A stretch of 44,927 bases of DNA from Fibrobacter sp. (GTDB lineage: Bacteria > Fibrobacterota > Fibrobacteria > Fibrobacterales > Fibrobacteraceae). Of the stretch, positions 1 to 44,927 are shown one piece after another; positions within the stretch are counted from its first letter, which is position 1; each line of letters starts with the position of its first letter. The stretch covers positions 1 to 44,927 of the forward strand of contig JAILDK010000089.1 in NCBI GenBank assembly GCA_024689485.1, read 5' to 3'. The position numbers and the translations under genes are program-made. The notes under the pieces are model-generated. The model ran no database searches, was not told the DNA's origin, and saw only the letters and a program-made list of their open reading frames with translations.

Positions 1-38
1 AGCAACAGATCCCATTGGGCTAAGATTTTTTTCAACAT
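1..38 (-). CDS. N-terminus of an unidentified protein, cut by the window edge
   Basis: On the minus strand an ATG at 38-36 opens a frame that stays open to the window edge and reads MLKKILAQWDLL. A purine-rich stretch (AAAGGAG) lies about 8 bases upstream of it, a plausible ribosome binding site. Too little is visible to name a product. It would be transcribed away from the lipoprotein gene at 225, so 39-224 would hold two divergent promoters. Confidence 0.45.
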   Translation of the reverse strand, partial: MLKKILAQWDLL

Positions 39-224
39 AGCTAACGCTCCTTTCCCCTCATTCACTAAACTACACTCCTTGTGCGACAGAAGATGGCAAA
101 ATATGCTTTATATTGCTTACAAAAGAGTTGCAGAATACGCCCGAAACGGGGAACTTGCGACGATTCCTCACGTTTTTTATGCGATTTTGTTTTATATTCG
201 TTTTTGGAAAATAAAGGATATATG

Positions 225-431
225 ATGCGTAAGGTTGTTCTTGCAGTTTGTGCCGCAGGCTTTTTGTTTGCGTGTTCCGATCCGGAAGCGGAAAAGGTGA
301 TTTCCCAAAAGCAACAGGAAGTGGCTGGGCTCGAATCCCAGATTGAAAAGACAAAGTCCAAGCTGGACAGCTTAAAGGCGAGCGACGCCGCGCTCAAGCA
401 GGAACTGGATACTTTGGACATGGCCCGCTGA
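225..431 (+). CDS. Small coiled-coil lipoprotein
   Basis: Product of 68 aa from the second of two adjacent ATGs. AAAGGA at 213-218 gives a 6-base spacer to 225 but only 3 to 222, so 225 is preferred. The N-terminus is a lipoprotein signal ending in a lipobox-like FLFAC, followed by a short heptad-rich helix with alternating Lys/Glu/Leu (ESQIEKTKSKLDSLKASDAA). It is probably a small periplasmic coiled-coil protein anchored in a membrane, an Lpp-like architecture, though I do not recognise a family. Its TGA overlaps the ATG of the next gene (TGATG), suggesting translational coupling with the M50-like protein. Confidence 0.75.
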   Translation: MRKVVLAVCAAGFLFACSDPEAEKVISQKQQEVAGLESQIEKTKSKLDSLKASDAALKQELDTLDMAR

Positions 432-1090
432 TGAAAGCTCTTTGCACCTTTGTCGGTGCGCCGATCCTTTTGTTTTTGGCGGTCGCTTTTGGCGTTTCTC
501 TTTGGCAAGGCTATGGCGCGTTCGTGGAAAACTGGAAGATTTTCCAGTTTGAATTCTACGGCGTCGTTGCCTATTTTGCGTTGCGCGTGGTTTTCTTTGT
601 TGCTCGGCGCAATCTGGAGTTTGCCGAAACCTTTTGCCACGAGCTGAACCATACGGTTTTCGCGGTGCTTTCGTTTCACAAGGTGGAATCCTTTTTTGCG
701 CATGCGGATGAGGGCGGCCAGGTGACTTTTTACGGTGGCACGAATCCGGTGATTTCGCTTGCGCCGTACACGTTCCCGCTGTTTGCGTTTGCCACGGCGT
801 GGATTTCCCTGATTTTGATTCCCGAGGCGCGGATCGTGGCGCAGGGGCTTGTCGGTTTCTTTTTGATGTTCCACCTGGTGAGCGTGTTCCATGAGGCGCG
901 TCCGCGTCAAACGGATTTGCAGGAATACGGTTACGCGTTTTCGTATGCGGCGATTTTGTTTGCGAATCTGTTCTGGGTGCCGGTCATCGCTTGGCTTTCG
1001 GCGGGCGGCGTTTCCTCGGCGTGGACGTGGGCAAAGTCGGGTTTTGAAGTCGCCTGGGACTGGGGAACTTCCCTTTGGAGTTTTGTATGA
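431..1090 (+). CDS. M50-like membrane metalloprotease candidate
   Basis: Membrane protein of 219 aa with about five hydrophobic segments. Residues 70-74 read HELNH, an HExxH zinc-protease motif at the start of a membrane helix. It is followed by a GGQVTFYGG stretch, NPVISLAPYTFPLF (105-118), and an RPRQTDL segment whose Asp162 could be the third metal ligand. This order (HExxH, Gly-rich strand, LAPY, late Asp) resembles the M50B-like membrane peptidases. The substrate is unknown. The stop overlaps the mtaD start (ATGA) and the start overlaps the upstream lipoprotein stop, so these genes look like one translationally coupled operon. The family call rests on motif reading only. Confidence 0.6.
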   Translation: MKALCTFVGAPILLFLAVAFGVSLWQGYGAFVENWKIFQFEFYGVVAYFALRVVFFVARRNLEFAETFCHELNHTVFAVLSFHKVESFFAHADEGGQVTFYGGTNPVISLAPYTFPLFAFATAWISLILIPEARIVAQGLVGFFLMFHLVSVFHEARPRQTDLQEYGYAFSYAAILFANLFWVPVIAWLSAGGVSSAWTWAKSGFEVAWDWGTSLWSFV

Positions 1091-2346
1091 GTCAGCTGTT
1101 GCTAAAGTCCGTGCTGTTAGACGGCTTCCATAAGGACATTTTGATTGCGGATGGCGTTTTTAAGAAGATCGCGCCCGCAGAAACGTTGCAGGTAGAAGTT
1201 CCCGATACGTACGAATTGGATTGCCGTCACATGGCGATTGTTCCGGCGTTTTACAATACGCACACGCATGCGGCGATGACTTTTGTACGCGGCCTTGCGG
1301 ACGACGTTCCGCTCAAGGTGTGGCTCGAAAAGCACATTTGGCCCCGCGAGGCGAAGCTTTCTGCCGAAGACGTTTATGTGGCTTCGAAGTACGCGATTCT
1401 TGAAATGATCCGTTCGGGGACCGTATTCTTTGCGGACATGTACTGGCACAGAACGCAGACGATTCGGGCTGCGGAAGAGATGGGCGTGCGCGCTTCGATC
1501 GGCGTTACCTTTGCGGATGTGTTGAAGCCCGATACGAGCGAAAATGTGCAGTTCCTTGCCGAGAATGTTTCGAAGTATCAGGACCGCATCCGTTTGGCGG
1601 TGGCGCCGCACGCGATTTACACGAACTCGGCAAAGTGCCTGCGGACGGCGGCGGAATGTTCCGAAAAGTATCAGATTCCGCTGCACGTGCATTTGGCGGA
1701 AACGCTCGGCGAAGAAAAGGGAAGTGTTGATTCCACAGAAGGAAAATCTCCCGTGGAATATCTGGATTCCTTGGGACTTCTTTCAAATCGCACGGTGGCC
1801 GCTCACGTGGTGCACGTTTCCGAAAAGGATTTGGATATTTTGGCGGAACGCGGCGTGACCGTGGCGCACAATCCCTGTTCGAACATGAAGCTTGCAAGCG
1901 GGACGTTCCAAGCAAAACCTTTTGTGGACCGCGGCATTCGTCTGTCGCTCGGCACGGACGGCGCCTCTTCGAACAACAACCTCGACATGCGCGAAGAAAT
2001 GAAGTTCGCGTCGCTGCTTGCGAAAATGACTTCGGGCGATTCGACGCTCCTTTCTGCCAAAGAAACGTTGAAGATCGCGACGCAGAACGGTGCCGAAGCC
2101 TTTGGATTCCACGCGGGGAAAATCGAAGAAGGTTGGCTTGCCGACGCCTTGCTGCTCAATTTGAAGGCTCCGTGTTTTGCCGTGGGCGACGTGATTTCGA
2201 ACTGGGTGTATGCGGCGAATTCCTCGGTGATCGACACGGTCATTTGCAACGGAAACATTTTGATGCAGCACCGCGTGATTCCTTTTGCGGACGACATCGA
2301 AAGGGAATTCCGGGAGCGCTTTAGCGAATCCCGTTGGAGGCTCTAG
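1087..2346 (+). CDS. mtaD: 5-methylthioadenosine/S-adenosylhomocysteine deaminase (MtaD-type amidohydrolase)
   Basis: Protein of 419 aa of the amidohydrolase superfamily. Metal-binding HTH is at residues 59-61, then HVHLAE in the middle, a VAAHVVHV His strand, HNPCSNMKLASG, and LGTDGASSNNN with the metal/catalytic Asp near the end. This series is typical of the MtaD/TrzN branch that deaminates S-adenosylhomocysteine, methylthioadenosine and related adenosines. Substrate preference cannot be read from sequence. The ATG at 1087 was chosen over an in-frame TTG at 1075 because GGAG at 1077-1080 lies 6 bases upstream. It overlaps the previous gene by 4 bases and is followed 3 bases later by a GtrA gene. 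Confidence 0.85.
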   Translation: MSQLLLKSVLLDGFHKDILIADGVFKKIAPAETLQVEVPDTYELDCRHMAIVPAFYNTHTHAAMTFVRGLADDVPLKVWLEKHIWPREAKLSAEDVYVASKYAILEMIRSGTVFFADMYWHRTQTIRAAEEMGVRASIGVTFADVLKPDTSENVQFLAENVSKYQDRIRLAVAPHAIYTNSAKCLRTAAECSEKYQIPLHVHLAETLGEEKGSVDSTEGKSPVEYLDSLGLLSNRTVAAHVVHVSEKDLDILAERGVTVAHNPCSNMKLASGTFQAKPFVDRGIRLSLGTDGASSNNNLDMREEMKFASLLAKMTSGDSTLLSAKETLKIATQNGAEAFGFHAGKIEEGWLADALLLNLKAPCFAVGDVISNWVYAANSSVIDTVICNGNILMQHRVIPFADDIEREFRERFSESRWRL

Positions 2347-2349
2347 GCG

Positions 2350-2742
2350 ATGTGGAACTTTATCAAGTACAATCTGATCGGTGTGGTGAATACGCTCATC
2401 ACGCTCGTGGTCGTTTGGGTCTTGTACGAGCTTTTGCACTGGAATCTGGAGCTTTCGAACTTTTTAGGCTTTGTCGCGGGCGGTGTGAATTCTTACATCA
2501 TGAATCGCCGTTTGAATTTTAAGAGCCATAACAAAAAACGTTCGGAAGTGGTGCGCTTTGTAATCGTGTTCCTTTGCGCTTACCTGGTGAACCTGTTTGT
2601 GCTCGAGTCGTTAAAAGACGCACTTCCGTCGGCGGGGGATTTTTTGAGCGCAGGGTACCTCGCGAACATTCTGGCGAACGTCGCTTATGTGGTCGTGAGC
2701 TTTGCTCTGTACCGCTATTTTGTTTTTCGAAAAAAAGATTAA
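2350..2742 (+). CDS. GtrA-like family membrane protein
   Basis: Small 130-aa protein with four predicted membrane helices. It carries the typical GtrA/DPMS pattern: an N-terminal FIKYNLIGVVNTLITLVV helix, a GFVAGGVNSYIMNRRLNF loop, and a C-terminal ALYRYFVFRKKD tail. Members of this family flip or present lipid-linked sugars for cell-envelope glycosylation. No glycosyltransferase lies next to it, so its partner is unknown. It starts 3 bases after mtaD. Its TAA overlaps the stop of the converging sufS gene by 4 bases, with no terminator hairpin between them. Confidence 0.82.
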   Translation: MWNFIKYNLIGVVNTLITLVVVWVLYELLHWNLELSNFLGFVAGGVNSYIMNRRLNFKSHNKKRSEVVRFVIVFLCAYLVNLFVLESLKDALPSAGDFLSAGYLANILANVAYVVVSFALYRYFVFRKKD

Positions 2743-3974
2743 AGGGCGAAGATGCGGTTCACGCGCAAGAGTCCTTCGACGAGCCTGTCGATTTCCCACT
2801 TTTGCGTGTAGGCGCCAAAGCTTGCGCGGATCGTTGCCGGAACGTTAAAGCGTTTCATCACCGGCTGTGCACAGTGATGCCCGCTGCGCACGGCGATTCC
2901 GTCTTCGTCTAAAAGCGTGGCCGCGTCGTGCGGATGTGCGGCGTCCAAAGTAAAGCTCAGCAGGGATCCGCGGTGCTTGGGATTTCCCAAAATGTGCAAG
3001 CCCGGAATTGCCTTCAGTTTTTCTTCCGCGTACTTCAAAATTTCTTGTTCGTGCTGGTAGATCGCTTCGATGCCGACCTGATTGATCCAATCGACAGCGG
3101 CGCCAAGGCCGATGACTTCGGCAATCGGAGGCGTTCCCGCTTCAAAACGGTCGGGCGGCAGGGCAAAGGTCGTCTTTTCGAAGGTGACCTGGTCGATCAT
3201 TTCGCCGCCGCCTTCGAGCGGGGGCATGCTTTCGAGAATTTCGTATTTGCCGTAAAGAACGCCGATGCCCGTGGGGCCGTACATCTTGTGACCGGAGAAG
3301 GCGAGGAAATCGCAGTCCAAATCCTGGACGTCGATTTTTACATGCGGAGCGCTTTGGGCGGCATCGATCAAAATCTTGATGGTCGGGTCGATCTTTCGAA
3401 TGGTCTGGATTATTTCCTTGACCGGATTTTCGGTGCCGACCGTGTTGCTGATGTGGGCAAAAGCGACGATCTTCGTTTTGCCGGGAACGACGAGTTCCGG
3501 GATTTTTTCAAGGATCAGGTCACCGTCATCGGCGACGGGAATCACTTTGAGCTTGGCGCCGCGTTCTTCGGCAATGAGCTGCCACGAGACGATGTTTGCG
3601 TGATGTTCGAGGGCGCTGATGACGATTTCGTCGCCCGCCTTCAAAAACTTTCGGCCATAGCTCCAGGCGCAAAGATTGATGCTCGCCGTGGTGCCGCGCG
3701 TGAAGACGATTTCATTTTCGCTTTTGGCGTTGATGAATTTGGCGACTTTTTTGCGAGCGGATTCGTAAGCGTCTGTCGTTTGTGCGGTCATGGAGTAAAC
3801 GCCGCGTTTGATGGAGCTGTAATGCTTGCGGTAAAAGTTGTCCATCGCGTTGATGACAAATTCCGGCTTTTGTGTAGTCGCCGTACTATCCAGGAACGCA
3901 AACGGTTTGGGATCCTTGTCGTGAAGGGCAAGAACCGGGAATTGCTGACGGATTTCTTCTGCATTGTAGCTCAT
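2739..3974 (-). CDS. sufS: Cysteine desulfurase, SufS-type
   Basis: Class V aminotransferase-fold PLP enzyme of 411 aa that takes sulfur from cysteine as a persulfide for Fe-S cluster assembly. The PLP lysine is Lys230 in FLAFSGHKMYGPTG. The persulfide-forming cysteine is Cys368 in VRSGHHCAQPVM, the group II (SufS) arrangement. ALEHHANIVSW and IDAAQSAPH are also typical. The ATG at 3974 is used; the longer in-frame TTG at 4004 would add a non-homologous MTCYFFIFCG. No sufBCD, sufU or sufE gene is adjacent, so it is a stand-alone gene here. It is divergent from xpt across 57 bases. Confidence 0.9.
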   Translation of the reverse strand: MSYNAEEIRQQFPVLALHDKDPKPFAFLDSTATTQKPEFVINAMDNFYRKHYSSIKRGVYSMTAQTTDAYESARKKVAKFINAKSENEIVFTRGTTASINLCAWSYGRKFLKAGDEIVISALEHHANIVSWQLIAEERGAKLKVIPVADDGDLILEKIPELVVPGKTKIVAFAHISNTVGTENPVKEIIQTIRKIDPTIKILIDAAQSAPHVKIDVQDLDCDFLAFSGHKMYGPTGIGVLYGKYEILESMPPLEGGGEMIDQVTFEKTTFALPPDRFEAGTPPIAEVIGLGAAVDWINQVGIEAIYQHEQEILKYAEEKLKAIPGLHILGNPKHRGSLLSFTLDAAHPHDAATLLDEDGIAVRSGHHCAQPVMKRFNVPATIRASFGAYTQKWEIDRLVEGLLRVNRIFAL

Positions 3975-4019
3975 GCCGCAGAAAATAAAAAAATAACAAG
4001 TCAATTATGCCCAATTTTT

Positions 4020-4027
4020 TAAATTTG
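4020..4027 (+). promoter_or_regulatory. Candidate -10/-7 element of xpt
   Basis: TAAATTTG lies 4 bases before the xpt ATG at 4032 and fits the TAnnTTTG -7 consensus known from Bacteroidetes. Alternatively TTAAAT at 4019-4024 serves as a -10 placed 7 bases from the ATG. Either reading would give a leaderless or nearly leaderless mRNA. No Shine-Dalgarno sequence is visible. There is no room for a purine riboswitch in the 57-base spacer. Confidence 0.35.
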
Positions 4028-4031
4028 GCCT

Positions 4032-4619
4032 ATGAATTTCTTGGAAGCGAAAATCCTTGCCGACGGAGTTGTCAAACCCGGCAACGTTTTAAAGGTTGAC
4101 AGTTTCTTAAATCACCAGATTGACATTCGATTGATGAAAAAGATCGGCGAAGAAATCAAGCGCCGATTCTCGGGTGAGGAATTCAACAAGGTTCTGACGA
4201 TTGAATCGAGCGGCATCGCGATTGCATCGGCTGTCGCCTATGTGAACGAAATCCCGGTGGTCTTTGCCAAGAAGAGCCAAACGGTGAACAGTACCGACGA
4301 TAAGTATGTGGCAAAGGCTTATTCCTTTACCCACAAAAAAATGAACGACATTTTTGTTTCAAAGCCCTATTTGAAGCCGACCGATAAAGTCTTGATCGTG
4401 GACGATTTTATGGCGAACGGGGAAGCTTGCAACGCTTTGATCGACCTGGTGAAGCAGGCGGGTGCAACGCTCGTGGGCATTGGAATCGCAATCGAAAAAG
4501 GCATGCAGCCGGGTGGCGCAAAACTCCGCGAAGCGGGAATCCATTTGGAATCTATCGCGATCGTCGACAGCATGGACGCTGAAAGCGGCTTTATCCAGTT
4601 CCGTGAACAACAGGCTTGA
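4032..4619 (+). CDS. xpt: Xanthine phosphoribosyltransferase
   Basis: Protein of 195 aa, the usual length of the Bacillus-type Xpt, which converts xanthine plus PRPP to XMP in purine salvage. The PRPP-binding loop is VLIVDDFMANGEA at residues 120-132. The N-terminal ILADGVVKPGNVLKVDSFLNHQID and the FAKKSQTVN segment are strongly characteristic of this enzyme. It is followed after 11 bases by an NCS2 permease gene, forming an uptake-plus-salvage pair like the xpt-pbuX operon of Bacillus. Confidence 0.92.
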   Translation: MNFLEAKILADGVVKPGNVLKVDSFLNHQIDIRLMKKIGEEIKRRFSGEEFNKVLTIESSGIAIASAVAYVNEIPVVFAKKSQTVNSTDDKYVAKAYSFTHKKMNDIFVSKPYLKPTDKVLIVDDFMANGEACNALIDLVKQAGATLVGIGIAIEKGMQPGGAKLREAGIHLESIAIVDSMDAESGFIQFREQQA

Positions 4620-4630
4620 TCGATTTTCTT

Positions 4631-5968
4631 ATGACGGCACCAGCAAAATCTTCCCAGAATCTTTATACGTTGGACGGTAAAGTCCCTCTCTTTCAGGCGC
4701 TTCCTTTTGGACTTCAGCATGTGCTTGCGATGTTCGTAAGCAACATTACGCCGATCATTATTTTGGCAAATGTCGTGGGGCTCGAACAGGGCATTACCGC
4801 TTCGCTGATTCAAAACTGCATGATCATTGCGAGTATTGGCACGCTGATTCAGCTGTACCCGATTTGGAAAATCGGTTCGCGCTTGCCGATTGTGATGGGC
4901 TTAAGTTTTACCTTCCTTTCCGTGGCGATTTCCATTGGAACGACGCAGGGCATGGGAACCTTGATGGGCGCGGTGATTGTGGGCGGTATCGTGGAAGGCT
5001 TGCTCGGACTTTGTGCCAAGTATTGGTTAAAGCTCATTCCGCATATCGTGGCGGCGACGGTCGTGACGTCGATTGGATTTTCGCTGCTTCCGATCGGGGC
5101 GAATTCGTTTGCGGGCGGCCAGGGTGCCGCGAATTTTGGCGCCGCGGAAAACTGGATTGTCGGCAGTGTAACGCTTTTGACGTGCCTTTTGACTCAAGTG
5201 TTTGCGAAGGGATTTTTGCGTTCGCTTTCGGTGCTCGTCGGTTTGATTGTCGGCTATATTCTGGCGGTCTGCATGGGAATGGTTGATTTTTCGGGCGTGC
5301 TGAATTGTGATGTGTTTTCGCTTCCGAAGTTCATGCCGTTCAAGCCGGAATTCCATTTGGGCGCGATCCTTTCGATGGTGGCGATTTACCTTGTGTCGGC
5401 AACGGAAACGGTGGGCGATTCGAGTGCCTTGGTGAATGGGGCCTTAAAGCGCCAGATTCACAAGGTGGAAATGGGAGGCGCGATCAGCTGTGACGGTTTT
5501 GTGAGTTCCATTTCGGGCCTGTTCGGCTGCACGCCGATTACGTCTTTTAGCCAGAATGTGGGACTTGCTGCGCTCTCGGGCGTGGTGAACCGTTTTGCGA
5601 TTGGAACGAGTGCCGTGGTGATGCTTCTGGGGGGACTTTTCCCGCCGTTTGGACATTTGCTGACGACGATCCCGCAGGCGGTTCTCGGTGGCTGCACCAT
5701 TATGATGTTCGGGTCGATTTTGTTCGCGGGCTTCGGGATGATGGCGAAGAGCGGCTTTTCGCAGCGGAACATGATCATTACGAGCCTTTCGCTGAGCGTG
5801 GGCCTGGGCTTTACTTCGGCGTCGAAAATGTTTGCTATTTTCCCGCAGATCGTGCAGACTATTTTTGCCGAAAACTGCGTCGCGGTTGTGTTCCTGCTTG
5901 CGGTACTTTTGAACCTGGTTCTTCCGAAGGATAAAGTTCAGACCATTCATGCAGAAAAAAGCGCGTAA
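4631..5968 (+). CDS. Uracil-xanthine permease family transporter (NCS2), probably xanthine
   Basis: Polytopic membrane protein of 445 aa with about 12-14 helices. NCS2/NAT hallmarks are QHVLAMFVSNITP in the first helix, a conserved Glu in TETVGDSSALVNG, and the signature-region SQNVGLAALSGVVNR. Its place immediately after xpt argues for xanthine as substrate, and it is comparable to PbuX. The ATG at 4631 is preferred to an in-frame TTG at 4616 that overlaps the xpt stop. Neither has a strong Shine-Dalgarno sequence, so the start is uncertain by 5 codons. Confidence 0.88.
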   Translation: MTAPAKSSQNLYTLDGKVPLFQALPFGLQHVLAMFVSNITPIIILANVVGLEQGITASLIQNCMIIASIGTLIQLYPIWKIGSRLPIVMGLSFTFLSVAISIGTTQGMGTLMGAVIVGGIVEGLLGLCAKYWLKLIPHIVAATVVTSIGFSLLPIGANSFAGGQGAANFGAAENWIVGSVTLLTCLLTQVFAKGFLRSLSVLVGLIVGYILAVCMGMVDFSGVLNCDVFSLPKFMPFKPEFHLGAILSMVAIYLVSATETVGDSSALVNGALKRQIHKVEMGGAISCDGFVSSISGLFGCTPITSFSQNVGLAALSGVVNRFAIGTSAVVMLLGGLFPPFGHLLTTIPQAVLGGCTIMMFGSILFAGFGMMAKSGFSQRNMIITSLSLSVGLGFTSASKMFAIFPQIVQTIFAENCVAVVFLLAVLLNLVLPKDKVQTIHAEKSA

Positions 5969-6004
5969 GCCTTTAACCAGAAAAATCAAACCAGTGGAAA
6001 TTTT

Positions 6005-6859
6005 ATGCAGAAAGAATTTGACGAAGCTCTGGAAAACCTGAAGAACATCGAAGTCGTGGACGAACAGTCCGCTGCTCGTTACAACGAACAGTTCAAGGCT
6101 CTCATCGGTGAAACGATGCAGCTGGTGAACAGCACGGATTACGACGCACTTGTGAAGGCAAAAGTCGAAGACGCCGAAAAGAAGTTCTCCGCAAAAGTCG
6201 AATTCAGCGACGACGCCACGGACGCCTATAAAAAGCTCCGCGAAGTCGTGCGTTTTGAAATGTTCCACGAAGCGTCTCTCGCGGGCAAGGAATTCGAAGT
6301 CTGCTGCACCGAAAGCAACTTTGCCCAGGCGATGAATAAGCTCCGCGCGGATATTTCGAAGCTCGTACCGGAAGATCAAAAGGAAGCCGTCGAAACGATC
6401 GGATATTCCCTCTATTCCGACTTCACCAAGTACCTCATCTGCAGCGCATTCGACATGGTTGCAGACGCCAAGATTTTTGAAATGCCGGAATTCCGTCCGC
6501 TGCAGCTGAATGCTCTCGGCAAAGAAGTGCGCACGAATGTGAACGTGATTCGTCAGCAGAATAACAAGCCTCAAAAGTCCCAGGTGGTAACGGACTGGTT
6601 CCTGACTGTGATGGTGCTTCCGGCTCTGCTTTTGCGCAAGCTCTATTCAGTGAGCCTTGTCGAAATGTTCGAAGTGGAACAGAAACAGGCGGACAATGCC
6701 GCGCACCTGTTCAATATTTTCCAGAAGCGCATGGATGCTTTTTCTGCAGGAGTCGAATATCAGATTTTGCAGGAATTCCTCGCGCCTCTCGGAATCGCGG
6801 ACAGCTTCACGGTGCGTCCGAAGCAGAAAGACAAGCCGAAGGACGGCTACATCAGTTAA
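6005..6859 (+). CDS. Unrecognised mostly helical protein
   Basis: Protein of 284 aa, acidic and Lys/Glu-rich, without a signal peptide. One moderately hydrophobic stretch (VVTDWFLTVMVLPALLLRKL, near residue 200) could be an amphipathic or membrane-touching helix. The C-terminus ends in a Lys-rich tail (RPKQKDKPKDG). I do not recognise a family or motif. It starts 36 bases after the permease gene, with no obvious terminator between them, so it may be read through from xpt or have its own promoter. Codon use (many AAG, GAA, GAC) looks native. Confidence 0.8.
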   Translation: MQKEFDEALENLKNIEVVDEQSAARYNEQFKALIGETMQLVNSTDYDALVKAKVEDAEKKFSAKVEFSDDATDAYKKLREVVRFEMFHEASLAGKEFEVCCTESNFAQAMNKLRADISKLVPEDQKEAVETIGYSLYSDFTKYLICSAFDMVADAKIFEMPEFRPLQLNALGKEVRTNVNVIRQQNNKPQKSQVVTDWFLTVMVLPALLLRKLYSVSLVEMFEVEQKQADNAAHLFNIFQKRMDAFSAGVEYQILQEFLAPLGIADSFTVRPKQKDKPKDGYIS

Positions 6860-6875
6860 TCAAAATCGAAATTTG

Positions 6876-6881
6876 TATATT
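6876..6881 (+). promoter_or_regulatory. TATATT -10 element before the FISUMP gene
   Basis: TATATT is followed by 7 bases and then the ATG at 6889, with no Shine-Dalgarno motif. If it is the -10, transcription would start at or next to the start codon. The -35 region has no clear match. The same hexamer at the same distance is seen before pilT, lepA and the H1-like gene. Confidence 0.5.
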
Positions 6882-6888
6882 CTTTTGT

Positions 6889-8004
6889 ATGAAAAAGTAT
6901 TCTTTAATCGCTGTTCTTTTACTCGCAAGTGTGACGCTTGCAGCCGCTCCGAAAGTTTCTAAGGCTTGTTCCAAGGCAAAAGGCGAACAGGCTTGCTCTG
7001 AATCCCTGATCGCTCTTGCAGAACAGGGTAAAACCGGGGATACCGCGGCGATTGAACTCTACGGAAAGACTCTGGAAGTCATCCGCAAAAACAAAAAGTT
7101 CATGAAACCGGTGATGGTCAAGGTCGATACCTTGATCTGGGAAACCTGCAAAAAGAAAGAAAAACAGGCTTGCCTAGACGCTTGCATCGCTCGCACCGAT
7201 TCTTCCTTTACCCGGGAAGACGCTCCGGATTCCGCAACGTGTGCCGCTACGCCGCAAAAGCTCGTGGCAAAAAAGGTGAGCGTTCCGACTCCTTCGCCGA
7301 TGACGCTTTTGATCGATTCTCTTTCGATTGACGCTTTCTGGGCGGCTCCGTTTTATGTGGCAAATAACTGGCTTCTCGCTGTGGGCGATTCGGTGATTCC
7401 GTCGATCGATTCGGCGGTAACGTTCCTCACGGGCAACGATCCGGCTGACTTTATTTATGCGAGAAGAAAGTTCCACCTTTGCGATGCCTACGGCGATTCT
7501 TTGAATGTGCGCTTGGATTCTTTGGAAGCTCCGATTCGTTGCCCGGTTATCGGAAGCGTTGTCGATCCGCGTGATAACAAGATGTACCGCGTGGAACGTT
7601 TTGGCGAAAAGATCTGGATGATTGACAACATCTCTTTTGATATTCCGGATTCTTCCGCTTGCTATGACGGCGATTCCCTGAACTGCGAAAAGTACGGTCG
7701 CCTTTACACATTTGAATCGGCAAAGCTCGCCTGCCCGGAAGGTTTCCATGCGGCGACGGACGAAGAATTCGACGCCCTTTCTGCAGTGGACGTGGCGGAC
7801 TTCTCGGTGACGGTGCAGTTCGGCGGTTACTTTAACCAGAACGGCATTTGCACTCTCGCTGGCGAAGGCACTTATTTCTGGACTTCGACCGAAGAAGATG
7901 CTTCCCGCGGCTTCGTGCGGAACCTTTTCTCGGATGCGATCAACTTGGATAAGGCTTCTGTCGATAAGCGCTTTGGACTTTCCGTGCGCTGCGTGCAGGA
8001 ATAA
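6889..8004 (+). CDS. Secreted FISUMP-domain protein
   Basis: Protein of 371 aa with a clear Sec signal peptide (MKKYSLIAVLLLASVTLAAA). A Cys-rich, Lys-rich region (20-120) with repeated KACS/QACxE motifs follows, then a linker. The C-terminal FISUMP domain (about 225-371) shows DPRDNKMYRVERFGEKIWMI, the NCEKYGRLYTFESA core, ACPEGFHAATDEEFDAL, and the closing FGLSVRCVQE. FISUMP domains are abundant in Fibrobacter surface proteins, and their function is not established. The gene ends 6 bases before epmA, so the two are probably cotranscribed although nothing else links them. Confidence 0.85.
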   Translation: MKKYSLIAVLLLASVTLAAAPKVSKACSKAKGEQACSESLIALAEQGKTGDTAAIELYGKTLEVIRKNKKFMKPVMVKVDTLIWETCKKKEKQACLDACIARTDSSFTREDAPDSATCAATPQKLVAKKVSVPTPSPMTLLIDSLSIDAFWAAPFYVANNWLLAVGDSVIPSIDSAVTFLTGNDPADFIYARRKFHLCDAYGDSLNVRLDSLEAPIRCPVIGSVVDPRDNKMYRVERFGEKIWMIDNISFDIPDSSACYDGDSLNCEKYGRLYTFESAKLACPEGFHAATDEEFDALSAVDVADFSVTVQFGGYFNQNGICTLAGEGTYFWTSTEEDASRGFVRNLFSDAINLDKASVDKRFGLSVRCVQE

Positions 8005-8010
8005 TTTTCG

Positions 8011-8970
8011 ATGAAGACTTTTGAACCGAGCTGTGATCTTGAAACGTGGAAGGCGCGTTATGCGTTGACCGAAAAAATCCGTGCATTTTTTAAGGTGCGA
8101 AAGGTGCAGGAAGTCGAAACGCCTGTGCTTTCCCGTGCTAGCGGAACCGATGCGCACTTGGATTACTTTGAAACGCTCGGAAAGCCGACCCGTTACCTGA
8201 TGACGAGCCCGGAATTTCACTTGAAGCGTCTGCTTGCCGCGGGCTTCGGGGATATCTTTGAAATCGCTCACGCTTTTCGCTTGGACGAAGTCGGTCGCAA
8301 GCACAATTCGGAATTTCAACTCGTCGAATGGTACCGCGTCGGCATGCATTACGAAGAGCTGATGACGGAAGTCGAAGATCTCGCGTCCACGATTCTCGGC
8401 AAAAGGATCCAGGCGGAACGTTTGACTTTTCGCGAAGCGTATCTGCGGTATGCGAAGGTGGATCCCTTTAAGGCGACCGCGGACGATTACCGCCAAGCCT
8501 TAAAAGAAAATGACGTTCCGGACGTGGAAGGCTCGGAAACTTTTTCGACCGAAGACTGGTGGGACTATCTGATGGTGACGGTCGTGGAACCGCATCTGGG
8601 AAAGGACGCTCCGCAGTTCTTGATGGACTATCCGGAAAGCTGCGCCGCTCTCGCTCAGACGTATGTGAATGCGAACGGCGACACGGTCGCAAAACGTTTT
8701 GAACTTTACATCGAAAATATGGAACTCTGCAACGGCTACGAGGAACTCACGGACCCTGCAGAACAAAGGCGCCGCTTTGAAGCGGACATCGCTTGGAGAA
8801 AGGCGAACAATAGGCCCGTTCCGGCGATTGATGAAAAGTTCCTCGCCGCGCTCGAACATGGAATGCCCGCCGCATCGGGAGTCGCCATGGGACTCGATCG
8901 CCTTTATATGCTCGCCCTCGGTAAAAAGAATATCGAAGACGTCATCCTGTTTATGGACGACAATTCGTAA
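8011..8970 (+). CDS. epmA: Elongation factor P--(R)-beta-lysine ligase EpmA (GenX/PoxA)
   Basis: Protein of 319 aa, a class II lysyl-tRNA-synthetase catalytic core without the anticodon-binding domain, the size expected for EpmA. It attaches (R)-beta-lysine to a conserved Lys of elongation factor P. Visible motifs are ETPVLSRASGTDAHLDYF, motif 2 FRLDEVGRKHNSEFQLVEWY (89-108), ELCNGYEELTDP, and motif 3 GVAMGLDRLYML near residue 290. Neither efp nor epmB (the lysine 2,3-aminomutase that supplies beta-lysine) is in this window. The 3' end overlaps the converging thioredoxin-like gene by 20 bases. Confidence 0.9.
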   Translation: MKTFEPSCDLETWKARYALTEKIRAFFKVRKVQEVETPVLSRASGTDAHLDYFETLGKPTRYLMTSPEFHLKRLLAAGFGDIFEIAHAFRLDEVGRKHNSEFQLVEWYRVGMHYEELMTEVEDLASTILGKRIQAERLTFREAYLRYAKVDPFKATADDYRQALKENDVPDVEGSETFSTEDWWDYLMVTVVEPHLGKDAPQFLMDYPESCAALAQTYVNANGDTVAKRFELYIENMELCNGYEELTDPAEQRRRFEADIAWRKANNRPVPAIDEKFLAALEHGMPAASGVAMGLDRLYMLALGKKNIEDVILFMDDNS

Positions 8971-9421
8971 CGTCCAAAGCCTTTTCGATCTGCGCCCGGA
9001 GAATTTCTTCGTTCAGCGGACCGATCTGCCGCATTTGAATATTTCCGGTACTGTCGATTAAAAAGTGCGTCGGAATCGAACGCGGATGCCCGAACTTTTT
9101 CATCAGCTTAAAGTCCCAGTACACGACCGGGTAGGGAATTTCCCTTGCCTTCACAAATTCGTGCATCGTCTTTTCGTCATCATCTTCGTTCACGCCGATC
9201 ACGTGCAGTCCGCAGGGGGAATATTCTGCATAGATCCTTTTGAGCGTGGGAAGTTCCATGTTGCAGTAGCCGCACCAGGACGTGTGGAATACAAAAAGGT
9301 TCACCCCTTCATAGCCTTCGACCTTTTCTGGTATGCGGTCGTATTTGGCGTCGGAACAAGCGTTGAAGCCAAGCACAAGAGCTAATCCTAAAATGACTGT
9401 CAGCGAAATCAAAGTCTTCAT
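8951..9421 (-). CDS. TlpA/thioredoxin-like lipoprotein
   Basis: Protein of 156 aa. The hydrophobic N-terminal signal ends in GFNAC, giving a likely lipidated Cys22 although the lipobox is weak. The thioredoxin-fold active site CGYC is at 50-53 within FHTSWCGYCNMELPTLKRI, and the cis-proline segment is SIPTHFLID. This is the arrangement of extracytoplasmic TlpA/ResA-type thiol-disulfide reductases. It would act on exported thiol proteins; several Cys-rich exported proteins are encoded nearby, but a specific client is not indicated. The gene converges on epmA with a 20-base overlap. Confidence 0.82.
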   Translation of the reverse strand: MKTLISLTVILGLALVLGFNACSDAKYDRIPEKVEGYEGVNLFVFHTSWCGYCNMELPTLKRIYAEYSPCGLHVIGVNEDDDEKTMHEFVKAREIPYPVVYWDFKLMKKFGHPRSIPTHFLIDSTGNIQMRQIGPLNEEILRAQIEKALDVTNCRP

Positions 9422-9428
9422 TATGGCG

Positions 9429-9444
9429 AAAATTTAAAAATTTT
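9429..9444. repeat. AT-only inverted repeat upstream of the thioredoxin-like gene
   Basis: AAAATTT-AA-AAATTTT forms a perfect 7-bp inverted repeat 8 bases upstream of the minus-strand start codon at 9421. It could be an operator or simply A-tract promoter DNA. Confidence 0.35.
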
Positions 9445-9486
9445 AGACATTTTTATAAAAAGTTTGGCGATATGCGTCGTTTTGGG

Positions 9487-9506
9487 TGTTGTAAAATGTT
9501 GTAAAA
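9487..9506. repeat. Tandem direct repeat of TGTTGTAAAA
   Basis: Two exact copies of the 10-mer TGTTGTAAAA stand head to tail about 30-50 bases upstream of the -35-like element of the 9595 gene. A 10-bp period places both copies on the same face of the helix, as expected for a regulator binding cooperatively. Confidence 0.45.
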
Positions 9507-9534
9507 AGCGAAACAAAAAATCCCGAAAAATACC

Positions 9535-9562
9535 TTGCAATTTACTTACGAATTAGTAAGTT
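9535..9562 (+). promoter_or_regulatory. Promoter with overlapping palindromic operator candidate
   Basis: TTGCAA at 9535-9540 and TAAGTT at 9557-9562 are separated by 16 bases, a reasonable -35/-10 pair. The perfect inverted repeat ACTTAC-GAATTA-GTAAGT (9544-9561) covers the spacer and -10, an ideal place for a repressor. The leader then carries AAGGGG at about 9581-9586 before the ATG at 9595. Confidence 0.45.
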
Positions 9563-9594
9563 AGAGTCACCATTTTTTGTAAGGGGTTACAATT

Positions 9595-10908
9595 ATGAAT
9601 TTGAAGCAGATTACACTCATGCTCTCCTCTGCAGCCCTTTTGGGTGCTTGCAGCCAGACTGTCACGAATGTCAACGATGAAGCGAAGACCAAGGGCAACA
9701 TCACGTTGCAGATGGTGGACGCTAGCACGCAGGCCGGTGTGGCTTCTGCAAAGGTTTACTCGGTGACGGATGACGAAACGGTGACTTCCGATTCCTCGGG
9801 CCTTGTCGTTTTGAAGAACAACGTGATCGGTGATTACGCTTTCATCATTTCTGCAGATAAGTATGTGAGCCGTCGCATGGTCGTTTCGCTTGCCGAACAG
9901 GGTCAGGGCGATGTCGCTCGCGTTCCGGATGTCTATTCGACCGTTCAGATGTATAAGAAGGGCGTGAAGGCTACGGGTTCCCTCTTCTACTATGATGCGG
10001 AATCGTCCAGCAAGAAGGTCGCTTCCGGCGTGACTGTTTACGCAAGCTTCGGTTCGAACTTTGTTCCGTCTGAAGTTTCGACTCAGACCGACAAGAACGG
10101 TATTTATACCTTTGAAAACCTCCCGGAAGGCGTCGATGTGACGATCTCCTTCGCCCAGACGACTTTTGGTAAGCTCGCTTACGGCACGACTTCTTACAGA
10201 AGCGTCAGCGGTCTCCGCGTCGGCGAAGAAACGAACCTGACCGCAGTCCTGATGGAACAGGTGGCTGGTGAAGTGTTCCTCGTCTCGGACAACACGAATT
10301 CGATCGACTCCACGACGACCATCGCTCTCACGTTCTCCCAGGTTCTTGCCAAGGATTCCATCGCTGACCATTGGATGGTGACGAAGGGTTCTACCTCTTC
10401 GAGCTATAAGGTTCTGACGACCGTTTCTCTCGATGAAAGCAAGAAGGTTGTGACCATCAAGCCGTATTCCGGCAAGTGGGAAACCGGTTACACGTACTAT
10501 ATCAGCGGTACGGCTTATGCAACCGACGGCGCTTACGCAACGGTCAGCAGCAAGTCCTTCAAGGTCGGCGGCACTGCATCCGATATCCCGAGCCAGGTGA
10601 AGAACCTCACTGTCGAAGAATACGACGGTTCCTATTACGACATCACTCTCTCTTGGGATGCTCCGGAAGAAACGATCTCCGGCTACCATCTCTACTACAA
10701 GACGAGCGAAATGTCGGATTACAGCTACTATGGCAGCATCTATGACGATTATACGTCCAAGAGCTACGATTTGAGCGACTTCGGCTACGATTACACGTCT
10801 ATTTCCTTCATCCTCCTCCCGTATAACGAAAACGGCGTGGAAGCGGAACTCGAAAAGGCAAAGGCCGTGACCTATAAGGTTCCGACCGTGACGATCGACG
10901 AAGAATAA
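9595..10908 (+). CDS. Large surface lipoprotein with carboxypeptidase-regulatory-like and Ig-like domains
   Basis: Protein of 437 aa. The lipoprotein signal MNLKQITLMLSSAALLGAC puts the lipidated cysteine at residue 19. Domains read in order as a Cna-B/carboxypeptidase-regulatory-like beta sandwich (ITLQMVDASTQAGVASAKVY...), a second similar one (VASGVTVYASFG...IYTFENLPEGV), a Big_5/SbsA-type Ig-like domain (TTIALTFSQVLAKDSIADHW), and a fibronectin type III-like domain (ITLSWDAPEETISGYHLYYK). It has no catalytic motif and looks like a surface adhesion or scaffold protein. It stands alone between an elaborate upstream region and a terminator. Confidence 0.8.
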   Translation: MNLKQITLMLSSAALLGACSQTVTNVNDEAKTKGNITLQMVDASTQAGVASAKVYSVTDDETVTSDSSGLVVLKNNVIGDYAFIISADKYVSRRMVVSLAEQGQGDVARVPDVYSTVQMYKKGVKATGSLFYYDAESSSKKVASGVTVYASFGSNFVPSEVSTQTDKNGIYTFENLPEGVDVTISFAQTTFGKLAYGTTSYRSVSGLRVGEETNLTAVLMEQVAGEVFLVSDNTNSIDSTTTIALTFSQVLAKDSIADHWMVTKGSTSSSYKVLTTVSLDESKKVVTIKPYSGKWETGYTYYISGTAYATDGAYATVSSKSFKVGGTASDIPSQVKNLTVEEYDGSYYDITLSWDAPEETISGYHLYYKTSEMSDYSYYGSIYDDYTSKSYDLSDFGYDYTSISFILLPYNENGVEAELEKAKAVTYKVPTVTIDEE

Positions 10909-10931
10909 TACGAGTCTTCTCATTCCAATCA

Positions 10932-10967
10932 AGCGGACTGCGAATTTGCAGCCCGCTTTTGTGTTTT
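10932..10967 (+). terminator. Rho-independent terminator after the 9595 lipoprotein gene
   Basis: AGCGG-A-CTGC pairs with GCAG-C-CCGCT around a GAATTT loop, with a single A/C mismatch. It is followed by TTTTGTGTTTTT. Confidence 0.75.
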
Positions 10968-11015
10968 TAGTCAAATTTCCCAAAATCAGCAAATACTAGT
11001 CGAAAGATTTAATGT

Positions 11016-11021
11016 TATATT
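11016..11021 (+). promoter_or_regulatory. TATATT -10 element before pilT
   Basis: TATATT ends 6 bases before the pilT ATG at 11028, with no Shine-Dalgarno sequence between. If used, the transcript would begin about at the start codon. Confidence 0.5.
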
Positions 11022-11027
11022 CAAAGC

Positions 11028-12092
11028 ATGTATAATATTCAAGATCTTCTTGCAGAAATGGTGAAGCGTGGAGCTTCCGACTTGCATATCACCGCAGGCA
11101 TCCCTCCGATGCTTCGTTTGGCGGGCAAACTCACTCCGATGGGCACCGAAAAGCTCAAACCGGATGAGACCATGCGCATGACGTATAGTTTGATGAACGA
11201 ACTCCAGAAGAAGTCCTTCGAACAGAACAAGGAATGCGACTTCTCTTTTGGTATTGCGAATTTGGCCCGTTTCCGTGCGAACGCTTATTTGCAGCGCGGC
11301 TGCGTCGCTCTCGCCTTGCGTATCATTCCTCTTGAAATCAAGACCTTTAAGGATTTGGACCTTCCGCCGATCGTTGCCGAATTTACGACGCGTCCGTCGG
11401 GACTTGTGCTCGTGACCGGTTCTACAGGTTCGGGTAAGTCGACGACTCTTGCCGCCATGATCGACAAGATCAACAAGGAACGCCATGAACACATTCTGAC
11501 GATCGAAGACCCGATCGAATTCTTGCACAAGCATCAGAACTGCATGGTGAACCAGCGTGAAGTTGGTAACGATACGAAGAGCTTCTCCCAGGCTTTGAAG
11601 ATGGCTCTCCGTCAGGACCCGGACATTGTGCTCATCGGCGAAATGCGTGACCTGGAAACGATCCGTGCCGCTTTGACGATTGCGGAAACGGGTCACTTGA
11701 CCTTGGCCACGCTCCATACGAACTCCGCCGTGCAGACGATCAACCGTATTGTCGACGCGTTCCCGCAGGGTGAACAGCAAACGGTCAGAACTCAGCTTTC
11801 CTTTGTGCTCCAGGGCGTTGTCTGTCAGATGCTTCTTCCGAAGATCGGCGGCGGCCGTGTGATGTGCTACGAAGTGATGAACGTGACGCCGGCTATCCGC
11901 GCTTTGATTCGCGATAACAAGTCTCACCAGATCGGCTCCATGATCGAAATCGGTCAGAAGTTCGGTATGAATACGATGAATATGCGACTCGCGGAACTTG
12001 TGCGTCAGGGCAAGCTCGAACATTTCGAAGCGGTCTCCAAGTCTCCGGACCCGACCCAGCTCGAAAAAGAACTCGAACAGATGGGAGTTTAA
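11028..12092 (+). CDS. pilT: Type IV pilus retraction ATPase PilT
   Basis: Secretion ATPase of 354 aa that powers pilus depolymerisation at the inner-membrane base. Walker A GSTGSGKST is at 131-139, the Asp box LTIEDPIEF at 157-165, Walker B DIVLIGEMRD at 199-208, and the His box TGHLTLATLHT at 221-231. AIRALIRDN near residue 286 is the PilT-type AIRNLIRE motif, which argues against PilB. Four bases separate it from pilC, so the two form an operon. No prepilin or pilB gene is adjacent. Confidence 0.95.
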   Translation: MYNIQDLLAEMVKRGASDLHITAGIPPMLRLAGKLTPMGTEKLKPDETMRMTYSLMNELQKKSFEQNKECDFSFGIANLARFRANAYLQRGCVALALRIIPLEIKTFKDLDLPPIVAEFTTRPSGLVLVTGSTGSGKSTTLAAMIDKINKERHEHILTIEDPIEFLHKHQNCMVNQREVGNDTKSFSQALKMALRQDPDIVLIGEMRDLETIRAALTIAETGHLTLATLHTNSAVQTINRIVDAFPQGEQQTVRTQLSFVLQGVVCQMLLPKIGGGRVMCYEVMNVTPAIRALIRDNKSHQIGSMIEIGQKFGMNTMNMRLAELVRQGKLEHFEAVSKSPDPTQLEKELEQMGV

Positions 12093-12095
12093 TCC

Positions 12096-13298
12096 ATGCC
12101 GGTTTTCCTTTATAAGGCGCAAAACACTCAAGGAAACCAGTTCTCCGGGGAAATTGAGGCGAAAGACAAGAACGAAGCGGAATCCCTGCTTCGCCGTAAA
12201 CACTTGGTGATTGAAAGCCTCAAGCGCAAGCCGCTTGAAATCAAAATCAATATCGGCTCGGGCATCAAAACCAAGGACGTTTCCCGTTTTACGCGCATGT
12301 TCAGCTCGATGACTTCCGCAGGCCTTCCGATGCTCCAGTGCTTGACCATTTTGGAAGAGCAGATGGAAAACCCGGCGATGCGTGAAGTGGTTCACAAGCT
12401 GACGATGTCGATCAGTGGTGGTTCGAGCCTTGCCGATGCTTTGACTCAGCATCCGAAGGTTTTTGACAAGCTCTACTGTAACATGGTTGCGGCAGGTGAA
12501 GCGGGCGGTATTTTGGACGGTATTCTTTCTCGTCTTGCCGACTACCAGGAATCGAACGAACGCTTGGTCCGTAAAGTGAAAAAGGCTTTGACTTACCCGG
12601 TGATGGTCGCTGTCGTGGCAGTCGTTGTGGTGATCTTGATGCTTTCCTTCGTGGTGCCGACCTTCGCAGCTTCGTTTATGGAACTCGGTGGTGAACTTCC
12701 GTGGCCGACGCAGTTCGTGATGGACCTTTCGGATGTGATCCGCGATTATGCGGCGTTCTGGATTTTGGGCGCGGTCTCGATTATTGTCGCGTTCAAGGTG
12801 ATTATGAAAGTGCCGAAGTTGCACTTTGCCTTTGATAAGTTTATGCTTAAAGTCCCGAAAGTGGGCGACTTGCAGATCAAGAGTGCCGTGGCGCGTTTTA
12901 GCCGTACTTTGGGTACGCTTTTGAATGCCGGTGTTTCGGTGACGGAAGCGTTGCAGGTGACGGCAAAGACTTCGGGTAACTCCGTGGTCGAAGCGGCGAT
13001 TATGAAGATTGCAGTCGGCCTTGCTGGCGGTAAGAGTATTGTGGAACCGATGAAGGACGCGAAGATCTTCCCGGCGATGGTCATTCAGATGGTCGGCGTC
13101 GGTGAAAAGACGGGTCAGCTCGGTGCGATGCTTTTGAAGGTTGCGGACTTCTACGATGAAGAAGTGGACGCTGCCATTGACGCTTTGACGTCGATGATGG
13201 AACCGCTTATCATGGTGGTGCTCGGCGGTGCTGTCGGCTTCCTCATGATTGCAATGTACATGCCGATGTTCAGTATGTCGGATGCGATTAAGGGCTAG
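12096..13298 (+). CDS. pilC: Type IV pilus inner-membrane platform protein PilC
   Basis: Protein of 400 aa of the type II secretion F family, on which the pilus motor ATPases act. The N-terminal cytoplasmic region contains FLYKAQNTQGNQFSGEIEAKD. Two T2SSF repeats follow, each with the FTRMFSSMTSAGLPMLQCL / FSRTLGTLLNAGVSVTEAL core and the GEAGGILDGIL / GEKTGQLGAML motif. The three membrane helices of the family are visible. It is cotranscribed with pilT and ends 57 bases before a strong terminator. Confidence 0.95.
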   Translation: MPVFLYKAQNTQGNQFSGEIEAKDKNEAESLLRRKHLVIESLKRKPLEIKINIGSGIKTKDVSRFTRMFSSMTSAGLPMLQCLTILEEQMENPAMREVVHKLTMSISGGSSLADALTQHPKVFDKLYCNMVAAGEAGGILDGILSRLADYQESNERLVRKVKKALTYPVMVAVVAVVVVILMLSFVVPTFAASFMELGGELPWPTQFVMDLSDVIRDYAAFWILGAVSIIVAFKVIMKVPKLHFAFDKFMLKVPKVGDLQIKSAVARFSRTLGTLLNAGVSVTEALQVTAKTSGNSVVEAAIMKIAVGLAGGKSIVEPMKDAKIFPAMVIQMVGVGEKTGQLGAMLLKVADFYDEEVDAAIDALTSMMEPLIMVVLGGAVGFLMIAMYMPMFSMSDAIKG

Positions 13299-13309
13299 CG
13301 AAAGCTCCG

Positions 13310-13341
13310 CTGATTAATCGATTGTAATCACTGATTAATCA
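13310..13341. promoter_or_regulatory. Paired CTGATTAATC repeats, candidate activator binding site
   Basis: CTGATTAATC occurs at 13310-13319 and again at 13331-13340, 21 bp apart (two helical turns). TGATTAATCA at 13332-13341 is itself a perfect palindrome. The pair lies about 80-110 bases upstream of the start site expected from the sigma-54-type promoter at 13393. That distance is typical of binding sites for sigma-54 activators, but the link is inferred. Confidence 0.4.
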
Positions 13342-13354
13342 CTTTTGAAAAATG

Positions 13355-13389
13355 AAAAACGGCGATTTCTTTTCGAAATCGCCGTTTTT
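13355..13389 (+). terminator. Strong terminator after pilT-pilC
   Basis: AAAAACGGCGATTTC pairs perfectly with GAAATCGCCGTTTTT around a TTTTC loop. The T-run is part of the stem and the hairpin could work on both strands. It insulates spoVG from pilC read-through. Confidence 0.85.
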
Positions 13390-13392
13390 GTT

Positions 13393-13408
13393 TTGGCACG
13401 CATTTTGC
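13393..13408 (+). promoter_or_regulatory. Sigma-54-type (-24/-12) promoter of spoVG
   Basis: The sequence reads TTGGCACG-CATT-TTGC, an exact match to the classic TGGCACG-N4-TTGC consensus with the invariant GG and GC exactly 10 bases apart (GG at 13395-13396, GC at 13407-13408). Transcription would start near 13420. A weak competing sigma-70 reading exists (TTGTTT at 13388, TAATAA at 13411, spacer 17). Confidence 0.6.
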
Positions 13409-13410
13409 CT

Positions 13411-13448
13411 TAATAAGTGCGTCTCGATGTTGAGACGCTAACTTATTA
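13411..13448 (+). other. Long inverted repeat at the expected spoVG transcription start and leader
   Basis: GCGTCTC (13419-13425) pairs perfectly with GAGACGC (13432-13438) around a GATGTT loop. Outside it, TAATAAGT (13411-13418) matches ACTTATTA (13441-13448) after a 2-base bulge. The repeat ends on the first base of the AGGAGG ribosome binding site (13448-13453). If transcription starts near 13420, only the inner hairpin is RNA and would cap the 5' end. The outer arms would then be DNA-level operator arms. Confidence 0.6.
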
Positions 13449-13458
13449 GGAGGGCGCA

Positions 13459-13812
13459 ATGCCAAAGGTCAAAACTGCAACAGCAGAAGTCAAACAGGAT
13501 AAGCAGGAAAAGCCGGCGAAGGCTTCGGAATTCGATTGCCTCGTCGTCACCAACGTTCGCGTGTATCCGTTCAAGGATGGCATCAACATGGGCCACATCA
13601 AGGCGCTTGCCCGTGTGGTTCTGAACGACCAGTTTGAACTCACACAGCTCCGCGTGATGGACGGCGAAAACGGTCTGTTTGTCGGCTACCCGAACGACCC
13701 GTTCTACAAGGGCGAGGAATACCGCAGTATCTTCTACCCGATTACCCGCGAATGCCGCGAACACATTGAAAACTGCGTGCTGGAAAAGTACCAGGAAGTC
13801 ACTGCAGCATAA
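13459..13812 (+). CDS. spoVG: SpoVG-family protein
   Basis: Protein of 117 aa. After a Lys/Ala-rich 20-residue N-terminal extension, the SpoVG core shows TNVRVYPFKDGINMGHIKAL, ARVVLNDQFELTQLRVMDG, and NGLFVGYPNDPFYKGEEYRSIFYPI. SpoVG proteins bind nucleic acids and affect septation, sporulation or virulence genes in other phyla; this organism is not expected to sporulate. The AGGAGG at 13448-13453 with a 5-base spacer is the best ribosome binding site in the window. The gene is followed 11 bases later by comM. Its promoter region is unusually elaborate. Confidence 0.9.
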   Translation: MPKVKTATAEVKQDKQEKPAKASEFDCLVVTNVRVYPFKDGINMGHIKALARVVLNDQFELTQLRVMDGENGLFVGYPNDPFYKGEEYRSIFYPITRECREHIENCVLEKYQEVTAA

Positions 13813-13823
13813 GAGGTTTCGAC

Positions 13824-15392
13824 GTGTTTCAAAGAATTCGCACAAGCTGCCTGCTCGGAATCAAGGCGATTCCCGTCAACGTAGAAGTTGATTCTTCGCC
13901 GGGACTTCCCGGTTTTACACTGGTCGGTCTCCCGGACAATGCTGTTCGCGAATCTCGGGAACGCGTCGTTTCCAGTATTCGAAGTTCCGGTTATGCGGCT
14001 TCCGGAAGTCGCATGACTGTGAACCTTTCCCCTGCGGATTTGCGCAAGGAAGGAACCTCTTTGGACCTTCCGCTTGCAATCGGAATGCTCGTGGCGAGCG
14101 AAGAAATTCAGGCGGAGCGTCCAGAAAGATTTGTCTTCTTGGGGGAGCTTTCTTTAGATGGAAAGGTGAAGGCTGTACACGGAGTGCTTTCTGTGGCAAT
14201 GAGCCTTTCTAAAAAGGAAGACATTTTGGTGGTGCCGAGGGAAAACGTGGCGGAGGCGAGCCTTGTGGAAGGGCTTTCGGTGATTGGCGTCTCCACCCTT
14301 GCGGAATGCATTGATGCGATTGCACCGGGTTCTGTAAATCTCCCGGTGCGGTCGTGCGGAATTTCGCACAGGGTTTTGCCTGCGGATCCCTCGGTGCCGG
14401 ATTTTCGTTCGGTGGTGGGAATGGAAGGGGTGAAGAGAGCCTTGGAAATTGCGGCGGCGGGCGGTCATAACTTTTTGCTGGTCGGTTCCCCGGGCTCTGG
14501 CAAAACTTTTTCCGCCCGCTGCCTTCCGGGCATTTTGCCTCCGATGACCGATGAAGAAATTCTCGAATGTACGCGCATCTATTCTTCGCTACATGTTCTG
14601 GGGGAAGATAAGGCGGAAAGCTTTTTTGCTCGGCGCCCGTTCCGTTCCCCGCATCATTCTTCGTCGATGGTTTCGCTCGTCGGGGGCGGCGTGCATCTGC
14701 GCCCCGGCGAAGCGAGTCTCGCTCACAACGGAGTGCTCTTTTTAGATGAACTGCCCGAGTTCAACCGGAACGTTCTAGAGGCTCTCCGGGAACCGATGGA
14801 AGAAGGTGTCATCCACATTAGCCGCGCCTGTGGAACGGTCTCTTGGCCTGCGCGCTTTATGATGGGAGCGGCAATGAATCCATGCCCATGCGGATATTCA
14901 ATGGACCCAAAGCGGGAATGTACCTGCTTGCCGGATTCCATTCGACGGTATCGGCAACGCCTTTCCGGACCGCTGCTCGACCGGATTGACATCCAAATGG
15001 CGGTCCCGTCCACCGACCCGCAACAGCTGATGCAAATGCCGCCCGGAGAATCGTCCGCTGAAATCCGCGCCCGTGTGACCGCAGCCCGGAACTTGCAACA
15101 GCAACGGTTTAGGCGCACCCACTGCCGCACGAACTCCGAAATGACAAGCGAAGAAACGAAAAGCTTTTGCAAAATGAGCGTTGAAACGGAACGCTTTGCC
15201 GTTTCCGCCGCCGACAAGATACAGCTGAGCGCAAGAGGCTATTACCGCATGCTCAAGGTCGCCCGCACCATTGCGGACTTGCGAGCTTCACAATTCGGCT
15301 CTAAAGCGGAAGATGCAAAAAAGGCTTCCGTCGAATGTTCGGACATCGCGGAAGCTTTAAGATATCGCGCCTTTTCAGGCTTAAACAGTTGA
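13824..15392 (+). CDS. comM: ComM/YifB-type Mg-chelatase-like AAA+ ATPase
   Basis: Protein of 522 aa. An N-terminal ChlI-like Lon-fold domain (about 20-145, PGFTLVGLPDNAVRESRERV) precedes an AAA+ core with Walker A GSPGSGKT near residue 219, Walker B LFLDELPEF, and the C-rich MNPCPCGYSMDPKRECTC segment. A C-terminal helical domain follows. ComM homologues are hexameric helicases that promote branch migration during natural transformation. The start is GTG at 13824 with AAGAGG 7 bases upstream. It lies 11 bases after spoVG and probably shares its promoter. Confidence 0.92.
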   Translation: MFQRIRTSCLLGIKAIPVNVEVDSSPGLPGFTLVGLPDNAVRESRERVVSSIRSSGYAASGSRMTVNLSPADLRKEGTSLDLPLAIGMLVASEEIQAERPERFVFLGELSLDGKVKAVHGVLSVAMSLSKKEDILVVPRENVAEASLVEGLSVIGVSTLAECIDAIAPGSVNLPVRSCGISHRVLPADPSVPDFRSVVGMEGVKRALEIAAAGGHNFLLVGSPGSGKTFSARCLPGILPPMTDEEILECTRIYSSLHVLGEDKAESFFARRPFRSPHHSSSMVSLVGGGVHLRPGEASLAHNGVLFLDELPEFNRNVLEALREPMEEGVIHISRACGTVSWPARFMMGAAMNPCPCGYSMDPKRECTCLPDSIRRYRQRLSGPLLDRIDIQMAVPSTDPQQLMQMPPGESSAEIRARVTAARNLQQQRFRRTHCRTNSEMTSEETKSFCKMSVETERFAVSAADKIQLSARGYYRMLKVARTIADLRASQFGSKAEDAKKASVECSDIAEALRYRAFSGLNS

Positions 15393-15404
15393 TACTTGGA
15401 ACGT

Positions 15405-15767
15405 CTAGGAACGTTCGAGCTGGATCTCTGCCACAGAGCCTTTTGCCCCCGGGATCGCTTCTGTCTTTTGGATGCGGACCCAGGCGGCAGAAACCTTCGG
15501 AGATTTGGCGAGGATCTTTTCGGCGGTACGCAACACTAAAGTCTCGACCAGCTGAAATTTGGAATCCTGAATAAACTTCACCAGTTCGTTGGACAGATCA
15601 GCGTAGTTGACGGTATCGTTTAAGTCGTCAGAGGCGGCAATCGGTTCAAAGTCCAACCAAAGGGAAAAGCTGAGCGTTACCGGCTGCGGTGTTTCACGCT
15701 CAAAAGAAAGGGCTCCGAGAATCGTCTCAAAGCCCAAATCTTGAACTGTAATTTTACCAGTCTTCAT
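15405..15767 (-). CDS. folB: Dihydroneopterin aldolase
   Basis: Protein of 120 aa of the FolB family, which cleaves 7,8-dihydroneopterin to 6-hydroxymethyl-dihydropterin in folate synthesis. Typical features are ITVQDLGFETILGALSFER at the N-terminus, DLNDTVNYADLSNELVKFI, and the active-site helix VETLVLRTAEKIL. The remaining strand reads VSAAWVRIQKTEAIPGAK. The start codon overlaps the stop of the upstream acidic protein gene (TAATG), so it is probably translated from that transcript. It converges on comM with a 12-base gap and no hairpin. Confidence 0.88.
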   Translation of the reverse strand: MKTGKITVQDLGFETILGALSFERETPQPVTLSFSLWLDFEPIAASDDLNDTVNYADLSNELVKFIQDSKFQLVETLVLRTAEKILAKSPKVSAAWVRIQKTEAIPGAKGSVAEIQLERS

Positions 15768-16828
15768 TACCAGGTGAAGAGAACGATAGCGCCAGCGATC
15801 GAAGCTGCTGCAACACCGAACCAGATGTTACGAGCCATCGAGTAGGAATCCATCGCATCCTTGTTCTTCTTGTTGCGGGATTCCAGCTTGCTGATTTCCG
15901 AAGTGTTGTCCTGCTTTTCGTACCAGAGAAGAGCTTCGTAGCAAGAGTTCTTGCCACCGCAAGCGCTTTCGATATTTGCCTTGTGAGAGTCGATCACGTC
16001 GTTCACGTCGTCGTAAGCGGACTTTGCGTCGCTATACTGCATCTGGTCGTAGATGCCGACGCCGATACCGGCAGCAGCGACACCGACAAGACCCCAAGCG
16101 CTCCACTTACGAACTTCGTCGGCGATACCGAAACGGTTCGTCACGTCGTTAGCAGCGTCGCTCGAAGCGTAGTCTTCATCGTTTGCACGGCTTGCGGTTT
16201 CGCCCACATTGCCCTGCACGTCATAATTATAATCGTCTTCGCTTTCGCAATCCGGATCGTCGTCATCGCAGTATTCGTATTCGTCATCTGCAGAAGAGGA
16301 GCTTTCCGCAGCGGCTGCTGCATAAGTGTCATCTTCGCTGCTCGAAGAGGATTCTGCCGTCGCAGAAACGAGGGCAATCGTCTTGACGCCGCGGTGGACA
16401 TACATTTCGGTCACGCCTTCTGCAAAGACGGACTTGCCGTCGAAGTAGACCTTTTCAATATCGCTGTTCGCATCGGCGTCTTCGCTTGCATAAGCCTTTG
16501 CCTTAACGACAAAACCGTAAGCGATGCCGTCCGGGAGGCTGAATTCTGCAAGGCTTGCCTTGTCGGAGCCTTCGCGGCCTTCATAAAGCTGGTAGGTGGT
16601 CGGAGCTTCGCCAAACGGGTCTTCGAACTTCTGACGCACATAGAAACGTCCGTCCTGAACGTTTTCAACCGAGCCGGAGGCGGAAATCTTCAAAGAACCG
16701 CCAAATTCTGCATCAATATACTGGTCTGGGGTGCCGACTTCTTCGCCGGAAAAGCTCTGAATGGTATAGTCATCGGCGAATGCGGTGGCCGCAAACATGC
16801 CGATGATCGCGAATAACTTAGACTTCAT
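15767..16828 (-). CDS. Acidic exported protein with C-terminal membrane helices
   Basis: Protein of 353 aa from the ATG at 16828, which begins a good signal peptide (MKSKLFAIIGMFAATAFA). In-frame codons upstream to 16975 are rejected because they are not preceded by a ribosome site, whereas TTGGAG precedes this ATG. A beta-rich domain (20-170) contains IQSFSGEEVGTPDQYIDAEF. A very acidic Ser/Asp/Glu linker follows (ESSSSSEDD, ESSSSADDEYEYCDDDDPD). Two hydrophobic segments near the C-terminus (SAWGLVGVAAAGIGVGIY and IWFGVAAASIAGAIVLFTW) flank a helical, Cys-containing region. I do not recognise the family. It is cotranscribed with folB. Confidence 0.8.
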   Translation of the reverse strand: MKSKLFAIIGMFAATAFADDYTIQSFSGEEVGTPDQYIDAEFGGSLKISASGSVENVQDGRFYVRQKFEDPFGEAPTTYQLYEGREGSDKASLAEFSLPDGIAYGFVVKAKAYASEDADANSDIEKVYFDGKSVFAEGVTEMYVHRGVKTIALVSATAESSSSSEDDTYAAAAAESSSSADDEYEYCDDDDPDCESEDDYNYDVQGNVGETASRANDEDYASSDAANDVTNRFGIADEVRKWSAWGLVGVAAAGIGVGIYDQMQYSDAKSAYDDVNDVIDSHKANIESACGGKNSCYEALLWYEKQDNTSEISKLESRNKKNKDAMDSYSMARNIWFGVAAASIAGAIVLFTW

Positions 16829-16857
16829 TCGTTGACTCCAATAAATATTCTGCCTCA

Positions 16858-16863
16858 AATATA
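16858..16863 (-). promoter_or_regulatory. TATATT(TG) -10 element of the acidic protein-folB operon
   Basis: On the minus strand TATATTTG occurs 29 bases upstream of the start codon at 16828 and is followed by TTGGAG as ribosome binding site. It matches both the TATATT hexamer seen elsewhere here and the TAnnTTTG consensus of Bacteroidetes. Confidence 0.45.
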
Positions 16864-16927
16864 TATAATCCTTTTTTTGAGAGGTAACTTCCCAAAATTT
16901 TTCTAGCTTACATATTTGAAAAAAGTG

Positions 16928-18199
16928 ATGAAAAATAAAGAAAATACGCATTGTGTCGTTCTCGGCGCAAGTCATAAGACGTGCCCGGTTGCTTTACGTG
17001 ACCGGCTTGGTTTTTCTGGTAATCTGCTCGACAAGGGCCTTTCGAGCTTGGGAAAGCTCCCTGGACTCTCGGAAGTCGTGATTCTTTCGACCTGCAATCG
17101 TACAGAAATCTATGCCGCGACCCTGTATCCGGACGCTTTACGAGATACTTTGATCAACTGGTGGGCGGAATTTGCGCACATGGATGCCGCAGAACTCGTT
17201 CCGCACTGCTTCTATTTGACCCATACCGAGGCGATTTCGCACCTTTATACGGTGGTTTCTTCCCTCGACAGCCTGGTTTTGGGCGAAACCCAGATCATGG
17301 GGCAGGTCAAGGAGGCGTTCCAGCTTTCGCAGAAGGCGGGAAATGTCGGATTCTTCCTCAGCCACCTGTTCCAGTCGGCCTTGACCCTCGGGAAAAAGGT
17401 CCGTGAGGATACGGCGATCGGGGAAGGGACCGTTTCGATTCCGTTTGCGGCGGTTCAGCTCGCTTTGCGCGAATTTGACGACCTTTCGCCCCTTTGCGTG
17501 GGAATTCTCGGACTCGGCGACATGGGAAACATCGCTTCCGTGGAACTTTCTGCGGAGAGGGTGACCAAATTCCGATTCTTTAACCGGACCCTCGCCAAGG
17601 CTCAGAATTTTGCGGCGCGTTTTGGGGGAGAGGCTTATGACCTCTACGAGATGCCCGAAAAATTAAAAGACGTGGACTTGCTCATTGCCGCCGCCTCTTC
17701 GCCCGAATATCTTGTGACCGAAGAGATGGTGAAAAAGGCGAATCGCACCGGCAAGACTGTATATATAGATATAGGCGCACCGAGAAATATTGACCCGGCG
17801 GTCGCTAATCTTCCGAACGTTTCGCTCTTTAGCATTGACGATCTGAGCCGCGTCGTGGAAGACAACCGCAACAAGAGACGGCATTCCGCAGAACGCGCTC
17901 GCGAAATCATTAGCGATGCCGTGGACGAATTCGCCGAATGGTATGCGACTCTCGGTGTGATTCCGCTGATGCTTTCGCTTCGCAAGCACCACGAAACGAT
18001 CGGACAGGAATTGTTACAAAAATGGGAACATCGCGTGTCCCCAGAAGAAATGGAACACCTGCGCCGTTACAACGATGAACTGATTGCAAAGCTTTTGCAC
18101 CGCCCGTCTTCGGAGCTCAAACGTTTAGGCGCCGCGGGTATGGGCCTTGAAAGCCAGTTGATTCTCGAAAAACTCTTCGACTTGAAGAGCGAAGATTAA
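16928..18199 (+). CDS. hemA: Glutamyl-tRNA reductase
   Basis: Protein of 423 aa that reduces glutamyl-tRNA to glutamate-1-semialdehyde, the first step of the C5 tetrapyrrole pathway. GASHKTCPVALRDRLGF opens the catalytic domain, and STCNRTEIYA carries the catalytic cysteine. GETQIMGQVKEAF is next, then an NADPH-binding domain with GILGLGDMGNIASVEL, and a C-terminal helical dimerisation domain. The ATG at 16928 is the first ATG; in-frame TTG (16916) and GTG (16925) are alternatives and no start has a clear Shine-Dalgarno sequence. hemC follows after 12 bases. Confidence 0.93.
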   Translation: MKNKENTHCVVLGASHKTCPVALRDRLGFSGNLLDKGLSSLGKLPGLSEVVILSTCNRTEIYAATLYPDALRDTLINWWAEFAHMDAAELVPHCFYLTHTEAISHLYTVVSSLDSLVLGETQIMGQVKEAFQLSQKAGNVGFFLSHLFQSALTLGKKVREDTAIGEGTVSIPFAAVQLALREFDDLSPLCVGILGLGDMGNIASVELSAERVTKFRFFNRTLAKAQNFAARFGGEAYDLYEMPEKLKDVDLLIAAASSPEYLVTEEMVKKANRTGKTVYIDIGAPRNIDPAVANLPNVSLFSIDDLSRVVEDNRNKRRHSAERAREIISDAVDEFAEWYATLGVIPLMLSLRKHHETIGQELLQKWEHRVSPEEMEHLRRYNDELIAKLLHRPSSELKRLGAAGMGLESQLILEKLFDLKSED

Positions 18200-18211
18200 G
18201 AGGTTTTGCAC

Positions 18212-19192
18212 ATGGGAACGATTAAGATCGGTACACGCGGAAGCGCTCTCGCTCTTGCCCAAGCCTATTTGACTCGGGACTTGATCCAAAAAGCTTGCCC
18301 GGATTTGACCGCAGAAATCTGCATCATTAAAACGAGCGGTGACAAGGATCATGTGCGTTCCCTCGTTTCGTTCGGCGGACAGGGCGTCTTTGTGAAAGAA
18401 ATCGAAGAAGCCCTGATGGAAAAGAAGATCGATCTCGCGGTGCATTCCCTGAAAGATGTGCCGGATTCGATGGATGACCGCTTAGAACTTTCGGGCTTTT
18501 TAAAACGCGAAAATCCGTGCGACGTTTTGGTTTCGGGCGGTAAAAAGTTTGCTGATTTAAGGCCCGGTGCAACGATCGGAACCGGTTCGCCGCGCCGTGT
18601 TTTGCAGTTGAAAAAGATGCGTCCGGATGTGCATTGTGTGAACTTGCGCGGCAATTTGCCGTCTCGCATTGAAAAGGTCAAGAGCGGGGAATTCGATGCG
18701 ATCCTTTTGGGCGCTGCGGGTTTGAACCGTTTGGAAATGCCTTCGGAAATTTCGGAAGTCTTTGCGGTCGATCAGGTGACGCCGGCGATCGGTCAGGGCA
18801 TTATCGCCTTGCAGAGCTTAAAGGAAAATTCCATGGCGCGGGAAATCGCCGAAAGGATTTCTCACCGCGAAACGGTCATTGCGGCTCGCGTGGAAAGACA
18901 TTGGATGAACTTGCTCGGCGGTGGCTGTCGCGTTCCGATGGGCGCAATCCTGGAAGTGGACGGAAGCGCCTTCCGCTTTACCGCTTACCTCGCCGATCCG
19001 CAGAATGGAAAATCCCTGCGCATGGTCCAGCGCTTTGAAGAAAGCGAACTTTCGGAACAGGCGCACGCGTGCAAGGCTTTGGACGCATTTGCCAAAACCT
19101 TTATGGACGCTTGCCATCAAAAGGGAATCATGCTCCCTGCGGAAGCTCCGGGAACGGAAGCGATTGCCGCATTCTGGAATACGGAACACTGA
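18212..19192 (+). CDS. hemC: Porphobilinogen deaminase (hydroxymethylbilane synthase)
   Basis: Protein of 326 aa that polymerises four porphobilinogens into hydroxymethylbilane. Hallmarks are IKIGTRGSALALAQA at the N-terminus, HSLKDVPD with the catalytic Asp, IGTGSPRR, NLRGNLPSRI, and the dipyrromethane-cofactor cysteine Cys239 in GGGCRVPMGA. The ATG at 18212 has AAGAGG 8 bases upstream and is preferred to the in-frame TTG at 18206. Its stop overlaps the hemD start. Confidence 0.94.
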   Translation: MGTIKIGTRGSALALAQAYLTRDLIQKACPDLTAEICIIKTSGDKDHVRSLVSFGGQGVFVKEIEEALMEKKIDLAVHSLKDVPDSMDDRLELSGFLKRENPCDVLVSGGKKFADLRPGATIGTGSPRRVLQLKKMRPDVHCVNLRGNLPSRIEKVKSGEFDAILLGAAGLNRLEMPSEISEVFAVDQVTPAIGQGIIALQSLKENSMAREIAERISHRETVIAARVERHWMNLLGGGCRVPMGAILEVDGSAFRFTAYLADPQNGKSLRMVQRFEESELSEQAHACKALDAFAKTFMDACHQKGIMLPAEAPGTEAIAAFWNTEH

Positions 19193-19803
19193 TGCTTGTC
19201 ATTGATACGAAAATGACGCCGCCGAATGCGGAAACCTTTTCGCAAGAAGCCTTGGCTGGGAACGAGCTTTGGCATGTGCCGGCGTTGCAGTATCGTCCGA
19301 CGGGAATTCAAATCGATCTTTCGAATTTTGACGCCGCTTTTCTCGGAAGTCCGCGGGCGGTGAACCTTTCGAAAGAGGTGCTGAAAAATTTTGACGGTGT
19401 GATTTTTACCGCCGGCGCTCAAACGGCGCAATGCCTTTTGCAAGAGGGAATCCCTGTGGCGGCGGCAGGTTCTGAAAATGGCGCCGGCAAAGATTTTCCG
19501 AGCTTTTTACAAAAGCATCCCGTGAAAAAAATCGCTTGGATTTCGGCGTCGCAGACCGCGGCGGATCTGCATGCGATTGCCGAAGAGAATCAGATTGAAA
19601 TTTGCCACTTTCCGGTTTACGAAACTTCGCCCGCGCCTGTGGATGAAGAAAAATTCAAAGCCTTGGAACATCCTGTCGCTTGGCATTTTTATTCGGGCAA
19701 GGCGGTGCTTGCGTTAAAATGCTTTATTCAAAAATCCGATGTGGTGCATTTGCACGGCGCGAGCGCCGAAAAAGCTTTTAAAAGCGTAAAAGCTTCCCTT
19801 TGA
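19192..19803 (+). CDS. hemD: Uroporphyrinogen-III synthase, short and divergent
   Basis: Protein of 203 aa, shorter than the usual roughly 250. HemD is poorly conserved, and the call leans on position immediately after hemC with a TGATG overlap. The bilobed pattern fits: DGVIFTAGAQTAQCLL, then KKIAWISASQTAADLHAIAEENQIEI, CHFPVYETSPAP, and VAWHFYSGKAVLALKCF in place of the FTSPSAV segment. The ATG at 19192 is used; upstream in-frame codons overlap hemC. The 3' end overlaps the converging lepB by 26 bases. Confidence 0.75.
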   Translation: MLVIDTKMTPPNAETFSQEALAGNELWHVPALQYRPTGIQIDLSNFDAAFLGSPRAVNLSKEVLKNFDGVIFTAGAQTAQCLLQEGIPVAAAGSENGAGKDFPSFLQKHPVKKIAWISASQTAADLHAIAEENQIEICHFPVYETSPAPVDEEKFKALEHPVAWHFYSGKAVLALKCFIQKSDVVHLHGASAEKAFKSVKASL

Positions 19804-20617
19804 TTTGACTTTGAGAAATGTAGCCGAAGCTGCGGGAATCTTCGCAGCGGACGCCCTTTTGGCAGATGACGTAATACGCGTCTTGGGGCGCCTTGAAGTA
19901 TTTGACTTCCGATGAATCCTGAGTACGGTAGAGCTTGCGTTCAAAGTGAACGGGCTTGGCTCCCGGATCTTCGCGGTCGATTTGCAGACCGAGCAGAATG
20001 TATTCTTGCCAGTGGAATCCGTTGACTTCGCGGATGGAAACAGGACGTCCAAAAATGTGCGTGCTACCGACGCGGTTAATCGGAAGCGTGTCCGTGCCAC
20101 GGTACAATTTGGCTTCGGTATAGAAGTTGCGGAATCCGAATTTGCGATGCGCCCATTCCGATGTGTAGTCAAACGAAATGTCGTTCATGTTTTCAAATAC
20201 AAGGGAATCGTTTTTGCGCGGCACGTAAAAGCTGCGCGGGGCAAGGATTTCGGATTCTTCTTCCCAATGGTACAGATCTTTTTGCACACGGATCTTTCCG
20301 TCGGGCGAAAGGTGCACCGTGTCACCGGGAAGTCCAAAGACCGTGCGCAGAGCCTCGGAATGATCGGGGAACGAAACGAGGACAATGTCTCCGCGAGTTA
20401 ATTTATCTGTACACGACGGAAGCTTGCAGACCCAGACGAGCTTTCCCGAAGGAAGCTCCGGCTCCATCGAGTTTCCGACGATGCGGAAAGGTTCCAGTGC
20501 GTAGAATCTAGCCGCAAAGCTTGCCACGAAAACAATCGCGAGGATCGTTCCCAAAAGAACGTTCCAGCTCGGAGACGTGGAATGCAAAAGTCTGCGGCTA
20601 GTCGACTGAACAGACAT
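19778..20617 (-). CDS. lepB: Signal peptidase I-like protein with an unusual active site
   Basis: Protein of 279 aa. One N-terminal membrane anchor (about 18-36) is followed by the S26 catalytic domain. The nucleophile motif is IVGNSMEPEL (Ser50). The general-base region reads EALRTVFGLPGDTV, so Arg91 stands where family members have Lys (normally KRxxGLPGD). The Ser-to-base distance of 41 residues equals the usual spacing. A box-E-like CEDSRSFGYISQSQIKGK ends the protein. It may be an atypical active enzyme, use another residue, or be a non-catalytic paralogue. It lies 2 bases downstream of lepA, an association known from other bacteria. Confidence 0.8.
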   Translation of the reverse strand: MSVQSTSRRLLHSTSPSWNVLLGTILAIVFVASFAARFYALEPFRIVGNSMEPELPSGKLVWVCKLPSCTDKLTRGDIVLVSFPDHSEALRTVFGLPGDTVHLSPDGKIRVQKDLYHWEEESEILAPRSFYVPRKNDSLVFENMNDISFDYTSEWAHRKFGFRNFYTEAKLYRGTDTLPINRVGSTHIFGRPVSIREVNGFHWQEYILLGLQIDREDPGAKPVHFERKLYRTQDSSEVKYFKAPQDAYYVICQKGVRCEDSRSFGYISQSQIKGKLLRF

Positions 20618-20619
20618 GA

Positions 20620-22443
20620 TTAGTCTTCGGAACCCTTGCCTGCATCGGAAAGGGAAAGAACAGCGAGGAACGCCTTCTGAGGAACTTCGACCGTGCCGAT
20701 GCTCTTCATGCGCTTCTTACCTTCCTTCTGCTTTTCGAGAAGCTTTCTCTTACGGGTAATGTCACCGCCATAGCACTTGGCAAGAACGTCCTTGCGAACA
20801 GCCTTGACCGTGCTGCGGCTGATGATCTTTCCGCCGATCGCACCTTGGATGGCGACGTCGAACTGCTGACGAGGAATCAGGTCCTTCAATCGGACGCAGA
20901 TCGCGTTCGCGTAAGTTGCGGACTTGTCGCGGTGAATGATCACCGAGAAGGCGTCCACCGGATCGCCGTTCAACAGAATGTCGAGCTTCACCAGGTTGTT
21001 TGCGCGGTAGCCGTTCGGGGCGTAGTCAAGTCCGCCGTATCCGCGGCTAATGGACTTGAGCTTGTCGTAGAAGTCGAACATGATTTCGGCAAGCGGAAGA
21101 TCGTACTTGAGAATGACCTTCGTTTCGTCGATGTATTCCATGTTTTCGAATTCGCCGCGCTTTTCTTCGCAAAGCTTCATGAGGCCGCCGACGAATTCCT
21201 TCGGCGTAAAGATCTGAGCCTTCACGTAAGGTTCTTCGATGCGTTCGTAACGCGAAGCATCCGGAAGCTTGGACGGGCTCGAAACCTTGATCATTTCACC
21301 GCCCGTCAGATAGACGTGGTATTCCACGTTCGGAACGGTCGTGATGATGTTCACGTTGAATTCACGGTCCAAGCGTTCCTGCACAATTTCCATGTGCAAG
21401 AGTCCGAGGAAGCCCGTGCGGAAGCCGAAGCCGAGGGCGTCGGAAGTTTCCGGTTCCCACTGCAAAGCGGAATCGTTCAGCTTGAGCTTTTCCAAAGCTT
21501 CGCGCAAATTCTTGTAGTCTTCCGGATCGATCGGGTAAATGCCCGAGTAGATCATCGGCTGAATGTCTTTGTAACCAGGTAGCGGTGTATCGGCAGGATC
21601 TGCGGCGTCAGTGATCGTGTCGCCGATTTTCACATCGCTGATCGTTTTCACGTTGGCGAGGACGTAGCCGACCATGCCAGCGGTGAGTTCCTTGCGCGGA
21701 TTGCGCTTCATGGTGAAGGTTCCGACTTCGGTCACGGTGTAAGTGGCGCCGCTTGCCATCAGCTGAATTTCCATGCCCGGACGAAGGGTGCCGTTCATGA
21801 TGCGGATGTCGTTAATCACGCCGCGGTAGGAGTCGTACATCGAGTCGAAGATGAGCGCCTGGAGCTTTGCCTTGTTGTCGCCCTTCGGAGCCGGGATTTC
21901 GTCGACGATGCGGTCGAGAACTTCACCGATGTTGATACCGGTCTTGGCCGAAATGCGAGGAATCTTTTCCGGGTCGTATCCGAGAAGATCGCCGACGAGC
22001 TCTGCCACATGGTCCGGGTTTGCACTGGGCAGGTCCACCTTGTTCAGAACCGGGATAATCGTCAGATCGTTTTCGATCGCGAGGTACAGGTTCGAAAGGG
22101 TTTGAGCCTGGATGCCCTGGGTCGCATCGACGACGAGAACAGCACCTTCACAGGCGGCGAGGGAGCGGCTGACTTCGTAGCTGAAGTCGACGTGCCCCGG
22201 CGTATCGATCATGTTCAGAATGTACTGTTCGCCATTGCGTTCGTAAAGCAAACGGATTGCGTGGGCTTTAATGGTAATGCCACGTTCCCTTTCCAGATCC
22301 ATGTCATCCAGGAGCTGGTTCTGCATATCTTTTTCGGCAACCGTTTTGGTCAATTCGATCAAACGGTCGGCGAGGGTGGATTTGCCGTGGTCAATGTGGG
22401 CGATAATCGAGAAATTGCGGATATTGTCTTCTATTTTGGCCAT
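20620..22443 (-). CDS. lepA: Translation elongation factor 4 (LepA)
   Basis: Translational GTPase of 607 aa, the normal family length. Visible features are [19 protein letters not shown] (G1), [12 protein letters not shown] (G2 region), [13 protein letters not shown] (G3), [11 protein letters not shown] (G4), RISAKTG (G5), the EF-G-like domains, and the LepA-specific C-terminal domain ([21 protein letters not shown]). The ATG at 22443 gives the canonical N-terminus [12 protein letters not shown]. An in-frame open extension to 23283 is an artefact of the opposite gene. It forms an operon with lepB and is divergent from the H1-like gene across only 34 bases. Confidence 0.96.
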
Positions 22444-22451
22444 CGGGCACA

Positions 22452-22469
22452 AATATAGTTTGTTATATT
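22452..22469. promoter_or_regulatory. Mirror-image TATATT elements between lepA and the H1-like gene
   Basis: Within the 34-base spacer 22444-22477, TATATT points right at 22464-22469 and another points left at 22457-22452. Each lies exactly 8 bases from its start codon (22478 and 22443). The hexamers are 6 bases apart, so each promoter's upstream half lies inside the other gene. The left-pointing copy extends to TATATTTG. Neither gene has a Shine-Dalgarno sequence. Confidence 0.55.
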
Positions 22470-22477
22470 TTAGTGAT

Positions 22478-23656
22478 ATGAGCTCAAAAAAACAATTGAC
22501 TAAGAAAAAATCAATTCCTGAAAAAAAGACAGCGAAAAAAGCCGCACCTGAAAAAAAGGTGCAGTCGGTGAAAAAAGGCTCTCCGAAAAAGGCAGCTCCT
22601 GCTAAAAAAGTAGCGACTGTCAAAAAGTCGGCCCCGGCGAAGACCGCTCCGGTCAAAAAGGCTGCTCCTGCGAAAAAGTCTGCCACCAAGGCCGCTCCGA
22701 AGAAAGCCACCGTCGTCAAGAAGGCGACTTCGGTCAAAAAAGCGGCAACCGTAAAAAAGACGGCTTCGGTCAAAAAGGCCGCTCCGCAGACGAAAAAATC
22801 CGCAAAGTCCGCTGTCGAAAAAACAAAAGTTTCAGCGCAAGCATCTTCGACGCCGAAGAAGAATTCCGCCAAGGGAACTCCGGTGAAGACGAAGGGTGCT
22901 GCAAAGCCGAGTAATACGAAAAATTCTAAGAAGAACACGGAGACGAAGGTCAAACCGGTAAAACCGGTTGTCACGAAACCGACGAAGCCTACAAAGCCGG
23001 TGAAACCTGCTGCGCCTGTGAAACCGGTCAAGTCGACGAAGCCCGCTCCGCAGTCGGAAGTCAAGTCGGTAGAAGAAAAGCCGGTCGTGAAACCAGCTCC
23101 GGTGGTAAAGCCGGAAGTGGAAGTCAAGCCGGAACCGGAAGTCGTGGAAGAAGATGCGATTCTTCTTCGCGGCGGAGTCAAGATTACGAAGGTCGCTTTC
23201 TTCTTCGAAGATACCGAACAGGATTCTGCGGCGAAGAAAAAGGTTTCGGGTGCGGAAGCGGTTGAAAAGCCGACTGCCAGCATGCGTCACCGCGCTTCTC
23301 TTGCAGAAGAAACTCCGGAAGAACTTTATGCACGCGTGATTGCAGAACTCCAGGAAGAAAACCTGCGCTTTGCAAAGGAATGCTCCCGTCAGCTTTGCAC
23401 CAAGTGCTGCCGCAATCCGGTGGCTCCGGAATTCCGCGTCGACAAGGATCTCGGTTACTGCGAAGAATGTGCAGAAATCCTTGGCCTTGGAAGCTCGAAG
23501 GAAGCGCGTCATTTGAACTATCAGGCGAAGCTTCTCGGTGCAGATTCCTTGGACGAAGCCCGTGACGATGACGACTTTGAAGGCGCACCGTCTCAGCAGG
23601 AAATTGAAGAAGCTGATGAAGATCTGAACTTGGACGACGATTCCGATCTTCGCTAA
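22478..23656 (+). CDS. Histone H1-like basic protein with zinc-ribbon domain and acidic tail
   Basis: Protein of 392 aa in three parts. Residues 1 to about 220 are a Lys/Ala/Pro-rich, histone H1-like tail with repeated KKAAP, VKKA and KPVKP units. The middle contains an acidic segment, [12 protein letters not shown] and a helix ([20 protein letters not shown]). A C4-type zinc ribbon has Cys307, Cys310, Cys328 and Cys331 (CTKCC...CEEC), reminiscent of the DksA/TraR finger, then a helix and an Asp/Glu-rich tail. The N-terminus suggests DNA or RNA binding. I do not know a named family with this order. A strong terminator follows. Confidence 0.8.
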
Positions 23657-23679
23657 TTTCGAACTTCTCAAGATTCTAA

Positions 23680-23722
23680 AAAGAAAGCCCGCGTGAAATC
23701 ACGCGAGCTTTCTTTTTTTTTT
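23680..23722. terminator. Bidirectional terminator between the H1-like gene and lexA
   Basis: AAAGAAAGC and CGCGTG pair with CACGCG and GCTTTCTTT around an AAAT loop, with one C/A mismatch. It is followed by a run of T on the plus strand and by T-rich DNA on the minus strand, so it can serve both converging genes. Confidence 0.85.
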
Positions 23723-23733
23723 GTTCGGATAAA

Positions 23734-24393
23734 TTAATTGATTTTGCGGAGAACGCCGATGACGCGGCCTGCGATCGAGAACTTGCGGTCTGGGTTGACG
23801 ATGATCGGCTGGTACTTCGGGTTCGCGGCGCGGAGTTCAATGTGGTCCGGCTGCGGCTGATAGTATTTCACAGTCGCTTCGTCGTCGACTTGGGCGATGA
23901 TGATTTCACCGCGTTCTGCAACAGTCTGGGAACGGGCGAAAACGAGGTCACCGTCGAAGATGCCCGCGTTGATCATGGAGTCGCCTTTGACATGGAGCGC
24001 GAAGACGTTCGGCTGGCTCGCGAGGAAGTCGCGGTCAACGGTCACGGTGCCTTCGATGTTCTGCACGGCGAGGATCGGGGTACCGGCTGCGACGCGTCCG
24101 ATGATAGGAACTTCAACCGTATTTTCGGAATTCGGAGTTTCTGCTGGGGCGCTTTGGGCCTTGGCGGATTCGTCCAAAATTTCGATGCCGCGGCTGAGTC
24201 TCGGGGCTCTGCGGATGTAGCCTTTCTTGATCAGGGCAGACAGAATGGAGCGGACTCCGTTCGTCGAAGAGATTCCGAATTTGTCTCCGATTTCGCGGAC
24301 GGTCGGCGGCATCTTTTCCTTTTCGGTGCAGGAGCGGATGTAGTCGTAGATTTCCTTCTGTCGATCGGTTAGCGGTTTTTGCGGCGTATCCAT
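23734..24393 (-). CDS. lexA: LexA repressor
   Basis: SOS repressor-protease of 219 aa. The N-terminal winged helix (1-70) contains [24 protein letters not shown] and [18 protein letters not shown]. The self-cleavage site is Ala103-Gly104 in GRVAAGTP. The catalytic pair is Ser139 (KGDSMI) and Lys176 (EATVKYY). A linker of about 20 residues rich in Ala/Pro/Ser separates the domains. GAGG 8 bases before the ATG serves as ribosome binding site. The promoter has a consensus -35 with operator-like GTGCAC next to the -10, fitting autoregulation. Confidence 0.95.
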
Positions 24394-24712
24394 ATAAGAC
24401 CTCGTTCTTTATAGTATAAAAATAGTGCACATCTGTTTAATTGTCAATAGGGGCACTGCACAAAAAAATTTTTGCAGGTTTTGCAACGATTTTGTGAGCA
24501 TTTTCGGCCGATTCGTTCTGTATTTATCTAAATTAGGCGTCGAAGTCGCACTTTTCTTTCGCCAGTTGGCGATTTTGCCCGTTTTTTGGGCCTTTTCACA
24601 TGGCCGTTGAGCTCCCAGGAGCGCTAGTAAATGGCCCCCGTCTCGCGACTTCCGCGGAAATTACGGTCCTTCCAGCCGCTTTCCGTGTCACCCTTTGATT
24701 GAGGTACTCTAA
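24394..24712. other. 319-base gene-free region: lexA promoter and long leader of the 24713 gene
   Basis: The left 60 bases hold the lexA promoter. The plus-strand part has possible -10 elements near 24522-24535. It then carries small hairpins: TCGCC-AGTT-GGCGA (24559-24572), GCCC-GTTTTTT-GGGC followed by CTTTTC (24577-24596, weak terminator-like), GCTC-CCAG-GAGC (24611-24622), and the palindrome TTCCGCGGAA (24650-24659). GAGG at 24701-24704 precedes the ATG. A short open frame at 24425-24610 looks accidental. No known RNA family was recognised. Confidence 0.4.
24419..24447 (-). promoter_or_regulatory. lexA promoter with candidate LexA operator half-site
   Basis: On the minus strand TTGACA (24447-24442) is followed by a 17-base spacer and TATTTT (24424-24419), the best sigma-70 promoter in the window. 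Inside the spacer TAAAC-AGAT-GTGCA resembles the LexA box TGCNC-N4-GTGCA that I recall being reported for Fibrobacter succinogenes. The right half is exact and the left half is degenerate (2 mismatches). Confidence 0.55.
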
Positions 24713-25411
24713 ATGGAATACATCACTCTCGTACTCGCCGTTATCACGGTGATCCTTGGAATCGTTATTCTTTCCAAGGTGAATAAGCTCATCACGATGC
24801 TTCATACTCCGATTGTCAAGCGTGTCTCGGACACCAATCTGAAGCCGAACCGTCATCCGGTTAGCGCTCAGGATATGGCTGCTCGTAACAATGACCGTCG
24901 CGATAATAATCGTAACAACGATCGTCGTGATCGCAACAACAATGCGAATAACAATGGCAATCGCCAGGAACGCAATAACAACCGCGATCGTAACAATGAT
25001 CGCAACGACCGCAATGACCGTCGTAACGATCGCCGCAATGGCCGTAACGAACGTCGTCGTGACTTCGCTGAAAAGACCGCTGAAGCACAGGCTCCGGTGG
25101 TTGAAGCTCAGGCTCCGGCAGCACCGGTCGCACCGGCTCCTGTCGCTGCTCCGGCTCCGGTCGAAGCTCCGGCTGCAGAAGCACCGCGTGCTGAAGCTCC
25201 GCGTGCAGAAGGTCGTCGTCCGCTTCCTCCGCGTGTTCAGGCAACGCTTCCGGAAACTCCGGCAGCTGCTCCGTCCGCTCCTGCTGCTCCGGCTGCAGAA
25301 CCGGAAGCCGTCGGTGCTGAATTCGATCCGTCGAAGGTCCGCTATGGCCGTCGCAACGTGATGAAGAAGCTCCCGGTGGAAGAAGATTCTGCTGAAGAAG
25401 CAAAGGCTTAA
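24713..25411 (+). CDS. Single-pass membrane protein with Asn/Asp/Arg-rich and Ala/Pro-rich disordered regions
   Basis: Protein of 232 aa. The N-terminal membrane helix is within residues 2-21 (YITLVLAVITVILGIVIL). A short basic segment follows, then about 60 residues made almost only of Asn, Asp and Arg (58-116, for example RNNDRRDRNNN). An Ala/Pro/Glu-rich linker (122-200) precedes a conserved-looking C-terminus (FDPSKVRYGRRNVMKKLPVEED). The Arg/Asn-rich part resembles RNA-binding disordered regions such as those of RNase E scaffolds. That is inference; no catalytic domain is present. The orphan gene has its own long leader and terminator. Confidence 0.75.
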   Translation: MEYITLVLAVITVILGIVILSKVNKLITMLHTPIVKRVSDTNLKPNRHPVSAQDMAARNNDRRDNNRNNDRRDRNNNANNNGNRQERNNNRDRNNDRNDRNDRRNDRRNGRNERRRDFAEKTAEAQAPVVEAQAPAAPVAPAPVAAPAPVEAPAAEAPRAEAPRAEGRRPLPPRVQATLPETPAAAPSAPAAPAAEPEAVGAEFDPSKVRYGRRNVMKKLPVEEDSAEEAKA

Positions 25412-25445
25412 TCGCCAGCGGATTCTAAACGCAATTTGCAAAAAA

Positions 25446-25472
25446 GGCTCGCAGAAATGCGGGCCTTTTTTT
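25446..25472 (+). terminator. Terminator after the 24713 gene
   Basis: GGCTCGCA-GAAA-TGCGGGCC forms an 8-bp stem with one G-U pair and a GAAA tetraloop, followed by seven T. Confidence 0.88.
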
Positions 25473-25497
25473 GTGCAGTAAACCTTTTTTGTGCAGT
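25466..25497 (+). repeat. Two copies of TTTTTTGTGCAGT, also found inverted near lexA
   Basis: TTTTTTTGTGCAGT is at 25466-25479 and TTTTTTGTGCAGT at 25485-25497. The 14-base form recurs exactly on the other strand at 24468-24455, upstream of the lexA promoter. The first copy overlaps the T-run of the terminator at 25446. Confidence 0.5.
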
Positions 25498-25503
25498 CAA
25501 AAA

Positions 25504-25530
25504 GAAAAGGCAACCGAGCGGTTGCCTTTC
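25504..25530 (-). terminator. Terminator of murA
   Basis: AAAGGCAACCG and CGGTTGCCTTT are perfect inverted arms (25506-25516 and 25519-25529). Read on the minus strand the hairpin is followed by CTTTTTG. It lies 29 bases past the murA stop. Confidence 0.75.
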
Positions 25531-25558
25531 ATTTGAAACAAAGTTTTTGAACTTCGGA

Positions 25559-26827
25559 TTAGGTCTGGTCGTTTAAACGGACAACCTTTCCGCCGAGCTT
25601 TGCCATCTTGGCTTCGAAGTCTTCGTAGCCGCGGTCCAGATGGTAAATGCGGCTGACGCGCGTTTCGCCGTCTGCGACAAGGCCTGCAATGACGAGGGCG
25701 GCTGCTGCACGCAGGTCCGAAGCCATCACCGGAGCGCCTTGGAGTTTTTCAACGCCCTTGATCGTTGCCGTGTTGCCTTCGAGAGAAATGTTTGCGCCGA
25801 GACGGTTCAATTCGGCGACGTGCTTAAAGCGGTCGATGTAAACGGTGTCGCGGATTTTGCTTTCGCCTGGAACGGTTGCAAGGACTGCCATCAGCGGAGC
25901 CTGCAGGTCGGTGGGGAAGCCCGGATACGGGACCGCTTCCACGTGGACCGGTTTCAGGTCGCGGCTCGAAGCGTCGACTTCTGCCCAGTCCTTTCCGGTG
26001 TGAACGATGCAGCCCATTTCTTCAAAGACGTCGAGGAGAGATTTGATATGGACCGGGTTGCACTTGGTCGCCTTGACTTTTCCGCGGCTGATGACCGCGC
26101 CGCAGAGGAAGGAGCCCGCTTCGATGCGGTCCGGAATCGTTTCGCTAAAGCCCGGATGCATTTCTTCGACACCGTGGATGACGAGGGAACGCGTTCCCTT
26201 GCCTTCGATGTTTGCGCCCATGCTCTGCAGCAAATCGACGAGGGAATCGATTTCCGGTTCGAGTGCTGCGTTTTCGAGAACGCTTGTTCCCTTGGCAAGA
26301 GTTGCCGCCATGAGAACGTTCACCGTTGCGCCGACGGAAGAAATCGGGAAGCGGAAATTGCCACCCGGAAGGCGACCGTTCGAAGTCGCTTCCACATAAC
26401 CGTGGGTCACTTCAATGTTTGCGCCGAGAGCTTCAAGGCCTTTCAAGTGCAGGTCCACAGGACGCGGACCCCAAGCGCATCCGCCCGGAAGCGAAACGCG
26501 GCAACGGCCAAAGCGCGCAACCAGAGGACCGAGAACGTAGAAGCTTGCACGCATAGTGCTCACGAGTTCGTACGGAGCTTCCAAATGGTTTGCACCGTGC
26601 GTGTCCACCTTGAATTCATGCGCGCCGCCGTCGATACGGCAACCGATGACGCGCAGCACATTCGACATTGTCTTCGTGTCGCGCAAATAGGGAACGTTTG
26701 TAATCGTGGTGACGCCGTCTGCAAGCATCGCCGCAGTCATCGTCGCGAGAACAGCATTCTTTGCCCCGGAAATTTCGACTTCGCCGTTAAGAGGCTTGCC
26801 GGTGGGGACTATCGAAAAGTAATCCAT
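25559..26827 (-). CDS. murA: UDP-N-acetylglucosamine 1-carboxyvinyltransferase MurA
   Basis: Protein of 422 aa catalysing the first committed step of peptidoglycan synthesis (enolpyruvyl transfer to UDP-GlcNAc). SGAKNAVLATMTAAML near the N-terminus, the catalytic Cys117 loop LPGGCAWGPRPVDLHL, and GFPTDLQAPLMAVLA are diagnostic. Cys rather than Asp at 117 implies the fosfomycin-sensitive form by family knowledge. It starts 5 bases after the GYF_2/RDD gene, with which it forms an operon, and ends at a hairpin terminator. Confidence 0.96.
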   Translation of the reverse strand: MDYFSIVPTGKPLNGEVEISGAKNAVLATMTAAMLADGVTTITNVPYLRDTKTMSNVLRVIGCRIDGGAHEFKVDTHGANHLEAPYELVSTMRASFYVLGPLVARFGRCRVSLPGGCAWGPRPVDLHLKGLEALGANIEVTHGYVEATSNGRLPGGNFRFPISSVGATVNVLMAATLAKGTSVLENAALEPEIDSLVDLLQSMGANIEGKGTRSLVIHGVEEMHPGFSETIPDRIEAGSFLCGAVISRGKVKATKCNPVHIKSLLDVFEEMGCIVHTGKDWAEVDASSRDLKPVHVEAVPYPGFPTDLQAPLMAVLATVPGESKIRDTVYIDRFKHVAELNRLGANISLEGNTATIKGVEKLQGAPVMASDLRAAAALVIAGLVADGETRVSRIYHLDRGYEDFEAKMAKLGGKVVRLNDQT

Positions 26828-26832
26828 ACAAA

Positions 26833-27639
26833 TTAATCCTTATTGAAATCTTTGTTCTCGTCGGAATCCGCATTCTTTTTGCGAACGTGAATCACCTGGG
26901 TGCGGGCGAAAAAGTCATGCAGGGCGCGCTTTTTCGGGTCGATTGCCGCGATGACGTAACCGATTCCGTAGAAGACGAGAGTCGCCTGGGTGAGCAGGCT
27001 AAAAATGTAGCGGACAAGCGCACCGGAAATCTTGAGCTTAGAGCCGTCGGCGCGTTCGATTTTCAAATGCAACAAGAACTTTCCCGGAGTCGCCGAAAGG
27101 AATCCGTTGAAACCGACAAAGTAAAGGGTCTGGATTACAAACCAGAGAACGAACAGATCCGTCATGCCCGGAATTGACATGAACTCATTGCTGAGATTCG
27201 CCGCCATCGGATCTGCGGAATACTTGTCGATAAACGCGTTGGAGGCTTCGACGACCGCGTTGAAGTCAATCAGGTTTGCCCAGTCGAGAAGGTGAACTCC
27301 CAGTTCCCAGAGCATCGCGATGATGAACCAGTCGATGATGATGGCGCCTGCGCGAACAAAGAAGCCAGCGAAGGTCTTCTTCTGAAATTCCTCGATGCGT
27401 TCTTTTAAGATCGCTTCGACGGTTTCGCGGAGCATGCGCTCGTCTTCTTCGGAATGACTTGCGACTTCGGCGTCGAGCGCTTCTTTCCAAGTAATCCAGT
27501 TCTCGAGGCCTTTATGCCAGACGAGGGTGTTTTCGTGAATCTGCTGCTTGCTGTGCAGCATCTGTAAATCTTCGAAACTGACCGGACCTTGACGGCGGTC
27601 GCCTTCTAGGATGCTTTCATCAATGTAAAACCAATTCAT
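26833..27639 (-). CDS. GYF_2 plus RDD-family membrane protein
   Basis: Protein of 268 aa. The N-terminal 55 residues look like a GYF_2 domain (WFYIDE...QGPVSFEDLQMLHSK...LVWHKGLENWITW). A charged helix (60-90) precedes an RDD membrane domain: FAGFFVRAGAIIIDWFIIAML, a second hydrophobic pair, SATPGKFLLHLKIERADGS, and a final helix ending in DPKKRALHDFFARTQVI. RDD proteins are small polytopic membrane proteins of mostly unknown transport-like role, and GYF_2 domains are thought to bind peptides. It is the first gene of the murA operon, divergent from rapA across 40 bases. Confidence 0.85.
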   Translation of the reverse strand: MNWFYIDESILEGDRRQGPVSFEDLQMLHSKQQIHENTLVWHKGLENWITWKEALDAEVASHSEEDERMLRETVEAILKERIEEFQKKTFAGFFVRAGAIIIDWFIIAMLWELGVHLLDWANLIDFNAVVEASNAFIDKYSADPMAANLSNEFMSIPGMTDLFVLWFVIQTLYFVGFNGFLSATPGKFLLHLKIERADGSKLKISGALVRYIFSLLTQATLVFYGIGYVIAAIDPKKRALHDFFARTQVIHVRKKNADSDENKDFNKD

Positions 27640-27679
27640 AAGTCGTTTCTAAATCTACAAAAATGCTAACTTGCGCATT

Positions 27680-30628
27680 ATGAGTACATTCCAAATCGGT
27701 CAGCGTTATATCAGTGAACAAGAACCTGAACTGGGTGTGGGTCGAGTTCAGAAAATTGAGTTCAAGAACATCACGATCGAATTCCCTGCTGTGAAGCAGT
27801 CTCGAATCTATCGCACGACTGCAGCTCCCATCAAGCGTTACCTTTTGACGATTGGCGAAAATGCCAAGAATGAAAAGGGAACGAGCTTTGCTGTTGAAAA
27901 CATCCGCATGGATAACGGCCTTGCCATTTACTTGGGCCGTGGCGGACGTGAAATGAAGGAATCGGATTTGAGCCCGAAGGCCGCTCCGCGTGTTTCCGAT
28001 ATCTTTTCTCAGTTGATCCGCGGTAACTGCGCCGACAATAAGGAGTTCGTGCGTCGTGAAATGGCGAATGAACTTTCTTGCGAATGGCAGCGTTCCTCGG
28101 TGCGCGGCATGATCGGTCCGCGTGTGAACCTGATTCCGCACCAGTATTACCTTTGCAGACGTGCCTGCACTTCCAGTGCGATTCCGCGTTTGATGCTTTC
28201 CGATGAAGTCGGTCTGGGCAAGACGATCGAAGCCGGTATGATCTGGCATTCCTTGCGCAGCACGGGCCGCATTACGCGTACGCTCATCCTTGTGCCGGAA
28301 TCGTTGAAGCACCAGTGGATGACGGAAATGTACCGCCGCTTTAACCACGTCTTCACCTTGGTGGATGAAGGCTATATCCGCAGCTTCCTCGAAAGCGGTA
28401 TGCACGAAAGCGACAATCCGAATCCGTTCAACCAGGCGAACGATGTGATTTGCACGATTGAATTCGTGATGAGTCAGCCGGCTGTGACGCAGGATTTTTT
28501 GAGCGCCGAATGGGATCTGACGATTGTCGACGAAGCGCACCACTTGGTCTGCGAAGACGACTTTACGAGTAAGGAATATCTGCTCGTGAATTCGATCACG
28601 ACTCGCACCAAGGGCCTTTTGCTTTTGACGGGTACGCCGCTTCAGCTGCAACCGGAATCGCACTTCAACCGCTTGAAAATGCTCGATCCGGCACGCTTTA
28701 CCGATTACCAGGAATTTTTGAAGGACGAAGAATCTTACCGCAAGATTGTGCGCGACCTTTCGAAGCTCCAGGTGGAATCGGAAGAACCGATGACCTGGGA
28801 CGACTTGAACGAAGTGCTCCCGAAAAATTCTCCGATCCGTGAATGGCTCTCCAAGGAAAATTCCCGTGAGATGACCGCCGCAGAATGGGTGCGTCGCATT
28901 GTCGATGCTCTCGGTACAGGCTCTGTCGTGTTCCGCAACACGCGCCGCAGCGTAGGCGGATTCCCGAAACGCGAACTGCACGAAGTGGAACTGAAGCCGG
29001 TTCCGGAGTACAGAGCGCTCGTGGAAAAGGCAAGCGAAGCGGATCCGGATCATTCGTTCGACATTCTCGTGGACGGTCTTTTGATTACCAAGTACAAGTC
29101 CACTTGGAACATGGATGAACGCATCCCTTGGCTGCTCGAATTTTTGAAGGAACATTTGAAGGACAAGGTCCTTCTCATTTGCGAACATCCGGATGTGGTG
29201 AACGCTCTTGCCAGTGTTCTCGCCGAAGAAATCGGTGAAAATTCGTATGTGACCTTTACCGAAGACATGACGATTCTCGCCCGTGACCGTGCAGCGGCAA
29301 GCTTTGCCGATGAACGCGGTCCGATGCTCATGATCGCTTCGGAAATCGGTTCGGAAGGCCGTAACTTCCAGTTCAGCCACGATTTGATTTTGTTCGATCT
29401 TCCGCTCGACGCCGCTCTTGTGGAACAGCGTATTGGACGTTTGGACCGTATCGGTCAGACGCAGACGATCCGTGTGCATGTGCCGTATGTGAAGGGCAGT
29501 GCGCAGGAAGTGATCTTCCACTGGTACAATGAAGGCCTCGGTGCATTCGGTGCGCCTCTCATGAGCGGTGGTGAACTCTTCCTCAAGTACACGGAAACTT
29601 TGATTGCGGCGATGGCCGATCCGAAGCACAAGCTTTCGAAGTTCATGAAGGAAACGATTCCGCTGGTGCAGAAAGACAGCGAAATGCTCCGCAAGAACAT
29701 TGAAAAGGGTCGCGATAAACTTTTGGAATTCAACTCGCGCGATCCGCAAGTTTCGAAGCAGATCACGGACGAAATTCGAAACATCGACGCCGATGAACGT
29801 TTGCAGAATTTGATGATCGATACGCTCATGGCTGCAGGCGTGGAAGTGGAAAAGGGTTACGTTCCGACGAGCATGATTTTCCGCGCAGGCTCTCAGGTCG
29901 AAGGCGGTACGATTCCGGGACTTCCGACTCGCACGATGCTCGACAAGACGCTTGCCGCAGGCCCGAAGGACGGCTCGGAAAAGTCGGACGACGGAGCTGG
30001 CGAACTCACCGGTACGTTTGACCGTACCGTGGCGATGCAGCACGATGAAATTTCGTTCTTGAGCTTTGAACATCCGCTTGCACAGGGCGTAATCGATATG
30101 GCGACTGCTTCGGGCAAGGGCCTTACCGCTTGCGTCATTTGGGACGATGCCGGTTCGAAGGACATGCTCATGCAGTATAACTTTGTCGTGGAACCGTCTG
30201 TGCCTGCCGCATGGGGCCTTTCGAGTCTCGCCGGTCCGGAATTCATTCGCGTACTGGTCGATTCCCAGGGCAAGGATTGCTCGGATCGTTTGGAAGCGAT
30301 GGACAAGGGCAAAATGCGCAACGCAAATGTGCCGCAGAAGGTACCTGTGGTCACTGAAAAACTGCGCTACTTCGCCAGTACGGGCCATGCCCTCGCCAAG
30401 CGTATCGCTACGCAAAAGATGGAAGCGATTGCCGCGGAATCTGCGAAGAAGGTGGAAGAACGCGCCGAACAGGAATATCAGCGTATGAACCACTTGCTGA
30501 CTTTGCGCGGCAAGGCTCAGAACAGCGCCCTCCTCGATCATCTCCGTAAAAACGTGGCTCTTCACAAGAAGGCCGCATTAAACCCGCAGCTCCGTCTGGA
30601 TTCTATCCGTCTTCTCGTCTGCCGCTAA
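27680..30628 (+). CDS. rapA: RNA polymerase-associated Swi2/Snf2 ATPase RapA
   Basis: Protein of 982 aa. The N-terminal Tudor-like domain begins FQIGQRYISEQEPELGVGRV, closely matching RapA/HepA. Helicase motif I is DEVGLGKTIEAG with Lys181, motif II is DEAHH, and motif III is LLLTGTPLQL. Motif VI is EQRIGRLDRIGQ. A long C-terminal region with FLSFEHPLAQGVIDM follows, as in RapA. The enzyme recycles RNA polymerase. The ATG at 27680 is used rather than an in-frame TTG at 27671. TAACTT 7 bases before it may be the -10. proB follows after 22 bases. Confidence 0.93.
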   Translation: MSTFQIGQRYISEQEPELGVGRVQKIEFKNITIEFPAVKQSRIYRTTAAPIKRYLLTIGENAKNEKGTSFAVENIRMDNGLAIYLGRGGREMKESDLSPKAAPRVSDIFSQLIRGNCADNKEFVRREMANELSCEWQRSSVRGMIGPRVNLIPHQYYLCRRACTSSAIPRLMLSDEVGLGKTIEAGMIWHSLRSTGRITRTLILVPESLKHQWMTEMYRRFNHVFTLVDEGYIRSFLESGMHESDNPNPFNQANDVICTIEFVMSQPAVTQDFLSAEWDLTIVDEAHHLVCEDDFTSKEYLLVNSITTRTKGLLLLTGTPLQLQPESHFNRLKMLDPARFTDYQEFLKDEESYRKIVRDLSKLQVESEEPMTWDDLNEVLPKNSPIREWLSKENSREMTAAEWVRRIVDALGTGSVVFRNTRRSVGGFPKRELHEVELKPVPEYRALVEKASEADPDHSFDILVDGLLITKYKSTWNMDERIPWLLEFLKEHLKDKVLLICEHPDVVNALASVLAEEIGENSYVTFTEDMTILARDRAAASFADERGPMLMIASEIGSEGRNFQFSHDLILFDLPLDAALVEQRIGRLDRIGQTQTIRVHVPYVKGSAQEVIFHWYNEGLGAFGAPLMSGGELFLKYTETLIAAMADPKHKLSKFMKETIPLVQKDSEMLRKNIEKGRDKLLEFNSRDPQVSKQITDEIRNIDADERLQNLMIDTLMAAGVEVEKGYVPTSMIFRAGSQVEGGTIPGLPTRTMLDKTLAAGPKDGSEKSDDGAGELTGTFDRTVAMQHDEISFLSFEHPLAQGVIDMATASGKGLTACVIWDDAGSKDMLMQYNFVVEPSVPAAWGLSSLAGPEFIRVLVDSQGKDCSDRLEAMDKGKMRNANVPQKVPVVTEKLRYFASTGHALAKRIATQKMEAIAAESAKKVEERAEQEYQRMNHLLTLRGKAQNSALLDHLRKNVALHKKAALNPQLRLDSIRLLVCR

Positions 30629-30650
30629 AATTACTTTGTAAGGTATTCCA

Positions 30651-31793
30651 ATGAGTGAATTACGTCGAAACATTTTAGGAGAAGCCAAGCGTATTGTCAT
30701 CAAGATCGGTTCCCGCATTTTGGTGGATTCGGTCCGCGGTGGAGTCCGCACTTCTTTCATTCAGAAGTTTGCCCATTCTGTGGCCAAGCTTGTGGAAGAT
30801 GGCAAGGAAGTCATCGTGGTCACAAGCGGTGCCGTGGGAACGGGCATGGCGATTCTCGGTTATGATGAAAAGCCGAAGGTCCTTGCCGAAAAGCAGGCCT
30901 GTGCCGCAGTCGGACAGATCGATTTGATGTACGTCTACCGCGAAATGTTCCTCGGAAACGGAATCGCCGTGGGGCAGATTCTGCTTTCCGCAGATGACTT
31001 CCGCGATCGCCGACGTTACAAGAATTTGCAGAACACGCTGCAGACGATGATTTCGAAAAAGATCATTCCGCTCATCAACGAAAACGATTCCTTGGTGGTG
31101 AAGGAACTGAACGGCATCGGCGATAACGACAAGCTTTCAAGCGATGTCGCGCTCTTCTTTGACGCGGATCTTTTGGTCGTCTTTACCGATGAAGACGGAC
31201 TCTTCGACGACAATCCGAAGAAGAATCCGAAGGCGCGCCTTTTGCGCTTTGTTCCGGAAATCACACCGGAAATCATGGCTCTCACGGGCAAGCCTGGCGA
31301 AAGCGGTTCCGCAGTCAGCACGGGCGGTATGCGTTCCAAGGTAGAATCCATTCGCGCGGTGGTCAAGAGTGGCTGTAACGCGTTCCTCGCCAACGGCATG
31401 AAGGTGCTCCCGCATGAAATCATCTACGGGGATGCCGTCGGTACGCTGTTTATCGGCAGCCATAAAAAGCTCGGCAGCCGTAAGCGTTGGCTCTCGTTTG
31501 TGAGCACGCCGAGCGGAAGCGTTGTCGTGGACGATGGCTGCGCAGAAGCTCTGCGCAAAAAGCATTCGAGCCTGCTCCCGGTGGGCGTTGTCGCTGTGAA
31601 AAAGCCGTTTAAGGCAGGGGATTTGATTGAAGTCCTTTCGCAGCAGGGAGAACGCCTTGCCCGCGGTATCGCTCAGCTGGACAGTGCAAACGTGCAGCTC
31701 GTGCTGCAAAAGAAAACGGCTCAGGTCCGTTCAATCTTGGGCGAAGACTCTCCGGAAGAAGTTATTCACAAGAACGACCTCGTTGTTTTCTAA
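30651..31793 (+). CDS. proB: Glutamate 5-kinase
   Basis: Protein of 380 aa performing the first step of proline synthesis (ATP-dependent phosphorylation of glutamate). The amino-acid-kinase domain has VIKIGSRILVD, VVTSGAVGTGM, QILLSADDFRDRRRY, NENDSLVV, and GTGGM-like VSTGGMRSKVE. The C-terminal PUA domain (about 285-375) makes it the long, E. coli-type form, usually inhibited by proline. proA is not adjacent. A short leader after rapA with AAGGTATT before the ATG suggests weak coupling to rapA. A bidirectional terminator follows. Confidence 0.95.
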   Translation: MSELRRNILGEAKRIVIKIGSRILVDSVRGGVRTSFIQKFAHSVAKLVEDGKEVIVVTSGAVGTGMAILGYDEKPKVLAEKQACAAVGQIDLMYVYREMFLGNGIAVGQILLSADDFRDRRRYKNLQNTLQTMISKKIIPLINENDSLVVKELNGIGDNDKLSSDVALFFDADLLVVFTDEDGLFDDNPKKNPKARLLRFVPEITPEIMALTGKPGESGSAVSTGGMRSKVESIRAVVKSGCNAFLANGMKVLPHEIIYGDAVGTLFIGSHKKLGSRKRWLSFVSTPSGSVVVDDGCAEALRKKHSSLLPVGVVAVKKPFKAGDLIEVLSQQGERLARGIAQLDSANVQLVLQKKTAQVRSILGEDSPEEVIHKNDLVVF

Positions 31794-31823
31794 AGGGAAA
31801 CTTCTAGAGTGAAATTTCAAAAG

Positions 31824-31852
31824 AAAAGCGGACCGAAAGGTCCGCTTTTTTG
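31824..31852. terminator. Bidirectional terminator between proB and the FISUMP lipoprotein gene
   Basis: AAAAGCGGACC-GAAA-GGTCCGCTTTT is a perfect 11-bp stem with a GAAA loop. It is followed by T on the plus strand and by TTCTTTT on the minus strand. Confidence 0.92.
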
Positions 31853-31853
31853 C

Positions 31854-32801
31854 TTAATTAGCGTCTTGAATACAACGGATGGAAAAGTGTTTGTCTTTGT
31901 ACTCTAATTCTGTCTCGATAGGACTCATATCGGGCCATTCGTAACCGATAATTTCAAAGGCATAGTCCAGTGCGCTGCCGTGGCTCCCCGGGTTGCCGGA
32001 AGATTGGCTATATGTCCAGAAAATTGCGGCATAGTGTGATCCGGGGGCATAGGTTGGCAGAGCGCCGAAGCCATAGGTGTCGGAACCATAAGTGTGCACG
32101 TAGGTTCCGTATATGGTACCGACATCTTCCCAATCGTTTGTCGATGCTTTTAATTTTTGGCCCGAATATGGACCGAAAGTTCCGGTTATGCGTTGCAATG
32201 TATCATATTCATCGATGCTAGGAAGATGGTAGCCTTTGGGGCAAATGCCGTGGACGGTATTTGCCATTTCACAGGTCGCTACGTAACCGCAACCTTTTGC
32301 GTCATGGTTGTAAATTCCAGCAGAGTCGATCGCGGCGCTCCATGTATAAAGACGTCCGTATTTTTTGCAGACTTCAGCGCTGTCGCTTTGGCAATAGTTG
32401 TTTGGCTCTGAGGAAGACGGGTCTGTCGGATATTCGAAATTCAGATTTTCGGCCATCCACGTTTGGGATCTAGTGCTGTCGGCGATGACGATGGTCTTGT
32501 AAACCTGGCCATCGCGTTCGTCAACGAGAGTTCCAAACGAAAACCTTTCGGAACTGCTGGAAGAGAATATGGCCAGAAGGTCTAGCGAAGAAGAAGACTC
32601 TAGGTTATGACTGGAGCTAGAGGAAGATTCTGAATTGGAACTGGAGGATGATTCCGATGAAGTTCCAAATGAAAATCCGGTTGAAGAGGATTCTTCGGCT
32701 TGGGGTGAACTGGCGGCTTGAGAGTTGCTTTCGCAACCGAATATACCGCAGGCAATCAGACAAAAGCACAAACTAGAAATGCTTTTCAACGAATTTTTCA
32801 T
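31854..32801 (-). CDS. FISUMP-domain lipoprotein with poly-Ser linker
   Basis: Protein of 315 aa. The lipoprotein signal ends in GIFGC, with the lipidated cysteine at residue 23. A Ser-rich linker (33-85, runs of five to six Ser) leads to the FISUMP domain: VDERDGQVYKTIVIADS, TWMAENLNFEYP, VCKKYGRLYTWSAAID, GICPKGYHLPSIDEYDTL, and the closing HFSIRCIQD. GGAGGG 6 bases before the ATG at 32801 fixes the start; upstream in-frame codons overlap slyD. It is probably a surface protein. It appears more AT-rich than its neighbours. It lies 22 bases downstream of slyD. Confidence 0.88.
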   Translation of the reverse strand: MKNSLKSISSLCFCLIACGIFGCESNSQAASSPQAEESSSTGFSFGTSSESSSSSNSESSSSSSHNLESSSSLDLLAIFSSSSSERFSFGTLVDERDGQVYKTIVIADSTRSQTWMAENLNFEYPTDPSSSEPNNYCQSDSAEVCKKYGRLYTWSAAIDSAGIYNHDAKGCGYVATCEMANTVHGICPKGYHLPSIDEYDTLQRITGTFGPYSGQKLKASTNDWEDVGTIYGTYVHTYGSDTYGFGALPTYAPGSHYAAIFWTYSQSSGNPGSHGSALDYAFEIIGYEWPDMSPIETELEYKDKHFSIRCIQDAN

Positions 32802-32823
32802 AGGAACCCTCCATCGAAACTGC

Positions 32824-33459
32824 TTAATTTTCCTTGTTCTTGTTTTTGCACTTGCATTCGTGATTCGGATCGTCGTGGTGATGACCCTTGCCACCGCAGC
32901 AGTGATGTTCGCCTTCTTCGTCGTCATGGCCTTCGCCGTGGCAACAGCAATGATCGCCTTCTTCACCGTCTTCATGGCCTTCGCCATGGCAACAGCAGTG
33001 GTGCGGTTCCATCATTTCCTTGATTTCTTCTTCGGTCATGGCGTCAGCCTGCATCACTTCGATGTCAAAGTGCAGAGTCTTGCCGGCGAGTTCGTGGTTC
33101 ATGTCGATCATCACGTTGTCGCCTTCGACCTTCGAAACGGTCAGCGGCATCGGACCTGCCGGAGTATTGGCGTAAAAGACCATGCCCGGTTCAATCTTGT
33201 CGGCCTGGAATGCGGACTTCGGAATGGCGCGGACGAGTTCCGGATTGTATTCACCGTAACCTTCTGCCGGAGCGACGTCCACAGAGAACTTGTCGCCCAC
33301 ATTCTTGCCGGTCAAAGCCTTTTCGAGACCCTGGACGATCATGCCCTGGCCGTGGATGTAATTCAGCGGATCTTTGCCGGCAGAAGAATCGATAACTTTG
33401 CCTTCGTCATCCTTGAGTGTGTAATGGATGGCGACTTTTGTGTTTTCAGCGATGGACAT
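32824..33459 (-). CDS. slyD: SlyD-type FKBP peptidyl-prolyl isomerase with Cys/His-rich tail
   Basis: Protein of 211 aa. The FKBP domain is split by an insert-in-flap chaperone domain, as in SlyD (VAIHYTLKDDEGKVIDSS, YIHGQGMIVQGLEKAL, VDVAPAEGYGEYNPELV, VMIDMNHELAGKTLHFDI). Residues 152-211 form a metal-binding tail built from a 16-residue repeat, with HCCCHGEGH twice and a degenerate third copy ending in ECKCK. SlyD tails bind nickel and other metals, in E. coli for hydrogenase maturation. Here the repeats are unusually regular. AAAGGA precedes the start. Confidence 0.92.
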   Translation of the reverse strand: MSIAENTKVAIHYTLKDDEGKVIDSSAGKDPLNYIHGQGMIVQGLEKALTGKNVGDKFSVDVAPAEGYGEYNPELVRAIPKSAFQADKIEPGMVFYANTPAGPMPLTVSKVEGDNVMIDMNHELAGKTLHFDIEVMQADAMTEEEIKEMMEPHHCCCHGEGHEDGEEGDHCCCHGEGHDDEEGEHHCCGGKGHHHDDPNHECKCKNKNKEN

Positions 33460-33495
33460 GTGTATGTTCCTTTGGGGTTGTATGTGTAAAACTTT

Positions 33496-34509
33496 TTATT
33501 TGCGAATCGGATTTTTTGGAGCGGATTTCTTGCGCAAATTGCGGAGCTCCTTGATCACGTTCTTGAGTTCCGGCGGAAGGGCGGAATCGATGCCGATCTT
33601 TTCACCGTGCCATTCAAAGTCGAGACGAGCGCTGTGCAAAAAGAGGCGCTTCAGTCCAAAGTCCTTTTTGAATTCTCGGTTTAGCGTGAAGTCTCCGTAG
33701 CGGCCGTCGCCGATCAGCGGATGGCCGATGCTTTCAAAGTGGGCGCGGATCTGGTGCATACGTCCGGTTTCAAGATCGATCTTCACCAGGTCGTAACCGT
33801 CAAAGTGTTCCTTGACCGTATAATGCGTGACTGCGTTTACGCCGTCTTTGGTTCCGGTCTTCATCTTGGCGCCGGCCTTGGAATCGGTGCGTTCGAGCGT
33901 CGTGTTGATCGTGCCGCGTTCCTTTTCGAGATTTCCCTTGACGAGGGCGAGGTACGTCTTTTTGATCTGGTGCTCGCGGAGCATCTTGGTGAGTTCGCGG
34001 AGCGTGTCGCCATGCAAGGCGGCCACGAGAAGTCCCGACGTCTCTTCGTCTAAACGGTGGGCAATCGTCGGCTTAAAATCGAGTTGCTGATCGTTGCCCC
34101 ACTGCCAGAGCATTTCCACCAGGCTTTCGCCTTTGCGCGTGCCTGTACCCGGCTGACTCGGAATTCCCGAAGGCTTATCGACAATCACAAAGTCTTCTTT
34201 TTCGAGCGCGATGTTCAGGTTCTGTTCCACAAAGTAACGCTCGGAGAACTGCGGCGCGGTACCCCAGGCCTTTTTCACAGGAGCTTCGCTCTCGGTTTCG
34301 TTCGCGACGCTCTTAAAGTTTTCGTAAATGTCAACCGTATCGCCTTCGTGCAGCATCTGCGGAGCCTTGGCGTGGACACCGTTCACGCGGACTTTCTTTT
34401 TGCGCAGAATGGCGAAGAAGGTAGAAAGCGGTTCATTCGGAAACGCCTTGCGCAAAAAACGGTCAAGGCGCATGTTTGCAAAGTCACGATCGATAACTCG
34501 AGTAATCAT
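33496..34509 (-). CDS. RluA-family 23S rRNA pseudouridine synthase (RluC/RluD-like)
   Basis: Protein of 337 aa. An N-terminal S4 RNA-binding domain (about 13-62, RLDRFLRKAF...VRVNGVHAKAPQMLHEGD) is followed by the catalytic domain with FVIVDKPSGIPSQPG. The motif HRLDEETSG carries the catalytic Asp154, and RMHQIRAHFESIGHPLIGDGRYG is also present. The S4 domain and length fit RluC or RluD; the exact uridine targets cannot be told from sequence. It lies 11 bases downstream of the COG2509 flavoprotein gene, so the two probably share a transcript. Confidence 0.9.
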   Translation of the reverse strand: MITRVIDRDFANMRLDRFLRKAFPNEPLSTFFAILRKKKVRVNGVHAKAPQMLHEGDTVDIYENFKSVANETESEAPVKKAWGTAPQFSERYFVEQNLNIALEKEDFVIVDKPSGIPSQPGTGTRKGESLVEMLWQWGNDQQLDFKPTIAHRLDEETSGLLVAALHGDTLRELTKMLREHQIKKTYLALVKGNLEKERGTINTTLERTDSKAGAKMKTGTKDGVNAVTHYTVKEHFDGYDLVKIDLETGRMHQIRAHFESIGHPLIGDGRYGDFTLNREFKKDFGLKRLFLHSARLDFEWHGEKIGIDSALPPELKNVIKELRNLRKKSAPKNPIRK

Positions 34510-34520
34510 AATCTGATATC

Positions 34521-36095
34521 CTAATCCTTTGCCAGGCGAACGCGATTCGAAAGTTTAATGCCGTCCGCCGCACTCGTCACGATGCCGCCCGTATAACCGG
34601 CACCTTCGCCGAGAACAAAAAGTCCCTTTGTCGAAACGCTTTCGAGCGTATCGGTATTTCGCACAATGCGCACCGGGGAACTGGTACGGGTTTCCGGCGC
34701 AACGATCAAGCCTTCCGAAATGAATCCCGGAATCTTGCGCTCGAACTGTTCAAAACCGTCGGCGAGCGAATCGCAAATCGCATCGTCTAAAATGTCGCGG
34801 ATCGAGCAGGGGACAACGCCCGTAAGGAACGTGCTCTTCGGCAGGGTAGAATCCTTTTTTCCGCTGAGGAAAGCCTTGATCGTCTGAGCGGGTGCGGTAT
34901 AATCCTTGCCGCCGATTTCAAAAGCTCTCTTTTCAAAACGGCGCTGCATTTCGATGCCACCAAAAAGGCTTTCGCTCTTTTCAATCGGAACGACGATCGC
35001 GCCGTTGGCAAGCTTACCGCTGCGTTTGCTGTAGCTCATCCCGTTTGTCGCCAAGGTTCCGTCTTCGGAAACGCACGGGACAAGGACGCCTCCCGGGCAC
35101 ATGCAAAAACTGTAGGCGGCGGAAGTCTGGTTCAAAGTCTTCGCGGTCAAGGCGTATTCCGCACTGCCGGTCAGGTTCGTATCGACGTTTGCCCCGTACT
35201 GTCTCAAGTTGATGAGCGACTGCGGATGTTCCACGCGAACGCCCAAGGCAAACGCTTTGCTTTCTTCTTCTACACCGCGTTCGTGCAAAAGTTCGTAAAG
35301 GAAACGCGCCGAATGTCCCGGAGCGAGCACCAGGTTATCGACGTTCTGCCAAGCCCCGTTGAACTTCGCCTTGGAAATGCTTCCGCCCGAAAGTTCAAAA
35401 TCTTCGAGGGCGGTGTGAAAGTGCACCTCGCCGCCGAGCGATAAAAATTCTTTTCGCAGAGAGCGCAGTAAAGGAACCAAACGGTCCGTTCCGATATGCG
35501 GCTTTGCAAAGGTCAGCACATCCTTGGAAACGCCAAAGTGCACCATGTCCGCAAGGACGGCGCTCGAAAATACGTTGCGAGAACGCGTGTTCAGTTTTCC
35601 GTCGGAATAGGCTCCCGCACCGCCTTCGCCAAACAGAACGTTCGAATGCGGATTGAACTTGCGATCGATCGTAAAACGGTGAATATCGCCAAAGCGTTCT
35701 TCGACCGGGCTGCCTTGTTCGTAAAGATGAACATGGAAACCTTTGCGCTGTAAAGAAAGGGCCGCCCAAAGACCCGCAGGTCCTGCCCCGACGACTGTAA
35801 CGTTCTTCGACAGCAAAACGGAATCCTTAAACGGATCGCTGTCCAAGGTTTCGGCTTTTTCCGTTGCCGGAACGAGCCAGTGCGTCGGGTGTAAACGCTT
35901 CGCCGTTTCAAAACGGACGTTGTAACTCCAGTGCGGTGCACCGCGTTTGCGGGAATCCAGCGCAAAACGTTCCACTTCCAAGTTTAAAATGGCGTCTTTG
36001 TGAAGCCCGGTCGCATGGGCGAGCGCCGGTAAAATTTCGCCTTTCTTTTCAAGCGGAATGGAAAGTTCTCTAAAATGGTATGCGTTTAATGGCAT
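34521..36095 (-). CDS. FAD-dependent dehydrogenase of the COG2509 type
   Basis: Flavoprotein of 524 aa. After an N-terminal domain of about 90 residues (FRELSIPLEKKGEILPALAHATG...), the FAD-binding Rossmann motif VVGAGPAGLW is at 101-110. FGEGGAGAYSDGKLNTR, a CMCPGGVLVPC cysteine-containing segment, and the C-terminal GLFVLGEGAGYTGGIVTSAADG complete the pattern. The physiological reaction of this family is unknown to me. The ATG at 36095 is preceded at 3 bases by a perfect 10-bp hairpin that occupies the ribosome-binding region. It is the first gene of an operon with the pseudouridine synthase. Confidence 0.87.
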   Translation of the reverse strand: MPLNAYHFRELSIPLEKKGEILPALAHATGLHKDAILNLEVERFALDSRKRGAPHWSYNVRFETAKRLHPTHWLVPATEKAETLDSDPFKDSVLLSKNVTVVGAGPAGLWAALSLQRKGFHVHLYEQGSPVEERFGDIHRFTIDRKFNPHSNVLFGEGGAGAYSDGKLNTRSRNVFSSAVLADMVHFGVSKDVLTFAKPHIGTDRLVPLLRSLRKEFLSLGGEVHFHTALEDFELSGGSISKAKFNGAWQNVDNLVLAPGHSARFLYELLHERGVEEESKAFALGVRVEHPQSLINLRQYGANVDTNLTGSAEYALTAKTLNQTSAAYSFCMCPGGVLVPCVSEDGTLATNGMSYSKRSGKLANGAIVVPIEKSESLFGGIEMQRRFEKRAFEIGGKDYTAPAQTIKAFLSGKKDSTLPKSTFLTGVVPCSIRDILDDAICDSLADGFEQFERKIPGFISEGLIVAPETRTSSPVRIVRNTDTLESVSTKGLFVLGEGAGYTGGIVTSAADGIKLSNRVRLAKD

Positions 36096-36098
36096 GAG

Positions 36099-36121
36099 CC
36101 CCTAATTTAGAAAATTAGGGG
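36099..36121 (-). promoter_or_regulatory. Hairpin covering the ribosome-binding region of the COG2509 gene
   Basis: CCCCTAATTT and AAATTAGGGG pair perfectly around a 3-base loop. On the minus-strand mRNA the right arm ends in AGGGG, 3 bases before the AUG, so the only Shine-Dalgarno-like bases are in the stem. No T-run follows, which argues against a terminator. Confidence 0.6.
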
Positions 36122-36142
36122 AGAGGGAACTTCTTTGTAAGT

Positions 36143-36173
36143 AAAAAAGGCTAGCTCGTATGGACCAGCCTTT
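36143..36173 (-). terminator. Terminator of the small barrel gene
   Basis: On the minus strand AAAGGCT-G-G pairs with C-T-AGCCTTT (one mismatch), followed by TTTTAC. It is 115 bases past the stop at 36288. The rest of 36174-36287 shows no feature I can support. Confidence 0.6.
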
Positions 36174-36287
36174 GAACCTTTTTTACTGTTTTCCAAGAGA
36201 GAGGTCGCTTCAGCAGGTGTTGCCCAAGAGCTTCGCCGCGCAAACGCCTTTGGTCTTAAATATGAATGTCCTGGTGCAGGGGGCCGA

Positions 36288-36815
36288 CTACAACTCGAAC
36301 TTTACGCCGGCTACAAATCCGCCCGCCTGTCCTACGCCGAGCTCAAAAAAGAAAGAAGTGTCGTCTCCAAATTCAAACCCGACTAGGGATGCTTGCCATA
36401 TCGCTTCTGTCTCAAACTTGTCGCTGTTGAAGCCAAATGTAGGGCCGATTGCCAATAGTGAATAGAAACGAAAATCGGATTTGTGAATCCAATTCAATTT
36501 AGCCTTGGGCATGAGTGTTATGGAATGATAATTATAACCAGAACCGATATATGAATATGTCAATATCCCGCCGATTTCTAATTTTTCCCTCAGTTCATAT
36601 CCGTATGCCACATTGAACGAACTCAATGTCAAAAGATTAACATCGTCCTTTTCGTTTTCCGCACCAAATGAATCTGCAATGGCGTTCCCTGCGACGATGC
36701 TTCCTCCAGTCATGTTGAAAACACCGTAGCTGAAACTTACGTTATGATCGCCGCTTTCTCTGGCAAATAAAGCTGTAGAGGCGAATATCAGGCTGAATAG
36801 AAACTGTTTGCGCAT
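36288..36815 (-). CDS. Small outer-membrane beta-barrel-like protein
   Basis: Protein of 175 aa with a signal peptide (MRKQFLFSLIFASTALFARE). Alternating-polarity strands rich in Tyr, Phe and Gly follow, such as HNVSFSYGVF, FNVAYGYELREKLEIGGIL, and FYSLLAIGPTFGF. The C-terminus ends FVAGVKFEL, with the terminal hydrophobic residue expected of an outer-membrane barrel. Eight or so strands would fit. I recognise the fold type, not a family. Base composition is more AT-rich than the flanking genes. It is separated by a hairpin from the FecR-domain gene upstream. Confidence 0.75.
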   Translation of the reverse strand: MRKQFLFSLIFASTALFARESGDHNVSFSYGVFNMTGGSIVAGNAIADSFGAENEKDDVNLLTLSSFNVAYGYELREKLEIGGILTYSYIGSGYNYHSITLMPKAKLNWIHKSDFRFYSLLAIGPTFGFNSDKFETEAIWQASLVGFEFGDDTSFFFELGVGQAGGFVAGVKFEL

Positions 36816-36855
36816 ACGATGTTCTTTCTTCTTTTGCAGAATAACAGTTGGCTTG

Positions 36856-36876
36856 AAAAACGGCCTACCCGTTTTT
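36856..36876. terminator. Terminator of the FecR-domain gene
   Basis: AAAAACGG-CCTAC-CCGTTTTT is a perfect 8-bp stem whose T-rich arm works in either direction. It lies 28 bases past the stop of the minus-strand gene ending at 36905. Confidence 0.75.
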
Positions 36877-36904
36877 AGAGCAAATTCGATTTTTGCACAA
36901 TCCC

Positions 36905-38416
36905 TTAAAGATTGCAGTGGAACGAATCGGTGATTTCGGAACGATTCCCCGCTTCGTCTTCCACAAGGATTCGGTACTTGCGGTTACCGCTGAGCATCGG
37001 AAGGCTCGCGCTCGGAACGTCCTTGGCGTGCTCGGTCTTGTATGCCGGCATGCCGTCGACGAATTCTTCAATTACGACCTTGCTGTTGTTGGTGCCGACA
37101 AGGCTGTAACGGATTTCGCACTTGTCCGCATTCGCCCCGATAATGCTGAGCTTTGGTGGGAAGGCGACCGGAATGGAATCCCGAAGGGTCTTCTTTTCAC
37201 TTTGGAGAGTCACGTAAATGAACTTTTCCGTCCAGTTGATGTTCGGATCGCGAGCGCCAAAGGTGTAGCTCAGGTGACCGCCAGCTTCCGGCGTGTTCAG
37301 GTTCGGGGAGGTAACGCTTCCGAGAGAAACGGTGACCTGGGCGTTTGGATCTTCGCTAAAGAAGTCTGCGTTCACCGTGAGACCTTCGATCGTGTTCATC
37401 GAAAGTTTGTCTTCTTTCTGGATGCGGATAAAGGCGCTGTCGTCGTTGCTCGTCTGCTTCACGTATTCCACGTTCGCTTCTTTGCAAAGAACTTCGGCGT
37501 CTCCCTGCGCACACTTGACACGGATACGCTTGGAACCGTAAGAATCCTTGTCCCAACTTACGGGAACGTCAAAAGTTCCGTCTTTCGACATCACCGCATC
37601 GACTCCATTGACGCGGACGAGAATCGAGTCCGCGCATTTGCCCGAAACGTGGACTTCCGTTGCGGTAATCCGGTTCGGCAGGGGATTGAAAGTGCAAGGA
37701 TTTTGAAGACCCGCACTCTTGGTGGCGAGATCCTGGGCTTTCTTTTCGAGGTTGTCTGCGGTAAAGGTGTGGCTCTTGCGTTCCTGGGTAATTTCTTTGG
37801 CGAGTCCCTTGGTGCCGGCGTTCGGCGTTTTGAACTTGCGCATCGGCTTGCCCTTTTCTTGGACGAGGGTTTCGCCGCCGTTCAGTTCCATTTCCTGTCC
37901 GGTCGTGTCGGTAATGACCATCTTGCCCGTTTCGAGCGAAACGACGGTCCCTGCAGCAGAGCCTTCGATAAAGCCGTTTGTGCCGCGAATAGCTGCGGTC
38001 GCGGTTCCGGTCTTGAATTGGAACTTCTCGTTGGATTTTTGTTTTTGGACGTCGAAGAAGACGCGTCCCGTGCGAATTTCCACGGTTTTGGTGGTTTCGT
38101 TCTGCTTGTTGACCGCGGTTTCAAAGGAAATCGTCGTGTTTTCTTCGATGGTAATTGAGCTTCCGTCCGAAAGAGCAATGCCCGCTTCGCTTTCGACGAG
38201 GGTGCGGATCAGGTCTTTTTCGCGGACTTTAAGCCCGATTCGGAGGGGGTTCCAGTTGCTTTTTGCCTTTTTCTGGACGGTCACTTCGCCCAAAATGTAG
38301 CGGACCTTGCCGACGGAGCTAGAATTGCCTGCAGCAAAAGTCGGAAGAATCAAAAGACTTCCGGCCAGAAGCGTTCTTGCGAAAAGACGGCTAAATGGAG
38401 AATGGAATTCGTTCAA
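36905..38416 (-). CDS. Exported FecR-domain protein
   Basis: Protein of 503 aa from TTG at 38416. AAGGAGG (38429-38423) lies 6 bases upstream, much better than the first in-frame TTG at 38455, which has none. The signal peptide region is FARTLLAGSLLILPTFAAG. The FecR-like domain (about 30-200) shows VGKVRYILGEVTVQKKA, LSDGSSITIEENTTISFE, and TATAAIRGTNGFIEG. Ig-like domains follow, with TEVHVSGKCADSILVRVNGV, KDSYGSKRIRVKCAQG, and RKYRILVEDEAGNRSEI at the end. It is probably a periplasmic or surface protein that binds glycan or other envelope partners. No sigma factor gene is adjacent. Confidence 0.82.
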   Translation of the reverse strand: MNEFHSPFSRLFARTLLAGSLLILPTFAAGNSSSVGKVRYILGEVTVQKKAKSNWNPLRIGLKVREKDLIRTLVESEAGIALSDGSSITIEENTTISFETAVNKQNETTKTVEIRTGRVFFDVQKQKSNEKFQFKTGTATAAIRGTNGFIEGSAAGTVVSLETGKMVITDTTGQEMELNGGETLVQEKGKPMRKFKTPNAGTKGLAKEITQERKSHTFTADNLEKKAQDLATKSAGLQNPCTFNPLPNRITATEVHVSGKCADSILVRVNGVDAVMSKDGTFDVPVSWDKDSYGSKRIRVKCAQGDAEVLCKEANVEYVKQTSNDDSAFIRIQKEDKLSMNTIEGLTVNADFFSEDPNAQVTVSLGSVTSPNLNTPEAGGHLSYTFGARDPNINWTEKFIYVTLQSEKKTLRDSIPVAFPPKLSIIGANADKCEIRYSLVGTNNSKVVIEEFVDGMPAYKTEHAKDVPSASLPMLSGNRKYRILVEDEAGNRSEITDSFHCNL

Positions 38417-38453
38417 AATCTCCCTCCTTGGGGCTTTGCCTGATTCTTTTGGC

Positions 38454-38459
38454 AATATA
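38454..38459 (-). promoter_or_regulatory. TATATT -10 element of the FecR-domain gene
   Basis: On the minus strand CTATATTG occurs 37 bases upstream of the TTG start at 38416. A TTGACA at 38488-38483 is 23 bases further upstream, too far for a standard spacer, so the -35 is uncertain. Confidence 0.4.
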
Positions 38460-38506
38460 GATTTTTATCTTTATGGGTAGTTTGTCAAATTTTTTAAGAG
38501 GTGATC

Positions 38507-38797
38507 ATGGATACAGAAAATCTTGAACCGACCGTCGAATACACCGACGAAGAAACCGGTGAACTCGTTATCAAGGAACTTGCAAAGGAATATCTGAGCA
38601 AGGGCGCTTGGTCCACGATGATGTTCCTGTACCAGGATCGCAATGCGAAAACAGGCGAATTTGGGGAACCGAAGGTCTCGATCCGCCGTTATCAAAAGCA
38701 GCAGGGCGTCTTCAAACAGAGAAGCAAGTTCAATATTTCGAACAAGGAACAGGCGAAGGCGATCATCACTGTTTTAAAGAAGTGGTACGAACTTTAA
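38507..38797 (+). CDS. Small protein, possibly PC4-like nucleic-acid binding
   Basis: Protein of 96 aa from the ATG at 38507, with AAGAGG about 5 bases upstream. An acidic N-terminus (1-25) precedes a basic half containing GEPKVSIRRYQKQQGVFKQR and SKFNISNKEQAKAIITVLKKWYE. The latter pattern (basic strand, then a Lys-rich turn, then a helix) resembles the PC4/YdbC-type single-strand-binding fold. The match is by eye and uncertain. It is the first gene of a run with ybeY and the CorC-like gene, which suggests an RNA-related job. Confidence 0.7.
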   Translation: MDTENLEPTVEYTDEETGELVIKELAKEYLSKGAWSTMMFLYQDRNAKTGEFGEPKVSIRRYQKQQGVFKQRSKFNISNKEQAKAIITVLKKWYEL

Positions 38798-38798
38798 T

Positions 38799-39263
38799 AT
38801 GAAAAAGGAATCTCGATTACCGAATTTCCAGGTCAATTTTCTCGCTGAAAAAGAAGGCGAAGAGTTCCCGTGGAAGGCTCGTCTGGAACCGCTGGCCCGC
38901 AAGGTCCTGATTGAAGAAGGTCACCCGGAAAACGTCAACATTGTGATGTGCTCCGACCAGATGGTGCGCGAATTGAATCATCAATACCGCAAACTCGACA
39001 AGGTGACGGACGTTTTGAGCTTCGAATGGCACGAAGACTATCTTCTGGGTGAAATCTACATCGCCCATGATCAGGTCAAACGCCAGGCTCCGAAGTTCGG
39101 CAACACGTTCTACATGGAACTCAAGCGCATGATCGTTCATGGTCTTCTGCACCTTTCGGGCTATGACCATCATACGGTCCCGGAACGAGTCGTGATGCGT
39201 CGCCGCGAACGGGAAATCCTCGGAATCGATCCTTACCGTCACGGAAAGAAGGGGAAGAACTGA
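38799..39263 (+). CDS. ybeY: Endoribonuclease YbeY (16S rRNA maturation)
   Basis: Protein of 154 aa. The zinc-binding motif H-G-x-x-H-x-x-G-Y-D-H is exact (His114, His118, His124 in HGLLHLSGYDHH). The preceding LNHQYRKLDKVTDVLSFEW is the family's NxxyRgkdkpTDVLSF segment. YbeY takes part in 16S rRNA 3'-end maturation and ribosome quality control. It starts one base after the previous stop, and its own stop overlaps the next start (TGATG). The order ybeY then corC-like is conserved in many bacteria. Confidence 0.94.
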   Translation: MKKESRLPNFQVNFLAEKEGEEFPWKARLEPLARKVLIEEGHPENVNIVMCSDQMVRELNHQYRKLDKVTDVLSFEWHEDYLLGEIYIAHDQVKRQAPKFGNTFYMELKRMIVHGLLHLSGYDHHTVPERVVMRRREREILGIDPYRHGKKGKN

Positions 39264-40597
39264 TGCCCATTTTGACGTGGGTAGACAGTGTTACCCCTTA
39301 TATCGTTCTCGCGATTCTTTTCTTGCTCCTCTCGGGACTTTTTTCCCTGATTAAAATCGTTTTTCTCGCCCTTTCGGTAACGACGGAAAGCGAAGAAGAC
39401 GAAAAGCTCGTGAAAAAGGTGAATGCCTTTGTCGATGCTCCGGGCTTTAATGAAACGATTTCCATGGCCCGCACCGTGTTGAATGCGACTGCAGGCGTTC
39501 TCGGCTTTGTGGCGGCTTACGTTCTCACCGAAGGCTTTTACGGAAATCCGATTCTCGGCGTGGCGATCTATGCGGTGCTCGCCGGCTTTATCACTTACTT
39601 TGTTGTAATTCTTGTGCCGAACATGTTCGGTGCGGTCAAGCCGGAAACGTTCTCGCATATTTTACTCCCGATTTACAAGTATTTGCGCTTGCCGTTTGTG
39701 TTAGAGGCAAAGCTTGCCAACGTTCTGTATTTGAAGGTGCACAAGGCTTTGGGCTACGATTCCAAGCTGAGCTTCCTTTCCGAAGACAAACGTGACGCTT
39801 TGCAGTCGGACCTCGATTCGGATATGTCCGATGAAGATGAAGACGCTCTCGATGAAGACGAACGTCAGATGGTTCTGAACATATTTGACTTTGTGGAAAC
39901 GCCGGTGCGTGAAATCATGACGCCGCGCGTGGACATGGTTGCAATCGACATCACGACGAGCCTTGAAGAAACGATCCAGGTCTTGAACGAAGAACGCCAT
40001 TCCCGCGTTCCGGTTTACCGCGAATCGGTAGACAACATCATCGGCGTTCTTTCGGCACGCGACTTCCTCGAATGGTACACGGAACACGGCTCGGAAAAGT
40101 TCGATTTGCAGTCGCTTTTGAATCCGGTCGTCTTTGTGTCTCAGCAAAAAAAGATCGACGATCTTTTGCGTGAGCTCCGCGAAAACGGAAATCAGCTTGC
40201 GATTGTCGTCGATGAATACGGTGGCGTCGCAGGCCTTGTGACCGTCGAAGATATCGTCGAAGAAATTGTCGGCGAAATCAAGGATGAAGACGATCTCGAA
40301 GATGATGCGATGATCCAGAAGCTGAAGGATGGCCGCTACATTTTCAATCCGCTGATCACTCTCTCCGATTTTGAAGATGCGACGGAAATCGAGTTGAAGG
40401 AACCGGAAGGCATTCATGTCGAAACCGTTTCCGGCCTCATTTTGGCAAAACTCGGGACGATTCCGGCCGCTGGCGCAGAAGTCGATATGAGCGGTTACAG
40501 GTTCCGTGTTTTGCGCATGGAAGGCACCCGAATGACCAAGGCAATGCTCATTCCGCCCGACAAATTGACGCGCAAAATACAGGCAATTTCCAAATAG
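39263..40597 (+). CDS. CorC/HlyC-family CBS-domain membrane protein
   Basis: Protein of 444 aa. The N-terminal CNNM/DUF21-like membrane domain has three or so helices (IVLAILFLLLSGLFSLIKIVFL..., VLNATAGVLGFVAAYVL, GFITYFVVILVPNMFG). An acidic stretch (DSDMSDEDEDALDEDERQM) leads to a CBS pair starting at VREIMTPRVDMVAID and containing ERHSRVPVYRES. The C-terminal CorC_HlyC domain has AIVVDEYGGVAGLVTVEDIVEEIVGEI. Family members are linked to magnesium/cobalt efflux. The membrane domain appears divergent. It is coupled to ybeY by an overlapping start and ends at a clear terminator. Confidence 0.88.
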   Translation: MPILTWVDSVTPYIVLAILFLLLSGLFSLIKIVFLALSVTTESEEDEKLVKKVNAFVDAPGFNETISMARTVLNATAGVLGFVAAYVLTEGFYGNPILGVAIYAVLAGFITYFVVILVPNMFGAVKPETFSHILLPIYKYLRLPFVLEAKLANVLYLKVHKALGYDSKLSFLSEDKRDALQSDLDSDMSDEDEDALDEDERQMVLNIFDFVETPVREIMTPRVDMVAIDITTSLEETIQVLNEERHSRVPVYRESVDNIIGVLSARDFLEWYTEHGSEKFDLQSLLNPVVFVSQQKKIDDLLRELRENGNQLAIVVDEYGGVAGLVTVEDIVEEIVGEIKDEDDLEDDAMIQKLKDGRYIFNPLITLSDFEDATEIELKEPEGIHVETVSGLILAKLGTIPAAGAEVDMSGYRFRVLRMEGTRMTKAMLIPPDKLTRKIQAISK

Positions 40598-40642
40598 TCA
40601 AGTCTTTTAGTCACAAAAAAAGCGTCTATTTGGATTACTGTG

Positions 40643-40680
40643 AGAAATCCTACGTTTTCGTTGGATTTCTTTCGTTTTTT
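40643..40680 (+). terminator. Terminator after the CorC-like gene
   Basis: AGAAATCC pairs with GGATTTCT, and inside it ACG-TTTT-CGT pairs after a T/T mismatch. TTCGTTTTTT follows. Confidence 0.85.
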
Positions 40681-40713
40681 AAAGAAAAATCGTCAGCGGA
40701 AGACGAAAATAAG

Positions 40714-40742
40714 TTCCCATAAATTGCCAAATTTCCTATATT
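40714..40742 (+). promoter_or_regulatory. pflB promoter
   Basis: TTCCCA at 40714-40719 and TATATT at 40737-40742 are spaced by 17 bases. The leader is about 37 bases and holds AAAAAGGAG before the ATG at 40786. No clear FNR- or Rex-type palindrome was seen. Confidence 0.6.
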
Positions 40743-40785
40743 GTAGCCGCTGTTAAAATCGATTAAAGCAAAAAGGAGAATCATT

Positions 40786-43029
40786 ATGATTCAAAATGAA
40801 GCTTGGGAAGGCTTTGAAGGTCGCATTTGGAAGGAAGAAATCAACGTCCGCGACTTTATCCAGAAGAACTATAAGCCGTACGATGGCGACGAAGAATTCC
40901 TCGCCGGTCCTACGGATGCCACGAACCAGCTCTGGGGTGCTCTCCAGAAGCTCCAGAAGGAAGAACGTGCCAAGGGTGGCGTGCTCGACATGGATACGGA
41001 TATCGTTTCCTCGATCACTTCCCACGAACCGGGCTACCTCAACAAGGATTTGGAACAGGTCGTCGGTCTCCAGACCGATAAGCCGCTGAAGCGCGCATTC
41101 ATGCCGTTCGGTGGTATCCGCATGGCTGAAGAAGCTTGCACGAACTACGGTTACACTCCGTCTCCGAAGCTCCACGAAATCTTCACGAAGTATCACAAGA
41201 CCCACAACGATGGCGTCTTCGATGTCTATACTCCGGAAATGAAGCTCGCTCGTCACAGCCACATCGTGACCGGTCTTCCGGACACCTACGGCCGTGGCCG
41301 TATCGTCGGTGACTACCGTCGTGTGGCTCTTTACGGTATTGACTTCCTCATCGCTAAGAAGCAGGAAGACAAGGCTAACTGCGGCGATGGCACGATGACC
41401 GATGACGTCATTCGTCTCCGCGAAGAAATTTCCATGCAGATCAAGGCCCTCAAGGAATTGAAGGTCATGGCTGCTTCTTACGGCTTCGACATTTCTCAGC
41501 CGGCTAAGAATGCGAAGGAAGCTGTCCAGTGGCTCTACTTCGGCTACCTCGGCGCTATCAAGACCCAGAACGGTGCAGCAATGTCCGTCGGTCGTGTCTC
41601 TACGTTCCTCGACATTTACATGGAACGTGACCTCGCTAAGGGTCTCATCACCGAAGCTCAGGCTCAGGAACTCATCGACCACTTGGTCATGAAGTGCCGT
41701 ATGGTCAAGTTCGCTCGTATCCCGTCTTACAACGCACTCTTCTCGGGTGACCCGGTGTGGGCTACTCTCGAAGTCGGCGGTACGGGTGTGGATGGCCGTC
41801 ACATGGTCACCAAGAACGACTTCCGCTTCCTCCATACTCTCGAAAACATGGGTCCGTCTCCGGAACCGAACCTCACGGTTCTCTACACGAGCAAGCTCCC
41901 GGTTTCCTTCAAGAAGTATGCCGCTAAGATCTCTGTGATCACGAGCTCGATCCAGTATGAAAACGACGACGTGATGAAGCCGGTTTGGGGTGATGACTAC
42001 TCCATCTGCTGCTGCGTCTCTGCAACTCAGACTGGTAAGGAAATGCAGTTCTTCGGCGCTCGCGCTAACCTCGCTAAGGCTTTGCTCTACGCGATCAACG
42101 GTGGTGTCGATGAAAAGAGCGGCGAACAGGTTGGTCCGTCCCTCTGCCCGATTACTTCTGAATACCTCGACTATGATGAAGTCGTGAAGAAGTATGACGC
42201 CATGCTCGAATGGCTCGCTAAGCTCTATGTGAATACTTTGAACGCCATCCAGTACATGCACGACAAGTACTACTATGAAGCCGAAGAAATGGCTCTCATC
42301 GATACGGACGTGCGTCGTACCTTCGCAACCGGTATCGCTGGCTTCTCTCACGTGATCGACTCCCTCTCTGCTATCAAGTATGCAAAGGTGAAGGTCATCC
42401 GTAACGAACAGGGCCTCGCTATCGATTACAAGACGGAAGGTGACTTCCCGAAGTATGGTAACGATGATGACCGCGCCGACAACATCGGTGTGGAACTCCT
42501 CCACAGCTTCGTGAACAAGATCAAGAAGCATCACACCTATCGTAACTCCGAACCGACCACCTCGATCTTGACGATTACGTCTAACGTCGTGTACGGTAAG
42601 GCTACGGGTGCTATGCCGGACGGCCGTAAGGCTGGTGAACCGCTCTCTCCGGGCGCGAACCCGAGCTACGGTGCAGAACAGAACGGTCTCCTCGCTTCCC
42701 TCAACTCGGTTGCGAAGATCCCGTACCACTGGTCTCTCGACGGTATCAGCAATACCCAGACGATCAACCCGAGTGCACTCGGTCATAGCGAAGATGAACG
42801 TACGAACAACCTCGTTCAGGTTCTCGACGGTTACTTCGCTCAGGGCTCTCACCACGTGAACGTGAACGTGTTCGGTCGTGAAAAGCTCATTGACGCAATG
42901 GAACACCCGGAAAAGGAAGAATACCAGAACTTCACCATTCGCGTGTCTGGCTACGCAGTTAAGTTCATCAACCTCACGAAGGAACAACAGATGGACGTTA
43001 TCTCTCGTACCTGCCACGAAAGAATGTAA
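40786..43029 (+). CDS. pflB: Pyruvate formate-lyase
   Basis: Glycyl-radical enzyme of 747 aa that converts pyruvate and CoA to acetyl-CoA and formate. The active-site cysteine pair is Cys409-Cys410 in [11 protein letters not shown], and the radical glycine is Gly722 in RVSGYAVKF, 26 residues from the C-terminus. The sequence [14 protein letters not shown] is also typical. Codon use is strongly biased (CTC, CGT, GGT, AAC, TAC), more than in neighbouring genes, as expected of a highly expressed protein. The activase gene follows after 8 bases. Confidence 0.98.
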
Positions 43030-43037
43030 TTGTACCG

Positions 43038-43787
43038 ATGACGACAGGGCGCATTCATAAGCTGGAAACTTTTGGTCTCGTGGATGGCCCGGGTGTGCGG
43101 TGCGTTGTGTTTACACAGGGCTGCCGCATGCGTTGTCGTTATTGTCACAATCCGGAAACTTGGAATTGCTCCGAAGGCGGTACTCTGTACACGCCTCAGG
43201 AGCTTTTTTCACAGGTATACCGTTACAGATCTTACTGGAAGAATAATGGCGGCGTGACCGTTAGCGGTGGCGAGCCTCTTCTCCAGTTGGATTTTTTAAT
43301 TGAATTTTTTGAAATTTGCCGCGAGCACAATGTCCATACGGCTTTGGATACGAGCGGAAACCCGTTCCAGAACACTCCAGAGTATTTGGAAAAGTTCGAC
43401 CGTTTGCTGAAATCGACGTCGATCGTTCTTTTGGACTTGAAGATGCTGGACAGCGCTGGCCATAAGAATTTGACCCGCCAGCCGAACGAAAACATCTTGG
43501 AAATGGCTCGTTATATTTCGGACAAGGGCATCCCTATTTGGGTACGTCGCGTTCTTGTTCCGGGCCTCACCGATGGCGACGAAGAACTGCAGAAGACTTA
43601 TGAATTCATTCAGTCTTTGAAGACGGTTCGCCGCGTTGAAGTGTTGCCGTATCACGCTTTTGCCATTCCGAAGTGGCAGGAACTCGGTATTCCGTATTCG
43701 TTGACGGATACTCTCGCTCCGACGAAAAAGCAGATCAAGCATGCGGAAGATATTTTGCATGTGAAGGACTTCCCGGACTATTCGTAA
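43038..43787 (+). CDS. pflA: Pyruvate formate-lyase-activating enzyme
   Basis: Radical SAM protein of 249 aa that installs the glycyl radical on PflB. The cluster motif CxxxCxxC is at Cys29, Cys33 and Cys36 (GCRMRCRYCHNPETW). GGVTVSGGEPLLQ and the C-terminal VEVLPYHAFAIPKWQELGI match PflA. N-terminal HKLETFGLVDGPGVRCVVF is also typical. It has fewer clustered cysteines than the eight-iron activases of other glycyl-radical enzymes. Coexpressed with pflB; a bidirectional terminator follows. Confidence 0.96.
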   Translation: MTTGRIHKLETFGLVDGPGVRCVVFTQGCRMRCRYCHNPETWNCSEGGTLYTPQELFSQVYRYRSYWKNNGGVTVSGGEPLLQLDFLIEFFEICREHNVHTALDTSGNPFQNTPEYLEKFDRLLKSTSIVLLDLKMLDSAGHKNLTRQPNENILEMARYISDKGIPIWVRRVLVPGLTDGDEELQKTYEFIQSLKTVRRVEVLPYHAFAIPKWQELGIPYSLTDTLAPTKKQIKHAEDILHVKDFPDYS

Positions 43788-43808
43788 TTGCCGGGTACTG
43801 GAAAAATG

Positions 43809-43837
43809 AAAAGGCTTCGCGTTGGCGAGGCCTTTTT
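43809..43837. terminator. Bidirectional terminator between pflA and xseA
   Basis: AAAAGGCTTCGC pairs with GCGAGGCCTTTT around a GTTG loop, 12 bp with one G-U pair. T-rich DNA lies on both outer sides, so it can end both converging genes. Confidence 0.9.
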
Positions 43838-43852
43838 GCATTTGAAACGGAA

Positions 43853-44927
43853 TTACTTGGCGACTGCCTGGACGTTGCCGTCGGCGAAGTGCATTAAAAG
43901 TTCGTCGCCGGGTTTGACGTCGCTTGCGTTTTTGATTAAGCCGTTTTTGCCCGTGGTGTACGAGTATCCGCGGGAAAGAATTCGCTTGGGATCGTTCGCC
44001 TTGACTTTTTCTTCGACTACTTCGAATTTGGCTTTTTGTAGGGCGATGATCTTTTGCACGCCAAAGCTTAAACCTTCGATATCGCGGCGGAGCTTTTCGC
44101 GCTCGCGTTCGAGGGTGCGCGCCGGGGCGCGGGCGATGTCGTGTGCGATGGCGGAAAGTTTTTGCCTTTCGCTGGCGAGACGTTTTCCGAAGAGCGTGGA
44201 AATGCTCGTTTCGGTGCGGTGCAGGCGATCCTTGGACTGGGAAAGCTTTCGCTGGGAAGCATTTGCGATTTGCAGCAGGACTTCGCGCAGGGATCGCTTG
44301 GCTTCTTCGGCGCGGGCGACAAGGAACTTGGCGCAGTCCGTTGGCGTAATGCAGCTGCGGTAAGAAACCTGGTCCACAAGGCTTTCGTCGATCTGGTGAC
44401 CGATGCCCGTTAAGACGGGAACGGGGAAGAGTGCAATCGCACGGCAGAGCGCTTCGCTGTCGAAGTAGTTCAGGTCCGTTTTGGAACCTCCTCCGCGCAC
44501 GATGCAGACCGCGTCGAGATCCGGAATTTTTTGAAGCTCGGCGAGGGCGGCAAGGACCGTCGCTTCTGTTTCGTTGCCCTGCATTTTGGCGTAGCTCGGT
44601 ACGACTTCAAAGGCAAATCCCGAGTGGGCGAGTGTCGTTGTAAAATCTTTGAAGGCGGCGGTTGTTTCGCCGGTAATCAGTCCGACTTTCAACGGCAATG
44701 CGGCAAAGGGAAGCATCTTGTTGCGGTTGAGCAGGCCTTCTTTTTCCAAGCGCTGTAGAATTGCCTGCTTCGTCTTGGCGAGCTCTCCGATGGTGAAGTT
44801 CGGATCGATGTTCTTGACGTGGCACTGGAACTTTCCGCTGCCGATGTAGAAGTCCGCTTCGACGAACAAGTTGACCTTGAGCTGTTCCTTGAGAACGAAG
44901 GGTGTCGGGAGTTCCGCAATGCGGGCG
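43853..44927 (-). CDS. xseA: Exodeoxyribonuclease VII large subunit, 5' end outside the window
   Basis: The frame is open to the right edge; 357 codons are visible and the N-terminal OB-fold start is missing. Visible parts are a piece of the OB-fold (FVLKEQLKVNLFVEADFY), then VGLITGETTAAFKDFTTTL, VCIVRGGGSKTDLNYFDSE, PVLTGIGHQIDESLVD, and RSCITPTDCAKFLV. A long coiled coil follows, then the C-terminal YSYTTGKNGLIKNASDVKPGDELLMHFADG. XseA with XseB degrades single-stranded DNA. RGGGS is the diagnostic catalytic-domain motif. The gene runs toward pflA and ends at the shared terminator. Confidence 0.94.
   Translation of the reverse strand, partial: ARIAELPTPFVLKEQLKVNLFVEADFYIGSGKFQCHVKNIDPNFTIGELAKTKQAILQRLEKEGLLNRNKMLPFAALPLKVGLITGETTAAFKDFTTTLAHSGFAFEVVPSYAKMQGNETEATVLAALAELQKIPDLDAVCIVRGGGSKTDLNYFDSEALCRAIALFPVPVLTGIGHQIDESLVDQVSYRSCITPTDCAKFLVARAEEAKRSLREVLLQIANASQRKLSQSKDRLHRTETSISTLFGKRLASERQKLSAIAHDIARAPARTLEREREKLRRDIEGLSFGVQKIIALQKAKFEVVEEKVKANDPKRILSRGYSYTTGKNGLIKNASDVKPGDELLMHFADGNVQAVAK

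Follow-up and report, generated by a model that had tools for sequence, protein, structure and literature searches.

Which regulatory system controls the gene pair spoVG-comM in a gut Fibrobacter, and through which DNA sequences does it act? The question is raised by a 44,927-nucleotide stretch of DNA (the window; contig C114, from an assembly that has 2.5 Mb and is 98% complete), in which a sequence-only reading had noticed a match to the sigma-54 promoter consensus upstream of spoVG. We followed up this site within the genome and across the family Fibrobacteraceae. The assignment to Fibrobacteraceae implied by the sequence-only reading proved right. The genus of this genome includes F. intestinalis ATCC 43854; F. 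succinogenes is found among the other genera of the family. Gene names outside the window were read from translations unless a family search is given.

The sigma-54 site upstream of spoVG-comM

The features around the site, in window coordinates, are the following.

12096 to 13298, forward strand: pilC/gspF (T2SSF), the upstream gene (profile search)
13312 to 13319, 13320 to 13329 and 13333 to 13340, no strand: putative enhancer (UAS) array of three palindromes, GATTAATC, GATTGTAATC and GATTAATC
13355 to 13389, no strand: 15-bp inverted repeat, a near-symmetric terminator-like hairpin between the enhancer and the -24 element
13394 to 13408, forward strand: predicted sigma-54 promoter with the -24 element TGGCACG (13394 to 13400) and the -12 element TTGC (13405 to 13408), from sequence match, scan and conservation
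13420, forward strand: predicted transcription start, 12 nt after the GC of the -12 element, from sigma-54 promoter geometry
13419 to 13438, forward strand: 5' UTR hairpin GCGTCTC-GATGTT-GAGACGC, placed where the mRNA is predicted to begin
13448 to 13453, forward strand: Shine-Dalgarno sequence AGGAGG (from the sequence)
13459 to 13812, forward strand: spoVG, whose 117-aa product matches Pfam SpoVG and is extended by about 28 aa at its N-terminus (profile search)
13824 to 15392, forward strand: comM (YifB/ComM Mg-chelatase-like AAA+; TIGR00368, 557 bits, cut-off 362)

Positions 13393-13400 read TTGGCACG, followed by CATT (13401-13404, the N4 spacer) and TTGC (13405-13408). The reported exact match to the sigma-54 -24/-12 consensus was borne out: TGGCACG-N4-TTGC at 13394-13408 has no mismatch and occurs once in the window, and GG (13395-13396) and GC (13407-13408) indeed have the spacing of 10 bases that had been described. 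In a weighted scan of both strands of the window the site, located 51 bp 5' of spoVG, obtained 20.5 of 20.5. The five next best sites scored 18-18.5 and were all intragenic; the claim that the intergenic regions of the window contain no other such site therefore holds. The setting is gene-free, as had been stated, with pilC ending at 13298, spoVG starting at 13459 and the 15-bp inverted repeat between them; close relatives keep the stem of this repeat with a different sequence.

The spoVG product scored 72.2 bits against Pfam SpoVG (cut-off 29.6) and 63.3 bits against the NCBIfam equivalog PRK13259, and because the cut-off of the latter (108 bits) was not reached, we regard it as a divergent SpoVG-family protein. 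SpoVG proteins of other bacteria bind DNA and RNA (PMC3688583, PMC4959528). The gap between spoVG and comM is 11 bp, and comM lies directly 3' of the main spoVG in nearly all named loci of the family; judged from spacing and conserved order, the two genes appear to form one operon. As pilC is the neighbor of spoVG only in the nearest genera, it was rejected as part of this unit. For Gram-negative bacteria, ComM is given as the canonical helicase of branch migration during transformation (PMC11612176), and ComEC is also encoded in this Fibrobacter genome.

The 5' UTR hairpin is found in the genus, which keeps the stem with other bases, and it is not family-wide. The genus and part of g6 show it clearly, most of g4, g5, g7, and g11 weakly or not at all, and a 5' UTR structure conserved throughout the family was rejected on these grounds. 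Different spoVG 5' UTR hairpins, many with an AATG loop, were observed in part of g6. The hairpin could have a role in mRNA stability or in autoregulation by SpoVG.

A search for rpoN and for sigma-54 activators, suggested along with the original claim, found one complete rpoN (AID, CBD, and DBD domains) and five full activators (E1-E5) in the genome. The exact pattern TGGCACN5TTGC occurs 14 times in the 2.5 Mb. Ten of these sites read TGGCACG, all directly 5' of genes, and the four without the G are all intragenic; with uniform base composition, 11 fixed bases would be expected about 1.2 times per genome, compared to the ten TGGCACG sites seen. The site before spoVG thus appears not to be due to chance. 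The ten sites precede dnaK, groES-groEL, htpG, clpB, hsp20 genes, the gene of a sigma-70-family factor, a glnK-like P-II gene with amtB, a glutamine-synthetase-like gene, one gene of no assigned name, and spoVG-comM. Allowing one mismatch made the genome scan uninformative (178 matches vs. 230 for the reversed-pattern control), and therefore exact sites and conservation alone were used.

The sequence-only reading had missed that other genes of the genome, among them heat-shock and nitrogen genes, have sigma-54 sites as good as that of spoVG. GTTTCA...TGAAAC palindromes lie near several of those of the dnaK, groES-groEL, htpG, clpB, and hsp20 genes. All 13 Fibrobacteraceae genomes that were read have the groES site, as does the order-mate G152; the class-mates G155 and G160 lack it. 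The chaperone sites suggest a heat-shock regulon under sigma-54 that has an enhancer of another type and is separate from spoVG. The sigma-70-family factor (270 aa; regions 1.2, 2, 3, and 4; G000:C85, L018:551-1363) has an exact sigma-54 site 53 bp upstream, and a cascade from sigma-54 to sigma-70 via this factor is possible. Exact sites were also seen before the glnK-like/amtB pair (contig C30), the glutamine-synthetase-like gene and the gene of an exported protein (C126, C59); at about 2 kb from the last of these genes there is a gene for a sigma-54 activator, itself next to a kinase-like gene.

To follow the site through the family, 111 Fibrobacteraceae genomes, 105 of them with SpoVG, were collected and the DNA 5' of 93 main spoVG genes was read. 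Scores used ad hoc weights with a maximum of 20.5, and the null was a first-order Markov resampling of each region. Within 200 bp 5' of spoVG, 92 of the 93 main loci had a site scoring 17.5 or more (2.2% of shuffles), and 80 of 93 reached at least 19.5 (0.1% of shuffles). The GG and GC bases, whose conservation in other Fibrobacteraceae had been named as a test of the site, are thus kept before spoVG in 92/93 main loci, and also in most class-mates. The order-mate G152 and the class family f4 have a sigma-54 site before spoVG and comM downstream; in the class family f5 the sites before spoVG are weaker and comM is present. In the genomes read from other classes of the phylum, spoVG has neither a sigma-54 site nor comM. 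Secondary, phage-like spoVG copies are mostly without the site, with the exception of G069b, which belongs to a MAG with two promoter-bearing copies. On this comparison, the DNA upstream of spoVG-comM appears to be a deeply conserved sigma-54 promoter.

Conservation also bears on two other ways in which the genes might be transcribed. The sequence-only reading had named a sigma-70 pair (TTGTTT 13388 / TAATAA 13411) as its own alternative, which would be the main promoter if the GG and GC were incidental; the AT-rich bases do permit such a pair by eye. However, it was not called by a consensus scan, and the closest relatives change TTGTTT to TTGCTT or TTATTT and TAATAA to TAATAG or TTATAA, while GG/GC is kept in 92/93 loci. 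This alternative did not stand, and we consider it very improbable. Even less credible is read-through from pilC as the main source of transcript, with the sigma-54 site playing a minor part: pilC is co-directional in this genus, but the 15-bp inverted repeat intervenes, and other genera have a divergent or different upstream gene and nevertheless keep the promoter.

The putative enhancer array and activator E5

The three palindromes at 13312-13340, which the sequence-only reading had missed along with the likely cognate activator and the class-wide conservation, are candidates for the target of a sigma-54 activator. The outer GATTAATC copies are 21 bp apart, and the array ends 53 bp before the -24 element and lies about 95 bp before the predicted start of spoVG. 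It is the only array of its kind in this genome (reversed-pattern control 0). Most relatives have two or three GATTAATC-type copies at the same place 5' of spoVG, and in 63 spoVG promoters a median of 57 bp separates the last GATTAATC from the -24 element. Paired GATTAATC arrays occur in 58 of the 111 family genomes; the reversed-pattern control matches in one. Elsewhere other palindromes take their place: g4 and scattered species have GTGTTTAAACAC, further relatives TGGACA, and the class-mates TTCACC repeats. The array before spoVG is therefore best described as a putative enhancer for a sigma-54 activator.

The activators were compared in ten genomes of differing enhancer type. In GATTAATC genomes the recognition helix of E5 reads SRG[SC]LCYQ; the three genomes in the sample that have another enhancer type differ in this helix. 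The pairing is GATTAATC with SRG[SC]L[C/N/S/A]Y, GTTTAAAC with LYY, and TGGACA with SRSNLY; in f4, TTCACC repeats go together with yet another helix in the E5-like proteins, TRRALQYRL. We then read the HTH of E5 in more than 80 genomes, with the helix class defined by the residue after SRxxL (Cys/Asn/Ser/Ala/Thr/Val vs. Tyr/Asp) and the enhancer class by the presence of the core ATTAAT. Helix class matched enhancer class in 78 of 81 genomes (Fisher test, 8e-15, which ignores kinship), the three in disagreement being G080, G052, and G097. At least eight changes of the helix were counted on an E5 tree from which the HTH had been left out. Among independent pairs on well-supported (starred) branches, the enhancer followed the helix in 3.7 of 4 and never went the opposite way; the sign test (p = 0.125) falls short of significance because there are only four such pairs. 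Under a stricter definition of the enhancer (two GATTAA half-sites), two of the four pairs went the same way and none was opposed. The real argument would seem to lie in the repeated parallel switches in g4, in g11 (G109 vs. G108 and G110) and in g6 (G022 and others).

Could another of the five full activators bind the palindromes of a real sigma-54 promoter, for example the NtrC-like E3 with a histidine kinase? Apart from E5, E3 was the one activator to occur in each of the ten genomes compared. However, its helix type is alike in GATTAATC and non-GATTAATC genomes, independent of the enhancer, and E3 was rejected as the cognate activator. The same was concluded for E4, which is absent from g4 although the promoter is kept there, and whose helix varies within GATTAATC genomes, while E1 and E2 are absent from several genomes that keep the promoter. 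E5 alone among the activators appears to track the enhancer type, and we regard control by one of E1-E4 as unlikely.

E5 itself is a protein of about 300 aa with a Sigma54_activat domain (6-159) and a Fis-type HTH_8 (261-292), encoded on contig C94. It was found in 100 of the 111 family genomes and in 53 of the 56 good ones; it was not recovered in the good genomes G013, G026, and G055, which keep the spoVG promoter. In this genome the loop that contacts sigma-54 departs from GAFTGA and reads GAYTGA, and some relatives have GSYTGA or GVYTGS; because of this departure the activity of E5 with sigma-54 is assumed. The protein starts at the AAA+ domain and has no sensor domain; its activity must therefore, as far as domain content tells, be set by its own amount or by a partner. 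No partner was found among the gene neighbors (lysC, and pta in some genera). In most genera the E5 gene and lysC point away from each other, and in g1, g9, g10, and g11 pta comes after the E5 gene. Autoregulation of E5 via an array of its own was rejected, as neither an array nor a sigma-54 site precedes the E5 gene in the seven genomes read.

Arrays at other genes and the proposed circuit

F. succinogenes-type genomes have extra GATTAATC arrays away from spoVG, of which we examined 20. All 20 have a sigma-54 site downstream, at 54-66 bp (median 56), with a chance of 1.5% per window; some are orthologous between species, so that the independent cases are fewer than 20. This shows GATTAATC arrays, at the level of sequence arrangement, to be probable sigma-54 enhancers independently of spoVG. 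The spacer GCCGTTTTT...AAAACGGCAATTTTT between the enhancer and the -24 element recurs in many of the extra cassettes. Downstream of these cassettes are genes for a Gp49/HigB-like protein and its HTH partner (HigB/HigA-like), PIN and PD-(D/E)XK-family (Rpn-like) proteins, as well as DUF3800, DUF4160, and an HTH protein. This gene content suggests that accessory toxin-antitoxin-like genes may have joined the regulon of E5 and sigma-54.

The extra arrays also bear on the idea that the palindromes serve as binding sites for a repressor, or for SpoVG in an autoregulatory loop, with the activator acting elsewhere. The array shares its intergenic region with spoVG, and SpoVG homologues bind DNA and RNA (PMC3688583, PMC4959528). 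Nevertheless, like arrays stand at a like distance before the sigma-54 sites of unrelated genes, and the array sequence follows the E5 helix, which makes this explanation quite improbable.

We therefore favor, with a probability of roughly 0.8, the reading in which E5, bound to the array, switches on spoVG-comM through sigma-54. The computed support consists of the site, rpoN, the operon order, conservation, the array, its co-variation with E5, and the fixed distance between enhancer and promoter, seen also at other genes. E5, governed by its amount or by a partner protein, would bind the three GATTAATC-type palindromes at 13312-13340, loop to the closed complex of RpoN-RNA polymerase at 13394-13408 and use ATP to open it, and the spoVG-comM transcript would start near 13420. 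More tentatively, and with somewhat more doubt than confidence, we propose that Fibrobacteraceae have a dedicated program for stress or DNA exchange under E5 and sigma-54, with spoVG-comM as the ancestral target and the HigB/HigA-like, PIN, PD-(D/E)XK, DUF3800, and DUF4160 genes coming under the same cassette later in F. succinogenes-type species. If this is true, DNA recombination, a nucleic-acid-binding regulator and toxin-antitoxin modules would be switched together.

Comparison with known systems

The control sites of spoVG-comM change in step with E5 across the family, and the circuit to which this points would be a previously undescribed one. For a phylum on which the literature searched contains no reports of sigma-54 control, it would name an activator together with its DNA target and its regulon. 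It would also link SpoVG and ComM to toxin-antitoxin genes and give a testable answer on the control of both outside Gram-positive bacteria and classical competent species. The repeated natural swaps of a single residue of the recognition helix from Cys/Asn/Ser/Ala to Tyr, with the enhancer core changing from GATTAATC to GTTTAAAC, offer a ready test of how Fis-type HTH activators read DNA. A search of the freely accessible literature returned no paper joining Fibrobacter with sigma-54 regulation of spoVG or comM, and a survey of sigma-54 regulons in 33 classes mentions neither Fibrobacter, SpoVG, nor the SpoVG/ComM COGs in its main text (PMC12316311).

Sigma-54-dependent chaperone genes have been reported in Bacteroidota (PMC12316311). 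Fibrobacteraceae are alike in having sigma-54 sites before groES, in what looks like a separate regulon with GTTTCA...TGAAAC palindromes. RpoN has been tied to transformation in other bacteria too, through sigma-54 control of natural competence and type IV pili; Ralstonia, for example, needs rpoN1 both to be naturally competent and to move by twitching (PMC4371752). In the present case sigma-54 would act on spoVG and on the gene of the recombination helicase ComM.

Among activators, E5 resembles the PspF type without a sensor domain in consisting of AAA+ and HTH only, at about 300 aa. However, it scored 194.3 bits against the curated PspF model of NCBIfam (cut-off 443.6), has a GAYTGA loop, and no PspA partner was seen adjoining it (neighbors lysC, pta, and others). 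Its best PADLOC match over AAA+ and HTH is RtcR / RtcR_PspF2 (302 bits), the CARF-AAA-HTH activators of RNA repair (PMC7790460, PMC9650030). E5 is like these in the two shared domains, but the N-terminal CARF domain of RtcR is absent from it, and its proposed targets are other than rtcBA.

With sigma-54 promoters that depend on an enhancer and a bacterial enhancer-binding protein, the locus shares the -24/-12 geometry, a complete RpoN, an AAA+ activator with a Fis-type HTH, and palindromic repeats, here about 95 bp before the predicted start. It differs in its targets, which are spoVG-comM across Fibrobacteraceae genera and toxin-antitoxin-like genes in some species. The mechanism is of a known kind; the wiring and the co-variation of enhancer and helix are new.

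Follow-up and report, generated by a model that had tools for sequence, protein, structure and literature searches.

The gene and its surroundings

The window analysed here, meaning the whole stretch of 44,927 nucleotides, comes from a 2.5 Mb genome with near relatives named as Fibrobacter sp. and F. intestinalis ATCC 43854, and at 22478–23656 on the forward strand it holds an open reading frame for a protein of 392 amino acids. Relatives of this protein are described through two redundancy-filtered profiles: A1, made from the C-terminal 186 amino acids of 42 members, and A4, which is shorter and made from 44 members. A search with A1 found orthologues in 117 of the 126 genomes from the class Fibrobacteria (phylum Fibrobacterota). 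The frame stays open upstream to 22271, which is merely the antisense of the neighboring gene lepA, and the start at MSSKKQ... is the same in close relatives. This is a genuine gene.

On one side lies lepA (elongation factor 4; 20620–22443, reverse strand), assigned from its sequence and the conserved gene order and transcribed divergently, with 34 bp between the two start codons. A mechanically called lepA frame (20620–23283, reverse strand) runs 280 codons further upstream than the true start near 22443; it is overlong because the antisense of the Lys/Ala/Pro-rich tail described below is open, and it is a trap for annotation. On the other side, lexA (23734–24393, reverse strand), likewise assigned from sequence and conserved order, is convergent, an arrangement shared by many loci of family f1 and by f2, and a terminator-like hairpin with a T run, picked out by pattern scan only, lies 3′ of our gene at 23690–23705 (forward strand). 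Between lexA and murA, positions 24713–25411 (forward strand) encode a protein of 232 amino acids that has a single membrane helix at its N-terminus, repeats rich in Asn, Arg and Asp, and a stretch rich in Ala and Pro; relatives of it lie near lexA in several genera. A promoter-like TATATT box, spotted by eye at 22464–22469 (forward strand), ends 8 nt before the ATG; TATATT stands just 5′ of the ATG in all five relatives compared, and a sigma-70 scan did not report the box. If it is a promoter, its distance from the ATG implies a very short leader.

The position beside lepA had led the initial annotation to propose a ribosome-linked factor, and a role in translation deserves to be weighed, given that families f1, f2 and f3 of the class all retain the lepA-adjacent order, with lepA divergent. 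However, a gene divergent from lepA is not co-transcribed with it, and in loci long enough to show it, a gene for a secreted-type peptidyl-prolyl isomerase stands between the two outside f2 and the window's genus, which is the case in most of the other genera. In g6 and g9, two further genera, our gene is flanked by the isomerase gene and folC, and lepA was not seen in those loci. In addition, ribosomal proteins matched the A4 profile in the Protein Data Bank (PDB) only at E 0.24 or worse. Nothing beyond gene order supports the ribosome link, and we regard it as very improbable.

Architecture and conservation of the protein

The protein begins with a Lys/Ala/Pro-rich tail (residues 1–215; 22478–23122, forward strand, as are all the following parts), recognized by its composition of 63 K, 34 A and 26 P and its net charge of +54. 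The initial annotation had described a histone H1-like tail; the composition and charge agree with that, and yet the basic part is the N-terminus and not a C-terminal tail. It is followed by a conserved box (N-box) of the form LLxxGxKxxKxxFFxEV...KPTxxxR (residues 222–270; 23141–23287), defined from alignment A1, in which F36 and R64 are conserved in at least 90% of the 42 members. A long helix with an acidic EETxEEL start is predicted by AlphaFold2 for residues 280–312 (23315–23413), and it leads into a C4 zinc finger of the pattern C307-x2-C310-x17-C328-x2-C331 (23396–23470). Member alignments then show a conserved ILxLGxSKEAR motif (23477–23509), and the protein closes with an acidic C-terminus (residues 353–392; 23534–23653) in which 18 of 40 residues are D or E and the net charge is −16. 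The combination of basic tail, zinc finger and acidic end noted at the outset is thus real and conserved, and it has no match in the family libraries searched.

Cysteines occur at positions 302, 307, 310, 311, 328 and 331. The finger had been written as CxxCC...CxxC, and four of its cysteines hold: C35, C38, C56 and C59 in A4 numbering are invariant in all 44 members, so that the finger is more than a chance pattern, and the loss of cysteines among orthologues that the initial annotation allowed for was not seen. The fifth, C311, is no ligand candidate, as many relatives have G or N in its place. The spacing between the second and third cysteines is x17 in 43 of 45 loci and x14 in the other two, a count that required Y before the third cysteine; four more loci left out of it have F there and keep all four cysteines. 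N and V after the first cysteine pair are also strongly conserved, as are LGYC before the second pair, A after it and the ILxLGxSKEAR motif. Upstream of the finger, members carry the helix starting with EETxEEL and the N-box with KxxFFxEV and KPTxxxR; the EExxEEL helix start is lost in genus g6.

The two halves of the protein change at different rates. In five comparisons between members of the same genus, the core is 71–97% identical, whereas the tail is 48–72% identical with 25–53 gap columns. A tail that evolves fast and changes in length, joined to a core that is kept, is the pattern to expect if a disordered arm for nucleic-acid binding is attached to a module with a specific interaction. 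Across 42 scored members (the charge table omits five redundant or cut loci and seven others truncated at contig ends), tail length by a crude segmentation ranges from 0 to 283 amino acids, with a median of 177.5. The tail is net positive in 41 of the 42, the exception being a tail-less paralogue (L052), and K, A and P make up a fraction of at least 0.45 in all 35 tails of 50 amino acids or more. The acidic end is net negative in all 42, with a median of −15. Several g6 members have tails of only about 7–40 amino acids by the same crude segmentation, from which it follows that a long arm is not essential everywhere.

Two AlphaFold2 models, made with the window's protein and three close relatives as input, reached mean pLDDT values of 57.6 and 71.3. 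In the modelled piece, the predicted helix (11–43) has successive pLDDT blocks of 91, 93 and 88, then 73 at its finger end, from these four close sequences. Fold searches with Foldseek and VIA-align on the low-confidence models gave no credible match, and neither DksA nor PF02591 was among the matches listed.

Distribution across genomes

By the A1 profile, the protein is present in 117 of 167 genomes of the phylum and in 0 of the 41 that lie outside the class. Several of the nine class genomes that lack it are incomplete. A search with the finger alone gave the same picture, as all 117 genomes with a match were class genomes, and nearly every genome with the gene has one copy. Among 391 genomes reaching beyond the phylum, there were two weak matches outside the class (E 0.004–0.005), neither of them credible. 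One (G171:C4:7256–7423, locus L115, E 0.005) is a match of the finger profile to the zinc knuckle of a methionyl-tRNA synthetase, probably by chance, and the other falls in an unrelated frame. The viral contigs searched gave no match. This is a near-universal, class-specific, single-copy core gene that is unnamed in the libraries searched, and we found no publication on the protein in the open-access literature searched.

Some genomes carry related fingers in other settings. In three f3 genomes, tail-less versions occur in addition to the main copy: two are stand-alone fingers that have the acidic end but lack the basic tail (L096:2785–3027, forward strand, and L097:2788–3036, reverse strand; 81 and 83 amino acids), and the third, also with an acidic end, lies inside a longer open frame (L095, near 2985–3107). 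In one g6 genome, a related finger forms the N-terminus of a 240-amino-acid protein (L098:1758–2477, reverse strand), the remainder of which has no assigned function.

Relationship of the finger to known families

The full protein matched 0 Pfam families by hmmscan at E values up to 10, and thus no model of H1 or of Hc1/Hc2. Scans against Pfam, NCBIfam and PHROG, with the single sequence and member by member, gave no reliable match; the most frequent weak Pfam match was Rpr2, in 10 of 42 A1 members and 14 of 44 A4 members. Since any C4 finger attracts other C4 fingers, profile comparisons with hhalign were judged against 200 decoys per test in which the cysteines were kept and all other columns shuffled. 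Two control families were rejected on this basis: for the ClpX zinc finger (PF06689), 80 of 200 decoys reached the score, and for the FmdB ribbon (PF09723), 45 of 200 did so, which speaks for kinship with neither.

The initial annotation had likened the finger to DksA/TraR. On that reading the protein would be an RNA polymerase secondary-channel regulator tethered to DNA by its H1-like tail, with the acidic helix in the channel and the finger at its mouth. Spacing and marginal matches at first favored membership of this family. TraR has the spacing CxxC-17-CxxC and a DxxDxA motif (PMC9239242), and DksA has two Asp at the tip of its coiled coil; 43 of 45 members have that spacing, and in our protein, too, an acidic helix precedes the finger. 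The DksA-like phrog_54 was the most frequent weak PHROG match (15 of 42 A1 members, best E 0.039; 17 of 44 A4 members, best E 0.0081), and the best PDB match of the A1 profile was a DksA (2kq9, E 0.022). However, hhalign gave only 7% probability against 29 DksA proteins of the class, with a score of 19.4 that was reached by 23 of 200 decoys (35 of 200 in a second test), and on this decoy comparison the membership was rejected. The A4 profile, run against the open frames of the collected loci, DksA loci included, placed 0 DksA proteins among its best 22 non-self matches. Moreover, the DxxDxA motif is absent from the members' sequences compared, where the helix starts with EETxEEL instead, and even that start is the one lost in g6. 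A PF01258 search of the genome left our gene unmatched and found a genuine, separate DksA (G000:C127). Judged by sequence comparison, the finger is not DksA-like beyond its cysteine spacing, and a secondary-channel regulator is an improbable identity for this protein.

True DksA proteins with H1-like tails do exist in the class, which lends the secondary-channel reading some support. Several canonical DksA proteins of families f2 and f3 (L055, L061–L064 and L067) have long K/A/P N-terminal arms, and those of f1 are mostly without them. H1-like arms are therefore not peculiar to our gene and occur on more than one C4-finger protein, an observation that indirectly supports the view of the arm as an add-on module, a putative chromosome tether for transcription-type factors.

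The best affinity we found, though still a weak one, is with the ribbon of CT398, FlgZ (HP0958) and MSMEG_4306 (PF02591), of which the finger is perhaps a remote relative. FlgZ is reported to bind a sigma factor or mRNA, and our protein could be a divergent member of this family in which the H1-like arm has replaced the coiled-coil hairpin and the finger would bind a sigma factor or mRNA in FlgZ-like fashion. The two have in common a C4 finger after a helix and the CxxC...CxxCxxIL pattern. There is also a weak profile similarity, mostly better than that of decoys, whose strength depends on the comparison set: hhalign gave 76% probability (score 30.8, 0 of 200 decoys) with ten in-phylum members chosen by regular expression, 75% (score 28.9, 1 of 200) with 45 proteins together and 61% (score 27.0, 3 of 200) with 30 proteins from other genomes, which are those listed from 200 matching genomes, and yet all 15 in-phylum members gave 20% (score 22.1, 10 of 200). 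In the PDB, the A4 profile matched CT398 (4ilo, E 0.0064) over both helix and finger, ahead of DksA (E 0.061) but behind a LIM domain (2egq, E 0.0022). RpoN was found in all of the 60 genomes compared, in keeping with a sigma-factor role, although a gene found in every genome cannot discriminate. The Pfam model was not among the members' matches listed. Members have x17 or x14 between the cysteine pairs, outside the family's CxxC-x18–26-CxxC as given in the part of the source that treats the spacing (PMC5947703). The antiparallel N-terminal coiled coil of the family is also missing, with the K/A/P tail in its place, and the acidic end is a further addition. Taken together, a divergent member of this family working in the manner of FlgZ is an unlikely identity for our protein. 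As to distribution, PF02591 proteins occur in most other families of the phylum, but among the listed genomes of f1 g10 is the one genus that has them, whereas the H1-tailed protein is confined to the class.

A possible role on the nucleoid

We consider a nucleoid-tethered adaptor the most likely reading, and give it about an even chance of being correct. A disordered, Lys-rich, H1-like N-terminal arm would bind DNA (or RNA) without sequence specificity, and the folded core of N-box, helix and C4 finger, together with the acidic end, would offer a docking site to a protein or an RNA, which most plausibly belongs to the machinery of transcription or of mRNA. It may also be that the acidic end folds back on the basic arm, tuning the arm's binding. 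That the protein binds zinc and DNA, works as a tether, has such a partner and is inhibited by its own acidic end are all steps that we infer from its features. The nucleoid-type role put forward in the initial annotation is in line with this, as the composition of the basic tail makes nucleic-acid binding plausible. What is observed in favor of the adaptor is the architecture and its conservation, the invariant cysteines, and the pairing of a fast tail with a slow core. Against it, the long arm appears dispensable in several g6 members, the finger is modelled with mediocre quality, and no useful match came from the search for similar folds.

Another point against the adaptor is that RNA, polyphosphate and ribosomes are further possible ligands of H1-like tails. 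A scaffold for polyphosphate or RNA condensates, acting as AlgP does on polyphosphate granules, would accommodate the AlgP-like K/A/P-rich tail and the polyampholyte pattern of charge, but the neighboring genes include no pointer to polyphosphate, and we think this role distinctly improbable. A bolder version would make the protein a class-defining chromatin adaptor: a FlgZ/CT398-type ribbon in which an H1-like arm has been acquired and the coiled coil lost, bringing a sigma-factor- or mRNA-binding finger to the nucleoid. It would belong to a wider tendency of the class to equip transcription factors, among them DksA, with H1-like arms. So specific a combination is, in our judgment, rather improbable.

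Comparison with known systems

Nearly the whole of a bacterial class carries this core gene, which is unnamed in the libraries searched and encodes a distinctive combination of domains. The Lys/Ala/Pro-rich tail of the protein resembles histone H1 and bacterial H1-like proteins; the likeness is one of composition only, and H1 and Hc1/Hc2 models give no match. AlgP and PhaF of Pseudomonas share with it a long, disordered, DNA-binding tail rich in K, P and A; in the portion of the AlgP study that deals with it, the spacing of granules depends on the KPAA tail, and peptides of the tail bind DNA (PMC9239181). In those proteins the tail is C-terminal, in contrast to ours, and that portion describes no zinc finger (PMC9239181).

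Another parallel, in manner of working only, is CarD of Myxococcus with its partner CarG, in which a disordered arm with basic and acidic segments is likewise joined to a protein-binding module. As set out in the relevant part of the source, the disordered HMGA-like domain of CarD, both acidic and basic, binds DNA, raises activity and probably places CarD in the nucleoid, and the partners of its folded part are RNA polymerase and CarG (PMC4374960). Unlike our protein, CarD has AT-hooks, and its zinc protein CarG is a separate one; judged by the Pfam scans, which report no profile match, the folded domain is not shared. If the adaptor on chromatin proves true, bacteria would offer a second independent example, CarD being the first, in which an arm of the H1/HMGA type is fused to a module for interaction, and the H1-like arms on DksA suggest that holding transcription factors on the chromosome may be a general use of these arms in the class.
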